A program made the position numbers and the translations under genes. A DNA stretch of 37,783 nucleotides from a virus: positions 1 through 37,783 of IMG/VR virus record IMGVR_UViG_3300010373_000027. The stretch is one strand, 5' to 3'. Every line of letters starts with the position of its first letter. The first letter of the stretch is position 1. Positions 1-37,783 of the stretch are shown here, in pieces. The notes below the pieces were generated by a model, which was not told the origin of the DNA, did no database searches, and saw only the letters and a program-made list of their open reading frames with translations.

Positions 1-123
1 AACGCCGTTAGTTGCCCAAAGAGCGCCTTGATAGTTTGTAGTCCAGAATTGTTGATAGTCCTGACCATTCCAATGGAGCGCAGTCCAATTGGTTTTTTGT
101 ATATATCCTGCGTAAGTAGCTGT
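1..123. repeat. Terminal direct repeat (copy 1): circular genome junction
   Basis: Identical to 37661-37783 base for base. The minus-strand tail gene reads through the join in frame, so the repeat is the overlap of a circular or circularly permuted molecule of 37,660 bp. It could be an assembler overlap rather than a biological terminal repeat; the sequence alone cannot tell. Confidence 0.95.
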
Positions 124-726
124 AGACGGGTTTTTATAGAAACTTACATCATCGATGGCATAAGGAGATGCAGAACTTATTTGATAAGAGTAAACTGTAT
201 CGAAAGCAAGACAATCCGGATGTCTATTTTTCTCTAGAATAAGATCTTCTAAACCCATTACAGGAAGCGCTGGGTAATAAACAAAAGATCCAGAAACAGC
301 GTTTACACCACCACCAGAAATGGTTATAGCACCAGTTGCATAATCAATTGTTCCTGTTCCAGCAGGAGCACCTGTTAAAACACCATCTTCAGTCGTGTCA
401 GTATAGGTATTTCCTGCCACAGTAATTATTATTGATCCTGGAACTATGGTTGCATTGGGAGAAAGTGTGTTTAAAGAAAAACCTGTAATCAGGTTTCCGG
501 CTCCAGCAACTAAATTAAAAGAAGTAATAGCCCCATAAGTGGAATTGTTTGAATCAAAAAACCTTTGCAATCTTCCTAAAAGAGCAGTACCACGCTTTCT
601 TTTGACTCTTGATCGCCATTGATAGGCATTGATTAAAGTAGGAAAAGAATCATTATCGATGTTGAAAGGTGTTACATCATTTCTAAGACCCTTTCTGATG
701 GGCCCAACAACTAGTTTTTCGCCCAT
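1..726 (-). CDS. Large tail protein, N-terminal 242 codons (continues at 37660)
   Basis: The reading frame opens with ATG at 726 (protein starts MGEKLVVGPIRKGL) and stays open to base 1. Across the circular join it continues without a break into 37660-35366, giving about 1006 aa in all. This part has a basic stretch (RSRVKRKRG) near residue 40 and then beta-rich, Gly/Thr-rich sequence. By position after the head-tail connector genes it is probably a tail hub, tubular or stabilisation protein, comparable in role to P22 gp10 or T7 gp12. Family membership is not certain. An upstream ATG two bases away (starting MNGRK) hits a stop within 16 codons. The truncation is an artefact of where the circle was opened. 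Confidence 0.88.
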   Translation of the reverse strand, partial: MGEKLVVGPIRKGLRNDVTPFNIDNDSFPTLINAYQWRSRVKRKRGTALLGRLQRFFDSNNSTYGAITSFNLVAGAGNLITGFSLNTLSPNATIVPGSIIITVAGNTYTDTTEDGVLTGAPAGTGTIDYATGAITISGGGVNAVSGSFVYYPALPVMGLEDLILEKNRHPDCLAFDTVYSYQISSASPYAIDDVSFYKNPSTATYAGYIQKTNWTALHWNGQDYQQFWTTNYQGALWATNGV

Positions 727-732
727 TCATCC

Positions 733-1317
733 TCAAATTTGTAAAAATAAAACTGTCCAAGTAACTACGGGTTTGCCTAGTCCAGTATCACAAAGATCAC
801 TTGTAAATGTAAGAGTGGGATTAACAAAGGTATAACTTGCCATTCCTCTAGCATTGTTATTAGACATTAAAACTCCCACATCATCATTTGAAAAAACATT
901 TGCCGAAATAGTTATAGTGGCTCGTCTAGTTCCCAATAAAGCTACAGAGCAATTATATGTATTAATAGGAGTAACAGATGGTCCATTTCCATTAATGCTA
1001 AACAAAGCATAAGCTTTACACAGGGATAAAGGATAAATTGTCGCAGAGTTTCTAAAATACAATTGAGATTTAGTAGGAACAGAAATACCAACATCTGAAT
1101 AAACAGTGGAAGCCAATCCCGTTTGAGCACCAGGAACATTATTAGCAGGCAACGTGACTTGTTTATGCCATCCATCTAAGTTACTCTGTTCAAAGGAATA
1201 ATGATCTACATTGATAATCCCGTCAGTGGAGTTAGTGTTAGTCTGCATATTAGGCTGATCAACACTGGGATTGTTTGGACCAGCTGGGATGTTATCGAAA
1301 TAAGTAAATGTAGGCAT
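733..1317 (-). CDS. Putative tail structural protein
   Basis: A 194-aa protein with an N-terminal motif (IPAGPNNPSVDQPNMQTN) followed by DHYSFEQ and DGWHKQV. In many podovirus tail or appendage proteins a similar pattern, N-PS-DQP-M then DH--F then GxHK-V, precedes a beta-sandwich. The rest is beta-rich with no catalytic motif. It sits between the connector-like 383-aa protein and the 1006-aa tail protein, 8 nt after the former, with a purine-rich ribosome site. It is inferred to be a minor tail or tail-associated protein. Confidence 0.7.
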   Translation of the reverse strand: MPTFTYFDNIPAGPNNPSVDQPNMQTNTNSTDGIINVDHYSFEQSNLDGWHKQVTLPANNVPGAQTGLASTVYSDVGISVPTKSQLYFRNSATIYPLSLCKAYALFSINGNGPSVTPINTYNCSVALLGTRRATITISANVFSNDDVGVLMSNNNARGMASYTFVNPTLTFTSDLCDTGLGKPVVTWTVLFLQI

Positions 1318-1325
1318 ATCTCTCC

Positions 1326-2477
1326 TTAAGTACCCGATACGTTAGAGGAAATTCCAGACTGAAAAGGAAATTGACTAAATATTGTAGGCACTCTTGTGGA
1401 TGTAAATTGTCTTTGGCTTCTTTTCCAGACTAAAGTCTCTTGTTCTTTAAATAATGGCTCGTAAGCTTGAAATTGTTCCCAATCTCCCGTATCAGAAAGA
1501 ATCTTTCTAGCAGCCCCTCTAGCAATATATTCACTCATGTAGCCAAAAGGCACAGCTTGTGTAGTTGCTAGAAAAGCTGCAGGCGTCAAATAAGCATCTA
1601 ATTCGACCATATATTGAGTGTTAGGAGGAGGAAGCATAGTAAGGGTATTGTTATTGTAAAGCATTCCACGAGGTATTCCTGGTTGGAAGAAAAGGCATTG
1701 AGCTTGAATTGGTGTATTTGCTGGTGGAACGCTTGGAAAAGTTACATTAGCAACGCCAGTGTTATAATTGACAGTATTTTGCGTTGTGGAATAAGTCCCA
1801 AAAACACTATAGCCAAAAGGATATGAGCCGGCGACCATCAATAAGCCATAAAGTTCACCGCCATTACTTCCCGAAAGAAATACTCCTGAATCATGCACAG
1901 TGACATTGTTTCCATCTGCATCTGTGTATGTAAACCATACAGCTGGATAAAAACTGGTATAAGGTATTGATGTGCTTATAGTTGTTGTAAACTGTGGATC
2001 TTGATTATTTCCTGTAGCAATTATTCCAGCCATATCTAAATGGCCGGGCAAAGCAGGAAAAAAAGGTAAATTTAAGGTAAAAGAGCTTGTAAGCCCATCT
2101 CCAGTTGCAACAGGTGTCAAAGGTTGCGTATAAGTTGGCCATAAAGAGGTAAACTGCCCTCGCTCAGTATAGAAAGGAGTTACTATACCATTAACGAGGA
2201 CAGGGCTCATGAAGCCTTGATAGACAGGATAATAATTAATATTTTGGCTTCCTGGCTCTACCTGGACATCATATAAGGGCATGTTGTATTGATAAATTCC
2301 TGGAATAGTCTGAAACTGATATTTAGTCTTAAGGTCAAATAGCTGCATTCTTGCATCAACATCCATAATCCAAAAGCGGTTGATGTAATCGATAAGAAGG
2401 TTATCGCTGATTTGAGCGTTCGAAGGACTTTTTATAATCCTTCGAACATAAGTCAGAATATCACTTAAGAGATTCAT
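1326..2477 (-). CDS. Putative head-tail adaptor / tail-tube protein
   Basis: A 383-aa protein. The N-terminal helix-rich segment (LLSDILTYVRRIIKSP, then LLIDYINRFW) resembles the start of P22 gp4 or T7 gp11-type adaptor proteins that dock under the portal. A beta-rich insertion follows at about residues 90-300. A helical C-terminus (EYIARGAARKILSDTGDWEQF) holds a pattern often seen in gp4-like proteins. The start codon overlaps the stop of the upstream 195-aa gene (TAATG). Role is inferred from these patterns and from gene order. Confidence 0.7.
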   Translation of the reverse strand: MNLLSDILTYVRRIIKSPSNAQISDNLLIDYINRFWIMDVDARMQLFDLKTKYQFQTIPGIYQYNMPLYDVQVEPGSQNINYYPVYQGFMSPVLVNGIVTPFYTERGQFTSLWPTYTQPLTPVATGDGLTSSFTLNLPFFPALPGHLDMAGIIATGNNQDPQFTTTISTSIPYTSFYPAVWFTYTDADGNNVTVHDSGVFLSGSNGGELYGLLMVAGSYPFGYSVFGTYSTTQNTVNYNTGVANVTFPSVPPANTPIQAQCLFFQPGIPRGMLYNNNTLTMLPPPNTQYMVELDAYLTPAAFLATTQAVPFGYMSEYIARGAARKILSDTGDWEQFQAYEPLFKEQETLVWKRSQRQFTSTRVPTIFSQFPFQSGISSNVSGT

Positions 2478-3064
2478 TAAAAGTTATTTGCTCCCATAAA
2501 TATCGATCTCTGTTTCATCGCAGGATAAGCATCCAAACGTTGAATGGTAGTATCCACCACAATAGCACCTGTGTAACTTCCATGTCCATCAACGTTTGTG
2601 GTCTTATTTTCTGTTTTGAGACGATGGTAATATTTTCTTTTAATTTGTTCTGCAAGATACCTTGGACACCAAACAGGTTTATTTACAGGAACACGCCAAA
2701 ATTCAGCAGGCATACCCGCAAATGGCTTTGTCCATATTTCAATGTCATCGCCAATAACTTCTTTGTTTTCAGCTATAATCTGGACATATTCTTTCATAAA
2801 ATTATAATCATTTCTATAATCTTCATTGAACTTTTCTCTAGAAGAAATAGATTTAGCTGGTTTTAAATAAATATCATTGGATTTAGCAATGTCTGCTTGA
2901 GCCATTTTAGTCTGTGGTTCAGACTCTTTTTTGGGAGCAGCATTCAGTTTGTCAAAAGACATATCTTTTACTTGAGCATCAAAAGCTTCAAATTGTTCTT
3001 GAGCTTTGTCTAGCTCTTTATCTCCAAGAGAAGTTCTTGTTTTTACTTTTCTATCATCTGTCAT
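2477..3064 (-). CDS. Conserved phage protein of unknown function
   Basis: 195 aa. The N-terminal 70 residues are charged and low in hydrophobics, probably disordered or coiled. The C-terminal half is more compact (DIEIWTKPFAGMPAEFWRVPVNKPVWCPRYLAEQI) and looks globular. It lies in the virion operon between two structural proteins and overlaps the adaptor gene start. Similar short proteins in related phages lie next to head-completion genes, but no specific function can be assigned. Confidence 0.7.
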   Translation of the reverse strand: MTDDRKVKTRTSLGDKELDKAQEQFEAFDAQVKDMSFDKLNAAPKKESEPQTKMAQADIAKSNDIYLKPAKSISSREKFNEDYRNDYNFMKEYVQIIAENKEVIGDDIEIWTKPFAGMPAEFWRVPVNKPVWCPRYLAEQIKRKYYHRLKTENKTTNVDGHGSYTGAIVVDTTIQRLDAYPAMKQRSIFMGANNF

Positions 3065-3071
3065 AAAATAC

Positions 3072-3518
3072 CTAAAAAGGTGAAACGTTTATAAAACTTC
3101 CAGGAATATTGATATTAGTATTCCCATTAGTAGTTGGTATATTTATACCAGTTGAGCTTGTATAGCCGCTATTAATATCGCCAATTGCAAGTATCTGAGG
3201 CTGAGTTGTTGCAGCACTCGAGGTAAAAGCATCGACATTTACTGAGCTATTAATATTTACAACAACTTGATTTGCTGCCGGAATAGACAGGACATAACCT
3301 TGTTGTTCGTTAAGCTGTCTACAGCCAAAAGTTGGGGGAATAATTAACCTAATAAGTTGGCCAATCACATAATCATGGTCAACAGTTGTGGTTACTGTAG
3401 TCGTATATCCTAACGTAACCGCAGAAATAAAAAATCTTTGAGGTAAATAATAATTTGCATGGATTGGAACATTTGTGTAAGGGGCAATAGGGCCAACTAT
3501 TGGATAAGGGAATGCCAT
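3072..3518 (-). CDS. Small virion protein with one H-G beta module
   Basis: 148 aa. Contains one copy (about residues 45-105) of a module shared with the 382-aa and 1006-aa virion proteins: a histidine turn (DHDYVIGQLIRL), a central LNEQQGYVLS, then VVVNINSSVNVDAF. The N-terminus is Pro/Tyr-rich (FPYPIVGPIAPYTNVPIHANYYLPQRFF). It follows a terminator-like hairpin that separates it from the capsid genes, so it is probably expressed at a lower level than MCP. Minor structural protein by context. Confidence 0.7.
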   Translation of the reverse strand: MAFPYPIVGPIAPYTNVPIHANYYLPQRFFISAVTLGYTTTVTTTVDHDYVIGQLIRLIIPPTFGCRQLNEQQGYVLSIPAANQVVVNINSSVNVDAFTSSAATTQPQILAIGDINSGYTSSTGINIPTTNGNTNINIPGSFINVSPF

Positions 3519-3524
3519 AATACC

Positions 3525-3560
3525 TAATAATTAAAGGAGGGGATTTTTAGCCCCCCTCCT
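3525..3560 (-). terminator. Rho-independent terminator-like hairpin after the capsid genes
   Basis: On the minus strand an 8-bp GC-rich stem (AGGAGGGG/CCCCTCCT, arms 3535-3542 and 3553-3560) is followed by a T-rich tail (TTTAATTATT). It lies just downstream of the 382-aa gene and upstream of the 148-aa gene. It would partly end the capsid transcript and lower expression of the tail genes. Confidence 0.72.
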
Positions 3561-3601
3561 AAGGATACATCTTATAAGAATTCTTACAAGATTATTTCCG
3601 T

Positions 3602-4750
3602 TTATGGACTAGAAATGTCATGCAAAAAGGCACGCCATTCTATTACATCATTAGCCGCCATAATTTTAGCAGAAGCGTTATTTGTTCCAACTCCTGCGCC
3701 GATTACGAATCCTTGTCTTGTATTGTTTACAAAAGCACCCCTTATTGCCGGTCCATTAATCGTTGAAACACGATTGCTAGATGTCGGAAAAGAAGGAGAA
3801 GGATACAAAGGCGATGTTGCTGTAATCAAATTCCCGCCTGTATTTACATCACCAACAGATAGAACTTGCATGTAAGTCAACCCTGGAAGAGTTGCTGCTG
3901 TCATAGTTCCATTGTTAGAAAATGCTGTATAGGAAGATGAATCGATATTAACAACAAAGGTCCAGTTATCTGTTAACGAAGTCACATAGCCATAGACAGG
4001 AGAGCCTGGAACTAATGTGTTCGGTAAAGAATTTAACTGAACAGGGCCCCAGAAAGAAGGTACACGGAAGGCAACTTCTTGCCCAACTTCAAAGTTGTGA
4101 TACATCGAAGTTGTTACAGTTGTTGTGCTTCCTGTTGTAACAGCTGTTACAACATTATCTTCTGGTACATATAGAAAAGGATATAAAACCTTTTTAACAA
4201 GAGCTCCAGCAGGAGATCCAGTTAAAGCAGTATAATTAGATCCTGTAGTATCCCATTTTACATCGAAATGGTCAGCATCACTGACAGTAACGATTGTAAA
4301 AGGCACACTATTTAATAGCTGCATATTATTAGTAGAAGCTAGAGCTAGTCCTTGCATAATGACAGTATCACCAACACTATAACCGTGTGCAGTGACGTTG
4401 ACACGAGCAGGATTTGCTTTAGTAATACCAATGATCTGCTGTGTTGCACCATATTGTAATAGGGTGCCAGCAGAAAAGGCGCTAATGCCTGGATTTGCAG
4501 CTGTTCCTGTGATTACATCAAATGCGGTAACTGTGCTGTTATTATAGATCTCCAGCATAGTAGGCACGCTTGACGATACAACTAAGGAAGCATCCCAAAA
4601 AGCACGCAATGTTTTGTTTGCGGCTGGAGCTGCTGCAATATTTGTATAGTTGAATAATTCAACGTAATCTGGTTTGAAAGGCAAGTTAACCATCGCTGTT
4701 GAAGCAGAAGCGGTAAAACTTCCTTTTGCCATTCTAGAATATTCAGTCAT
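3602..4750 (-). CDS. Abundant structural protein next to MCP (decoration/stabilising candidate)
   Basis: 382 aa, beginning 1 nt after the MCP stop. It opens with MTEYSRMAKGSFTASASTAM and FKPDYVELFNYTN, a pattern of phage surface-exposed beta proteins. Two copies of the H-G module follow: about residues 118-170 (AHGYSVGDTVIMQG ... FTIVTVSDADHFDV) and about 210-275 (YHNFEVGQEVAFRV ... FVVNIDSSSYTAF). The C-terminus is compact (IEWRAFLHDISSP). Its location between MCP and a terminator suggests high expression as a head decoration or minor capsid protein. This is inference; no family is certain. Confidence 0.72.
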   Translation of the reverse strand: MTEYSRMAKGSFTASASTAMVNLPFKPDYVELFNYTNIAAAPAANKTLRAFWDASLVVSSSVPTMLEIYNNSTVTAFDVITGTAANPGISAFSAGTLLQYGATQQIIGITKANPARVNVTAHGYSVGDTVIMQGLALASTNNMQLLNSVPFTIVTVSDADHFDVKWDTTGSNYTALTGSPAGALVKKVLYPFLYVPEDNVVTAVTTGSTTTVTTSMYHNFEVGQEVAFRVPSFWGPVQLNSLPNTLVPGSPVYGYVTSLTDNWTFVVNIDSSSYTAFSNNGTMTAATLPGLTYMQVLSVGDVNTGGNLITATSPLYPSPSFPTSSNRVSTINGPAIRGAFVNNTRQGFVIGAGVGTNNASAKIMAANDVIEWRAFLHDISSP

Positions 4751-4751
4751 G

Positions 4752-5354
4752 TTACACCCCCAAGCTTGAGTTACGTGTAGCTAACAGATTCCGAACAGCA
4801 GTATCTTGTGTTAACGCTTGCGCTTGAGCAAACTTAACAGCAAGAGTAGCGTTTTGCGCTAGCATGCCAGAATAGTAAGGATCACGATAAATCAACTGCA
4901 TGGAATATCCATCTTGGTTGATATGTGTAACCCCTTGCTTGCCAGTTACGGTGTTGTAATAAACATCAGCACCTTTAGCTGATACACCCCGAGCAACTGG
5001 AGCTTCAGAACTTGTAAGGATACGAATGTTAAATACGCTACCATATTCACTTGGAAGAGCGCTTGCGTTGGTTGGATAGTTCCAAACACTCAAGAAACCG
5101 CTTCCTGTAAGAGCATCGAAATCGGACTGTAGCTCAGTTGAGCTAAGCATAAAATATGCAGAGCGTACTGGGCCAGTTCCGAATCGATCCATGCCTTCGA
5201 TACCGCTCATAAATTTATAAGCGTTATTTGTATCAAGGGTTGTAGCTACTAAGCTGAAATCAGAAACACCCAAGTTTGTTGGGTTGTCACCGTTTGAGCC
5301 GCCAGCTGCATTGATATCAGACGCTGCTGATACAATGTAATCGCGCAAAATTAA
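4752..5354 (-). CDS. Major capsid protein, exon 2
   Basis: C-terminal 200 residues of the MCP, resuming at LILRDYIVSAASDINAAGG after the intron. Family-like features: a shell domain with FMSGIEGMDRFGTGPVRSAYF, IRILTSSEAPVARG, and a C-terminal DGYSMQLIYRDPYYSGMLAQ that fits HK97-fold MCPs of the N4 gp56-like group. The open frame extends upstream to an ATG at 5411, but those first 19 codons are intron sequence. The 3' splice site after G5355 restores the frame as RQAED-LILRD. N4-gp56-like assignment is from the overall pattern, not a database search. Confidence 0.85.
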   Translation of the reverse strand, partial: LILRDYIVSAASDINAAGGSNGDNPTNLGVSDFSLVATTLDTNNAYKFMSGIEGMDRFGTGPVRSAYFMLSSTELQSDFDALTGSGFLSVWNYPTNASALPSEYGSVFNIRILTSSEAPVARGVSAKGADVYYNTVTGKQGVTHINQDGYSMQLIYRDPYYSGMLAQNATLAVKFAQAQALTQDTAVRNLLATRNSSLGV

Positions 5355-5658
5355 CAATCTGTTACTTATCAACCAATTAATTAAAGGCCCCAGCCATGCT
5401 CGCAATGGCATTTTCCTTGTTTCATGACGTCCTACTACGAGAAATCAATCTCTTTAGACGATGGAACCATAATTTATTGGCGTATAGGTCATTTCTGCCT
5501 ATCTCCAAGCCTTTCGTAGCTCGGTTCGGACTGTCGCATCCCTTTCGGGCCTTCTCGCTCAGTCTCTCACGGTCCCTTGTGGGTTCCGCCTTGTCGGCAT
5601 GCCTTTCGGTTTAGCCTTCCAAGTCAATCAGAGAAGGTTTAACGAGGACTTAATCTTA
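5355..5658 (-). ncRNA. Group I intron in the MCP gene (~304 nt)
   Basis: Removing 5355-5658 joins two halves of the capsid protein in frame. P1: exon end CGAGGAU pairs with the internal guide GUCCUCG, leaving the diagnostic U-G pair at the 5' splice site. P10: intron AUUAA, just before the guide, pairs with the 3' exon start UUAAU. P7: GAGAGACUGAGCG and GCGACAGUCCG supply the GACU/AGUC pairing typical of elements R and S. The intron ends in G. The portal intron shares the core and the GTAACAG near the 3' end. It encodes no protein, so it is a minimal ribozyme needing an endonuclease in trans if it is mobile. Confidence 0.9.
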
Positions 5659-6067
5659 ATCCTCGGCTTGACGCATTGCAACAGCTAATCTTTCAGATAC
5701 CCAGGCAAGAACTCCTTCCTGGTCCTGCAAAATTACCTGCTCGTTGATTCTTAAAGCTTTACGCCGCCATCAAGCATGCTGCACAATCATTAATGCAGCC
5801 TGTTCCAAAAAACGCCATTTGTGCATCTATAATATCCCTCTGTGGCACTTGAGCCGCAGGATCAATCCCGCTATTACCCAATTGCACAGTAGGCGGTTGA
5901 AGCGCTCTTGGGCGCATAAACCGCATTGTTGTACCGCCGTTAGCTGGCATGCTAACTTTGTCACAAACCGTGATGTAATTCATGGTTGGAGTTGGTACAT
6001 ACAACATTGCAGGAGCAAGTGATTGCAAAATCATTGGCCCCAAATTGCCAGTTGTAGTAATCGACAT
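5659..6067 (-). CDS. Major capsid protein, exon 1 (carries a +1 frame disruption)
   Basis: N-terminal part of the MCP, start ATG 6067 with a GAGG site 8 nt upstream. Frame A reads MSITTTGNLGPMILQSL ... DIIDAQMAFFGT and then a stop at 5761-5759. The continuation (LRINEQVILQDQEGVLAWVSERL ... RQAED) is in the +1 frame and runs to the 5' splice site at 5659. Leaving out 43 nt (5800-5758) would join FFGT to ALRINEQV in frame and match the spacing I recall for this capsid family around its aromatic-Gly turn and the following D/E-x-V strand. Mature protein would be about 322 aa. As printed, an unbroken MCP cannot be translated. Confidence 0.8.
5758..5800 (-). other. 43-nt out-of-frame insert within MCP exon 1
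   Basis: The segment between FFGT and ALRINEQV adds 14 codons plus one base and brings in stops in both relevant frames (TAA in frame A, TGA in frame B). It contains two 8-bp palindromes on or next to its edge (AGCATGCT and AAAGCTTT). The inverted repeat TGATT/AATCA brackets the sequence from about 5789 to 5745. Exact borders are ambiguous. It may be a translational bypass element, a lesion, or an assembly fault. Confidence 0.55.
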
Positions 6068-6098
6068 TAATAAACCTCATATTGTCGATTAATATTGA

Positions 6099-6200
6099 CG
6101 TGTAGAACCGTGGACGAAAACGTGCTACGTCCGTTCTCTAACACATCTGATTCGGATGCGAACCCGATACGCGAAGCCCATGACGGAGGGCTGCCGAAAC
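6099..6200. other. GC-richer structured leader upstream of the MCP gene
   Basis: This 5' leader of the MCP gene can form three hairpins. The first is a long stem made of AGAAC/GTTCT and GGACG/CGTCC with a 3-nt bulge. The second is a short TCGG/CCGA stem around a GTTCG-containing loop. The third is AGCCC/GGGCT. The composition differs from the AT-rich flanks. I tested for a tRNA cloverleaf and it does not fit. A role in mRNA stability, processing or translation control of the most abundant protein is possible. Confidence 0.45.
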
Positions 6201-6233
6201 TTTATTTAAACAAAAAGGAATTAAATCCGCAAA

Positions 6234-6467
6234 TTAGTATTTATCTTTGTGAGGAGATGTGTAACCGCAAAAAGGACAAAAGTTTACTTTCGTTTTAAAA
6301 CTCCATCCATCTTCATAAGGATCACCTTCTTCAATTGTGAGTATTAAATCTCCTAAATTCCAACCATATTCTTTGCAAACCATATTCAGATCACGGCATT
6401 CATGTTGAATAGGGCTAATGATTTCTTCCCAATTTCCATTGGGAAGCATGGACATTTCTTTTTTCAT
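6234..6467 (-). CDS. Small zinc-ribbon-like protein
   Basis: 77 aa. Has Cys in HECRDLNMVC and a C-terminal knuckle FCPFCGYTSPH that looks like half of a zinc ribbon. ATGA overlap with the end of the scaffold gene indicates translational coupling, so it is made with head proteins. No function can be assigned. Confidence 0.68.
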   Translation of the reverse strand: MKKEMSMLPNGNWEEIISPIQHECRDLNMVCKEYGWNLGDLILTIEEGDPYEDGWSFKTKVNFCPFCGYTSPHKDKY

Positions 6468-7126
6468 ACTCTCAACTTATTCTTAAGCTCCATCATCTTT
6501 TGATAAGCATTCTTTTGTCCAGCAGCACTAAAATCTCCAGACATTCCATAAGGTGAAGGGCTTACACCCGATGGTTGATAATAGGGCGATCTACGGTTAG
6601 CATCGATTTTTTCTTGGATTGAAGGGGCGGTTTGAGCTGGCTTATGCAAACCAAGAGCTTTTATGTTTTTATATACAAGTTTTTGACGTTCAAACCCTTC
6701 TGGCATAGCAAGAATTGTTTCAGCAAGGTCAGGGTCATGAGCTGCAAATTTATCTGCATGTTGAAGAACATCGTAAAAATCTTGATTTTGTTTTAACCAG
6801 TTTTGTTTTCTTTCTTCGGCTAAAGCAGAATGAACAGCATTTTGAATTTCAGATTTGGTTTGCTCCATTGCTTGCTGCCCAAATTGAGACAGTTCTTTTT
6901 TAAGCTTTTTCTTAACCACATATGGTTCATCGTCATCTTCATCGTCGTCTTCTTTGTAAGGCTTGCGGGCTTCTAATTCTCTAGCTTTTTTTTCCGCTTC
7001 TTCTCGAGCTCTTCTTTCCTGTTCTAGTTGTTTTTGGTATCTTGCTTCTAAAGCACGGAAATTTAGTTCCTTATCGGATGGTTGTGCAGCTTGTTGCACA
7101 TTTTCTTGATTAACTGGGGCTGTCAT
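6464..7126 (-). CDS. Putative capsid scaffold protein
   Basis: 220 aa, directly upstream of the MCP, the usual place for a scaffold. N-terminal 25 residues are Gln-rich. A strongly charged coiled-coil segment (about 25-55, KQLEQERRAREEAEKKAREL) and an acidic stretch (EDDDEDDDEP) follow. A helical middle precedes a Pro/Ser/Tyr-rich linker (SPYYQPSGVSPSPYGM), and a basic C-terminal helix (KMMELKNKLRV) would bind coat subunits. The composition and position are typical of podovirus scaffolds; sequences are too divergent for a firmer name. Ribosome site GGAGAA precedes ATG 7126. Confidence 0.78.
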   Translation of the reverse strand: MTAPVNQENVQQAAQPSDKELNFRALEARYQKQLEQERRAREEAEKKARELEARKPYKEDDDEDDDEPYVVKKKLKKELSQFGQQAMEQTKSEIQNAVHSALAEERKQNWLKQNQDFYDVLQHADKFAAHDPDLAETILAMPEGFERQKLVYKNIKALGLHKPAQTAPSIQEKIDANRRSPYYQPSGVSPSPYGMSGDFSAAGQKNAYQKMMELKNKLRV

Positions 7127-7188
7127 CTTGTTTTCTCCTTGACGCTGAGATACGATATAGATTTATCTTAATTAAAAAGGATTTCCTA

Positions 7189-7719
7189 ATGAAAATCAAT
7201 CGTTTAGAAGCACATGATAGACTTTTACACTTTAAAAAAGATCAAGAAGCAAACATTGTGCAAGGATTTAATGACTGTTTATTTAAAAATCCTTTGTCTT
7301 TAGCGCTTCAGGAAAGAAGTGATTATATTTACATTTTTGCGCATCCTAGGACCCATGATGATGGCGTAACAAAGAGAATGTTATTTCAACCAAGGCTAAG
7401 AAAGCCAAGCATGCAAACAAATTCTTATTTAGTTAGAGCTAAGTCACATAGTGATATTGTAGATATTTGCTGGATGCTTCCTCCAAGGGAGATGTGGGAT
7501 ACATATAAAAAGGGAAATGTGACAGAAAATGAAGTCGTTTTATGGAGCATTGATCAATTTTTAAATAATAGAACAATAATGGAAATGGCAGATCCTAAGG
7601 ACTTAACAGAAGAGCAATCAAAAAATATTTACCTAGCAATTGCTAAAGAGATGGATGAAGAAAAAAGAAATAAAGAAATTAAGCAAGGGATTTCGGTGGT
7701 CGCTTCTGTAGTGTCTTAG
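7189..7719 (+). CDS. Unknown protein encoded against the virion operon
   Basis: 176 aa, start at AAGGA-preceded ATG 7189. It is the only plus-strand gene within the minus-strand head cluster, so it has its own control. A TTGACG -35-like box lies upstream near 7133-7139. Sequence: a basic N-terminus, DYIYIFAHPRTHDDGVTKRM, a compact middle (VDICWMLPPREMWDTYKKGN, ENEVVLWSIDQF), and an acidic-basic helical C-terminus. There is no signal peptide or membrane segment, and I recognise no catalytic motif. The isolated, oppositely oriented position fits a moron-type cargo gene. Confidence 0.75.
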   Translation: MKINRLEAHDRLLHFKKDQEANIVQGFNDCLFKNPLSLALQERSDYIYIFAHPRTHDDGVTKRMLFQPRLRKPSMQTNSYLVRAKSHSDIVDICWMLPPREMWDTYKKGNVTENEVVLWSIDQFLNNRTIMEMADPKDLTEEQSKNIYLAIAKEMDEEKRNKEIKQGISVVASVVS

Positions 7720-7846
7720 AAGCAGGATTTAAGGGAAAAACATCTCGTATTTTCCCTATTTTATTTCGTATTCCCGTTCCGTAGAAATCGCCTGATCCAC
7801 GAGGAGATTTAGTTGTATGGGCCATTTTAGGCGCTTTAGACGGCAT
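7679..7846 (-). CDS. Small basic phage protein (55 aa)
   Basis: Begins MPSKAPKMAHTTKSPRGSGD and contains FYGTGIRNKIGKIRD, which resembles short basic proteins found beside portal genes in other podoviruses. Its ATG (7846) overlaps the last 11 nt of the upstream 83-aa gene in another frame. Its 3' end overlaps the end of the plus-strand gene by 41 nt. No function assigned. Confidence 0.65.
   Translation of the reverse strand: MPSKAPKMAHTTKSPRGSGDFYGTGIRNKIGKIRDVFPLNPASKTLQKRPPKSLA
7732..7766 (+). terminator. Terminator for the 176-aa plus-strand gene
   Basis: Inverted repeat AGGGAAAA (7732-7739) / TTTTCCCT (7750-7757) is followed by ATTTTATTT. It lies 13 nt after the plus-strand stop codon and is buried inside the opposing 55-aa gene, so the same bases serve as terminator and as code. 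Confidence 0.7.
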
Positions 7847-8087
7847 CTACTTTCATTGTGTTAACTCTTCCAAAAGGGAGAGTGTCGGCTTTTGGTTTTG
7901 GATTGCCAGAATGTCCTACAGGATTTCTATGTCCAACTTTATAATCAGTGCCAGCGTTTACAAAACAGCTTGACCTTTGATCATATTGAGGACAGCGAAA
8001 ATCCCAAGGTGTGTTTTTACCATCTACAGGGTTATCTGGAGGATTTTGATTTTTTATAGCAATAGGATCATTGAATCCTGATTTCAT
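7836..8087 (-). CDS. Small phage protein (83 aa) near the portal
   Basis: Contains PWDFRCPQYDQRSSCFVNAG and YKVGHRNPVGHSG, a Pro/Gly/His-rich pattern with few hydrophobic residues. Such short proteins recur between portal and scaffold genes in podoviruses. The paired Cys (RCPQYDQRSSC) could bind metal. AGAGGT ribosome site before ATG 8087. Function unknown. Confidence 0.68.
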   Translation of the reverse strand: MKSGFNDPIAIKNQNPPDNPVDGKNTPWDFRCPQYDQRSSCFVNAGTDYKVGHRNPVGHSGNPKPKADTLPFGRVNTMKVDAV

Positions 8088-8140
8088 AATACCTCTTTTT
8101 TATAGATCATTAGAAAATTTCTTTTCTAAAACCTATAGGA

Positions 8141-8392
8141 TTAATTTCTGTACAAAGGCTTTTGAGGATACGCTTTAGCTTGAGCTACGCCTTTCATTTG
8201 CTGAGCTTTAAGCTTTTCAGTTGTATCTTCGTAATCCATTTCAGATCCTGCACCTTCAGCAGAACTTTCATGTTTTACTTTAGCGCCTTCTGGAAAAACA
8301 GAACCTTTAGATCTGCCACCTGCCCAGAATGAATGATCATCAATTCTTTGGCCGCCTGAACTTGCTCTGCCTTCTTTTTGACTGTCTTTCAT
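8141..8392 (-). CDS. Small hydrophilic phage protein (83 aa)
   Basis: Charged and Gly/Ser-rich (KEGRASSGGQRIDDHSFWAGG), with a C-terminal helix (EKLKAQQMKGVAQAKAY) and no hydrophobic core worth the name, so probably partly disordered. AAGGAAG site before ATG 8392. Located between the portal and other small head genes; possibly a minor head protein. Confidence 0.65.
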   Translation of the reverse strand: MKDSQKEGRASSGGQRIDDHSFWAGGRSKGSVFPEGAKVKHESSAEGAGSEMDYEDTTEKLKAQQMKGVAQAKAYPQKPLYRN

Positions 8393-8472
8393 AACATCTT
8401 CCTTAGAGCCTCAAAGCCCTTTGATATTTTATCTTTCTTTATATCATCAAGATTATAATATGCCAAGAATAG

Positions 8473-10440
8473 TTAAGCAAATTGCTCAACAGGCTGCTGT
8501 TTTTGAGGCATTCCAGCCATAATTTGTTCCATAAATTTCTTAGCAGCTTCATTTTTTTCTACGTTCATTCTAGCATTTTTTTCGGTTTCTTCTTCATCAT
8601 ACTTAATGCTTTCTAGTTGGTTTGCTTTAAGGAAGGTTTCTACTTCTCCGAATTTCTGCACAGTCTCTAAAAGTTTTTGAAGTGCATCCATTTTCTCTCT
8701 AGTAGAAATAGCATGATTCTTAGAAATCTCTGATATTCTTTCTTCAAATAGGCCTACATTGCTTTCTGAGCGGGCATCTCTTTCTCTTGCTTGTGAAAGC
8801 AGATTATGAATCTTTGCCATAAGTTCTTTTAGCTTCATTTCTTCGACAGTATGTTTGAGATTCATTTCCTCAGATTGAGCTGCTTGCATTTGTTGTTCTT
8901 GAGCTTGTAAGAACTCTATTATATCAGCTTTTCCAGTGATATTAAGTTTTGGGATAATCATGGAAGGAGGAAAGACTTCTCTACCAAAAGCTTGATTCAT
9001 TTCCATCATTTGTTGCGCTTGAAGATTTTGCTGTGTAGGCGTTAAATCTGTCTCTTCAACAATCACTTTATATTTTGAGAAAACTTTGGAATAGAAAAAT
9101 GCAGAAGGCTCTTCCCCTATGAGCAACTTTACTTTTTCAGCATTCCAATTGTTAAGCACTATAGATAAAAGTTTATCTCCTACAAGCTTCAGAGAAAAAT
9201 CCCACTGGTCGAAATATTTCTGGAAGACAAGAAGATTAGCAGCTTGTTTGATCAGAGCGGTAAGACTAGATATTTGCTTATCTTGCTGTCCAGACCAATT
9301 TTCAATGTTTATTCCTGAAGTTTCATAAATCAATTTAGACATCTGATCAGCTAAAGCTAGATCTGATTCAGGGACACCCGAAGGAATTATCTTCTCAACG
9401 TCAGACATGTCATAGCCTTCGTTAATAAGAATATCCCAGCCCTGTCCGGATTTCTTTAAATTATCTTCATTAGCAACAGCTCCAATCTTTCTTTTCCAAC
9501 CGGCATTGATGGTAGCGGAAACGATGTCGTTATTAGTGATAACTTTCCAGTTAAATAGGAATTGAGGATCTCTCATCGTTCTAACAAGCGAGCGCACTCT
9601 AAGATCGTAATAATTTATGTGTGGTTCATAGTTCCAAAAGACCGGAATAAATGGACATGAGTCAAATCCAAGTGGATTTTCCCCGTGGTACATCACTTGA
9701 TCGTTTAAAATTGTTGCTAATTTCCAAGAGGGAACTTCAACATTAACAATTTCCATATCAGGAACGTTGTATAAAATCTCTTCAATGTTTTCATGGTTTT
9801 GAGCAAAATCAAAAAATTGATTTCTCGATCTACTGTAAAGGCGTTTTCTTTTGCTTTTGCTTTTGTAATATACATAAGAAAGGACAAGCAGGTCATTTCT
9901 CGCCATATTGTAATTTTCTGGCAAGAAATAAAAGCTGCCATATCTTTGAGGCGTTCCCGCCATTGGAACTATAATATCTTTTTTATCCGGGAATCTTTCT
10001 TCAGCAACCTTTTTATCTATATACTCTTGGCACCAAACAAATTGAGCATCACTCATGTCAGGGTTTCTAAAATAAGGATCAACCAAAAAGCTATTGTATT
10101 CCCAGACTTTTAATTTCAATTGTCCTTGTGCTGGGTCATCATGAGCATAATCAAGGTAAGGTTGTAGAAGCACCATTCCGGAAACAGCGGATAGCTCACA
10201 AGCTTTTGAAAATTGCTCGTGAATGCCTTCTGTATTGCAAACATGAGTCATCAGCATATTATATTGATCAGTAGTTTCTGGATCTGCGCCTTCTGTTGGA
10301 ATATAGCTTATAGCCTTTCTATGTTGCCTTTGGAAGCCTGTAACCATGTTTACAGGTTGTTGGATCAGGTTGAAATAATATTGCTGGTAGGAGGTAGTGG
10401 GAGAAAAATTGAAGTAGCGGTTTACAAAGCTTTGTGCTTT
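8473..10440 (-). CDS. Portal protein, exon 2
   Basis: Main part of the portal protein. The coding frame starts at about 10440 (KAQSFVNRYFNFSPTTS) rather than at the internal ATG 10347, because 31 residues upstream stay in frame and read as protein. Portal-like features are an alpha/beta clip and wing region, WNYEPHINYYDLRVRSLVRTMRDP, and a long C-terminal Gln/Glu/Lys-rich coiled region (AQEQQMQAAQSEEMNLKH...) as in podovirus portal barrels. Together with exon 1 it makes about 691 aa, normal for the P22/podovirus portal class. It forms the dodecameric DNA channel and docks terminase. Confidence 0.85.
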   Translation of the reverse strand, partial: KAQSFVNRYFNFSPTTSYQQYYFNLIQQPVNMVTGFQRQHRKAISYIPTEGADPETTDQYNMLMTHVCNTEGIHEQFSKACELSAVSGMVLLQPYLDYAHDDPAQGQLKLKVWEYNSFLVDPYFRNPDMSDAQFVWCQEYIDKKVAEERFPDKKDIIVPMAGTPQRYGSFYFLPENYNMARNDLLVLSYVYYKSKSKRKRLYSRSRNQFFDFAQNHENIEEILYNVPDMEIVNVEVPSWKLATILNDQVMYHGENPLGFDSCPFIPVFWNYEPHINYYDLRVRSLVRTMRDPQFLFNWKVITNNDIVSATINAGWKRKIGAVANEDNLKKSGQGWDILINEGYDMSDVEKIIPSGVPESDLALADQMSKLIYETSGINIENWSGQQDKQISSLTALIKQAANLLVFQKYFDQWDFSLKLVGDKLLSIVLNNWNAEKVKLLIGEEPSAFFYSKVFSKYKVIVEETDLTPTQQNLQAQQMMEMNQAFGREVFPPSMIIPKLNITGKADIIEFLQAQEQQMQAAQSEEMNLKHTVEEMKLKELMAKIHNLLSQARERDARSESNVGLFEERISEISKNHAISTREKMDALQKLLETVQKFGEVETFLKANQLESIKYDEEETEKNARMNVEKNEAAKKFMEQIMAGMPQKQQPVEQFA

Positions 10441-10735
10441 CTGTTACTTTTGTGACCAATATACGATTTTATCATATAATTGGCGGGGAAACCTCTTCGG
10501 ATCTCCCTCACGAGTTTTATATATAGCTCGTGTTCAGACTGTCGCTTCGCCTTTCAGCGTCTCCTCACTCAGTCGTTCACGGTGCTTTCGCTTCCGCCTT
10601 GTTTTCCTTTTCAGGAGGTCCAAGACAATCAGAGGAGATTTAAGCTGGCCCATACCTAAGCCAGCATAAAAAAGTGTATCAATATTACTTTGATTCCAGC
10701 GCTTTTAGTTACTTTTTTATAACAGACCCGCATTA
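10441..10735 (-). ncRNA. Group I intron in the portal gene (~295 nt)
   Basis: Splicing joins the short N-terminal exon (...FMPIEQA) to KAQSFVNRYF in frame. P1: exon end AACAGGCU pairs with guide GGUCUGUU, with U-G at the splice site. Core elements match the MCP intron: CTCTGATTG, ACAAGGCGGA, ACCGTGA-CGACTGA (element R) and GCGACAGTC-GAAC (element S), followed by CGAGCT. The 3' end is GTAACAG. An alternative pair of sites, one base later at the 5' end and four bases later at the 3' end (intron 10437-10734), also keeps the frame and would give EQASQSF. No ORF inside. Confidence 0.88.
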
Positions 10736-10843
10736 AGCCTGTTCTATAGGCATAAACTTACTATACAAATTATCTAACCACTGTCTAATATTAGACTGTG
10801 TAGGCTCCATTCCACTTTGCCAAGGAGAATAGTAAAAGGTCAC
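10736..10843 (-). CDS. Portal protein, exon 1
   Basis: 36 codons from a GTG at 10843: VTFYYSPWQSGMEPTQSNIR and then QWLDNLYSKFMPIEQA, ending at the intron. A strong GGAGG lies 4 nt before the GTG, and an in-frame stop just upstream rules out a longer start in this frame. The sequence is a typical amphipathic N-terminal portal helix. The exon begins 13 nt after the HNH gene stop. Confidence 0.75.
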
Positions 10844-10856
10844 GTAACCTCCCTAT

Positions 10857-11534
10857 TTATTCTTTAAGTACTTTATAACCATATTGAGATAAAAACTCAA
10901 TGTACCACTCTATTTTGTCAATAACTCTTTGACCAGGTGGTTGGGCTTTTGACCATAATTCAAGATTTTCTAAACGATTATCATCACGTATGCCATTTTT
11001 GTGATGAACTCTTTCGTGCTCATGTAACTCTCTTCCTAAATGACCCATCATGACAAGTACATGTTGATATTTTCTTTTAAATTTTTGCGTTTTAGGGTCT
11101 TTATATACCATTAAAATATAACCCTTTTTGTTTTTATAACCTTTTCCTTTAGGTCCTTTAGGAAAAACATGATCTAAGGGAAGTCCCTTTTCAAATCTTG
11201 TTTTATTTTTCCCGTATGCATTTACTCTTTTAAGAGTTTTGATGTGTCTTTCAGGGTTATATTTTTTTTCTCTTTGATATTGACAGGCTGTACAATATTT
11301 ATATTTAGCCCCGTAAAAAAATACTTTTCCGCAATCTACACATTCACTACGTATTAAAGGGCGGCATTTATCACAATATTTTTTTCTTCCTAATTCTGAT
11401 TTTTCTTTGCAAATGGCGCAATATTTGTCTAATTTTTGATAATTTTTTTTATGGTAAGATTTTGCGTAGCATTTTACACAAATATTAGTCTTTTTTCTTT
11501 CATGTTCCTGATTACAAACAACGCATAACTTCAT
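10857..11534 (-). CDS. HNH homing endonuclease with three zinc knuckles
   Basis: 225 aa from ATG 11534 (GGAGG 5 nt upstream; a further ATG at 11567 has no ribosome site). Three CxxC...CxxC modules lie at Cys 4/7/19/22, 39/42/54/57 and 65/68/81/84. They are followed by a basic region and an HNH fold at about 155-195 with VHHKNG (176-181), N186 and ENLELW, the HNH_3 pattern of phage free-standing endonucleases. It lies outside both introns but directly upstream of the portal gene, where a site-specific nick could drive homing of the intron. It probably cuts intronless alleles; the target is unknown. Confidence 0.88.
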   Translation of the reverse strand: MKLCVVCNQEHERKKTNICVKCYAKSYHKKNYQKLDKYCAICKEKSELGRKKYCDKCRPLIRSECVDCGKVFFYGAKYKYCTACQYQREKKYNPERHIKTLKRVNAYGKNKTRFEKGLPLDHVFPKGPKGKGYKNKKGYILMVYKDPKTQKFKRKYQHVLVMMGHLGRELHEHERVHHKNGIRDDNRLENLELWSKAQPPGQRVIDKIEWYIEFLSQYGYKVLKE

Positions 11535-11551
11535 ACAACCTCCGTAGTTGT
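11535..11551 (-). promoter_or_regulatory. Hairpin presenting the HNH ribosome site
   Basis: ACAAC (minus strand, 11551-11547) pairs with GTTGT (11539-11535) around a 7-nt loop that holds GGAG, the Shine-Dalgarno of the HNH gene. Phage homing-endonuclease genes are often translationally damped by such structures. Weak stem, so a modest claim. Confidence 0.45.
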
Positions 11552-11612
11552 TTCGAGAAAAGGACATGCCAGGCGATTCGGATTATCGCTCTTCGGGTGC
11601 CCCTAGACATGT

Positions 11613-11789
11613 TCAAAGATTTGGTTTCAGCCTTTCTAATTCTTCCAATGGAATTCTGTACGAAGCATTTTTCCCAGTTCCCATTCGAATAGCTTTAAGT
11701 CTATTTGTTTTAATCGCACGTCTAACAGAATTCGGGTGCATTTTGATCAATACGGAAAATTCCAAGATGGTTACGTAACACATGGTCAT
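11613..11789 (-). CDS. Small excisionase-type helix-turn-helix protein (58 aa)
   Basis: Reads MTMCYVTILEFSVLIKMHPN, then SVRRAIKTNRLKAIRMGTGK and a YRIPLEELERL end. This is the MerR/excisionase-like winged HTH pattern: recognition helix SVRRAIKTNRL, then the wing and IPLEELERL. It is first in the leftward late operon and faces the fibre genes across an AT-rich divergent region, so it may regulate either. ATG 11783 is an alternative start. No clear ribosome site. Confidence 0.7.
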   Translation of the reverse strand: MTMCYVTILEFSVLIKMHPNSVRRAIKTNRLKAIRMGTGKNASYRIPLEELERLKPNL

Positions 11790-11907
11790 GATTATATTTT
11801 GTCATAAATAGTCATATAAGTACATATATAGTTAACCGTAATAATTTTTATTTGCTTTGGTTTTTGAAATATGAGAACGTTAAAACAACTTTAAGAAGGA
11901 GTCTCAA
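11785..11907. promoter_or_regulatory. Divergent control region between late operons
   Basis: An AT-rich stretch between the leftward HTH/HNH/portal operon and the rightward fibre operon. GTCAT occurs three times in the same orientation (11785, 11801, 11811), possible regulator sites. No consensus sigma-70 promoter with correct spacing is obvious. AAGGAG sits just before the fibre start at 11908. Confidence 0.4.
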
Positions 11908-14718
11908 ATGCCACTAGCTTATGGAATAGGCGGATTAATAAGTGTTCCTCAGGGACCAGTTTCAGGGAATGGAGCTCCTCCATCTTCTTTTAAAGGGCAG
12001 CTAGGACAACAATATTTTGATAATAGCACAACACCCCCAACAGAATATACTTTTAACGGGTCTACATGGCAAGCGGGTGGTAATGCTTATGCCACAACAT
12101 CTACTCCGGGTATAGTTCAGCTTTCGGCAAACGTTGTTACTGACCAAGCTTCTACAACATTAGTCCCTTATGCAAAAGCAGTTTATGACTACGGTCAATC
12201 ATTAGTTTTAGCAGGCGCAAACATTGCTCAAACAGGTGTTACAGGAATTACCAATCTTGCAACAAATGCTCAAGCCGTTGCAGGAACAGCAACAGTTCCA
12301 GGCGTTACAGCTTTAGCTGTTCAGCCGTCTAACTTAGCCGCCGTTTTTGCCGCGCCTCCAGCAACAGGAACAACAACTCCTGCAGCCGGTGTATTTACAA
12401 CACTTGGCGCAACCACTGTAACATTTACTGCGGGCGGCACATGGGCATCAGGCGGAACAGCAATATCAATTGGTGCAGATGCAACAACCGATACAATTAA
12501 TATTGGTACAGGCGCTGCTGCAAGAACAATCCATATTGGTGATTCGACACAAGCAAACCTTGTTACTGTTGGGTCGGCAACTGGCGCAGCTGCTCTTACT
12601 TTAAAAGCTGGTACAGGCAATTTTACACTTACTACAGCTGCAACCACAACTGTAACAATGGCCGCTGCTCAAACTAGTGGAACATTTACTATTGGTGGTA
12701 CTGCTCAAACCGGAGATATGACTTTAGGCTCATCTTCAGGCACAAATAATGTGCTAATTGGAAATGGAACAGGCGCTACTACAGTTAATATTTCGAATGG
12801 CAATACTTCCGGTGCAGTGAACATTGGAGCTGCTTTTGTTGGTGGAGCAATAACAATTGGCGGAACAGGTCAAACAGGCACTATTACTTTAGGAAGCAGC
12901 TCAGGTTCAAATTCTTTAGTAATTGCGGGTGGTGCAGGTGCAACAACACTTACAATAGCCGATGTTCAAACAGCAGGATCTGTAAGCATTGGCGCTGGCA
13001 TGACTACAGGAACAGTTTCGATAGGCGGAACAGGTTCACAAAGTGGCACTGTTACTTTATCTCCATCTACTGGAACTCAAACCGTTGCTATTGCTAATGC
13101 TAATGGAACAAAAACCATTACAATTGGTAATGGAGTAGATGGTAACCAAATATCTATTGGCAATGGTGCTAACACAACTTCCCAAACAATTAATATTGCT
13201 GATGGTGCATCAGCTGCCAATAGTATTGTAAACATTCTTTCAGGTGCGGGCTCTGCTGGTGCAGGAACACTCGCTCTAGGCTCTAACACAAGAGTCACAA
13301 CAATAGGTATTGGTAACGTAGCTCCTGCAGCCACAAGAACAACTACGTTGCTTGGCGGCAACTCAGCACAAACCGACACATTAAATGTAATGTCTGGTGC
13401 TCCTAGTGCCAATACTTCAACTGTAGCAATATTAAATGGAGCAGCCACAGGAACAGCAACACAGACATTTAACCTATTGTCCGGAGCTTCTAACTCAACA
13501 GCAATGAATTGCAACATCATGAATGGTGCTATAGCTGCAGGTACTGCAACTACTAACATCATGAATGGTAACGCTACTGGCGGAACTCTTGCATTGAATA
13601 TTGTTGGAGATACAGCAGCAACAACTGTTGTGACAACAAAACTTTGCACAGGAGCTGCAGCTCACGTATTAACCATTGGTAATGCTGCTTCTGGAGCTCA
13701 AACATGGAACGTAGGTACTGGTAACTTAGCTTTTGTTGGTGGTGGTAATACAATTAATATTGCCGCTGATGTTGCTACTAACACAGTCAATATTGGTACA
13801 GGCGCTGCCGCTGCCAACACACTTAAAATCGGTGGAACTGGCGCTAACGTTATCACCATAGGTAATACCCAAACAGCTGGTTCTATAGCTATGGGTAATG
13901 CCATGACTTCTGGAACAATTCAGATCGGTGGTGCTACACAAACAGGAGCAACAGCAATTATAATTGGACCAAGCACAGCGGCTGGCGGAGCAACATTCCA
14001 ATTTGGTAATGCTGCCAATACAGGTGCTCAAGTAATTAACATTGCTTCAGGAACATCTGCATCAGCCGCTTCTACAGTTAACCTTTTGAATGGCACAACT
14101 CCAGCAGCAAGCACCACATTAAACGTAATGTGCGGTGCAGCATCTGCAGGAACACAAACATTCAACTTGTTAGCAACTGGAGCTACAAGAGCTGGTGCTG
14201 TAAATATTGCAACTGGCGCAGCTGCTCATGCAGTTGTTATTGGTCAAGTAACTACAACAGTTGCAATCAATGGTCCTACAACACATACATTAGCCTCAGG
14301 AGCTGCAGTTGGCGTTACGATAAGTACAGCTTCAGGAACAGGCCGTTGCTTAGATTTAACTTCTAGTGGAGTAACGGTTCCAGATGTTTTATCAAATGTC
14401 GGTGGTATCAAAGTTACCCCAACAGATGTAGGCGCGGGCGCATCACCACAAACAGCAAATAATAGACACTTTAAAGTAGTATTTAGCGGTGTATCAATTG
14501 CTGCAAGTGCTGACCAAGCGTTAGTGATAAATAACTCTACAATTACTGGCGCAAGCACAGATATCTTGTATTCTTGGTTTGGAACCACAACAGGATCTGC
14601 TGTATCACTTAAGAGCGTTGTTAATGCTGCTGGCCAATCTACTTTGACATTTACCAATGGCGCAGGCGCGACTACAACCACTTCGAATATCACCGTGATC
14701 GGCTGGGTAATGGACTAA
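11908..14718 (+). CDS. Large beta-repeat tail fibre / adhesin protein
   Basis: 936 aa. The N-terminus (about 1-110) resembles virion-attachment heads of fibre proteins (GQLGQQYFDNSTTPPTEYTF, STPGIVQLS). The body (about 160-780) is made of tens of degenerate Gly/Thr-rich repeats, of types TITIGGTGQTGTITLGSS and NIMNGA, each with alternating hydrophobic residues, expected to fold as a stacked beta-solenoid. The C-terminal 120 residues are non-repeat (HFKVVFSGVSIAASADQALV ... ITVIGWVMD) and may cap or trimerise the fibre. GAAGGAG site before the start. Likely host-binding; the repeats could expand or shrink. Confidence 0.85.
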   Translation: MPLAYGIGGLISVPQGPVSGNGAPPSSFKGQLGQQYFDNSTTPPTEYTFNGSTWQAGGNAYATTSTPGIVQLSANVVTDQASTTLVPYAKAVYDYGQSLVLAGANIAQTGVTGITNLATNAQAVAGTATVPGVTALAVQPSNLAAVFAAPPATGTTTPAAGVFTTLGATTVTFTAGGTWASGGTAISIGADATTDTINIGTGAAARTIHIGDSTQANLVTVGSATGAAALTLKAGTGNFTLTTAATTTVTMAAAQTSGTFTIGGTAQTGDMTLGSSSGTNNVLIGNGTGATTVNISNGNTSGAVNIGAAFVGGAITIGGTGQTGTITLGSSSGSNSLVIAGGAGATTLTIADVQTAGSVSIGAGMTTGTVSIGGTGSQSGTVTLSPSTGTQTVAIANANGTKTITIGNGVDGNQISIGNGANTTSQTINIADGASAANSIVNILSGAGSAGAGTLALGSNTRVTTIGIGNVAPAATRTTTLLGGNSAQTDTLNVMSGAPSANTSTVAILNGAATGTATQTFNLLSGASNSTAMNCNIMNGAIAAGTATTNIMNGNATGGTLALNIVGDTAATTVVTTKLCTGAAAHVLTIGNAASGAQTWNVGTGNLAFVGGGNTINIAADVATNTVNIGTGAAAANTLKIGGTGANVITIGNTQTAGSIAMGNAMTSGTIQIGGATQTGATAIIIGPSTAAGGATFQFGNAANTGAQVINIASGTSASAASTVNLLNGTTPAASTTLNVMCGAASAGTQTFNLLATGATRAGAVNIATGAAAHAVVIGQVTTTVAINGPTTHTLASGAAVGVTISTASGTGRCLDLTSSGVTVPDVLSNVGGIKVTPTDVGAGASPQTANNRHFKVVFSGVSIAASADQALVINNSTITGASTDILYSWFGTTTGSAVSLKSVVNAAGQSTLTFTNGAGATTTTSNITVIGWVMD

Positions 14719-14729
14719 TAGCTAAAAAT

Positions 14730-14767
14730 TTAAGGTTAATTTAGTATATTGGCTAAATTAACCTTAA
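14730..14767. terminator. Perfect 15-bp inverted repeat after the fibre gene
   Basis: Arms 14730-14744 and 14753-14767 (TTAAGGTTAATTTAG and its exact complement) surround an 8-nt loop. It lies 12 nt after the fibre stop. It is AT-rich with no T-run, so it is a poor classical terminator; it could instead be an RNA processing or stability element, or an operator. Confidence 0.55.
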
Positions 14768-14780
14768 CCAATTGGAATGT

Positions 14781-14999
14781 ATGATTAAAAATTTCAGCAG
14801 ACTTGAATGCAAAGTAAGTGAAAAAGAAAGTCATTTTTATGTAGAAGTTGATACCCCAATCGTAGTCGTAAAAGAAATGCTTTTTCAACTTCAAAAATAT
14901 GTTGGCGCAGTTGAAGATCAAATCAATGCTCAACAAAAAAAGGTCGAAGCTGAAAAAGAAGAAGTCCCACAAGAAGAATTAATAAAAGAGGTTGAATAA
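14781..14999 (+). CDS. Small acidic protein in the fibre operon
   Basis: 72 aa from ATG 14781. MIKNFSRLECKVSEKESHFY, then a hydrophobic core (VDTPIVVVKEMLFQLQKYVG) and an acidic/Lys coiled tail (EKEEVPQEELIKEVE). Its stop overlaps the next start (TAATG). It may be a fibre chaperone or assembly helper by position; this is a guess. Confidence 0.7.
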   Translation: MIKNFSRLECKVSEKESHFYVEVDTPIVVVKEMLFQLQKYVGAVEDQINAQQKKVEAEKEEVPQEELIKEVE

Positions 15000-15331
15000 T
15001 GGCATATACCCAAAGGATATACTGGGAGCCGCTTAGAAGTATTGATTCAGCAACATTTACAGGGTCTTATCAAGCCTTAGGAACTCCTCTTGCTCATCCT
15101 GGGTATATTGTTAAATTAGTTAATAATTCAAGTGTTTTAGTGACGATTTCAGTAGATGGGGTCAATGATGTTGATGTAGCTCCTGCCAATTCTTTTTGGC
15201 TTTATGACGAAAGTAAGTCAGGATCTCCACCAGAACAGCAGGCATGTCCAAAAGGACTTCAATTTTATGTAAAAGGAAGCGCGGGCACAGGTAGTGTTTA
15301 TTTAGTAGTTCAATACATAATCCAAAACTAG
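14999..15331 (+). CDS. Small beta-sandwich tail protein
   Basis: 110 aa. Starts MAYTQRIYWEPLRSIDS. Beta-strand pattern with YIVKLVNNSSVLVTISVDG and VAPANSFWLYDES, ending QFYVKGSAGTGSVYLVVQYI. Similar short proteins lie beside fibre genes in other phages, where they cap or attach the fibre. Coupled by TAATG to the gene before it. Confidence 0.72.
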   Translation: MAYTQRIYWEPLRSIDSATFTGSYQALGTPLAHPGYIVKLVNNSSVLVTISVDGVNDVDVAPANSFWLYDESKSGSPPEQQACPKGLQFYVKGSAGTGSVYLVVQYIIQN

Positions 15332-15340
15332 AGGTGGGTT

Positions 15341-15901
15341 ATTTCACAAGCTGGCATAATTAATACGACGGCAGGTCCAGTACCTCCAACAGTTCCCACT
15401 TCATTTGTTACAGATAATGGAACAGCGGTTCCAGCAGCTAATATTTTAATTGTTCATGGAACGGATTCAACAGAAAATAATGATAATGGAATTATTGCAA
15501 AAGGTGGTGTAGTTGGCACAGGGACATCTAATGAAGTAGATATAGTTCTTACAAATAGAGCAACAGGAACTGTTACAACGGCAGATGCAACACCTACAAC
15601 AGCTTTAACATTTGGTTTAGGAGCTGTTGCAGGAGTGTATTTTATAGAAGGTTATATAGTTGCATTTGATACAACAGATGTTGCTGGCGGTTCTTATTCA
15701 TTTGTGTCCGGTTGTAGAACTACTGGCGTAGCAGGGATTGAAATTGGAACAGAATTTAAAGATGTTTTAGAAGAAGCAGCCATGATGACTGCCGATTTTA
15801 ATGTAAGTGTTTCAGGAAATAATTTTATCATTACAGTGATCGGAATTGCTGGGAAAACGATAGATTGGAATTGTTATTTAACCTATAGATTTGTGAGTTA
15901 A
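15341..15901 (+). CDS. Tail protein with an apparent non-canonical ATT start
   Basis: The frame is open from 15341 and protein-like throughout: ISQAGIINTTAGPVPPTVPT, NGTAVPAANILIVHGT, to LTYRFVS, 186 aa. The first ATG is far inside the protein-like region, at about 15783. An AGAGG lies 6 nt before the ATT at 15341, ideal spacing for initiation there; a single-base error could instead hide an ATG. Sequence resembles phage tail proteins with VTDNGTA-PAAN-L-V-G modules. Probable fibre or baseplate component. Confidence 0.7.
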   Translation: MSQAGIINTTAGPVPPTVPTSFVTDNGTAVPAANILIVHGTDSTENNDNGIIAKGGVVGTGTSNEVDIVLTNRATGTVTTADATPTTALTFGLGAVAGVYFIEGYIVAFDTTDVAGGSYSFVSGCRTTGVAGIEIGTEFKDVLEEAAMMTADFNVSVSGNNFIITVIGIAGKTIDWNCYLTYRFVS

Positions 15902-15902
15902 A

Positions 15903-16697
15903 ATGGGCGGTTTCTCTTCAGTAACAGGTCTTGAAACAATAGTTAATGCCGATAACGCCTCCTTTGATGGAACTGAAAGAGGCGGGGCAATGACTACAAA
16001 TGGTCAACTATGGATTGGCTCAACTGCTTTACCTCATGTCAAATTAGGAAATATTACTTCTCCCTTAGGAACTTTAACAATTGGGTATTCTTCTCCTAAC
16101 ATTACATTAGATGTCACAGGTGGATCAGTTGGAGAAACGATCACAGGAAATATTGGAGGTCCTTTATCTCCAGTTGCTGGAAATTGGAATATTTTAGGTA
16201 TTGTAGTTCCTGCTGCATCAACACCTGTTCAAACATCGGGCTCGGGCAATACGCTTACAGTAAATGTCCAAAGGTCACAAGCTATTTCTTCTACAGATGC
16301 TTCAAGAATAGGTTTAGCCTCCTTTGATTCCACTTCTTTTGCAGTAGATTCGAATGGTTTTGTAACTCTTAAAGGAGCAGGGTTTACATGGAATGATGTT
16401 TCAGGGGCTTTTTCTCCTTTAAAAGATAATGGATATTTTGTTACAGGAACTGCTACAGGCACTTTGCCAGCATCTCCTGCTCAAGGTGATACAATAAAAT
16501 TTTTCGTTGATCATGCATCCCAATTACTCACATTACAAGCTACAGGAACGCAAATAATTCGTTTTGGAACATCAGCAAGTAGTGCCGCGGGAACCGCAGT
16601 TAGCACGCAGAGAGGTGATTCCGTAGAACTTGTTTATAGAACATCTGATACTTGCTGGTGTGCTGTAAATTTCGTAGGTGGATGGAACTTTACTTAA
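15903..16697 (+). CDS. Tail fibre-like protein
   Basis: 264 aa, start 2 nt after the previous stop. N-terminal region MGGFSSVTGLETIVNADNAS and GQLWIGS-ALPHVKLGNITS is a pattern common in podovirus tail fibres. The C-terminal 90 residues (GDTIKFFVDHASQLLTLQAT ... VYRTSDTCWCAVNFVGGWNF) resemble a fibre-tip beta domain. Likely a second fibre or tailspike part. Confidence 0.75.
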   Translation: MGGFSSVTGLETIVNADNASFDGTERGGAMTTNGQLWIGSTALPHVKLGNITSPLGTLTIGYSSPNITLDVTGGSVGETITGNIGGPLSPVAGNWNILGIVVPAASTPVQTSGSGNTLTVNVQRSQAISSTDASRIGLASFDSTSFAVDSNGFVTLKGAGFTWNDVSGAFSPLKDNGYFVTGTATGTLPASPAQGDTIKFFVDHASQLLTLQATGTQIIRFGTSASSAAGTAVSTQRGDSVELVYRTSDTCWCAVNFVGGWNFT

Positions 16698-16705
16698 GGA
16701 TATAA

Positions 16706-18049
16706 ATGCCGACAACATTTCCAACAAATAGCAATTTAGCCACAACATGGATAGTTAATCCAACAGCTGGCAAAGGAAGTCATACTACAATTGCGACTGC
16801 TCTAACTTCTGCCAGCAGTGGTGACACTATTCTTATTACCCCAGGTACTTATACCGAAAATCTAACTTTAAAAGTTGGTGTTGATCTTTGTGCTTATGAT
16901 TGCGATGCTTTAACTCCTAATGTTTCCATAGTTGGCAAATGCACAATGACGACAGCGGGTACGTGCTCTATTTCCGGAATAAGACTAACTACAAACTCAG
17001 ATTTTTTTCTTGCTGTTACAGGATCAGCTGCAAGTAAAGTAAATTTAATAGATTGTTATTTCAACTGCTCAAATAACACAGGAATATCTTTTACTAGTTC
17101 TGATTCTGGATCTCAAATCTATATGAAGGGATGTATTAACACTTTCGGAACAACAGGAATTACCTTATGGGTGTCAACAGCTTCCGGTCTTATTCTCATA
17201 GATTATTGTGATTTTTTTTATGGCTCTGCTACATCGACTGCTTCTTCTAATTCTGCAGCACAAGTAGTTATTAAGCATTCAAATCTAAACTTTCCTGTTT
17301 CCTGTTCTTCTACAGGAGTTTTGGATATTGTCTTCACCACAATAGCAACTAATAACCAAAACGCAACATGTATAACAACAGCAGGATCAGGATCTTCAAC
17401 AATTACTTTGTCTACGTTATCATCTGGATCGGCTTCTTCAGCTTCGATCGGGTCAGGATCAACATTATATGTTCTTGATACTACTGTTAAGAGCACCAAT
17501 ACAAATGCGATTACAGGATTAGGAACAATTTTTTATGGACCAATTGTATTTACAGATTCTTCCTCAATAATTAATACGACAACTCAAACGGCTTTATATA
17601 CTAATCTTGCTAAATATAAAGCCTCTGCACAACCATCATTTTTTGCCTATCTAGCAAATGCTCAATCTAATGTAACAGGAGATGGAACAGTGGCTTCTGT
17701 TCCTTTTGATACTGAAGATTTTGATGTTGGAAGTAATTTTGCATCTAATACTTTTACAGCGCCAGTAGCAGGAAAATATTATTTATATGCTCAAGTATTA
17801 GCACAACAGGTTGCGGCAACTATGACTGCAGAAATTAATATGATAGTATCTGGTAATAATTATCGTAACGGGAACTGGGGAACCACAGTAACAGGAAATA
17901 TGCCACAAACAGTATCAACAATAGTCAATATGGCCGCTGGAGATACTGCCACAGTCACAATAACCTATACGGGTGGAACAAAAGTAGTTGATATTTATGG
18001 GGCTTCAGGAGATCGTAGAACCTATTTTACAGGATATCAACTTGGTTGA
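16706..18049 (+). CDS. Beta-helix tail protein with C-terminal C1q/TNF-like domain
   Basis: 447 aa. Residues about 15-300 show a pectate-lyase-type right-handed beta-helix: short repeats with GDTILITPGTYTENLTLKVG, GISFTSSDSGSQIYMKGC and isolated Asn/Gly turns. The helix start TIATALTSASSGDTILITPG is typical of such folds. Residues about 305-447 fit a C1q-like jelly-roll (FDTEDFDVGSNFASNTFTAP, AGKYYLYAQVLAQ ... YFTGYQLG), a trimer-forming domain that binds glycans or proteins. Likely receptor binding at the tip. No catalytic residues claimed. Confidence 0.82.
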   Translation: MPTTFPTNSNLATTWIVNPTAGKGSHTTIATALTSASSGDTILITPGTYTENLTLKVGVDLCAYDCDALTPNVSIVGKCTMTTAGTCSISGIRLTTNSDFFLAVTGSAASKVNLIDCYFNCSNNTGISFTSSDSGSQIYMKGCINTFGTTGITLWVSTASGLILIDYCDFFYGSATSTASSNSAAQVVIKHSNLNFPVSCSSTGVLDIVFTTIATNNQNATCITTAGSGSSTITLSTLSSGSASSASIGSGSTLYVLDTTVKSTNTNAITGLGTIFYGPIVFTDSSSIINTTTQTALYTNLAKYKASAQPSFFAYLANAQSNVTGDGTVASVPFDTEDFDVGSNFASNTFTAPVAGKYYLYAQVLAQQVAATMTAEINMIVSGNNYRNGNWGTTVTGNMPQTVSTIVNMAAGDTATVTITYTGGTKVVDIYGASGDRRTYFTGYQLG

Positions 18050-18058
18050 AATAGATTA

Positions 18059-18304
18059 TTAATTAAGATTCCAACGATCTACGTTTTCAGCAAGTTGATA
18101 AATAATTTCGATTTCATCGGCAAGCAGAAGTAAATATTTGTCTCTATCTTCCGGGCAAAAATGAATGTAAAAAAGCAGTAATTTAATATTTAAAGAATGA
18201 TCCCTTAATTCTTGCCTTAGGCAATATAAATTATTGCTATGACTGCCAAAAATAGGATGGATAAAAAGAAATATTGAAAAAAAGGTAATAATCAGTTTGT
18301 TCAT
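18059..18304 (-). CDS. Small secreted/membrane-anchored protein
   Basis: 81 aa. N-terminal MNKLIITFFSIFLFIHPIFG is a convincing signal peptide, followed by SHSNN and a helical body with LLLFYIHFC and LLLLADEIEII. Overlaps the gene before it by 4 nt. It is the last gene of the leftward early operon, converging with the beta-helix gene. A periplasmic role is possible; no family recognised. Confidence 0.65.
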   Translation of the reverse strand: MNKLIITFFSIFLFIHPIFGSHSNNLYCLRQELRDHSLNIKLLLFYIHFCPEDRDKYLLLLADEIEIIYQLAENVDRWNLN

Positions 18305-18489
18305 TTTGAAATTTTCATCCCTATGTAATTTATAAGAAGTAATCCAATATGATCCAATAAGTTATGCAAATGATCGCTGTACCAAATATTGCAATTCAAT
18401 AAGATTTCCAAAATCTCTGTTGCAAAACAAATAACACTGAAAAGTGCAAATCCATAAAAAAAGTATATTTTTTTTATTCTTCTCTGCAA
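18301..18489 (-). CDS. Small two-helix membrane protein
   Basis: 62 aa, with two hydrophobic segments (YFFYGFALFSVICFATEILEI and IGLLLINYIGM) and a basic N-terminus (MQRRIKKI). Size and topology would suit a holin-like or membrane accessory protein. It overlaps both neighbours, so it is translationally coupled. Confidence 0.6.
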   Translation of the reverse strand: MQRRIKKIYFFYGFALFSVICFATEILEILLNCNIWYSDHLHNLLDHIGLLLINYIGMKISK

Positions 18490-18734
18490 AGAGTATTACA
18501 TATGTTTTCTAATAAATTCTCATAATAGTGTAAACGCCTGCGACATTCAAAAAGCTTTTCACTTTCTTCCTCATGAGGCGAGTCAAACCATTCGTTATGT
18601 TTGCTAAGATCTTGCAAGTAATGACATTCCGGATAATCCGTCTGCCAGTGATAAGAAATAATTGCCTTAGCTTCGCCAATCGCTTCAATCCTATCCAAAA
18701 TTTCTTTCTCTAAAGAAGTATTATTTTCGCTCAT
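18474..18734 (-). CDS. Unknown helical protein (86 aa)
   Basis: Charged helical protein with five Cys/His-rich points (YPECHYLQDLSKHNEW, LFECRRRLHYY, NICNTLC). AGGAG precedes ATG 18734. Part of the early accessory cluster; no function assigned. Confidence 0.65.
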   Translation of the reverse strand: MSENNTSLEKEILDRIEAIGEAKAIISYHWQTDYPECHYLQDLSKHNEWFDSPHEEESEKLFECRRRLHYYENLLENICNTLCREE

Positions 18735-18921
18735 ATTTTTCTCCTAAATCAGTAAATTTTGTTACGGAAAGCGTAGTATATTTGATATCGGAAAATCTCC
18801 GCATAGCAATACTTTCAGCTTTTTCTTTAGAATCGGCTAAAATCAGAATATATTTTGAGGAATTTACGCCATAAAAATCAGTTGGTAAAATTATAGACGC
18901 TTCATACACAGCCATACTCAT
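18721..18921 (-). CDS. Accessory paralog A (66 aa)
   Basis: One of four related short proteins (18721, 19153, 19635, 20423). Shared plan: beta strand with V/A-x-I, a stretch ending in ILILADSKEKAESIAMRRF, then a Y-T/E-Y strand and a charged tail. Lacks the conserved late Trp of the others, so it is the most diverged. Unknown function; likely a small alpha/beta fold. Confidence 0.65.
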   Translation of the reverse strand: MSMAVYEASIILPTDFYGVNSSKYILILADSKEKAESIAMRRFSDIKYTTLSVTKFTDLGEKYERK

Positions 18922-18923
18922 AG

Positions 18924-19127
18924 TTAACCTATATCTAAACGAATTGCTCTATTAAATTCTCTTTGCGCAATGGCGTCAATTTCTTCACACGTAAGCGTCG
19001 GAAGCTCCATAGGCTCCTTACGCTTAAACCAAGGCATGCAACAATTGCTTTTGCAGTTGCAAGAATCCCTGATAATTATTCTACTCTCTGGATGAGCTAG
19101 ACTATCGAAAATAGGAGGTATTGGCAT
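18924..19127 (-). CDS. Small Cys-rich protein (67 aa)
   Basis: Start chosen at ATG 19127 (MPIPPIFDS), since AAAGGGGG lies 5 nt upstream; a start at 19148 has none. Contains CNCKSNCCMPWFKRK, a compact Cys cluster, and a C-terminal helix (EEIDAIAQREFNRAIRL). Possible metal binding. Not recognised. Confidence 0.62.
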   Translation of the reverse strand: MPIPPIFDSLAHPESRIIIRDSCNCKSNCCMPWFKRKEPMELPTLTCEEIDAIAQREFNRAIRLDIG

Positions 19128-19152
19128 ACAAGCCCCCTTTTCTCGCAATATA

Positions 19153-19395
19153 TCATTTATTTATATTTGATATATTCTCCAAATCTTTTCTTTGCCATTC
19201 TTCATATTTCAAAATTCCGCTTGTTTTTATTTTTACAAATTCATAGCCAGAAGATTTAAAAATATCATGCACTTTACAAGCAACATGTTTAGGGGATTTG
19301 CCTTCCAAGGAAAGCTCACAAAAGCCTCCCTTATTAAGGCGTGGATGGTTTTCAAAATAGACGGTGACGGAAAAATTCTTTATTGGTGTTGTCAT
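19153..19395 (-). CDS. Accessory paralog B (80 aa)
   Basis: Shares with its siblings FSVTVYF at the start, HVACKVHDIFKSSGYEFVKI in the middle, and EEWQRKDLE at the end. The order strand, helix, strand, Trp-x-Arg is the same as in paralogs C and D. Role unknown. Confidence 0.68.
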   Translation of the reverse strand: MTTPIKNFSVTVYFENHPRLNKGGFCELSLEGKSPKHVACKVHDIFKSSGYEFVKIKTSGILKYEEWQRKDLENISNINK

Positions 19396-19461
19396 AGATT
19401 CCTTTGTATGGGGGGAGCTATTGTAGTAAATAAAAGCTTTTAGAGATCTATCAAAGAATGT

Positions 19462-19635
19462 TTATGACAATTTAGAACATTTGCAGTAAGAATACGTAAA
19501 AGATGGTCCCCACTTTGCCTTTTTGCAAGTTGAACAAACTGGGCCCCAGCTATCCATTTTTTCAGGTTTTTTGTTTTCTTGATGCATCTCTCTTTGAAGA
19601 TACTCTTTCAAATGGTCTAAAGAGTCTTTTTCCAT
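19462..19635 (-). CDS. Small zinc-binding protein (57 aa)
   Basis: MEKDSLDHLKEYLQREMHQE is followed by WGPVCSTCKKAKWGPSFTYS and YCKCSKLS: CxxC plus CxC, a compact zinc ribbon. TAATG overlap with the paralog C stop gives coupling. No family name. Confidence 0.7.
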   Translation of the reverse strand: MEKDSLDHLKEYLQREMHQENKKPEKMDSWGPVCSTCKKAKWGPSFTYSYCKCSKLS

Positions 19636-19868
19636 TAGTCATTTAGTTCATTGACTTTGTCGCGGTCCCAAAGAAATACTTCGTCATTGGGATTTTTAGA
19701 AGCGCTCATATATTCATAGTCAATCTTCTCAAACATCTTCCGTGCAATCATCATTGCCTTTCGATCCGTTGGAGCCGATATATAAGCATATTTTTGATAT
19801 TCTCCACCTTGAGCAAGAGCATTATTTAGATAGATTGTTACTCTATATTCATAATAGGGAACAGTCAT
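19635..19868 (-). CDS. Accessory paralog C (77 aa)
   Basis: YEYRVTIYLNNALAQGG, ISAPTDRKAMMIARKMFEKI-YEYMSAS and FLWDRDKVNE carry the family signature: V-T-I/V-Y strand, K-A-x-x-I-A helix, YEY strand, W-x-R-D. It stands directly behind a strong hairpin, so it may be separately controlled. Confidence 0.7.
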   Translation of the reverse strand: MTVPYYEYRVTIYLNNALAQGGEYQKYAYISAPTDRKAMMIARKMFEKIDYEYMSASKNPNDEVFLWDRDKVNELND

Positions 19869-19877
19869 TGGAGTCCT

Positions 19878-19914
19878 TTGTTCAAATAGAGGGGGTTTTT
19901 TAGGCCCCCTCTAT
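19878..19914 (-). terminator. Strong terminator/attenuator hairpin
   Basis: A perfect 10-bp stem (ATAGAGGGGG / CCCCCTCTAT, 19886-19895 and 19905-19914) with a 9-nt loop. On the minus strand it is followed by TTTGAAC, which gives a short T-run, and it lies upstream of paralog C and downstream of the 150-aa gene. Likely attenuates the leftward early transcript. Confidence 0.72.
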
Positions 19915-19967
19915 AACCAAAAACAAGAGTGCTTTTCTGCACATTCAAATTATATAAGATGTCTAAA

Positions 19968-20420
19968 TTAATATCTAAGGGCACATTCCAAATAAAAGTC
20001 CGCTAGATTTAAGTGATATTGAGCATCATAGTAACGATTTGCCATCGCATGGTATTGGTCTATGATAACCATGCCATAAGAGACGACAAGGCTTGTAAAA
20101 ATTGCCATTAATTTAGCATAGGAAGATGAAGCAGAAATAGAAGCAATGCTTGCCTGAAAAAAAGCTATTGCTTTTTCTCTATCAGAGGTTTCTGGGTAAT
20201 ACCAACAGCAATATTCTAAATCCTGCAATTTTTCTACAGCCAAATCTTTATGATATGCATGTAGTTCCATGCATTGTTTTTTAAAATTAACCGGATCAAC
20301 ATCTTTAATGGCATAGAATTTATTTACTTCGCAGGCAGGCTGTGCGCACATCTTCAAAGTAAATAGCATGCCAAGCATGAACAAAGCAATTGTCAAAGTT
20401 ATTGTGAAATTTTTTAACAT
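19968..20420 (-). CDS. Membrane protein with signal-like N-terminus (150 aa)
   Basis: TITLTIALFMLGMLFTLKMC is a membrane or signal segment. A helical body follows with LEYCCWYYPETSDREKAIAF, and a second membrane segment sits near residue 110 (AKLMAIFTSLVVSYGMVII). GGAGGAATAAAA precedes the start. Function unknown; possible inner-membrane superinfection or lysis-timing protein, by composition only. Confidence 0.65.
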   Translation of the reverse strand: MLKNFTITLTIALFMLGMLFTLKMCAQPACEVNKFYAIKDVDPVNFKKQCMELHAYHKDLAVEKLQDLEYCCWYYPETSDREKAIAFFQASIASISASSSYAKLMAIFTSLVVSYGMVIIDQYHAMANRYYDAQYHLNLADFYLECALRY

Positions 20421-20422
20421 TT

Positions 20423-20662
20423 TTATTCCTCCCCCGTCATATCGTCAAAGTCGCTTCTTTCCCAAGCAACATACCTGGAAGGAGCTCCTAGGCTTACTTT
20501 TAAATATTCGTATCCAAAGTCTTTAAATATCTCATGTGCAATCATTCCCGCTTTCTTAGCAGATGTTGCGGCAATAATTATTTTGCTAGAGATCATAAAA
20601 TTTAACTGAGGCAACTGTGGCATGTACACAGTTACCGGATATGGTTTCTCAACTAAGCTCAT
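20423..20662 (-). CDS. Accessory paralog D (79 aa)
   Basis: PYPVTVYMPQLPQLNFM, IIAATSAKKAGMIAHEIFKD-GYEYLKVS and YVAWERSDFDD are the family motifs. Its start overlaps the YqaJ exonuclease stop by 14 nt, so it is made with the recombination proteins. Closest to paralog C. Confidence 0.7.
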   Translation of the reverse strand: MSLVEKPYPVTVYMPQLPQLNFMISSKIIIAATSAKKAGMIAHEIFKDFGYEYLKVSLGAPSRYVAWERSDFDDMTGEE

Positions 20663-21512
20663 CTTTACACCTCCTCAGAACCCAGAAAAATGTGTCTTTC
20701 GCTCGATATTGGTTGAGATCTACTTTTGCAAGCTCGGGTATAGATTTGTACTGGACTGACCCCTTCCTTACACGCTCCTCCAGAATGAAGCCATTTCCAA
20801 TGCATGGTTGGTTTCCTGCTCCATCCACCAATTGTTCCATTAGCTCCTTCTCTTCTGTTTCCAAATCTTTCTTGAGTTTCTTGACTAACTCTAATCGTTC
20901 TGCTTTCTGTATCCATTTTTCATCCTTTATTTCTTTTAAATCTTTTTCGTCCATAGGAGGAGGATCAAAATCAATGATCCTCTGATAAAATTCCCATTCT
21001 TTTTCAAGCATGTTCTTTATAAATTCTTCGTCACGAGCTATGTAAAAGTGATACATGTCGCCCATGCGGTAACCTACGTAGATAGCAAAGCTTGCTTCTG
21101 CTACGTAGATTTGGTGTTGAATCTGCGCGTAGTATTGAGGCTGTATGGTACCATGACGAGCAGCTTCGTGATCCTCTTTTTTCAGACACTTGATCTCTAC
21201 AATTGTCTTGGAAAAATGCTCATATCCATCAAGAGATGCCATCATCCATTGTTTTTCCGGATGAATTAAAACTTCTGGAGAAACATTAAAGCCTGTCTCT
21301 TGGACAAAGGCTTTTCTAGCTAATTCCTCGTTTTGGCGCCCCCACTCCATTTGAGGGGAATATTCTTGTTCAATGCCCCCCACCTTCTCATGCCATAGCT
21401 CTAGTGGCGTTTTATATTTGGATACCCCAAGAATAACCGCCGCATCACTGGCGGTTATCTTTGTTCTACGTAGAGCTTTCCATTTTTCAGTGCCTTGGGT
21501 AATACTAGGCAT
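20649..21512 (-). CDS. YqaJ-type/lambda-exonuclease-like recombination nuclease
   Basis: 287 aa from ATG 21512 (AGGAAGG upstream). N-terminal W-K-LRR-KITASDAAVILGVSKYKTPLELW is the YqaJ signature. The PD-(D/E)xK centre is ASLDG (D95) and VEIKC (E106, K108), and QIQHQIYV follows. The enzyme resects double-strand ends 5' to 3' to load the ERF annealase, whose gene overlaps just upstream. The C-terminal third is a coiled, charged extension. Confident by motif set and pairing with ERF. Confidence 0.9.
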   Translation of the reverse strand: MPSITQGTEKWKALRRTKITASDAAVILGVSKYKTPLELWHEKVGGIEQEYSPQMEWGRQNEELARKAFVQETGFNVSPEVLIHPEKQWMMASLDGYEHFSKTIVEIKCLKKEDHEAARHGTIQPQYYAQIQHQIYVAEASFAIYVGYRMGDMYHFYIARDEEFIKNMLEKEWEFYQRIIDFDPPPMDEKDLKEIKDEKWIQKAERLELVKKLKKDLETEEKELMEQLVDGAGNQPCIGNGFILEERVRKGSVQYKSIPELAKVDLNQYRAKDTFFWVLRRCKDELS

Positions 21513-22122
21513 TCTCAACCTTCCTGTTCTTTGCCATTTCTTCTTTGAACGCTTCTAGATATTTAAACGGCATTTTAGCCAAAGAGCCAAAGCGTGTTGA
21601 AATGCCGCTCATGGCTTTTTTAGCCCATTCAGGATCGCATTTGCTAATTTCACTGAGTAAGAATGTTACATCAGCTCTTGAAATCAACAATTCTTGTTCT
21701 CCTTGATAAACTTCCCCGCCTTCATTGCCATCATCATCAGGCTCACCACCAACTCCTACCATTGCAGCAAGAGCATATCTTCGTAGATATGTATAGGCGC
21801 TTCCAAGCTTCTGAAGTGGATTTGTTTTGTCTCCTCCTCCACATTCGTATTTTACAGGGATCAAAGAACGCATCCATTGGCCGCTAGAATGATTCAATTG
21901 AGTTATGAGGACCTGATCTCCGTTATCATTAAATCCCATCATCTGAGTGATGGATAATCCATTTTCAGTAAGGGGACCTTTGCAAGCTGTCCATACAGAG
22001 TCTAAATCTGCATATTTACTCTTAAAGAATGGATTCGTTGAATTCTTTTCAGCTTTACTTATTTTGCTTTGTGCTTTGCATAGAGCTGCTGCTAGCTCAT
22101 TGATTTTATCACTTTGATACAT
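21505..22122 (-). CDS. erf: ERF-family single-strand annealing protein
   Basis: 205 aa. ELAAALCKAQSKISKAEKNS then FFKSKYADLDSVWTACKGPL is the ERF N-terminal pattern, followed by GLSITQMM and LGSAYTYLRRYALAAMVGVG, the ERF core motif. It anneals single strands during phage DNA repair and concatemer formation. Overlaps the exonuclease start. The leader contains a long hairpin (22158-22196). Confidence 0.9.
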   Translation of the reverse strand: MYQSDKINELAAALCKAQSKISKAEKNSTNPFFKSKYADLDSVWTACKGPLTENGLSITQMMGFNDNGDQVLITQLNHSSGQWMRSLIPVKYECGGGDKTNPLQKLGSAYTYLRRYALAAMVGVGGEPDDDGNEGGEVYQGEQELLISRADVTFLLSEISKCDPEWAKKAMSGISTRFGSLAKMPFKYLEAFKEEMAKNRKVENA

Positions 22123-22157
22123 TTGATATTCCTTGTTGTTAAATGGGCTTATAGTTT

Positions 22158-22196
22158 ACAACAAAGGAGGGACGTTAGCGTCTCCTTTGTGTTGTG
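22158..22196 (-). promoter_or_regulatory. Long imperfect hairpin in the ERF leader
   Basis: ACAACACAAAGGAGACG and CGTCCCTCCTTTGTTGT form a near-perfect stem with a TAAC loop on the minus strand. It contains a ribosome-site-like AAAGGAG about 45 nt before the ERF start. It may act as a processing or translation control element. Confidence 0.5.
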
Positions 22197-22205
22197 AGAA
22201 AAGTT

Positions 22206-22235
22206 AAAATCCCCTGTCTCCCAGCAGGGGGTTTT
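22206..22235 (-). terminator. Bidirectional-looking terminator hairpin
   Basis: AAAATCCCCTG (22206-22216) pairs with CAGGGGGTTTT (22225-22235), 11 bp with one G-T, 8-nt loop, followed on the minus strand by ATTTTAACTTTT. It lies between the 113-aa gene and the ERF leader, so leftward transcription is probably attenuated here. Confidence 0.75.
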
Positions 22236-22237
22236 CT

Positions 22238-22579
22238 TTACCAATTAAAGTCGTAAAAATTATCATCCATGTTTCTATCGTAATCTTTCTGCTCTAAATA
22301 CTTTTTAATGCCTTGATAATCATCATCTAAAGCTTGCCAATGCTCTTCATCTAGATTGAGCTTAGAACAAATATTCGCAACATTTTCGGGATTTTCTTTC
22401 CAATAATTTAGCAAAGAATTGCCAATATCCATAAGAAGCGGCTCTTTTACATACTTAGAAAGCTTATTATAAAACTCGATGCGAAGTTCGCGCATTGTAT
22501 CTCTGACTCTGCAATCTTCAACGTATTTCATATTGTCTATATCCTCCATCTCGTCATAGGCTACTTGTCCGTGTATCAT
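22238..22579 (-). CDS. Unknown early protein (113 aa)
   Basis: Start ATG 22579 (MIHGQVAYDEMEDIDN) chosen because AAAGGGGG is 4 nt upstream. Acidic, helical: RVRDTMRELRIEFYNKLSKY, NLDEEHWQALDDDYQGIKKY and a strongly acidic C-terminus with DDNFYDFNW. First gene of the leftward early operon, so one of the earliest made, like many host-takeover proteins. Acidic early proteins sometimes mimic DNA; that is only a suggestion here. Confidence 0.68.
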   Translation of the reverse strand: MIHGQVAYDEMEDIDNMKYVEDCRVRDTMRELRIEFYNKLSKYVKEPLLMDIGNSLLNYWKENPENVANICSKLNLDEEHWQALDDDYQGIKKYLEQKDYDRNMDDNFYDFNW

Positions 22580-22594
22580 AAATCCCCCTTTGTG

Positions 22595-22656
22595 TTGACA
22601 GCATTTCTTGCTTATGTAAGAATATATCACAGCTTATGATTTAACGCAAGGGCCTT
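22595..22656. promoter_or_regulatory. Divergent early promoters with overlapping operator
   Basis: Rightward: perfect -35 TTGACA at 22595-22600 and AAGAAT at 17-bp spacing. Leftward: TTGCGT, 17 bp, TATATT between about 22645 and 22617. An inverted repeat TTCTT-8-AAGAA (22605-22622) sits between the rightward boxes. The layout resembles a lambda-type switch controlled by the HTH protein starting at 22657. Confidence 0.62.
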
Positions 22657-22938
22657 ATGAAACTAGAAGAATACCTTAAGAAGCACAATGTAAATAAACT
22701 TTCTTTTTGCAGAAAGATAGGCATCACAGCCCCAGCCCTTTACGGAGCTTTAAGAGGGCGGGATATGAAGCTTTCAACTGCTATTAGAATAGTAAATGAA
22801 ACGTACGGTGAAGTGAAATTTAGAGATCTTCTCGACCCTAAATATTTAGAAACAATGTCCCAAGAAGGGAAACAACGACAACAAAGGAGAAAAAATAATG
22901 ATGACATTATCAGAAGCAGCGGCGAAGTTAAAAATTAG
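22657..22938 (+). CDS. Cro/CI-type helix-turn-helix regulator
   Basis: 93 aa. LEEYLKKHNVNKLSFCRKIG then ITAPALYGALRGRDMKLSTA is a lambda-repressor-like HTH (helices at about 12-36), as in small Cro-like proteins; the basic Gln/Arg/Lys C-terminus (KQRQQRRKNNDD) may contact DNA. It faces the early leftward genes over the shared operator region. Overlaps the next gene by 41 nt. Confidence 0.78.
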   Translation: MKLEEYLKKHNVNKLSFCRKIGITAPALYGALRGRDMKLSTAIRIVNETYGEVKFRDLLDPKYLETMSQEGKQRQQRRKNNDDIIRSSGEVKN

Positions 22939-23287
22939 TCGCCAAGCTGTTTATGCTGCAATACATACAACCAAGAAGCTTAAAGCTGAAAAAATCAAGG
23001 GGCGTATCTTAATTGCTAGAGATTCAGTAACTGCTTACAAAAAAATCAAACACTTAAGAAAATATTCGCTATTTCAAGGAAAACCTCTTTTTGATACAGA
23101 AAAAGGGGAGATTTCAATTAGAGAAGCTTCGAAGATGTTTCGTGTTTCATCCCAAAGACTTTATTATTTAGTCCGTGTTGGGAAAATCCCCTCTTACCGA
23201 AAGAAAAGAGCGTATGTGTTAAATATTAAGGATCTTGAGGAAGGACTAGAGAAGCATAAACGAAAGGTTTACTCTTCTTATAAATAG
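22898..23287 (+). CDS. Tandem excisionase-like HTH regulator
   Basis: 129 aa with two copies of the excisionase/MerR-type HTH: LSEAAAKLKISRQAVYAAIH (about 4-50) and ISIREASKMFRVSSQRLYYL (about 70-115), each with a basic wing (IKGRILIARDSV and SYRKKRAYVLNIKDLE). Bipartite DNA binding is likely. AAAGGAG precedes the start. It is separated from the replication initiator by a small hairpin and a leader peptide. Confidence 0.75.
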   Translation: MMTLSEAAAKLKISRQAVYAAIHTTKKLKAEKIKGRILIARDSVTAYKKIKHLRKYSLFQGKPLFDTEKGEISIREASKMFRVSSQRLYYLVRVGKIPSYRKKRAYVLNIKDLEEGLEKHKRKVYSSYK

Positions 23288-23299
23288 CTAATTCTTTTT

Positions 23300-23330
23300 A
23301 GAGACAGCGAAAGTTGTCTCTATCTTTCAA
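23300..23330 (+). terminator. Weak rho-independent terminator after the HTH gene
   Basis: AGAGACA (23300-23306) pairs with TGTCTCT (23315-23321), 8-nt loop, followed by ATCTTTC. Lies 13 nt after the HTH stop. Partial termination before the rep gene is plausible. Confidence 0.5.
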
Positions 23331-23366
23331 AATTATCTTGTAAAGAAAATTATAAGAGGAGCATAA

Positions 23367-23393
23367 ATGAAAAAGCCCGCACGAACGGGCTAA
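23367..23393 (+). CDS. Eight-codon leader peptide spanning a hairpin
   Basis: AAGAGGAG then ATG: MKKPARTG and stop. The coding bases hold a 6-bp stem (AGCCCG 23374-23379 / CGGGCT 23386-23391). On the opposite strand the same hairpin is followed by TTTTTC and would be a terminator. A ribosome on the leader would melt it. Possible attenuator of the rep gene 50 nt downstream. Confidence 0.45.
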   Translation: MKKPARTG

Positions 23394-23444
23394 AAATTTC
23401 GGATTTTGATCTATTTATATTCTAATCCATAATTTTTAGCAAGT

Positions 23445-24350
23445 GTGGGCCCCTATCATGAGGAAGGGGTGACGGGAAAAACGTTCTATCATAACCGAGA
23501 TGTAGACAAGCTGTTACAGCACCCCTTCTTCAACCCCAAAAGTCTTCGTTTAAAAGATACTCGTAGGAAATTCCTAGATTACGCCTTAAAAAATACTGCT
23601 CTAGATAATTGCCATAGAACTTATGGCGCAGAAACATATCGACTGAAAAAATCTCAGTTTGTTTTTAGTGTGCGAGGATCGGCAAAAAGGGCACATATCA
23701 CTATGAAGCAAGCTAGAAATATACTTAAATTTCTTTGCGACAAATTGTTCATAACTCGCCAAAACGGCACACCAAATAAGGTTATGAACAATAAAAAGGG
23801 CACACCCCCCCAAGAACAATCAAAGTATTGGAGATCAGGGATTTACACATGGAATTGGGAAGTTATAAACATCAAAAAGGGCACACCCCCCCTCAAAAAG
23901 GGCACACCCCCCCTGAGTTATGAACAATTTCACAACTCATTAAATAATAACGTTTTAGAAGAGGAAAAAGTCGAATATTCTGTTCATAAGTCGGAAAATT
24001 CTTTCAAAAAGGGCACACCTATAAGATGTTCTTATTCTTTTTCTAAAGAAAAAGAAACGAACGAAGGGGAAGACCCCTTAAACCCCTCCGTTCGTTCTCC
24101 TTCTATGGAAGGAGGGAAAAACACACCTTCGGAAGAAGCAGCCATTGAGATATATCGCTTTCTTCAACATGACCGCCAGGGAAAGCAGAAAGTAAAGTTA
24201 AAAACGGTTAGGAGATGGATTAACGTTTACGACTATACACGGATTCTTTCTAACCTAGACGTGTGTCTTCAAACGACAAATGTTTATAACTTTGAAGCCT
24301 GGATGGAGACGGCGCTTAAGGAAAACTTTGCAAGAACTTTTGGTTCCTGA
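23445..24350 (+). CDS. Replication initiation protein with internal origin
   Basis: Up to 301 aa. The GTG at 23445 has no good ribosome site; a GTG at 23469 with AGGAAGGG just before it is an alternative start (VTGKTFYHNRD). The N-terminal half (LKDTRRKFLDYALKNTALDN ... MKQARNILKFLCDKLF) looks like a winged-helix replication protein. The middle is low complexity because it carries DNA repeats (KKGTPP recurs). The C-terminal 60 residues (DYTRILSNLDVCLQTTNVYN) match the helicase-loading end of DnaD/O-type initiators by pattern. The DnaB gene follows. Confidence 0.78.
   Translation: MGPYHEEGVTGKTFYHNRDVDKLLQHPFFNPKSLRLKDTRRKFLDYALKNTALDNCHRTYGAETYRLKKSQFVFSVRGSAKRAHITMKQARNILKFLCDKLFITRQNGTPNKVMNNKKGTPPQEQSKYWRSGIYTWNWEVINIKKGTPPLKKGTPPLSYEQFHNSLNNNVLEEEKVEYSVHKSENSFKKGTPIRCSYSFSKEKETNEGEDPLNPSVRSPSMEGGKNTPSEEAAIEIYRFLQHDRQGKQKVKLKTVRRWINVYDYTRILSNLDVCLQTTNVYNFEAWMETALKENFARTFGS
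23684..24019 (+). repeat. Iterons: probable replication origin inside the rep gene
   Basis: The 14-mer AAAAAGGGCACACC occurs at 23793, 23874, 23895 and 24006. A partial copy (first 12 of 14) is at 23684 and a degenerate one (AAAACGGCACACC) at 23761. Three copies run on into C-tracts. All are direct repeats on the plus strand in the same frame, so the protein shows repeated KKGTPP. This matches lambda O, whose origin iterons lie within its own coding sequence. Confidence 0.85.
24056..24096. repeat. 14-bp inverted repeat in the rep gene
   Basis: AACGAACGAAGGGG (24056-24069) and CCCCTCCGTTCGTT (24083-24096) pair at 13 of 14 positions around AAGACCCCTTAAA. It lies just after the last iteron. Could be a primosome hairpin or a regulatory stem. 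Confidence 0.65.
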
Positions 24351-24519
24351 GCAAAGCAAAAGAACCTATCCCCCAGTTCCGCGGCCCCCCTTTCCTTGAA
24401 AAAGGGGTTGCAATAATCGCGCGTATATATAATAATAAAGTCGGCTCTGCTTCAACAGAGCCTAAGAATACCCATAGCGGTAGGTATCCCTGTCACTATC
24501 TTAACCTTAGCGGAGGTTT
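24351..24519 (+). promoter_or_regulatory. Rep-DnaB intergenic region with promoter-like sequence
   Basis: Contains TTGCAA followed by an AT-rich run with TATAAT (TATATATAATAATA) near 24425-24440; spacing is 14-17 bp depending on the box chosen. A 7-bp stem (GGCTCTG / CAGAGCC, about 24443-24462) follows, and another C/G-rich hairpin precedes it. GCGGAGG leads into the DnaB start. No protein-like frame. Confidence 0.45.
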
Positions 24520-25866
24520 ATGAAAATACCAGATAACATCCCATACGAACAAATTGTGCTTGGCGCTCTTCTTACAAATCTAGAAGCAGCTGAAGCAACC
24601 CTAAGCCAATTAAGTGAAGATGACTTTTCTAAAATCGCTCACAAGCACATTTTTAGCGCCTACAAGGCCCTATCTAAGCAATACCAGCATGTAGATAGCC
24701 AAATGCTAGCAACTGAGCTCCAAGGCCTGGAAACTGGCGGTATTACTTATTTTGAGAATTTAGAGCTTTGCGCCTTTTCAGGTGTTGACATAGATTACTA
24801 TCTGAAAGAGCTGAAAAATTTATCTAATCTTCGTAAGCTAATAGCAATCACACAAAAAGCTACATTGGACGCTTGTAAAGAGGAAGCAGACTTTGAAAAC
24901 ATAGCAAATGATTTATTTAGAGAATTCTTTGCGTTGTCTTTTAGCAAATCTACGAAAGTTAAAAAGATTAAAGAAGTCTTAGATGAATTTGAAGAAGAGA
25001 AAACATTCGAAGAGCAAATTCAATGGATGAGAGATAGAATCGACGCCGGACAACTTCCATATATAGGAATATCAACAGGATATGAAAAATTAGATGAAGT
25101 TATAGGATTCTTAAAGCCTGGAACATTGACCTATTGTGGGGCGCAAACATCTGTTGGCAAAACCACTTTCACCATGAATATTATGCACAACATAATTTCT
25201 AAGAATATTCCAATCTTATTTTTTTCCTTTGAAATGTCTCCAGAAATTTTAAGTGCTAAACTAGCATGTTTAGCAGCTGACATTGGTTATAAAGACTTTG
25301 AAGATGGGAAAATGAATGAAGAGCAATATGAAAGATTGTTGGCAGTAGGAGAAATGCTACGCACATATCCTCTTTATATAGATGATGCGGCCGGCAAAAC
25401 AATTTCTGGAATCAGATTAACTGCACGACGCTACGCACAAGCCTATGATGTGAAAGCTATTTTCATAGACTATTTAACGCTTATCAATCCGGATAAAAAG
25501 CTAAATAATAGCCATGCAGAGATTACGGAAATTAGTAAAGCTTTGCAACATATGGCAAGAGAGTTGCAGCTGCCTGTTTTTTGTTTAGCCCAACTTAACA
25601 GAAAAGCAGGAGAGACTGAGAGACCACATATGGGAATGTTTCGCGAAAGTGGATCGGTTGAGCAAGATTGTGATACCGCGATTCTTCTTTATCGAGAAGA
25701 TTACAAAGATAAACAAACAGCCAAACAAGGTGAAATAGAGGTAATGATAGAAAAGAATAGAATTAGAGGAATTCGAAAAACTATCAAATTTAATAAACCA
25801 ACTTCAAGTGATAGGTATTTCGAGTTAGAAGATATAAAGAAAGTAATTCAAAAACATTTTTCATGA
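24520..25866 (+). CDS. dnaB: Replicative DNA helicase (DnaB type)
   Basis: 448 aa. N-terminal domain about 1-110 (PYEQIVLGALLTNLEAAEAT) as in DnaB. RecA-type core: Walker A GAQTSVGKTT (207-216), Walker B IFIDYLTLI (about 310), a later FCLAQLNRKA motif, ESGSVEQDCDTAILLYRED and an arginine-rich finger region. Unwinds the fork 5' to 3', loaded by the initiator encoded upstream. Length normal. Start has GGAGG 5 nt upstream. Confidence 0.93.
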   Translation: MKIPDNIPYEQIVLGALLTNLEAAEATLSQLSEDDFSKIAHKHIFSAYKALSKQYQHVDSQMLATELQGLETGGITYFENLELCAFSGVDIDYYLKELKNLSNLRKLIAITQKATLDACKEEADFENIANDLFREFFALSFSKSTKVKKIKEVLDEFEEEKTFEEQIQWMRDRIDAGQLPYIGISTGYEKLDEVIGFLKPGTLTYCGAQTSVGKTTFTMNIMHNIISKNIPILFFSFEMSPEILSAKLACLAADIGYKDFEDGKMNEEQYERLLAVGEMLRTYPLYIDDAAGKTISGIRLTARRYAQAYDVKAIFIDYLTLINPDKKLNNSHAEITEISKALQHMARELQLPVFCLAQLNRKAGETERPHMGMFRESGSVEQDCDTAILLYREDYKDKQTAKQGEIEVMIEKNRIRGIRKTIKFNKPTSSDRYFELEDIKKVIQKHFS

Positions 25867-26051
25867 AAAAAACAGACAAAGCTAAGGAAAAATATAAAAA
25901 AGTGCTTGAGGATCTCGAATATCAATGGAACATTGCTTATAACAAAGCCCTGCAAAGAAAAATAGATAAAGAAGAACTAGGAAAATGTATGGAAAGACTG
26001 AATAAACACTCTAAAAAGATTATAGATAAAGGGTTTAGGGATATTTTATGA
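25863..26051 (+). CDS. Small basic helical protein (62 aa)
   Basis: Start overlaps the helicase stop (ATGA). Lys-rich, coiled-coil-like (KEKYKKVLEDLEYQWNIAYN, LGKCMERLNKHSKKI). Overlaps the next gene by 4 nt. Coupled to helicase and SSB-like gene, so perhaps a replication accessory factor. Unrecognised. Confidence 0.62.
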   Translation: MKKTDKAKEKYKKVLEDLEYQWNIAYNKALQRKIDKEELGKCMERLNKHSKKIIDKGFRDIL

Positions 26052-26365
26052 ATATATCAAATTTCAAAGCTGTAAACAAAGGGGCGCTTAAAGCCACGTT
26101 TTCAGTCACTTTGCCAAAATGGGCTAATTTTACCATTCATAATATGACTTATTGGGAATCTAATGGACGCTCATGGGTAAACTTCCCCGGTTCTTCTTAT
26201 GAAAAAGAAGGAAAGAAAAAGTTTTTTCAATATTGTAAATTTGAAGATTCCAAACATCAGGAAGCTTTTCAACAAGCACTTATGAAAATGCTAGAAGAAG
26301 AATTAAAAAAACAAGCACACGGAAAACAAACTTCTGTAGTTACAGAAGACGATTTACCATTTTAA
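26048..26365 (+). CDS. SpoVG-like protein with SSB-type acidic tail
   Basis: 105 aa. ALKATFSVTLPKWANFTIHN, WVNFPGSSYEKEGKKKFFQY and a helical end (EAFQQALMKMLEEEL) follow the SpoVG-like pattern of a compact beta fold that binds nucleic acid. It ends VTEDDLPF, the hydrophobic-acidic tail by which SSB proteins recruit partners. Together this suggests a phage single-strand binding protein. Fold by pattern only. Confidence 0.72.
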   Translation: MNISNFKAVNKGALKATFSVTLPKWANFTIHNMTYWESNGRSWVNFPGSSYEKEGKKKFFQYCKFEDSKHQEAFQQALMKMLEEELKKQAHGKQTSVVTEDDLPF

Positions 26366-26369
26366 TTAT

Positions 26370-26441
26370 TCCGAAGTAGCTCAGGGGTAGAGCGATCGCC
26401 TGTTAAGCGAAAGGTCGTTGGATCGTAACCAACCTTCGGAG
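26370..26441 (+). tRNA. tRNA-Asn (GTT)
   Basis: Acceptor stem TCCGAAG / CTTCGGA pairs fully, discriminator G. D arm GCTCAGGGGTAGAGC. Anticodon arm TCGC-CTGTTAA-GCGA gives GTT. T stem GTTGG / CCAAC. The T loop reads ATCGTAA rather than the usual TTCGANN, which may mark decay or adaptation. No CCA encoded. Confidence 0.92.
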
Positions 26442-26452
26442 AAAGAAAAACA

Positions 26453-26662
26453 ATGATTAAAAAACTGAAATGCTTTTTTTTTGGCCATAACTGGAACTTC
26501 GTCGCAGTTAAATGCATGGAATATTACGAATATTTTTCTCATCCTCCTGTAGAGGTTGAGACGCACATTCACTACATATGCTCAAGGTGTGAAAAGAGAA
26601 GAAAAGACATTTTGGAAGGGGACTTAACGAATGTGCCTATAGAGGATTTGGTGAACTTGTGA
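26453..26662 (+). CDS. Small zinc-finger-like protein (69 aa)
   Basis: MIKKLKCFFFGHNWNFVAVK and IHYICSRCEKRRK: a Cys-x5-His, then a CSRC knuckle, the usual plan of small phage zinc proteins. Stop overlaps the next start (GTGA). GGAGAAAG lies upstream, formed partly by the 3' end of the tRNA. Confidence 0.7.
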   Translation: MIKKLKCFFFGHNWNFVAVKCMEYYEYFSHPPVEVETHIHYICSRCEKRRKDILEGDLTNVPIEDLVNL

Positions 26663-27042
26663 TCAGAACTATTGATTGGTACTTACCCATTCGCACAGTC
26701 TCAGAAGCAAACCGCGGTTCAGAGCATTGGACTAAGGTTAGGCTTAGGAAGAAAAAGCAAAGCCAGTGGGTGTGGGCCCATTGGAAATCAGTTAACCCAA
26801 CGGTTTCCCTTCCTTGCAAAGTGGTGCTCACACGCATAGCTCCTAGATCACTTGATAAGCAGGAAAACCTACCCATGGCTTTTAAAGCAATCACGGACAC
26901 CATAGCAGACCTGATAATCCCTGGCAAAGCGAGAGGTCAGGCCGACTCGGACGAGCGTATAGAGTGGTTGTTTAAGCAAGAGAAAGGGAAGCCTAAGGAA
27001 TATGCGATTAGAATTGAAATTTTCATCGAACCGAATCAGTAG
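26659..27042 (+). CDS. RusA-like Holliday-junction resolvase candidate
   Basis: 127 aa, GTG start overlapping the previous stop. Features of RusA-type resolvases: N-terminal strand with RTVSEANRGSEHWTKVR, a middle SLDKQENLPMAFKAITDTIAD and a later GQADSDERIEW, i.e. the acidic clusters that coordinate metal (D...N L-x-KAxxD, then DSDE). C-terminal strand AIRIEIFI. Resolves replication/recombination junctions before packaging. Alternative is an unrelated replication accessory. Confidence 0.62.
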   Translation: MIRTIDWYLPIRTVSEANRGSEHWTKVRLRKKKQSQWVWAHWKSVNPTVSLPCKVVLTRIAPRSLDKQENLPMAFKAITDTIADLIIPGKARGQADSDERIEWLFKQEKGKPKEYAIRIEIFIEPNQ

Positions 27043-27067
27043 ATTTTGGTAACAAATTGGTAGAAAA

Positions 27068-27361
27068 ATGAATAACTGTGACATTTGCGGCGAGCATGTC
27101 GTCGATTGCCAATGCTTTAGAAAAAGAAGTGAAGTAACACTAGAGGATGTACTTATGTACGAAGCAAATCAAAAATGCGTTAAGGAAATTACGATCGTCT
27201 TAAAAGGCGAAGACAAAACTTATAAGCAAAAGTTTCTTTCTTATGAACCGGTCAAGGTTTCTTCAGATGATCCAGAAATTGATAGATGCATCAAAGAGGC
27301 GGAAAAAAACTTTGTAGGTGATCCAGAAGAAATCCAGGTAAGGATACTACTGCAATTATGA
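27068..27361 (+). CDS. Small zinc-finger protein (97 aa)
   Basis: NNCDICGEHVVDCQCFRKR is a CxxC...CxC knuckle at the start; the rest is charged alpha/beta. Overlaps the next gene by 4 nt. No function recognised. Confidence 0.68.
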   Translation: MNNCDICGEHVVDCQCFRKRSEVTLEDVLMYEANQKCVKEITIVLKGEDKTYKQKFLSYEPVKVSSDDPEIDRCIKEAEKNFVGDPEEIQVRILLQL

Positions 27362-27561
27362 AAGAGAAAGATGCATGCGAAGAAGACAAGGAAAGGAAGA
27401 AAGTTGTTGTTAGATTTAAAAATGTAAAAGATTTCCATTCTCGTATAGCTGCTTTATGGCAAGACCAAAAAGAGGATGAAATATATGACTTCATTTTTGA
27501 TGATAAAGAAACTGAAAAGGCTTTTGAAAAGCTGATGGCATGTTTTACAAAGAATCAGTAG
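27358..27561 (+). CDS. Small charged protein (67 aa)
   Basis: Acidic-basic protein with a VVVRFKNVKDFHSRIAALWQ segment and EIYDFIFDDKETEKAFEKLM. Coupled to the zinc-finger gene by ATGA. Unknown. Confidence 0.65.
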   Translation: MKEKDACEEDKERKKVVVRFKNVKDFHSRIAALWQDQKEDEIYDFIFDDKETEKAFEKLMACFTKNQ

Positions 27562-27627
27562 GAAAATATTTTGAAATTTCATAACAAAAGCATTGTGTAA
27601 ATATTTAAGTACCAGTAAATTATTAGT

Positions 27628-27810
27628 ATGATTCAAGCATATTTAAAAATGGCTTCTTGTGTATGTCTAGAGGCTTTTTTGTTGTTTGCATTAGCATCTT
27701 GCGAACTTGTTAATATCGCTCGAGATCCAGTAGTTGATAAAGATATCCTGGAAATCGGCGAAGAAGTTCTTAAAGATGAAACAGGGTTAGACTTAACTGA
27801 AAAAAAGTAA
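27628..27810 (+). CDS. Putative lipoprotein (60 aa)
   Basis: Hydrophobic leader and lipobox LEAFLLFALASC, with the Cys at about residue 25, then a short acidic tail (IARDPVVDKDILEIGEEVLK). Would be an outer- or inner-membrane anchored lipoprotein, the size of spanin Rz1 or superinfection lipoproteins. Met8 is an alternative start. It is followed at once by small membrane peptides. Confidence 0.66.
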   Translation: MIQAYLKMASCVCLEAFLLFALASCELVNIARDPVVDKDILEIGEEVLKDETGLDLTEKK

Positions 27811-27899
27811 TGATTCACGGCTATTTATTTTTGGGGGTTGTGCTTTTAACAATGGCCTCCATATATTTTATTATGCGGTGGGCTAAAAAACATGGATGA
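27810..27899 (+). CDS. Tiny membrane peptide (29 aa)
   Basis: MIHGYLFLGVVLLTMASIYF then IMRWAKKHG: one transmembrane helix with a basic end. Its ATG overlaps the lipoprotein stop. Overlaps the next ORF by 8 nt. Possibly functional with its neighbours; small size limits confidence. Confidence 0.55.
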   Translation: MIHGYLFLGVVLLTMASIYFIMRWAKKHG

Positions 27900-28005
27900 T
27901 CCAGAATATGAAGTGTGCGATGAAAAAGATTCGCCAATCGTCGGTGTTGTTATTCTAGCTTTTCTAGCAATATTACTAGCCTGGACAATCTACTTATTAA
28001 TATAG
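27892..28005 (+). CDS. Tiny membrane peptide (37 aa)
   Basis: MDDPEYEVCDEKDSPIVGVV then ILAFLAILLAWTIYLLI: acidic N-terminus and one C-terminal transmembrane helix. Translationally coupled to the peptide before it. Confidence 0.55.
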   Translation: MDDPEYEVCDEKDSPIVGVVILAFLAILLAWTIYLLI

Positions 28006-28013
28006 GATAAATT

Positions 28014-28166
28014 ATGCCTCTTGAAAAATCTAAGTCCAAGAAAGCTGTGTCTAGAAATATTAAGACAGAAATGGAAGCAGGAAAACCGCAGAAGCAGGCT
28101 GTTGCGATAGCATTAAATGTTGCTCGTAAAGCAGGCGCCAAAATCCCTAAAACCAAAAAGAAATAA
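28014..28166 (+). CDS. Small Lys-rich phage protein (50 aa)
   Basis: MPLEKSKSKKAVSRNIKTEM, EAGKPQKQAVAIALNVARKA. The pattern N-I-K-T-E-x-x-x-GKPQKQAVAIAL recurs in small proteins of many phages. Basic helix, maybe DNA-binding or a capsid additive. SD weak (GGATAA). Confidence 0.7.
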   Translation: MPLEKSKSKKAVSRNIKTEMEAGKPQKQAVAIALNVARKAGAKIPKTKKK

Positions 28167-28183
28167 ATTAAAATCAGGAAAAT

Positions 28184-28279
28184 ATGAAAAAGAAAGACTC
28201 TGCAAAGTGTGATATGAAAGAAATGAAAATGGCAAAGAAAGCTGTTAAGAAAAAAGTAGCGAAAAAAAAAGCAAAGTAG
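28184..28279 (+). CDS. Lys-rich peptide (31 aa), possible frameshift leader
   Basis: MKKKDSAKCDMKEMKMAKKA, then alternating Lys/Ala. Near its 3' end is A9 (28262-28270). A -1 shift there would extend the product in frame to a stop at 28440, adding about 57 residues (KVEPIYTQELSQDPLVIQPK ... FSDWLNDKHKEE). Confidence 0.55.
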   Translation: MKKKDSAKCDMKEMKMAKKAVKKKVAKKKAK

Positions 28280-28440
28280 AGCCAATATATACGCAAGAGC
28301 TTAGCCAAGACCCTTTAGTCATTCAACCCAAAGTTCTTACGATAGGAGAATGGTTAGAGAAACAATGGCAAGCCTTCAGTGATTGGTTAAATGATAAACA
28401 TAAGGAAGAGAACAATGGCAAAACACAAGTTAACTCATAA
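28249..28440 (+). other. Open frame without start codon, reachable by -1 frameshift
   Basis: The frame is open from 28249 to the stop at 28440 and reads VEPIYTQELSQDPLVIQPKV, LTIGEWLEKQWQAFSDWLND, clearly protein-like. It has no ATG, GTG or TTG before or at its natural beginning. Slippage on A9 at 28262-28270 from the 31-aa ORF would express it, giving about 85 aa. Confidence 0.5.
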
Positions 28441-28570
28441 AGAAGAAGTAAAAGGCGGACATGATTCGCATGAACATTCCCATGCCCATCATGCTAAAAT
28501 GGCTAAACATCATTTAGGTATGCTGCATAAAATGGCTAAGAAAGCCCATAAACATCACAAAGAGAAGTGA
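28415..28570 (+). CDS. His-rich small protein (51 aa)
   Basis: MAKHKLTHKEEVKGGHDSHE, HSHAHHAKMAKHHLGMLHKM. More than a quarter of residues are His, so metal binding (Ni, Zn, Cu) or an acid-responsive charge switch is plausible. AAGGAAG site. Confidence 0.65.
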   Translation: MAKHKLTHKEEVKGGHDSHEHSHAHHAKMAKHHLGMLHKMAKKAHKHHKEK

Positions 28571-28713
28571 TGGACAAGCAAATTCGAGCAATAGAGAAAA
28601 AAGTGAAGAGCACGCAAAAAGCCTTAAAGAAGCTTGAGAAAGAAGATCGTAAAAGAGATCCAGCTTGCGATTATGGAGCTAAGATGCTTAAGAAAAAGAA
28701 AGGGAAGAAATAA
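28570..28713 (+). CDS. Small Lys-rich protein (47 aa)
   Basis: MDKQIRAIEKKVKSTQKALK, KLEKEDRKRDPACDYGAKML: coiled and basic. Its start overlaps the stop of the His-rich gene and its stop overlaps the next start (ATGA/TAATG). Unknown. Confidence 0.65.
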   Translation: MDKQIRAIEKKVKSTQKALKKLEKEDRKRDPACDYGAKMLKKKKGKK

Positions 28714-28901
28714 TGGCCGAGAAAAAGAAATTCATTCAAGAGGCTATAAAGAAGCCCGGAGCTCTCCGCAAAAGTCTTCATGTTAAGGAAGGTGAAAAGA
28801 TTCCTGCTTCAAAGCTTAAGAAAGCCGAACACAGTAAGAACCCAACAACTCGCAAAAGAGCTGTTTTAGCCGAAACCCTCAAAAAGATGCATAAGAAATG
28901 A
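28713..28901 (+). CDS. Small basic phage protein (62 aa)
   Basis: KKFIQEAIKKPGALRKSLHV, KEGEKIPASKLKKAEHSKNP, then RKRAVLAETLKKM. The KFIQxAIKKPGALRKxLxVKEGEKIP motif is frequent in phage genomes, often as a small protein near terminase or head genes. Function unknown; basic helical. Confidence 0.72.
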   Translation: MAEKKKFIQEAIKKPGALRKSLHVKEGEKIPASKLKKAEHSKNPTTRKRAVLAETLKKMHKK

Positions 28902-29083
28902 ACGAAGAAGCACAAGAAGCCCTAGAAAGATATCGCCAAATTAAAAATGGCATGTCGGCTATAAAAATCCTCATGGAAGAACTAGAGCTTATGGCATGGA
29001 ATCAGTACATGGATGCTCTAGATGAAGGGGAGAAAGAACACCAAGAAGAGGAATACTCACGCACTCCTCGTTGTTACTTTTAG
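28898..29083 (+). CDS. Small acidic protein (61 aa)
   Basis: Coupled to the previous gene by ATGA. MNEEAQEALERYRQIKNGMS ... ELMAWNQYMDALDEGEKEHQ, acidic helix ending RTPRCYF. No recognisable family. Confidence 0.63.
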   Translation: MNEEAQEALERYRQIKNGMSAIKILMEELELMAWNQYMDALDEGEKEHQEEEYSRTPRCYF

Positions 29084-29151
29084 CCTTTAATGACTAGATA
29101 GGCCATTCCCAATACAGGAAGTAATATACATAACCCTAGATATAAGCTCAT
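29080..29151 (-). CDS. Possible tiny membrane peptide (23 aa)
   Basis: MSLYLGLCILLPVLGMAYLV then IKG and stop. One transmembrane helix. AAAGGGAAA lies 4 nt before the ATG and the upstream bases ACAACACAAAGGG repeat the leader motif of other early genes. Too short for certainty. Confidence 0.45.
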   Translation of the reverse strand: MSLYLGLCILLPVLGMAYLVIKG

Positions 29152-29363
29152 AGATTTCCCTTTGTGTTGTTGTAAGAGCCAGTACTAGCCTTTTTGGTGT
29201 CTTAAGCATTTAGCTATAAGATCTATTCAGACGTTCCACGCGCTCTATGTAGATTATGATACCATAAGTTAGAGGTTATAGTCAAGCCTATAGTATAAAT
29301 AAAATTTCTCTGATAAACTTGCAATGTTTTGCGATATACCCGATAGACAATAAAGAGTAAAAT
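29152..29363. other. Gene-poor stretch upstream of the terminase genes
   Basis: AT-rich with no protein-like frame on either strand. TATAGT occurs twice (with TATAAAT after the second) near 29277-29300. No convincing -35 at the right distance was seen. Probably holds control signals for the packaging genes. Confidence 0.4.
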
Positions 29364-29549
29364 ATGGAAAAAATCATTACAACATATAGCGAATATGATC
29401 TTGAATTACATAAAGATATCTTAGGAAGACACTTTGATAAAGATGGAAATGAATTCTATTATCAGCCTGAACGTAGCGAACAAGAAAATGAAGAAATGTT
29501 TCACGAATTAATGAATAAATTAAGTAATCGTGATTCAAGACTTTATTGA
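29364..29549 (+). CDS. Small acidic protein (61 aa)
   Basis: MEKIITTYSEYDLELHKDIL, FDKDGNEFYYQPERSEQENE, then HELMNKLSN. Charged, helical at the end. AAAGAG before ATG. Lies before the terminase small subunit; unknown. Confidence 0.6.
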   Translation: MEKIITTYSEYDLELHKDILGRHFDKDGNEFYYQPERSEQENEEMFHELMNKLSNRDSRLY

Positions 29550-29589
29550 TTAAAAATTCAATATAGGTGATGCTAAAACTGAGGTGTTT

Positions 29590-30069
29590 ATGGCAGCCCC
29601 AAAAGGCAATCAATACGCGTTAGGTCAAGGATGCCCTCAAAAATATGACCGAGAAAAATTAGCAGAATCTCTAGATAAATGGAGTCTGCGTGAAGATGCA
29701 GATCATTTAGGAAAATGGGCACTTTTAGAAGAAGATTTACCCTGTATTTCTTATGTAAATAGATTCGCTTCTGAATCAGAAGAATTTGCGAAGGCTCATA
29801 AAAAAGCTAAACTAAGAATTGCATTAAGATTACGTGCTAAATTGCATGATAAAGAAAATCCATATAATTATGGATTATTTATGCGTGATATTAGTATATA
29901 TGATCAGCTTTTAGTTGACACCGAAAGAGCTGAGAAAATGTTTGATGCAGAACTGAAACGTCAACAGACTAATGATAATCATTCCGGAGATGTAGGTAAA
30001 TTAGCCGATGCAATTGACAGACTCGCATCTAAGCGAGAAGCAAATCCAAGCGATAGCGACAAGCAATAA
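29590..30069 (+). CDS. terS: Putative terminase small subunit
   Basis: 159 aa from ATG 29590 (GAGG upstream). N-terminal AAPKGNQYALGQGCPQKYDR, then LAESLDKWSLREDADHLGKW and a helical DNA-binding core; the C-terminal part is charged. It overlaps the large subunit by 62 nt, the usual TerS-TerL arrangement. It would recognise the packaging site and regulate TerL. By context plus N-terminal G-N-x-Y/F motif common in TerS. Confidence 0.8.
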   Translation: MAAPKGNQYALGQGCPQKYDREKLAESLDKWSLREDADHLGKWALLEEDLPCISYVNRFASESEEFAKAHKKAKLRIALRLRAKLHDKENPYNYGLFMRDISIYDQLLVDTERAEKMFDAELKRQQTNDNHSGDVGKLADAIDRLASKREANPSDSDKQ

Positions 30070-31288
30070 TAAAATCAACATCTGGCATGGAGCTGTAAGA
30101 AGCGGTAAGACTTATTCTTCGCTTCTTAGGTTCCTTATTGAAGTGCAAAGAGCTCCGCCGGGTGAAATGGTCATTATTTGCCGTGATGCCCATGCTTTCA
30201 GAAGAAATATACTACCAGTCCTCTATGAGCTTATTAATGAAGATGTGAGATACTTAGAGGGAAAGAATCTACTTGAGATATGGGATAGAAAAATCCATGT
30301 TGTAGGTGCTCATGATTCACGTTCAGAAGGAAAGCTCAGAGGTGCTACCTTTAGAGGAGCATATGTAGATGAAGCTACTCTTATTCCTCATAGCGCATTT
30401 ATTGTTCTTGTTCAGCGCTGTGCTATGGGTGGCGCTCGCATTTTTGCTACGACTAACCCGGATTCTCCAGGACATTGGCTTAAGAAAGAATTCTTAGAGG
30501 ATAATCCCGATGTAAACCAATACCCATTTACTATGTTGGATAATCCGGCATTGACAATGGAAGAAAGAGAATATCTTGAAAGGCAGCATAAAGGGATCTT
30601 CTACAAGCGCTTTATATTAGGCGATTGGGTATTAGCCGAAGGCGCTGTCTTTGATTTCTTTGATGAGCAAGTTCATACAATACCTAAGCCGCCAGCGAAT
30701 GCCAAATTCTATATTTGTGGTGTTGATATTGGATTCACCAACCCGACTGCTTTTACACTCATAGGCGTAAATCCAGATGCTCAGCCGCCTTTGTGGGTAG
30801 AAGCGGAATATTATCATGATAGTAAAATCAAGGGCTCTAGGACAGATTCAGACTACGCACAAGACTTAATTTATTTTGTTTCTCAAAGGCCTTATGTAAA
30901 AGGCATATATGTTGATCCTGCGGCTGCAAGTTTTAAAGTGGAGATTAGACGCTCAGGCCTTGGTTTGCCCATTAGAGATGCCGAAAACAACGTTTTAGAT
31001 GGCATTCGCTCACTAACATCTTTTATGGCAAGCGGCGATCTTAAGATATGCCGCAGTTGTAAAAATCTTATTAGAGAAATTCAAGGTTATTGCTGGGATC
31101 CTAAAGAAAGTGAAAAAGGCTACGATGAGCCTATAAAAAAAGCAGATCACGGAATCGATTCGATGCGTTATGCTGTATATAGCTATTTTGGAAATAAAAC
31201 AGACATAAGAGCAAAAGTCGAAGAAAGCCCAAGAACGCTTGGCTTTTCTTCCGCCCCTTATGCTCCTAGCCCTTATCCTCGTCGATAG
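30008..31288 (+). CDS. terL: Terminase large subunit
   Basis: 426 aa. ATPase: Walker A GAVRSGKT (28-35), Walker B YVDEA (119-123, E122 catalytic), coupling motif region ATTNPDSPGHW. RNase H-fold nuclease: D240 in GVDIGFTNP, D303 in YVDPAAASF and D380/D384 in KADHGIDSMRY. All the catalytic residues are present. Drives DNA into the head through the portal and cuts the concatemer. Family Terminase_6 type by motif. Start inside the TerS gene. Confidence 0.94.
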   Translation: MQLTDSHLSEKQIQAIATSNNKINIWHGAVRSGKTYSSLLRFLIEVQRAPPGEMVIICRDAHAFRRNILPVLYELINEDVRYLEGKNLLEIWDRKIHVVGAHDSRSEGKLRGATFRGAYVDEATLIPHSAFIVLVQRCAMGGARIFATTNPDSPGHWLKKEFLEDNPDVNQYPFTMLDNPALTMEEREYLERQHKGIFYKRFILGDWVLAEGAVFDFFDEQVHTIPKPPANAKFYICGVDIGFTNPTAFTLIGVNPDAQPPLWVEAEYYHDSKIKGSRTDSDYAQDLIYFVSQRPYVKGIYVDPAAASFKVEIRRSGLGLPIRDAENNVLDGIRSLTSFMASGDLKICRSCKNLIREIQGYCWDPKESEKGYDEPIKKADHGIDSMRYAVYSYFGNKTDIRAKVEESPRTLGFSSAPYAPSPYPRR

Positions 31289-31454
31289 ACTCAAAGATTG
31301 CCTTAATTAGTATCAAAGCGGACATCATATCATAGTGAGAAACTGGGCCAACCATGGCGCCAGGAGATAGATGCTCGTAAGCTTTTATCATCTCTCGAAG
31401 CATGTCAATTAGTTCTTTACGATTAGGTAGAGGAGTGTCAATATTTTGGTTCAT
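31266..31454 (-). CDS. Small protein antisense to the terL end
   Basis: 62 aa from ATG 31454 (MNQNIDTPLPNRKELIDMLR, then EMIKAYEHLSPGAMVGPVSH and ALILIKAIFESIDE). Overlaps terL in the opposite strand by 23 nt. Pattern is that of a folded small alpha protein. Ribosome site weak; starts further upstream are possible. Unknown function. Confidence 0.6.
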   Translation of the reverse strand: MNQNIDTPLPNRKELIDMLREMIKAYEHLSPGAMVGPVSHYDMMSALILIKAIFESIDEDKG

Positions 31455-31507
31455 ATTGTTAAATATTGTCATAAATGGTAGAATATGGTCAAGCACAAAG
31501 GGGATTT

Positions 31508-31681
31508 ATGGAATGGTTACATGCTCTTACCATTATTGTTTCATTAGGTGGAATGATGTATTGGTTCAAAATGGATCTTCAAAAACATATAGATCGAATA
31601 GACCAAGATGCAAAAGGGCAGGCAGAAAGGATAGATCGTTTATATCAAATGTTTGTGGATCTTCTAAAGGCGAAGGGATAA
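31508..31681 (+). CDS. Small membrane protein, holin/spanin candidate
   Basis: 57 aa from ATG 31508 (AAGGGGA upstream). MEWLHALTIIVSLGGMMYWF is a transmembrane helix, then a long charged coiled-coil (DLQKHIDRIDQDAKGQAERI). One-helix type III holins and i-spanins have this plan. Position after terL with two more membrane peptides suits lysis. No endolysin nearby. Confidence 0.6.
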   Translation: MEWLHALTIIVSLGGMMYWFKMDLQKHIDRIDQDAKGQAERIDRLYQMFVDLLKAKG

Positions 31682-31684
31682 AAA

Positions 31685-31837
31685 ATGATAGCTTCTGCTG
31701 TAACAACTTTAGATGTTTTTATTGTGAACATGTGCATGTTGATATTCGTAAGACTTTTGCTTAATCAAGATAGAGCAAAACGGGAAGTGGAGATGTTAGA
31801 ATTTAAAAGGTCTATGAGAGATTTAAGAAAAAAGTAA
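31685..31837 (+). CDS. Small membrane protein (50 aa)
   Basis: VTTLDVFIVNMCMLIFVRLL is transmembrane, then a charged tail with RAKREVEMLEFKRSMRDLRK. Follows the holin candidate by 3 nt. Possible second lysis component. Confidence 0.55.
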   Translation: MIASAVTTLDVFIVNMCMLIFVRLLLNQDRAKREVEMLEFKRSMRDLRKK

Positions 31838-31856
31838 ATTTAAGGAAATTAAACAA

Positions 31857-31961
31857 ATGGAAATAATATTAATTGGAATTATGTTAGCGATTATCTTTTG
31901 GATTCATTGTGAAGAAGATGACACAAAAGAATTCTTAGACAAATATGGTCCTTATGGTTGA
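31857..31961 (+). CDS. Tiny membrane peptide (34 aa)
   Basis: MEIILIGIMLAIIFWIHCEE then DDTKEFLDKYGPYG. One transmembrane helix and an acidic tail; overlaps the end of the minus-strand ejection-like gene by 10 nt. AAGGAA 10 nt upstream. Confidence 0.5.
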   Translation: MEIILIGIMLAIIFWIHCEEDDTKEFLDKYGPYG

Positions 31962-33232
31962 TCAAGGGCCTTTTCTAGTTTATTAGCCGATTTAATCATA
32001 GCTGTTGAATTTTCTTTAGAGGCATTGAGTAAAACATCAAAATAATAGTTTCTTAATGTTTTATTAGCCAAGATTCGTTGTGTCAATTCTATTCCTTTTA
32101 CACCTAAATATGCTCCTCCAGAAAGTGCTAAAGTAGGCCCAATTGCTTCAGGATAACCAGCTACAGTTTCAGCAACTGATGCCAAAAGAGCATGTTTAAT
32201 AGGCTTATTTCCTAATTTACTTTCAATATAACGGCTAATTTTTTTACTTTGTTCTACTCCACCGAAAGCTTCATTTGCCGATTGATATGTCTTTAAAAAT
32301 TCGGGATCTTTGTGACTTTTTATCGTTTTGTCAACAGCTTTTAATAGACGAGGGAAAAGATGTTCTCCTCTTCTATAGAATTCAGGATCACCAGCGACAC
32401 CATTTATGCTACGCTTAGAAGCAATCAAATGATTTACATCAACATTTCCATCTTTAACTTTTTCTAAAACTCTATTAGTTTGCTCTAAAACTTTAGTTTC
32501 AAAACGATCTAATGTTCCCTTTTCTAGGTCATGTTTAAGTTTTAGAAGATCTTTTTCCAATTCCTTTCCACTTACAATAGTTCCTTCAGGAGCCAATCTT
32601 TCAGCTTCGTTATATAGATTGCTTGTTAATTGTTTAACTCCTTTAGGATTAACCATGCTAGCAATTAGCATTGTGCCAATCTTTCCAGCTTCTTGTGTTC
32701 CTTCGGCAAAACCTAAAGTTTTAAGTCCTGTTTTAGCTCCGGTTCCTAAAGCGGCGATCCCTAAGGCCTTTCTAAATTTCATTGGGCCTAGTAAAGATGC
32801 TACAGTTTCAGCAAATTCATCGGCTGTTTTTTCATATTCTCCTTGGGGAGAAGTATACCCTTTAGTAACTGATTCACTGGCTTTTTTTAATTCTGATGAA
32901 GTTGGTGGTCTTTCTGATAAAATTCTTGCTTCTTCTCTCATTTCTGGAGTAACTTTATGTCCAATTGCTTTTTCTAATCCTGCGAAAACCCCACTCTGAA
33001 TTAAATCACTAATATCCCCGGGCAATCCACCAATTTGTTCAGCAACACGAGATCCTAAACGAGCGGCATTTCTTGTCACATATTGTGTAAAACTTTCTTC
33101 TTCGGAATTAGGTTTAGCGACTCTGTATTTTTGAAGAGGATCTTGTTGATTATCAACGGATGAAGAGAAAGGGACTTGAGGTTCTTCTTGCAGTTTATTT
33201 AATCGATATTTAGCTAAAGGATCAGCCGTCAT
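31952..33232 (-). CDS. Putative ejection (pilot) protein with glycine-rich hydrophobic segments
   Basis: 426 aa. N-terminal repeat DPLAKYRLNK ... DPLQKYRVAK (residues 4-13 and 32-41). Mid-region alternates amphipathic helices and hydrophobic Gly/Ala-rich stretches (RKALGIAALGTGAKTGLKTL; EAIGPTLALSGGAYLGVKGI). Charged helical C-terminal end. Size and composition fit internal ejection proteins that form the DNA conduit. Start overlaps the preceding stop (ATGA). By composition and position only. Confidence 0.68.
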   Translation of the reverse strand: MTADPLAKYRLNKLQEEPQVPFSSSVDNQQDPLQKYRVAKPNSEEESFTQYVTRNAARLGSRVAEQIGGLPGDISDLIQSGVFAGLEKAIGHKVTPEMREEARILSERPPTSSELKKASESVTKGYTSPQGEYEKTADEFAETVASLLGPMKFRKALGIAALGTGAKTGLKTLGFAEGTQEAGKIGTMLIASMVNPKGVKQLTSNLYNEAERLAPEGTIVSGKELEKDLLKLKHDLEKGTLDRFETKVLEQTNRVLEKVKDGNVDVNHLIASKRSINGVAGDPEFYRRGEHLFPRLLKAVDKTIKSHKDPEFLKTYQSANEAFGGVEQSKKISRYIESKLGNKPIKHALLASVAETVAGYPEAIGPTLALSGGAYLGVKGIELTQRILANKTLRNYYFDVLLNASKENSTAMIKSANKLEKALDQP

Positions 33233-34389
33233 GGAAACTCAGCTCCTAACTCAAGGGCAGCATCTATTTCGCTATCCGGAACAGATAATATTTCTCCATT
33301 CCTATCAAGAAGAAGAGTGTGGCCTTTAGGAATGCCATATTGAGCATTCATTATTTCTTGAGTGTTTTGCTTAATTTCAGGAAGTTTAGAAGCAGCGTAT
33401 TGACGCACTTTTTCATTAACCTGAGATTGAAAATCGTAAGGAATCTTTCCTTTATTTTCTTTCTTTAACTGATCAGCGAATTCAACTTCCTTTTTCTTAA
33501 TATCTTGAAAGTCCTTAAGATTTTTTATGATAGAAGCATTAGCTTCTTTGCTAAAATCAGCACTTGGATAAGCGTTAAGAATCGTTTGAAACTCAAATCC
33601 AGTAAACTGGGCTCCAAGAATAGAACGGATATCAGTTATAAGATTCTTAACATCGGCAGCAAATTCTCTTCGTCCTTCCGAAGTAAGGCTAACAAGCCCT
33701 ACTTTCTCTAGTAATTTTTCGTAAGGTTTTCCTGTGACGCCTTTTTTGTTAAGTTGCTCTAAACGATTTAAACTTTGTTCTTTTAGTTCGTGTTGTTTAG
33801 ATGCTTCTTGAAGGGTTTGATTATACTTAACATCTGCATTTGCTTGAGCAGTTTCAACGTGACTTTCTCTTAAATATTCAGGAGAAGTTTTCTTTTTTTC
33901 TAAAGCTAACTTTTCTTTTCTTAATCCATGCTCTATGGAAGCATTTTTTGCAGCTCGTAGTTCTCTTCCTAATACGGGATCTAGAGCGGCAGCTTTTACG
34001 ATTGCTTCATCAGGAATTGATGCAGGATCAAATCCTCCCATTTCAGAACCTTGTTGCATCTGTCCCAAAGGCTCTTCCGAGATCATGCCTGGAGCTTCTT
34101 GTTGTCCGCCAAAAAGTTGATCTAAAAATCCTTGCTTTTGCCCAAGAAGCTTTTCTTTACCTTGAGACTTAAGAGCTTCAGCAACAACAACCTTTCTTAT
34201 TTCTGGAGATAGTCCTTCAGCATCAATGCCTAATCGCTTAAGTGTTTCATTTTCTTGTTTAGCGGCTTGTTCCATTTGCTTTCTTTGAGCAAGCTGGGAA
34301 CCAACATTGATTAATCCAGCAGCAGCTCCTCCGGCAAGTTGTTGTCCAAGAGGAACGCCTTTTGGAGGCCTTGGGGGTAGTACTAACAT
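33229..34389 (-). CDS. Putative internal/ejection protein with coiled coils
   Basis: 386 aa. Small N-terminal hydrophobic Gly/Ala patch (GQQLAGGAAAGLINVGSQLA) followed by long Lys/Glu/Gln coiled segments, e.g. 150-210. The C-terminal region KGHTLLLDRNGEILSVPDSE is more globular. Coupled to the 426-aa protein. Second member of a three-gene ejection-like set, as in P22 gp7/16/20 by gene order. Confidence 0.65.
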   Translation of the reverse strand: MLVLPPRPPKGVPLGQQLAGGAAAGLINVGSQLAQRKQMEQAAKQENETLKRLGIDAEGLSPEIRKVVVAEALKSQGKEKLLGQKQGFLDQLFGGQQEAPGMISEEPLGQMQQGSEMGGFDPASIPDEAIVKAAALDPVLGRELRAAKNASIEHGLRKEKLALEKKKTSPEYLRESHVETAQANADVKYNQTLQEASKQHELKEQSLNRLEQLNKKGVTGKPYEKLLEKVGLVSLTSEGRREFAADVKNLITDIRSILGAQFTGFEFQTILNAYPSADFSKEANASIIKNLKDFQDIKKKEVEFADQLKKENKGKIPYDFQSQVNEKVRQYAASKLPEIKQNTQEIMNAQYGIPKGHTLLLDRNGEILSVPDSEIDAALELGAEFP

Positions 34390-34396
34390 AAATCTC

Positions 34397-34891
34397 CTAT
34401 AGCAAAGCTAAGAGGTGAGGAAGAGCTTGAATACCAGCTTGAGCAAGTCCTCCCCAATCCATACCTTGTTTTTCACGTTTAGGTTGTACGAATTTTTCGT
34501 ACGGCTTCTGACCAAGTAAATTTTGGCTTAAACCCATAAGATCCATAATCGCTTGTCTTTGAAGGTTTTGGCGATTAGATTGAAGTTCTTGAGCAAAATT
34601 ACTAGCTGCACTTGTTGCTTCATTTTGGAAGCCGCTAGAATGCCTTCCGCCAAGGCCCATACCAGAGAATCTAGAAGAAAGGCCCCCTAATAGCTCAGAA
34701 AACTGTCTTTTTGCAGGAGCTTCAATTTCTGCAAAATTCTGTTCGCCACCTCCAGCTAGTTTAGAGAGATAGCTCTCTGGTCCAACATGAGAAAACAATT
34801 GTTGGAATAATTGCATCTGTTGAGGAGTAAAGTTCCTAAATTGCCCTGTCTTGTATCCTGAAGGGGCTTTATCACTCATACTTAAGCTCAT
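34397..34891 (-). CDS. Small internal/structural protein (164 aa)
   Basis: Gln/Ser-rich helical protein: FTPQQMQLFQQLFSHVGPES, SSRFSGMGLGGRHSSGFQNE, NFAQELQSNRQNLQRQAIMD, C-terminal Gly/Leu-rich (GGLAQAGIQALPHLLALL). AAGGAG site. Similar to short proteins placed beside ejection genes in podoviruses. Likely virion. Confidence 0.65.
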   Translation of the reverse strand: MSLSMSDKAPSGYKTGQFRNFTPQQMQLFQQLFSHVGPESYLSKLAGGGEQNFAEIEAPAKRQFSELLGGLSSRFSGMGLGGRHSSGFQNEATSAASNFAQELQSNRQNLQRQAIMDLMGLSQNLLGQKPYEKFVQPKREKQGMDWGGLAQAGIQALPHLLALL

Positions 34892-34901
34892 ATTTTACTC
34901 C

Positions 34902-35369
34902 TTACGGCTGTGATAGCCATTCTAGCACAACAAACCCACTTGTGGGAACTATAGCGCCTGCTGTAATTATTATATTCGTTGAATCTACTTTAATACTCAC
35001 TTGATTTCCTATTGCGACGGTATCGACATAAGGTAGAGGATACCAAACGCCCCCAGAAACAAAAGTTCCGTAGATGTTGACAAAGCCTCCAAAGGTAATA
35101 AAATTGATTCCATGGGGAAAAGTAAGGGTTGTGGTGAATTGATAAAGGCGTCTAAAGCTTTGTTGCTTACGGTTGCCATTCGTAAAATATTCGTTACCAG
35201 TCGTTCCCGGTCTATTAACGGGAAAAATACCGATTGTTCTTGAATTAACCGAGTTAGCTATATCTATATAGGAGCGATTTAATTGAACAGAAAGCTCTTT
35301 TGGGTCTTCAGGAAATTCCCAAGAAGTTCTTAAGAAAGATGTTTGATTAGGAACATTAGTGCTGCTCAT
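34902..35369 (-). CDS. Tail-associated protein (155 aa)
   Basis: MSSTNVPNQTSFLRTSWEFP then PEDPKELSVQLNRSYIDIAN, a common pattern in phage tail or needle-type proteins; the rest is beta-rich (QQSFRRLYQFTTTLTFPHGI). Overlaps the stop of the 1006-aa tail protein (ATGA). Probably a tail component. Confidence 0.7.
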   Translation of the reverse strand: MSSTNVPNQTSFLRTSWEFPEDPKELSVQLNRSYIDIANSVNSRTIGIFPVNRPGTTGNEYFTNGNRKQQSFRRLYQFTTTLTFPHGINFITFGGFVNIYGTFVSGGVWYPLPYVDTVAIGNQVSIKVDSTNIIITAGAIVPTSGFVVLEWLSQP

Positions 35370-37783
35370 GCTAATAAGCCAGAAGGTTGAAGATCCATAA
35401 TGAACCCATGCAATTCTACTTCAGCTGTTTGATTCAGATTAGCAATTCTTGTGGCTGTGCCTCCAGATATGTAAGCGCTAAAACCTGAGGAGTCTACGTT
35501 AATAGTTACATGCGTTGTAGTTGAAGAAATTACTTGGTAGGTATTTCCATTCAATTGTGTCATTCCCACAACTGAGGCAATCGTTATTAATGAACCTGCT
35601 GGAAATGCTCCCGTACAGGCCAAAACACAAGGATTCGCTTGAGTTGCTCCAGTGATTGCAATAGCATCAGAAATATTTGTGTAACTGCTCATTTGCTCAT
35701 TGCTAATTGTAAATCCTAACTGTACAGAATCTCCTAGAAGGGAGGTATTAATACGATGCCATATTTCTGCTTGAGCTTCTGCGGTCGGCATTTGCAAATT
35801 TGTATTAGCAGGAGTCAATCCTAGATTTGTAGATTCGGGACAAGTATAAAGAACGGTGCTATAGATCAACCCATCATTTATAGAGCTAAGATCCGGAACA
35901 ATTGGGCCGCTATTATAGGGAGAACTTCCGTTTTGGCTTAAGAATATAAGCAGTTGCATTTGAGAATTTTCTGTCTTAGTTAAAAGATATTGTTGAGGCC
36001 CCATTCTTGTCTTTCTAGCCATATCCCAAGCTGCTGGAAATTGCTTTGTTTGAATGAAAGGAACATAAAGACGTTTGATTACACCTAAGCCTAAGTAAGT
36101 AAAAGGCGTCAATGAAGAATCTATGGGAGGATCAATAGTAAAGTTATCAGCATCAACGTCTTGAACAAGAAAAGTTTTTCCGTTTAGGTAGTAACCAACA
36201 GTTCCAAGACATCCCGAGATAACGATAAAGTCACCGGTATTTAAATTATGCTCAGGAGATGTAATTGTAGTTACAGTTGCCGAAACTGTTACAGCTGAGA
36301 TGTAAAGAGAAATGCCTTCATCGGTTCCCCCCTCTCTTGTTAAAACAAATCCTTGTTGATTGCCCCCAATAACGATAGGTTCTAATAATGATGATATCCC
36401 TGCATTCCAGGGCACATCCCAAGATTCCCACGTAGAATAAGTAAAGCCAACTGTTGACCAAATAAAGCCTGATTGCGGCCTAAATAAGCCATAAGTTGTG
36501 TAAGTTTCCCTAAATACTGCCCAGGTGTCATCACGGTAATTATAGAAAAGAGTTTGATTTTGGAATTTCTTAGATGTGTAGTCCGCAGGATAAGTAAAAT
36601 AAATCCATTCGTTTATGAAATCCCTTTGAGAGCACATGCGTTCAGCTCCGTTATCTGAACGTCTAATTTGGAAAACGAGATCAGGAATAGGCAAATCTAT
36701 TCTTTCGCATGTATTTTGGCTTGTCATTACAAAGCCTCTTGAGCCTTGTGTTATTACGCCTTGGTCCATATTTATGGCGCTGAAAGTAGTTTCGGAGCCA
36801 TATTCACTATTGATTGAATAGAAAGCAAAGGGAAGAACATCATTTCCTGTATAGACAAGGCGGATTTGTGCTCTATCAAAGCCTAAAATCAAAATATCTT
36901 CATTAGATGAAGATGTATTTAATCTTTGATCTATGCCAGCAAGTACGAAACCACCGAAACCCGTTTGATCTTCAAAGAATGCCGCAGCTGATGAAGTTTG
37001 GTCGGTTGGCACAAGTATAGGATTAAAAACTGTTGTTGCATCCTCAGGTTCTCCAGTAAAAGAAGCTGTATAAAAAGGAGTTCCATTTTGGCTATATATG
37101 ATGCAGTCTTGTAAATAAAGCTGACTGCCAGAGCCAGAAGTTTGGATGACAGGTCCCAGAAAAAGAAGTCTATCTTTGAAAGGAACAATCATTCTTGCGC
37201 CAACAAGATACCATTGAGCTGCTCGTCTTTCAGCTACTGAAAAAGATGCTTTTGAAAGTGGAGGGCAAAAATTTACCCACCCTTTTGTTGTCGATAAAAC
37301 GGGCGCTGTAGAGCTTCCATTTGTTGGATCTCCATCATACCAACGCAAGCAATCTTTAGTGGAATCAGAGTTATTAGTTAAATATTGAGCGATACCCCCT
37401 GAGGAATAAGCGCCTCCTAAAGTGGCATTTGGAAATTCAACCTGTACATTATTAGCATCTACAACAACAACAACATATCCTGTTTGAAAATTTATCCCCG
37501 TAATTCCGACTACTTCATTTATGAATACAAAGTCTCCTACAACTAATCCGTGGCCAGCAATTGTTAAAGTAGCAAGAGCAGGAGGTCCTGCTGCATCGAT
37601 AGTCACTCCTGTTATAGACTTAAATTGCATGCCTATGTTGGTTGTGACAAATGGAGTTGGAACGCCGTTAGTTGCCCAAAGAGCGCCTTGATAGTTTGTA
37701 GTCCAGAATTGTTGATAGTCCTGACCATTCCAATGGAGCGCAGTCCAATTGGTTTTTTGTATATATCCTGCGTAAGTAGCTGT
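35366..37783 (-). CDS. Large tail protein, C-terminal ~764 codons (begins at 726 across the junction)
   Basis: Unbroken to the window edge; the apparent start at 37630 (MQFKSITGVTIDAAG) is internal. With 1-726 it forms about 1006 aa. It holds three copies of the H-G beta module at roughly residues 270-330, 700-760 and 920-980 of the full protein: GHGLVVGDFVFINEVVG, EHNLNTGDFIVISGCLG and the third FPAGSLITIASVVG ending VTINVDSSGFSAY. Between them is a region with short Asp/Trp blades (DCLRWYDGDPTNG; FLFLGPVIQ-like). Stabilisation or hub-type tail protein, probably ending the tail tube. Confidence 0.85.
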   Translation of the reverse strand, partial: TATYAGYIQKTNWTALHWNGQDYQQFWTTNYQGALWATNGVPTPFVTTNIGMQFKSITGVTIDAAGPPALATLTIAGHGLVVGDFVFINEVVGITGINFQTGYVVVVVDANNVQVEFPNATLGGAYSSGGIAQYLTNNSDSTKDCLRWYDGDPTNGSSTAPVLSTTKGWVNFCPPLSKASFSVAERRAAQWYLVGARMIVPFKDRLLFLGPVIQTSGSGSQLYLQDCIIYSQNGTPFYTASFTGEPEDATTVFNPILVPTDQTSSAAAFFEDQTGFGGFVLAGIDQRLNTSSSNEDILILGFDRAQIRLVYTGNDVLPFAFYSINSEYGSETTFSAINMDQGVITQGSRGFVMTSQNTCERIDLPIPDLVFQIRRSDNGAERMCSQRDFINEWIYFTYPADYTSKKFQNQTLFYNYRDDTWAVFRETYTTYGLFRPQSGFIWSTVGFTYSTWESWDVPWNAGISSLLEPIVIGGNQQGFVLTREGGTDEGISLYISAVTVSATVTTITSPEHNLNTGDFIVISGCLGTVGYYLNGKTFLVQDVDADNFTIDPPIDSSLTPFTYLGLGVIKRLYVPFIQTKQFPAAWDMARKTRMGPQQYLLTKTENSQMQLLIFLSQNGSSPYNSGPIVPDLSSINDGLIYSTVLYTCPESTNLGLTPANTNLQMPTAEAQAEIWHRINTSLLGDSVQLGFTISNEQMSSYTNISDAIAITGATQANPCVLACTGAFPAGSLITIASVVGMTQLNGNTYQVISSTTTHVTINVDSSGFSAYISGGTATRIANLNQTAEVELHGFIMDLQPSGLLA
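37661..37783. repeat. Terminal direct repeat (copy 2)
   Basis: Exact copy of 1-123. See copy 1. Collapsing the two gives a 37,660-bp circle with a continuous tail gene. Confidence 0.95.

What the first reader, a model, noticed from the sequence alone, without database searches (positions are those of the whole stretch)
5745..5806. 43-nt out-of-frame insert in MCP exon 1: bypass element, lesion or error
The capsid reads well up to FFGT in one frame and from ALRINEQV in the next. Leaving out 43 nt restores the frame and what I believe is family spacing. A TGATT/AATCA inverted repeat brackets the interior and each frame holds a stop. MCP cannot be lost in a working phage, so either ribosomes hop over it (as at T4 gene 60), an RNA step removes it, or the printed sequence is wrong.
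Basis: partly seen in the sequence, partly recalled or inferred. Interest (0 to 1): 0.82.

Follow-up and report, generated by a model that had tools for sequence, protein, structure and literature searches.

The report
Tiny intron borrowing a neighbour's ribozyme
A 43-letter insert that breaks a phage's capsid gene looks like an intron stripped down to its recognition signals, always found just ahead of a full self-splicing intron that probably cuts it out, and if translated by mistake it adds a destruct-me tail to the truncated protein.

Summary
The insert is real and is not an error. Intact relatives read FFGTGCIINEQV. No catalytic core is present. Relatives and the window's portal gene hold 46 distinct coreless introns (41 of 30-79 nt) at five sites in two genes, and every one has both pairings. 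In MCP all 66 are followed by a full group I intron as the next intron; none occurs in genes lacking one. Read unspliced, deep MCP introns end in (L/V/I/M)AA-stop, like ssrA degrons: 33/40 coreless, 21/26 lone deep full introns, 0/13 N-terminal ones, 3/40 full introns that follow a mini. Ribosome hopping fails (0/35 landing triplets match). Best explanation: neighbour-dependent group I-type mini-introns, excised by the adjacent downstream core, that stop ribosomes early and tag truncated capsid protein. No RNA evidence was available; splicing, cis action and degradation are inferred.

The parts
5793..6067 (-). MCP exon 1, ends ..FFGTGC(AT
   Evidence: about 90-98% aa identity to relatives; coordinates checked
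5750..5792 (-). 43-nt coreless mini-intron (MCP codon 91, phase 2); starts after U, ends in G
   Evidence: spliced alignment to intact MCPs; same-site inserts in L002, L020, L105, L108, L109
5778..5784 (-). guide sequence, P1 strand GTGCAGC, pairs with exon GCTGCAT (5793-5799), U.G at the splice site
   Evidence: P1 covaries at sister site 88
5785..5789 (-). guide sequence, P10 strand TGATT, pairs with exon AATCA (5745-5749)
   Evidence: P10 covaries at site 88 with synonymous changes
5759..5792 (-). in-frame read-through of unspliced mRNA: ..GCINDCAACLMAA-stop, putative ssrA-like C-terminal degron
   Evidence: tag statistics
5659..5749 (-). MCP exon 2 (91 nt), INEQVILQDQEGVLAWVSERLAVAMRQAED
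   Evidence: amino acids identical to relatives despite 17-25 nt differences in 90
5355..5658 (-). full group I intron (304 nt, codon 122 phase 0), partner of the mini-intron; P1 7 bp, P10 9 bp
   Evidence: core covariation
5526..5641 (-). group I catalytic core (P3-P7) of the MCP intron
   Evidence: covariance model R1, 95.9 bits, E 1.7e-21
4752..5354 (-). MCP exon 3 to stop codon
   Evidence: phrog_1357 major head protein; spliced MCP of 322 aa is open
10736..10843 (-). portal exon 1, GTG start
10702..10735 (-). second coreless mini-intron (34 nt) in the portal gene, codon 36 phase 0; P1 8 bp, P10 3 bp; stop immediate, no tag
   Evidence: homologues in L129, L143, L146-L151
10659..10701 (-). 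portal exon 2 (43 nt)
10437..10658 (-). full group I intron in portal (222 nt, codon 50 phase 1); core at 10534-10642
   Evidence: R1 99.2 bits; spliced alignment
8473..10436 (-). portal exon 3 to stop; spliced portal is 704 aa and open
   Evidence: PF16510 P22_portal E 2e-53

Best explanation
The 43-nt insert is a coreless group I-type intron. In the pre-mRNA its internal guide sequence pairs with the end of the upstream exon (P1, U.G at the splice site) and with the start of the downstream exon (P10), and its last base is a G. It has no ribozyme of its own. The active site is supplied by the full group I intron that starts 91 nt further downstream in the same transcript. That core docks the mini-intron's P1/P10 helix and carries out the two usual transesterifications, besides removing its own intron. 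Until this happens, a ribosome on the unspliced message meets the mini-intron's stop codon before it reaches the ribozyme. That keeps it off the folding core and appends -CLMAA-COOH, an ssrA-like tail expected to send the truncated capsid protein to ClpXP. Shown by sequence: exact restoration of the protein, P1/P10 pairing and covariation, terminal G, absence of a core, invariable downstream full intron, in-frame AA-stop tails. Inferred: that splicing occurs, that the neighbour core does it in cis, ribosome clearance, and proteolysis.
For: Removal of 43 nt restores FFGTGCIINEQV and an open 322-aa MCP. In 46/46 coreless introns a U|...G| cut lies among the placements giving the best protein, 6.6 expected. 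22 minis found without using the guide: P1+P10 mean 12.7 pairs, shuffles 3.55 +/- 0.60, exon-swap control 2.3. P1 and P10 covary with synonymous exon changes at site 88: ACT/ACA/ACC/ACG GG with CCAGT/CCTGT/CCGGT/CCCGT; 98.7% of cells paired, 13 double-change cells, 0/500 shuffles. The partner is a true group I ribozyme: P3/P7 pseudoknot and P4-P6 covary, 97.7% paired, 124 double-change cells, 0/500; cores in the window only at 5526-5641 and 10534-10642. Association: in 87 distinct MCP genes retrieved by protein, 26/26 coreless introns have a full intron as the next intron, 54 genes without introns have none, Fisher p 8.5e-13, 66/66 over all loci including duplicates; 9 phylogenetically independent pairs all go the same way, p 0.004. 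Combinations are mixed (mini 88 with full 96, 98, 101 or 120; full 122 with mini 91, 104 or 114), so it is not one frozen unit. A second gene, the portal, repeats the arrangement. Tags: AA-stop in frame in 33/40 MCP coreless, 21/26 lone deep full, 0/13 lone shallow, 3/40 partnered full introns, at most 1 in other frames; codons for the tag vary and it lies before the guide, after it or runs into the 3' exon, so selection is on the peptide.
Against: No RNA data: neither spliced cDNA nor catalysis was seen. Association does not prove that the neighbouring core does the work; a protein factor or another core in trans is possible. The spliced aligner required U before and G at the end, so those two features were partly built in (one search was done to control for this, with insert length still taken from that aligner). 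Some minis lack a tag (portal minis; the second minis of L065 and L088), so tagging is not their only role. How the terminal G is placed without a P9/P9.0 element is unexplained. The host and its proteases are unknown.
Confidence: 0.8

Rival explanations
1. The mini-intron is removed by group I chemistry, but by any free or distant core acting in trans, for example an excised intron from another gene.
For: A P1 helix docking without a tether to the core is chemically plausible (own knowledge of in vitro work on separated P1 substrates). The window has two cores.
Against: Minis occur only in genes that carry their own downstream full intron. Ten genomes with minis and cores in MCP have an intact portal without a mini, and contig 3300042090_000749 has mini plus core in the portal and an intact MCP (L150, L042). 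Each MCP mini is followed at once by a full intron, 24-96 nt away.
Confidence: 0.1
2. A protein (host or phage factor) removes the insert, with the pairing acting only as a recognition structure.
For: Nothing excludes a helper protein; many group I introns use them. The insert itself cannot be catalytic at 30-79 nt.
Against: U.G wobble, P10 and terminal G are the signature of the group I active site, and the strict presence of an adjacent ribozyme would be unexplained.
Confidence: 0.05
3. Programmed ribosomal bypassing, as at T4 gene 60 or mitochondrial byps.
For: Length and out-of-frame position are similar to known bypassed stretches; a stop lies inside.
Against: 0/35 landing triplets are synonymous with the take-off codon; in the window the product would lack one Ile of GCIINEQ; it does not explain the covarying exon pairing, the terminal G or the dependence on a downstream ribozyme.
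Confidence: 0.02
4. Sequencing or assembly error, or a dead gene.
For: Single metagenome contig, no reads available here.
Against: Same-site inserts in five other contigs, same arrangement in the portal, downstream exon identical in amino acids with 17-25 nt differences.
Confidence: 0.02
5. The mini-introns are real spliced introns but the LAA-like tails are a by-product of an RNA motif, not degrons. (This rival concerns the tag only and is compatible with the splicing claim.)
For: GCAGCATAA-like strings recur; no proteolysis data.
Against: The tag is in frame only, uses all four Ala codons and all three stops, sits in different places relative to the guide, even inside the 3' exon read out of frame, and is absent from N-terminal introns and mostly absent from full introns already covered by a mini.
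Confidence: 0.12

Closest known systems
Self-splicing group I introns of phages (reviewed PMC3984707; Bastillevirinae set PMC11878797)
   Same: P1 with U.G, P10, terminal G, insertion in essential phage genes, in-frame stop near the 5' splice site, homing endonuclease ORFs; the partner introns have the P3/P7 core
   Different: The 30-79 nt elements have no core and depend on a neighbour. Partner introns tested were not matched by Rfam at its gathering score. The stop carries a degron-like tail.
Trans-excision-splicing ribozymes (engineered; own knowledge, PMC6155759 mentions the term)
   Same: A group I core excises a short internal segment and joins the flanks
   Different: Engineered, and there the guide belongs to the ribozyme; here it belongs to the excised segment and the arrangement is natural and in one transcript
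Trans-spliced (split) group I introns of mitochondria (for example PMC3873408)
   Same: Natural separation of group I parts
   Different: There one intron is broken across transcripts; here a complete splice-site unit lacks a core and sits next to a complete intron
Euglenid chloroplast group III introns (own knowledge)
   Same: Shrunken introns that lost catalytic domains and need a core from elsewhere
   Different: Derived from group II, about 90-120 nt; no group I counterpart known to me
tmRNA/ssrA tagging (own knowledge)
   Same: C-terminal LAA/VAA-type tails on truncated proteins, e.g. NEYALLAAA beside ANDENYALAA
   Different: Here the tail is written in the intron and added at a normal stop codon, without tmRNA
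T4 gene 60 bypassing
   Same: About 50 nt skipped inside a phage gene
   Different: No matched codons; RNA-level removal fits instead

Membership tests
Group I intron (autonomous ribozyme) | Guide pairs with 5' exon as P1 with U.G at the splice site | tested here: met
   all 46 coreless introns
Group I intron (autonomous ribozyme) | P10 pairing of the guide with the 3' exon | tested here: met
   3-9 pairs in every coreless intron; covariation
Group I intron (autonomous ribozyme) | Terminal G | tested here: met
   46/46 vs 6.6 expected for U|..G|; imposed in the aligner, controlled there
Group I intron (autonomous ribozyme) | Catalytic core P3-P8 with G-binding P7 inside the intron | tested here: not met
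   30-79 nt; no R1 match in the mini nor in the long coreless 104/0 introns; P7 motif 0/46. Therefore not filed as a group I intron
Group I intron (the 304-nt partner) | P3/P7 pseudoknot, P4-P6 | tested here: met
Rfam RF00028 Intron_gpI (partners) | score at or above gathering | tested here: not met
   no match even for the full introns
Programmed translational bypassing | matched take-off and landing codons | tested here: not met
   0/35
ssrA-like degron | C-terminal xAA in the frame of the upstream exon | tested here: met
ssrA-like degron | degradation by ClpXP | not testable with these tools
   needs a protein assay
Split/trans-spliced group I intron | exons on separate transcripts | tested here: not met
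   exons are colinear in one gene

The most novel reading that the evidence does not exclude
A new class of intron: group I-type introns without a ribozyme, as short as 30 nt, excised by the core of the next intron in the same transcript, and serving as a translation gate that both shields the ribozyme from ribosomes and marks truncated capsid protein for destruction. Some appear to have regained mobility by carrying a LAGLIDADG gene (MCP 104/0, about 950 nt).
Probability: 0.6. Interest if true: 0.95.

Novelty: categorically new. Interest (0 to 1): 0.92.

Why it matters
Group I introns are defined as self-splicing. A natural, recurrent set that keeps only the splice-site recognition module and relies on a neighbour would show how self-splicing introns can lose autonomy, a step usually discussed only for group II introns and the spliceosome. 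At 30-79 nt they would be far smaller than any group I intron I know of. The intron-written degron is a second new idea: introns that limit the damage of their own incomplete splicing, used only where the truncated fragment is long. Both claims are directly testable with short in vitro transcripts. For annotation, such genes look like frameshifted pseudogenes.

Tried and rejected
Single-base sequencing error giving FFGT..CLMAAKALRINEQV: relatives have no such residues. Ribosome hopping and error: see rivals. Rfam for the full introns: no match at gathering, nor at E 1 on window 5300-5900, so an own covariance model was built. First pair count on A3 had P10 shifted by one column, corrected. A combined alignment of guide regions over all sites was misaligned by MAFFT (A2) and not used. 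Conserved motif in the 3' linker: none found beyond a minimum length of 15 nt. Host assignment by genome scan: only stray contigs in MAGs of six unrelated taxa. Literature: ten searches found no report of coreless group I introns or intron-encoded degrons; subscription journals are largely absent from that library. Phage isolate records: one distant MCP only.

Full report
What was checked. The finding sits in a major capsid protein (MCP) gene on the minus strand of a 37.8-kb IMG/VR virus record. The C-terminal part matches phrog_1357 major head protein. A protein scan of viral contigs gave 80 relatives at 83-91% identity and a second gave more. Intact relatives read FFGTGCIINEQV at the spot. 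The window has 43 extra nucleotides there.

Where the insert begins and ends. I wrote a spliced aligner that places introns by protein match, requiring only U before and G at the end. It returned two introns in the window MCP: 43 nt (5792-5750) and 304 nt (5658-5355). Removing both gives an open 322-codon gene. Only one U|..G| placement is possible for each coreless intron. Because U and G were imposed, I checked all same-length placements that give the best protein: a U|..G| cut is among them in 46/46 coreless introns, against 6.6 expected.

What is inside it. The insert TAATGATTGTGCAGCATGCTTGATGGCGGCGTAAAGCTTTAAG holds TGATT-G-TGCAGC, which pairs with exon GCTGCAT (P1, U.G wobble at the splice site) and exon AATCA (P10). 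This is a group I internal guide sequence. Group I introns use exactly these signals: P1 and P10 juxtapose the splice sites and a terminal G occupies the G-site in the second step (PMC3984707). The insert has no room for, and no match to, the catalytic core.

It is one of many. Across relatives I found coreless introns at MCP codons 88/0, 91/2, 104/0 and 114/0 and at portal codon 36/0: 46 distinct ones, 41 of 30-79 nt and five of 946-976 nt. In the long ones the guide sits 24-25 nt from the 3' end, as in the short 104/0 ones, with no core match inside; the two whose ORF was searched (L010, L031) encode LAGLIDADG proteins. Guide pairing was present in every case. For 22 minis from loci retrieved by protein alone the mean was 12.7 pairs against 3.55 +/- 0.60 for shuffles and 2.3 for swapped exons. 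At site 88 the guide follows synonymous changes in the Thr and Phe codons; 13 double-change cells, 0/500 shuffles.

The partner. The 304-nt intron and its relatives are group I ribozymes: on 26 compact introns, P3, P4, P5, P6 and P7, with the P3/P7 pseudoknot, are 97.7% paired with 124 double-change cells. Rfam does not find them at its gathering score (the window intron also not at E 1). A covariance model of the core finds exactly two copies in the window, in the MCP intron and in a portal intron. The model misses some relatives whose core is split by an ORF, but core motifs were recognised in 84 of 86 full introns and the P7 motif in 0 of 46 coreless ones.

The rule. In MCP, all 66 coreless introns (26 of 26 in the protein-retrieved, de-duplicated set) are followed by a full intron as the next intron, 24-96 nt away; 54 genes without full introns have none (Fisher p 8.5e-13). 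On a tree of the downstream exon, nine independent contrasts all go the same way (p 0.004). Full introns at sites 96, 98, 101, 116 and 122 always have a mini upstream; those at 24 other sites never do; site 120 has one in 1 of 5. The portal gene of the window repeats the design: 34-nt mini at 10735-10702, then a 222-nt full intron at 10658-10437, as in eight other loci (five distinct mini sequences), while eleven portals without a full intron have no mini. Those portal loci were mostly found with a pattern that includes the guide, so they do not test guide pairing independently.

The tail. If the message is translated unspliced, the upstream frame runs into the intron and stops. In MCP this tail ends in AA-stop (mostly LAA, also IAA, MAA, VAA) in 33/40 coreless introns and 21/26 lone full introns beyond codon 60, in 0/13 lone introns before codon 60, and in 3/40 full introns that lie behind a mini; other frames give at most one. 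The codons vary and the tag can precede the guide, follow it or extend into the 3' exon. The window gives ...GCINDCAACLMAA-stop; L013 and L132 give NEYALLAAA and EYALLAAA, much like the E. coli ssrA tag (own knowledge). I read this as selection for degrading long truncated capsid fragments; portal minis, at codon 36, have none. Related introns share history, so these counts are descriptive rather than independent trials.

How it most likely works. Shown by sequence: protein restoration, exon pairing, terminal G, missing core, obligatory downstream core, in-frame tails. Inferred: the downstream core excises the mini in cis; the stop in the mini keeps ribosomes away from the folding ribozyme (in-frame stops after the upstream exon are already thought to do this, PMC3984707); the tail targets ClpXP. 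Open points are how the terminal G is positioned without P9.0 and the order of the two excisions. The 3' linker after P1 is never shorter than 15 nt, which fits a geometric need.

Alternatives. Bypassing fails on codon matching (0/35) and on the missing Ile. Error fails on independent contigs. A diffusible core is disfavoured because minis track a core in the same gene even when the genome has cores elsewhere. Literature searches in the open-access library found no precedent for coreless group I introns or intron-encoded degrons.

Noticed in passing
window 10857-11567 (-): HNH endonuclease ORF (phrog_20891, PF13392) standing just upstream of the portal start codon at 10843, outside the portal intron.
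   Followed up: partly
L127 (MCP on minus strand) and other relatives: MCP genes of this phage group are extremely intron-dense: up to six introns in about 322 codons and over 30 different insertion sites across relatives.
   Followed up: partly
window 5355-5658 and 16 relative loci: None of these group I introns reaches Rfam's gathering score for RF00028; this intron family may be missed by current annotation.
   Followed up: partly
L025 and L029 123/0 introns; L057 90/0 intron: Full introns in which about 950-1000 nt, with a long ORF (LAGLIDADG-like motifs visible in L025), lie between the 5' splice site and the guide, with an LAA-type or VSA stop before it.
   Followed up: partly
window 26369-26442 (+): Single tRNA-Asn (gtt) gene.
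   Followed up: no
L137-L142: Relatives of this phage appear as contigs binned into MAGs of six unrelated taxa, so the host is unknown.
   Followed up: no
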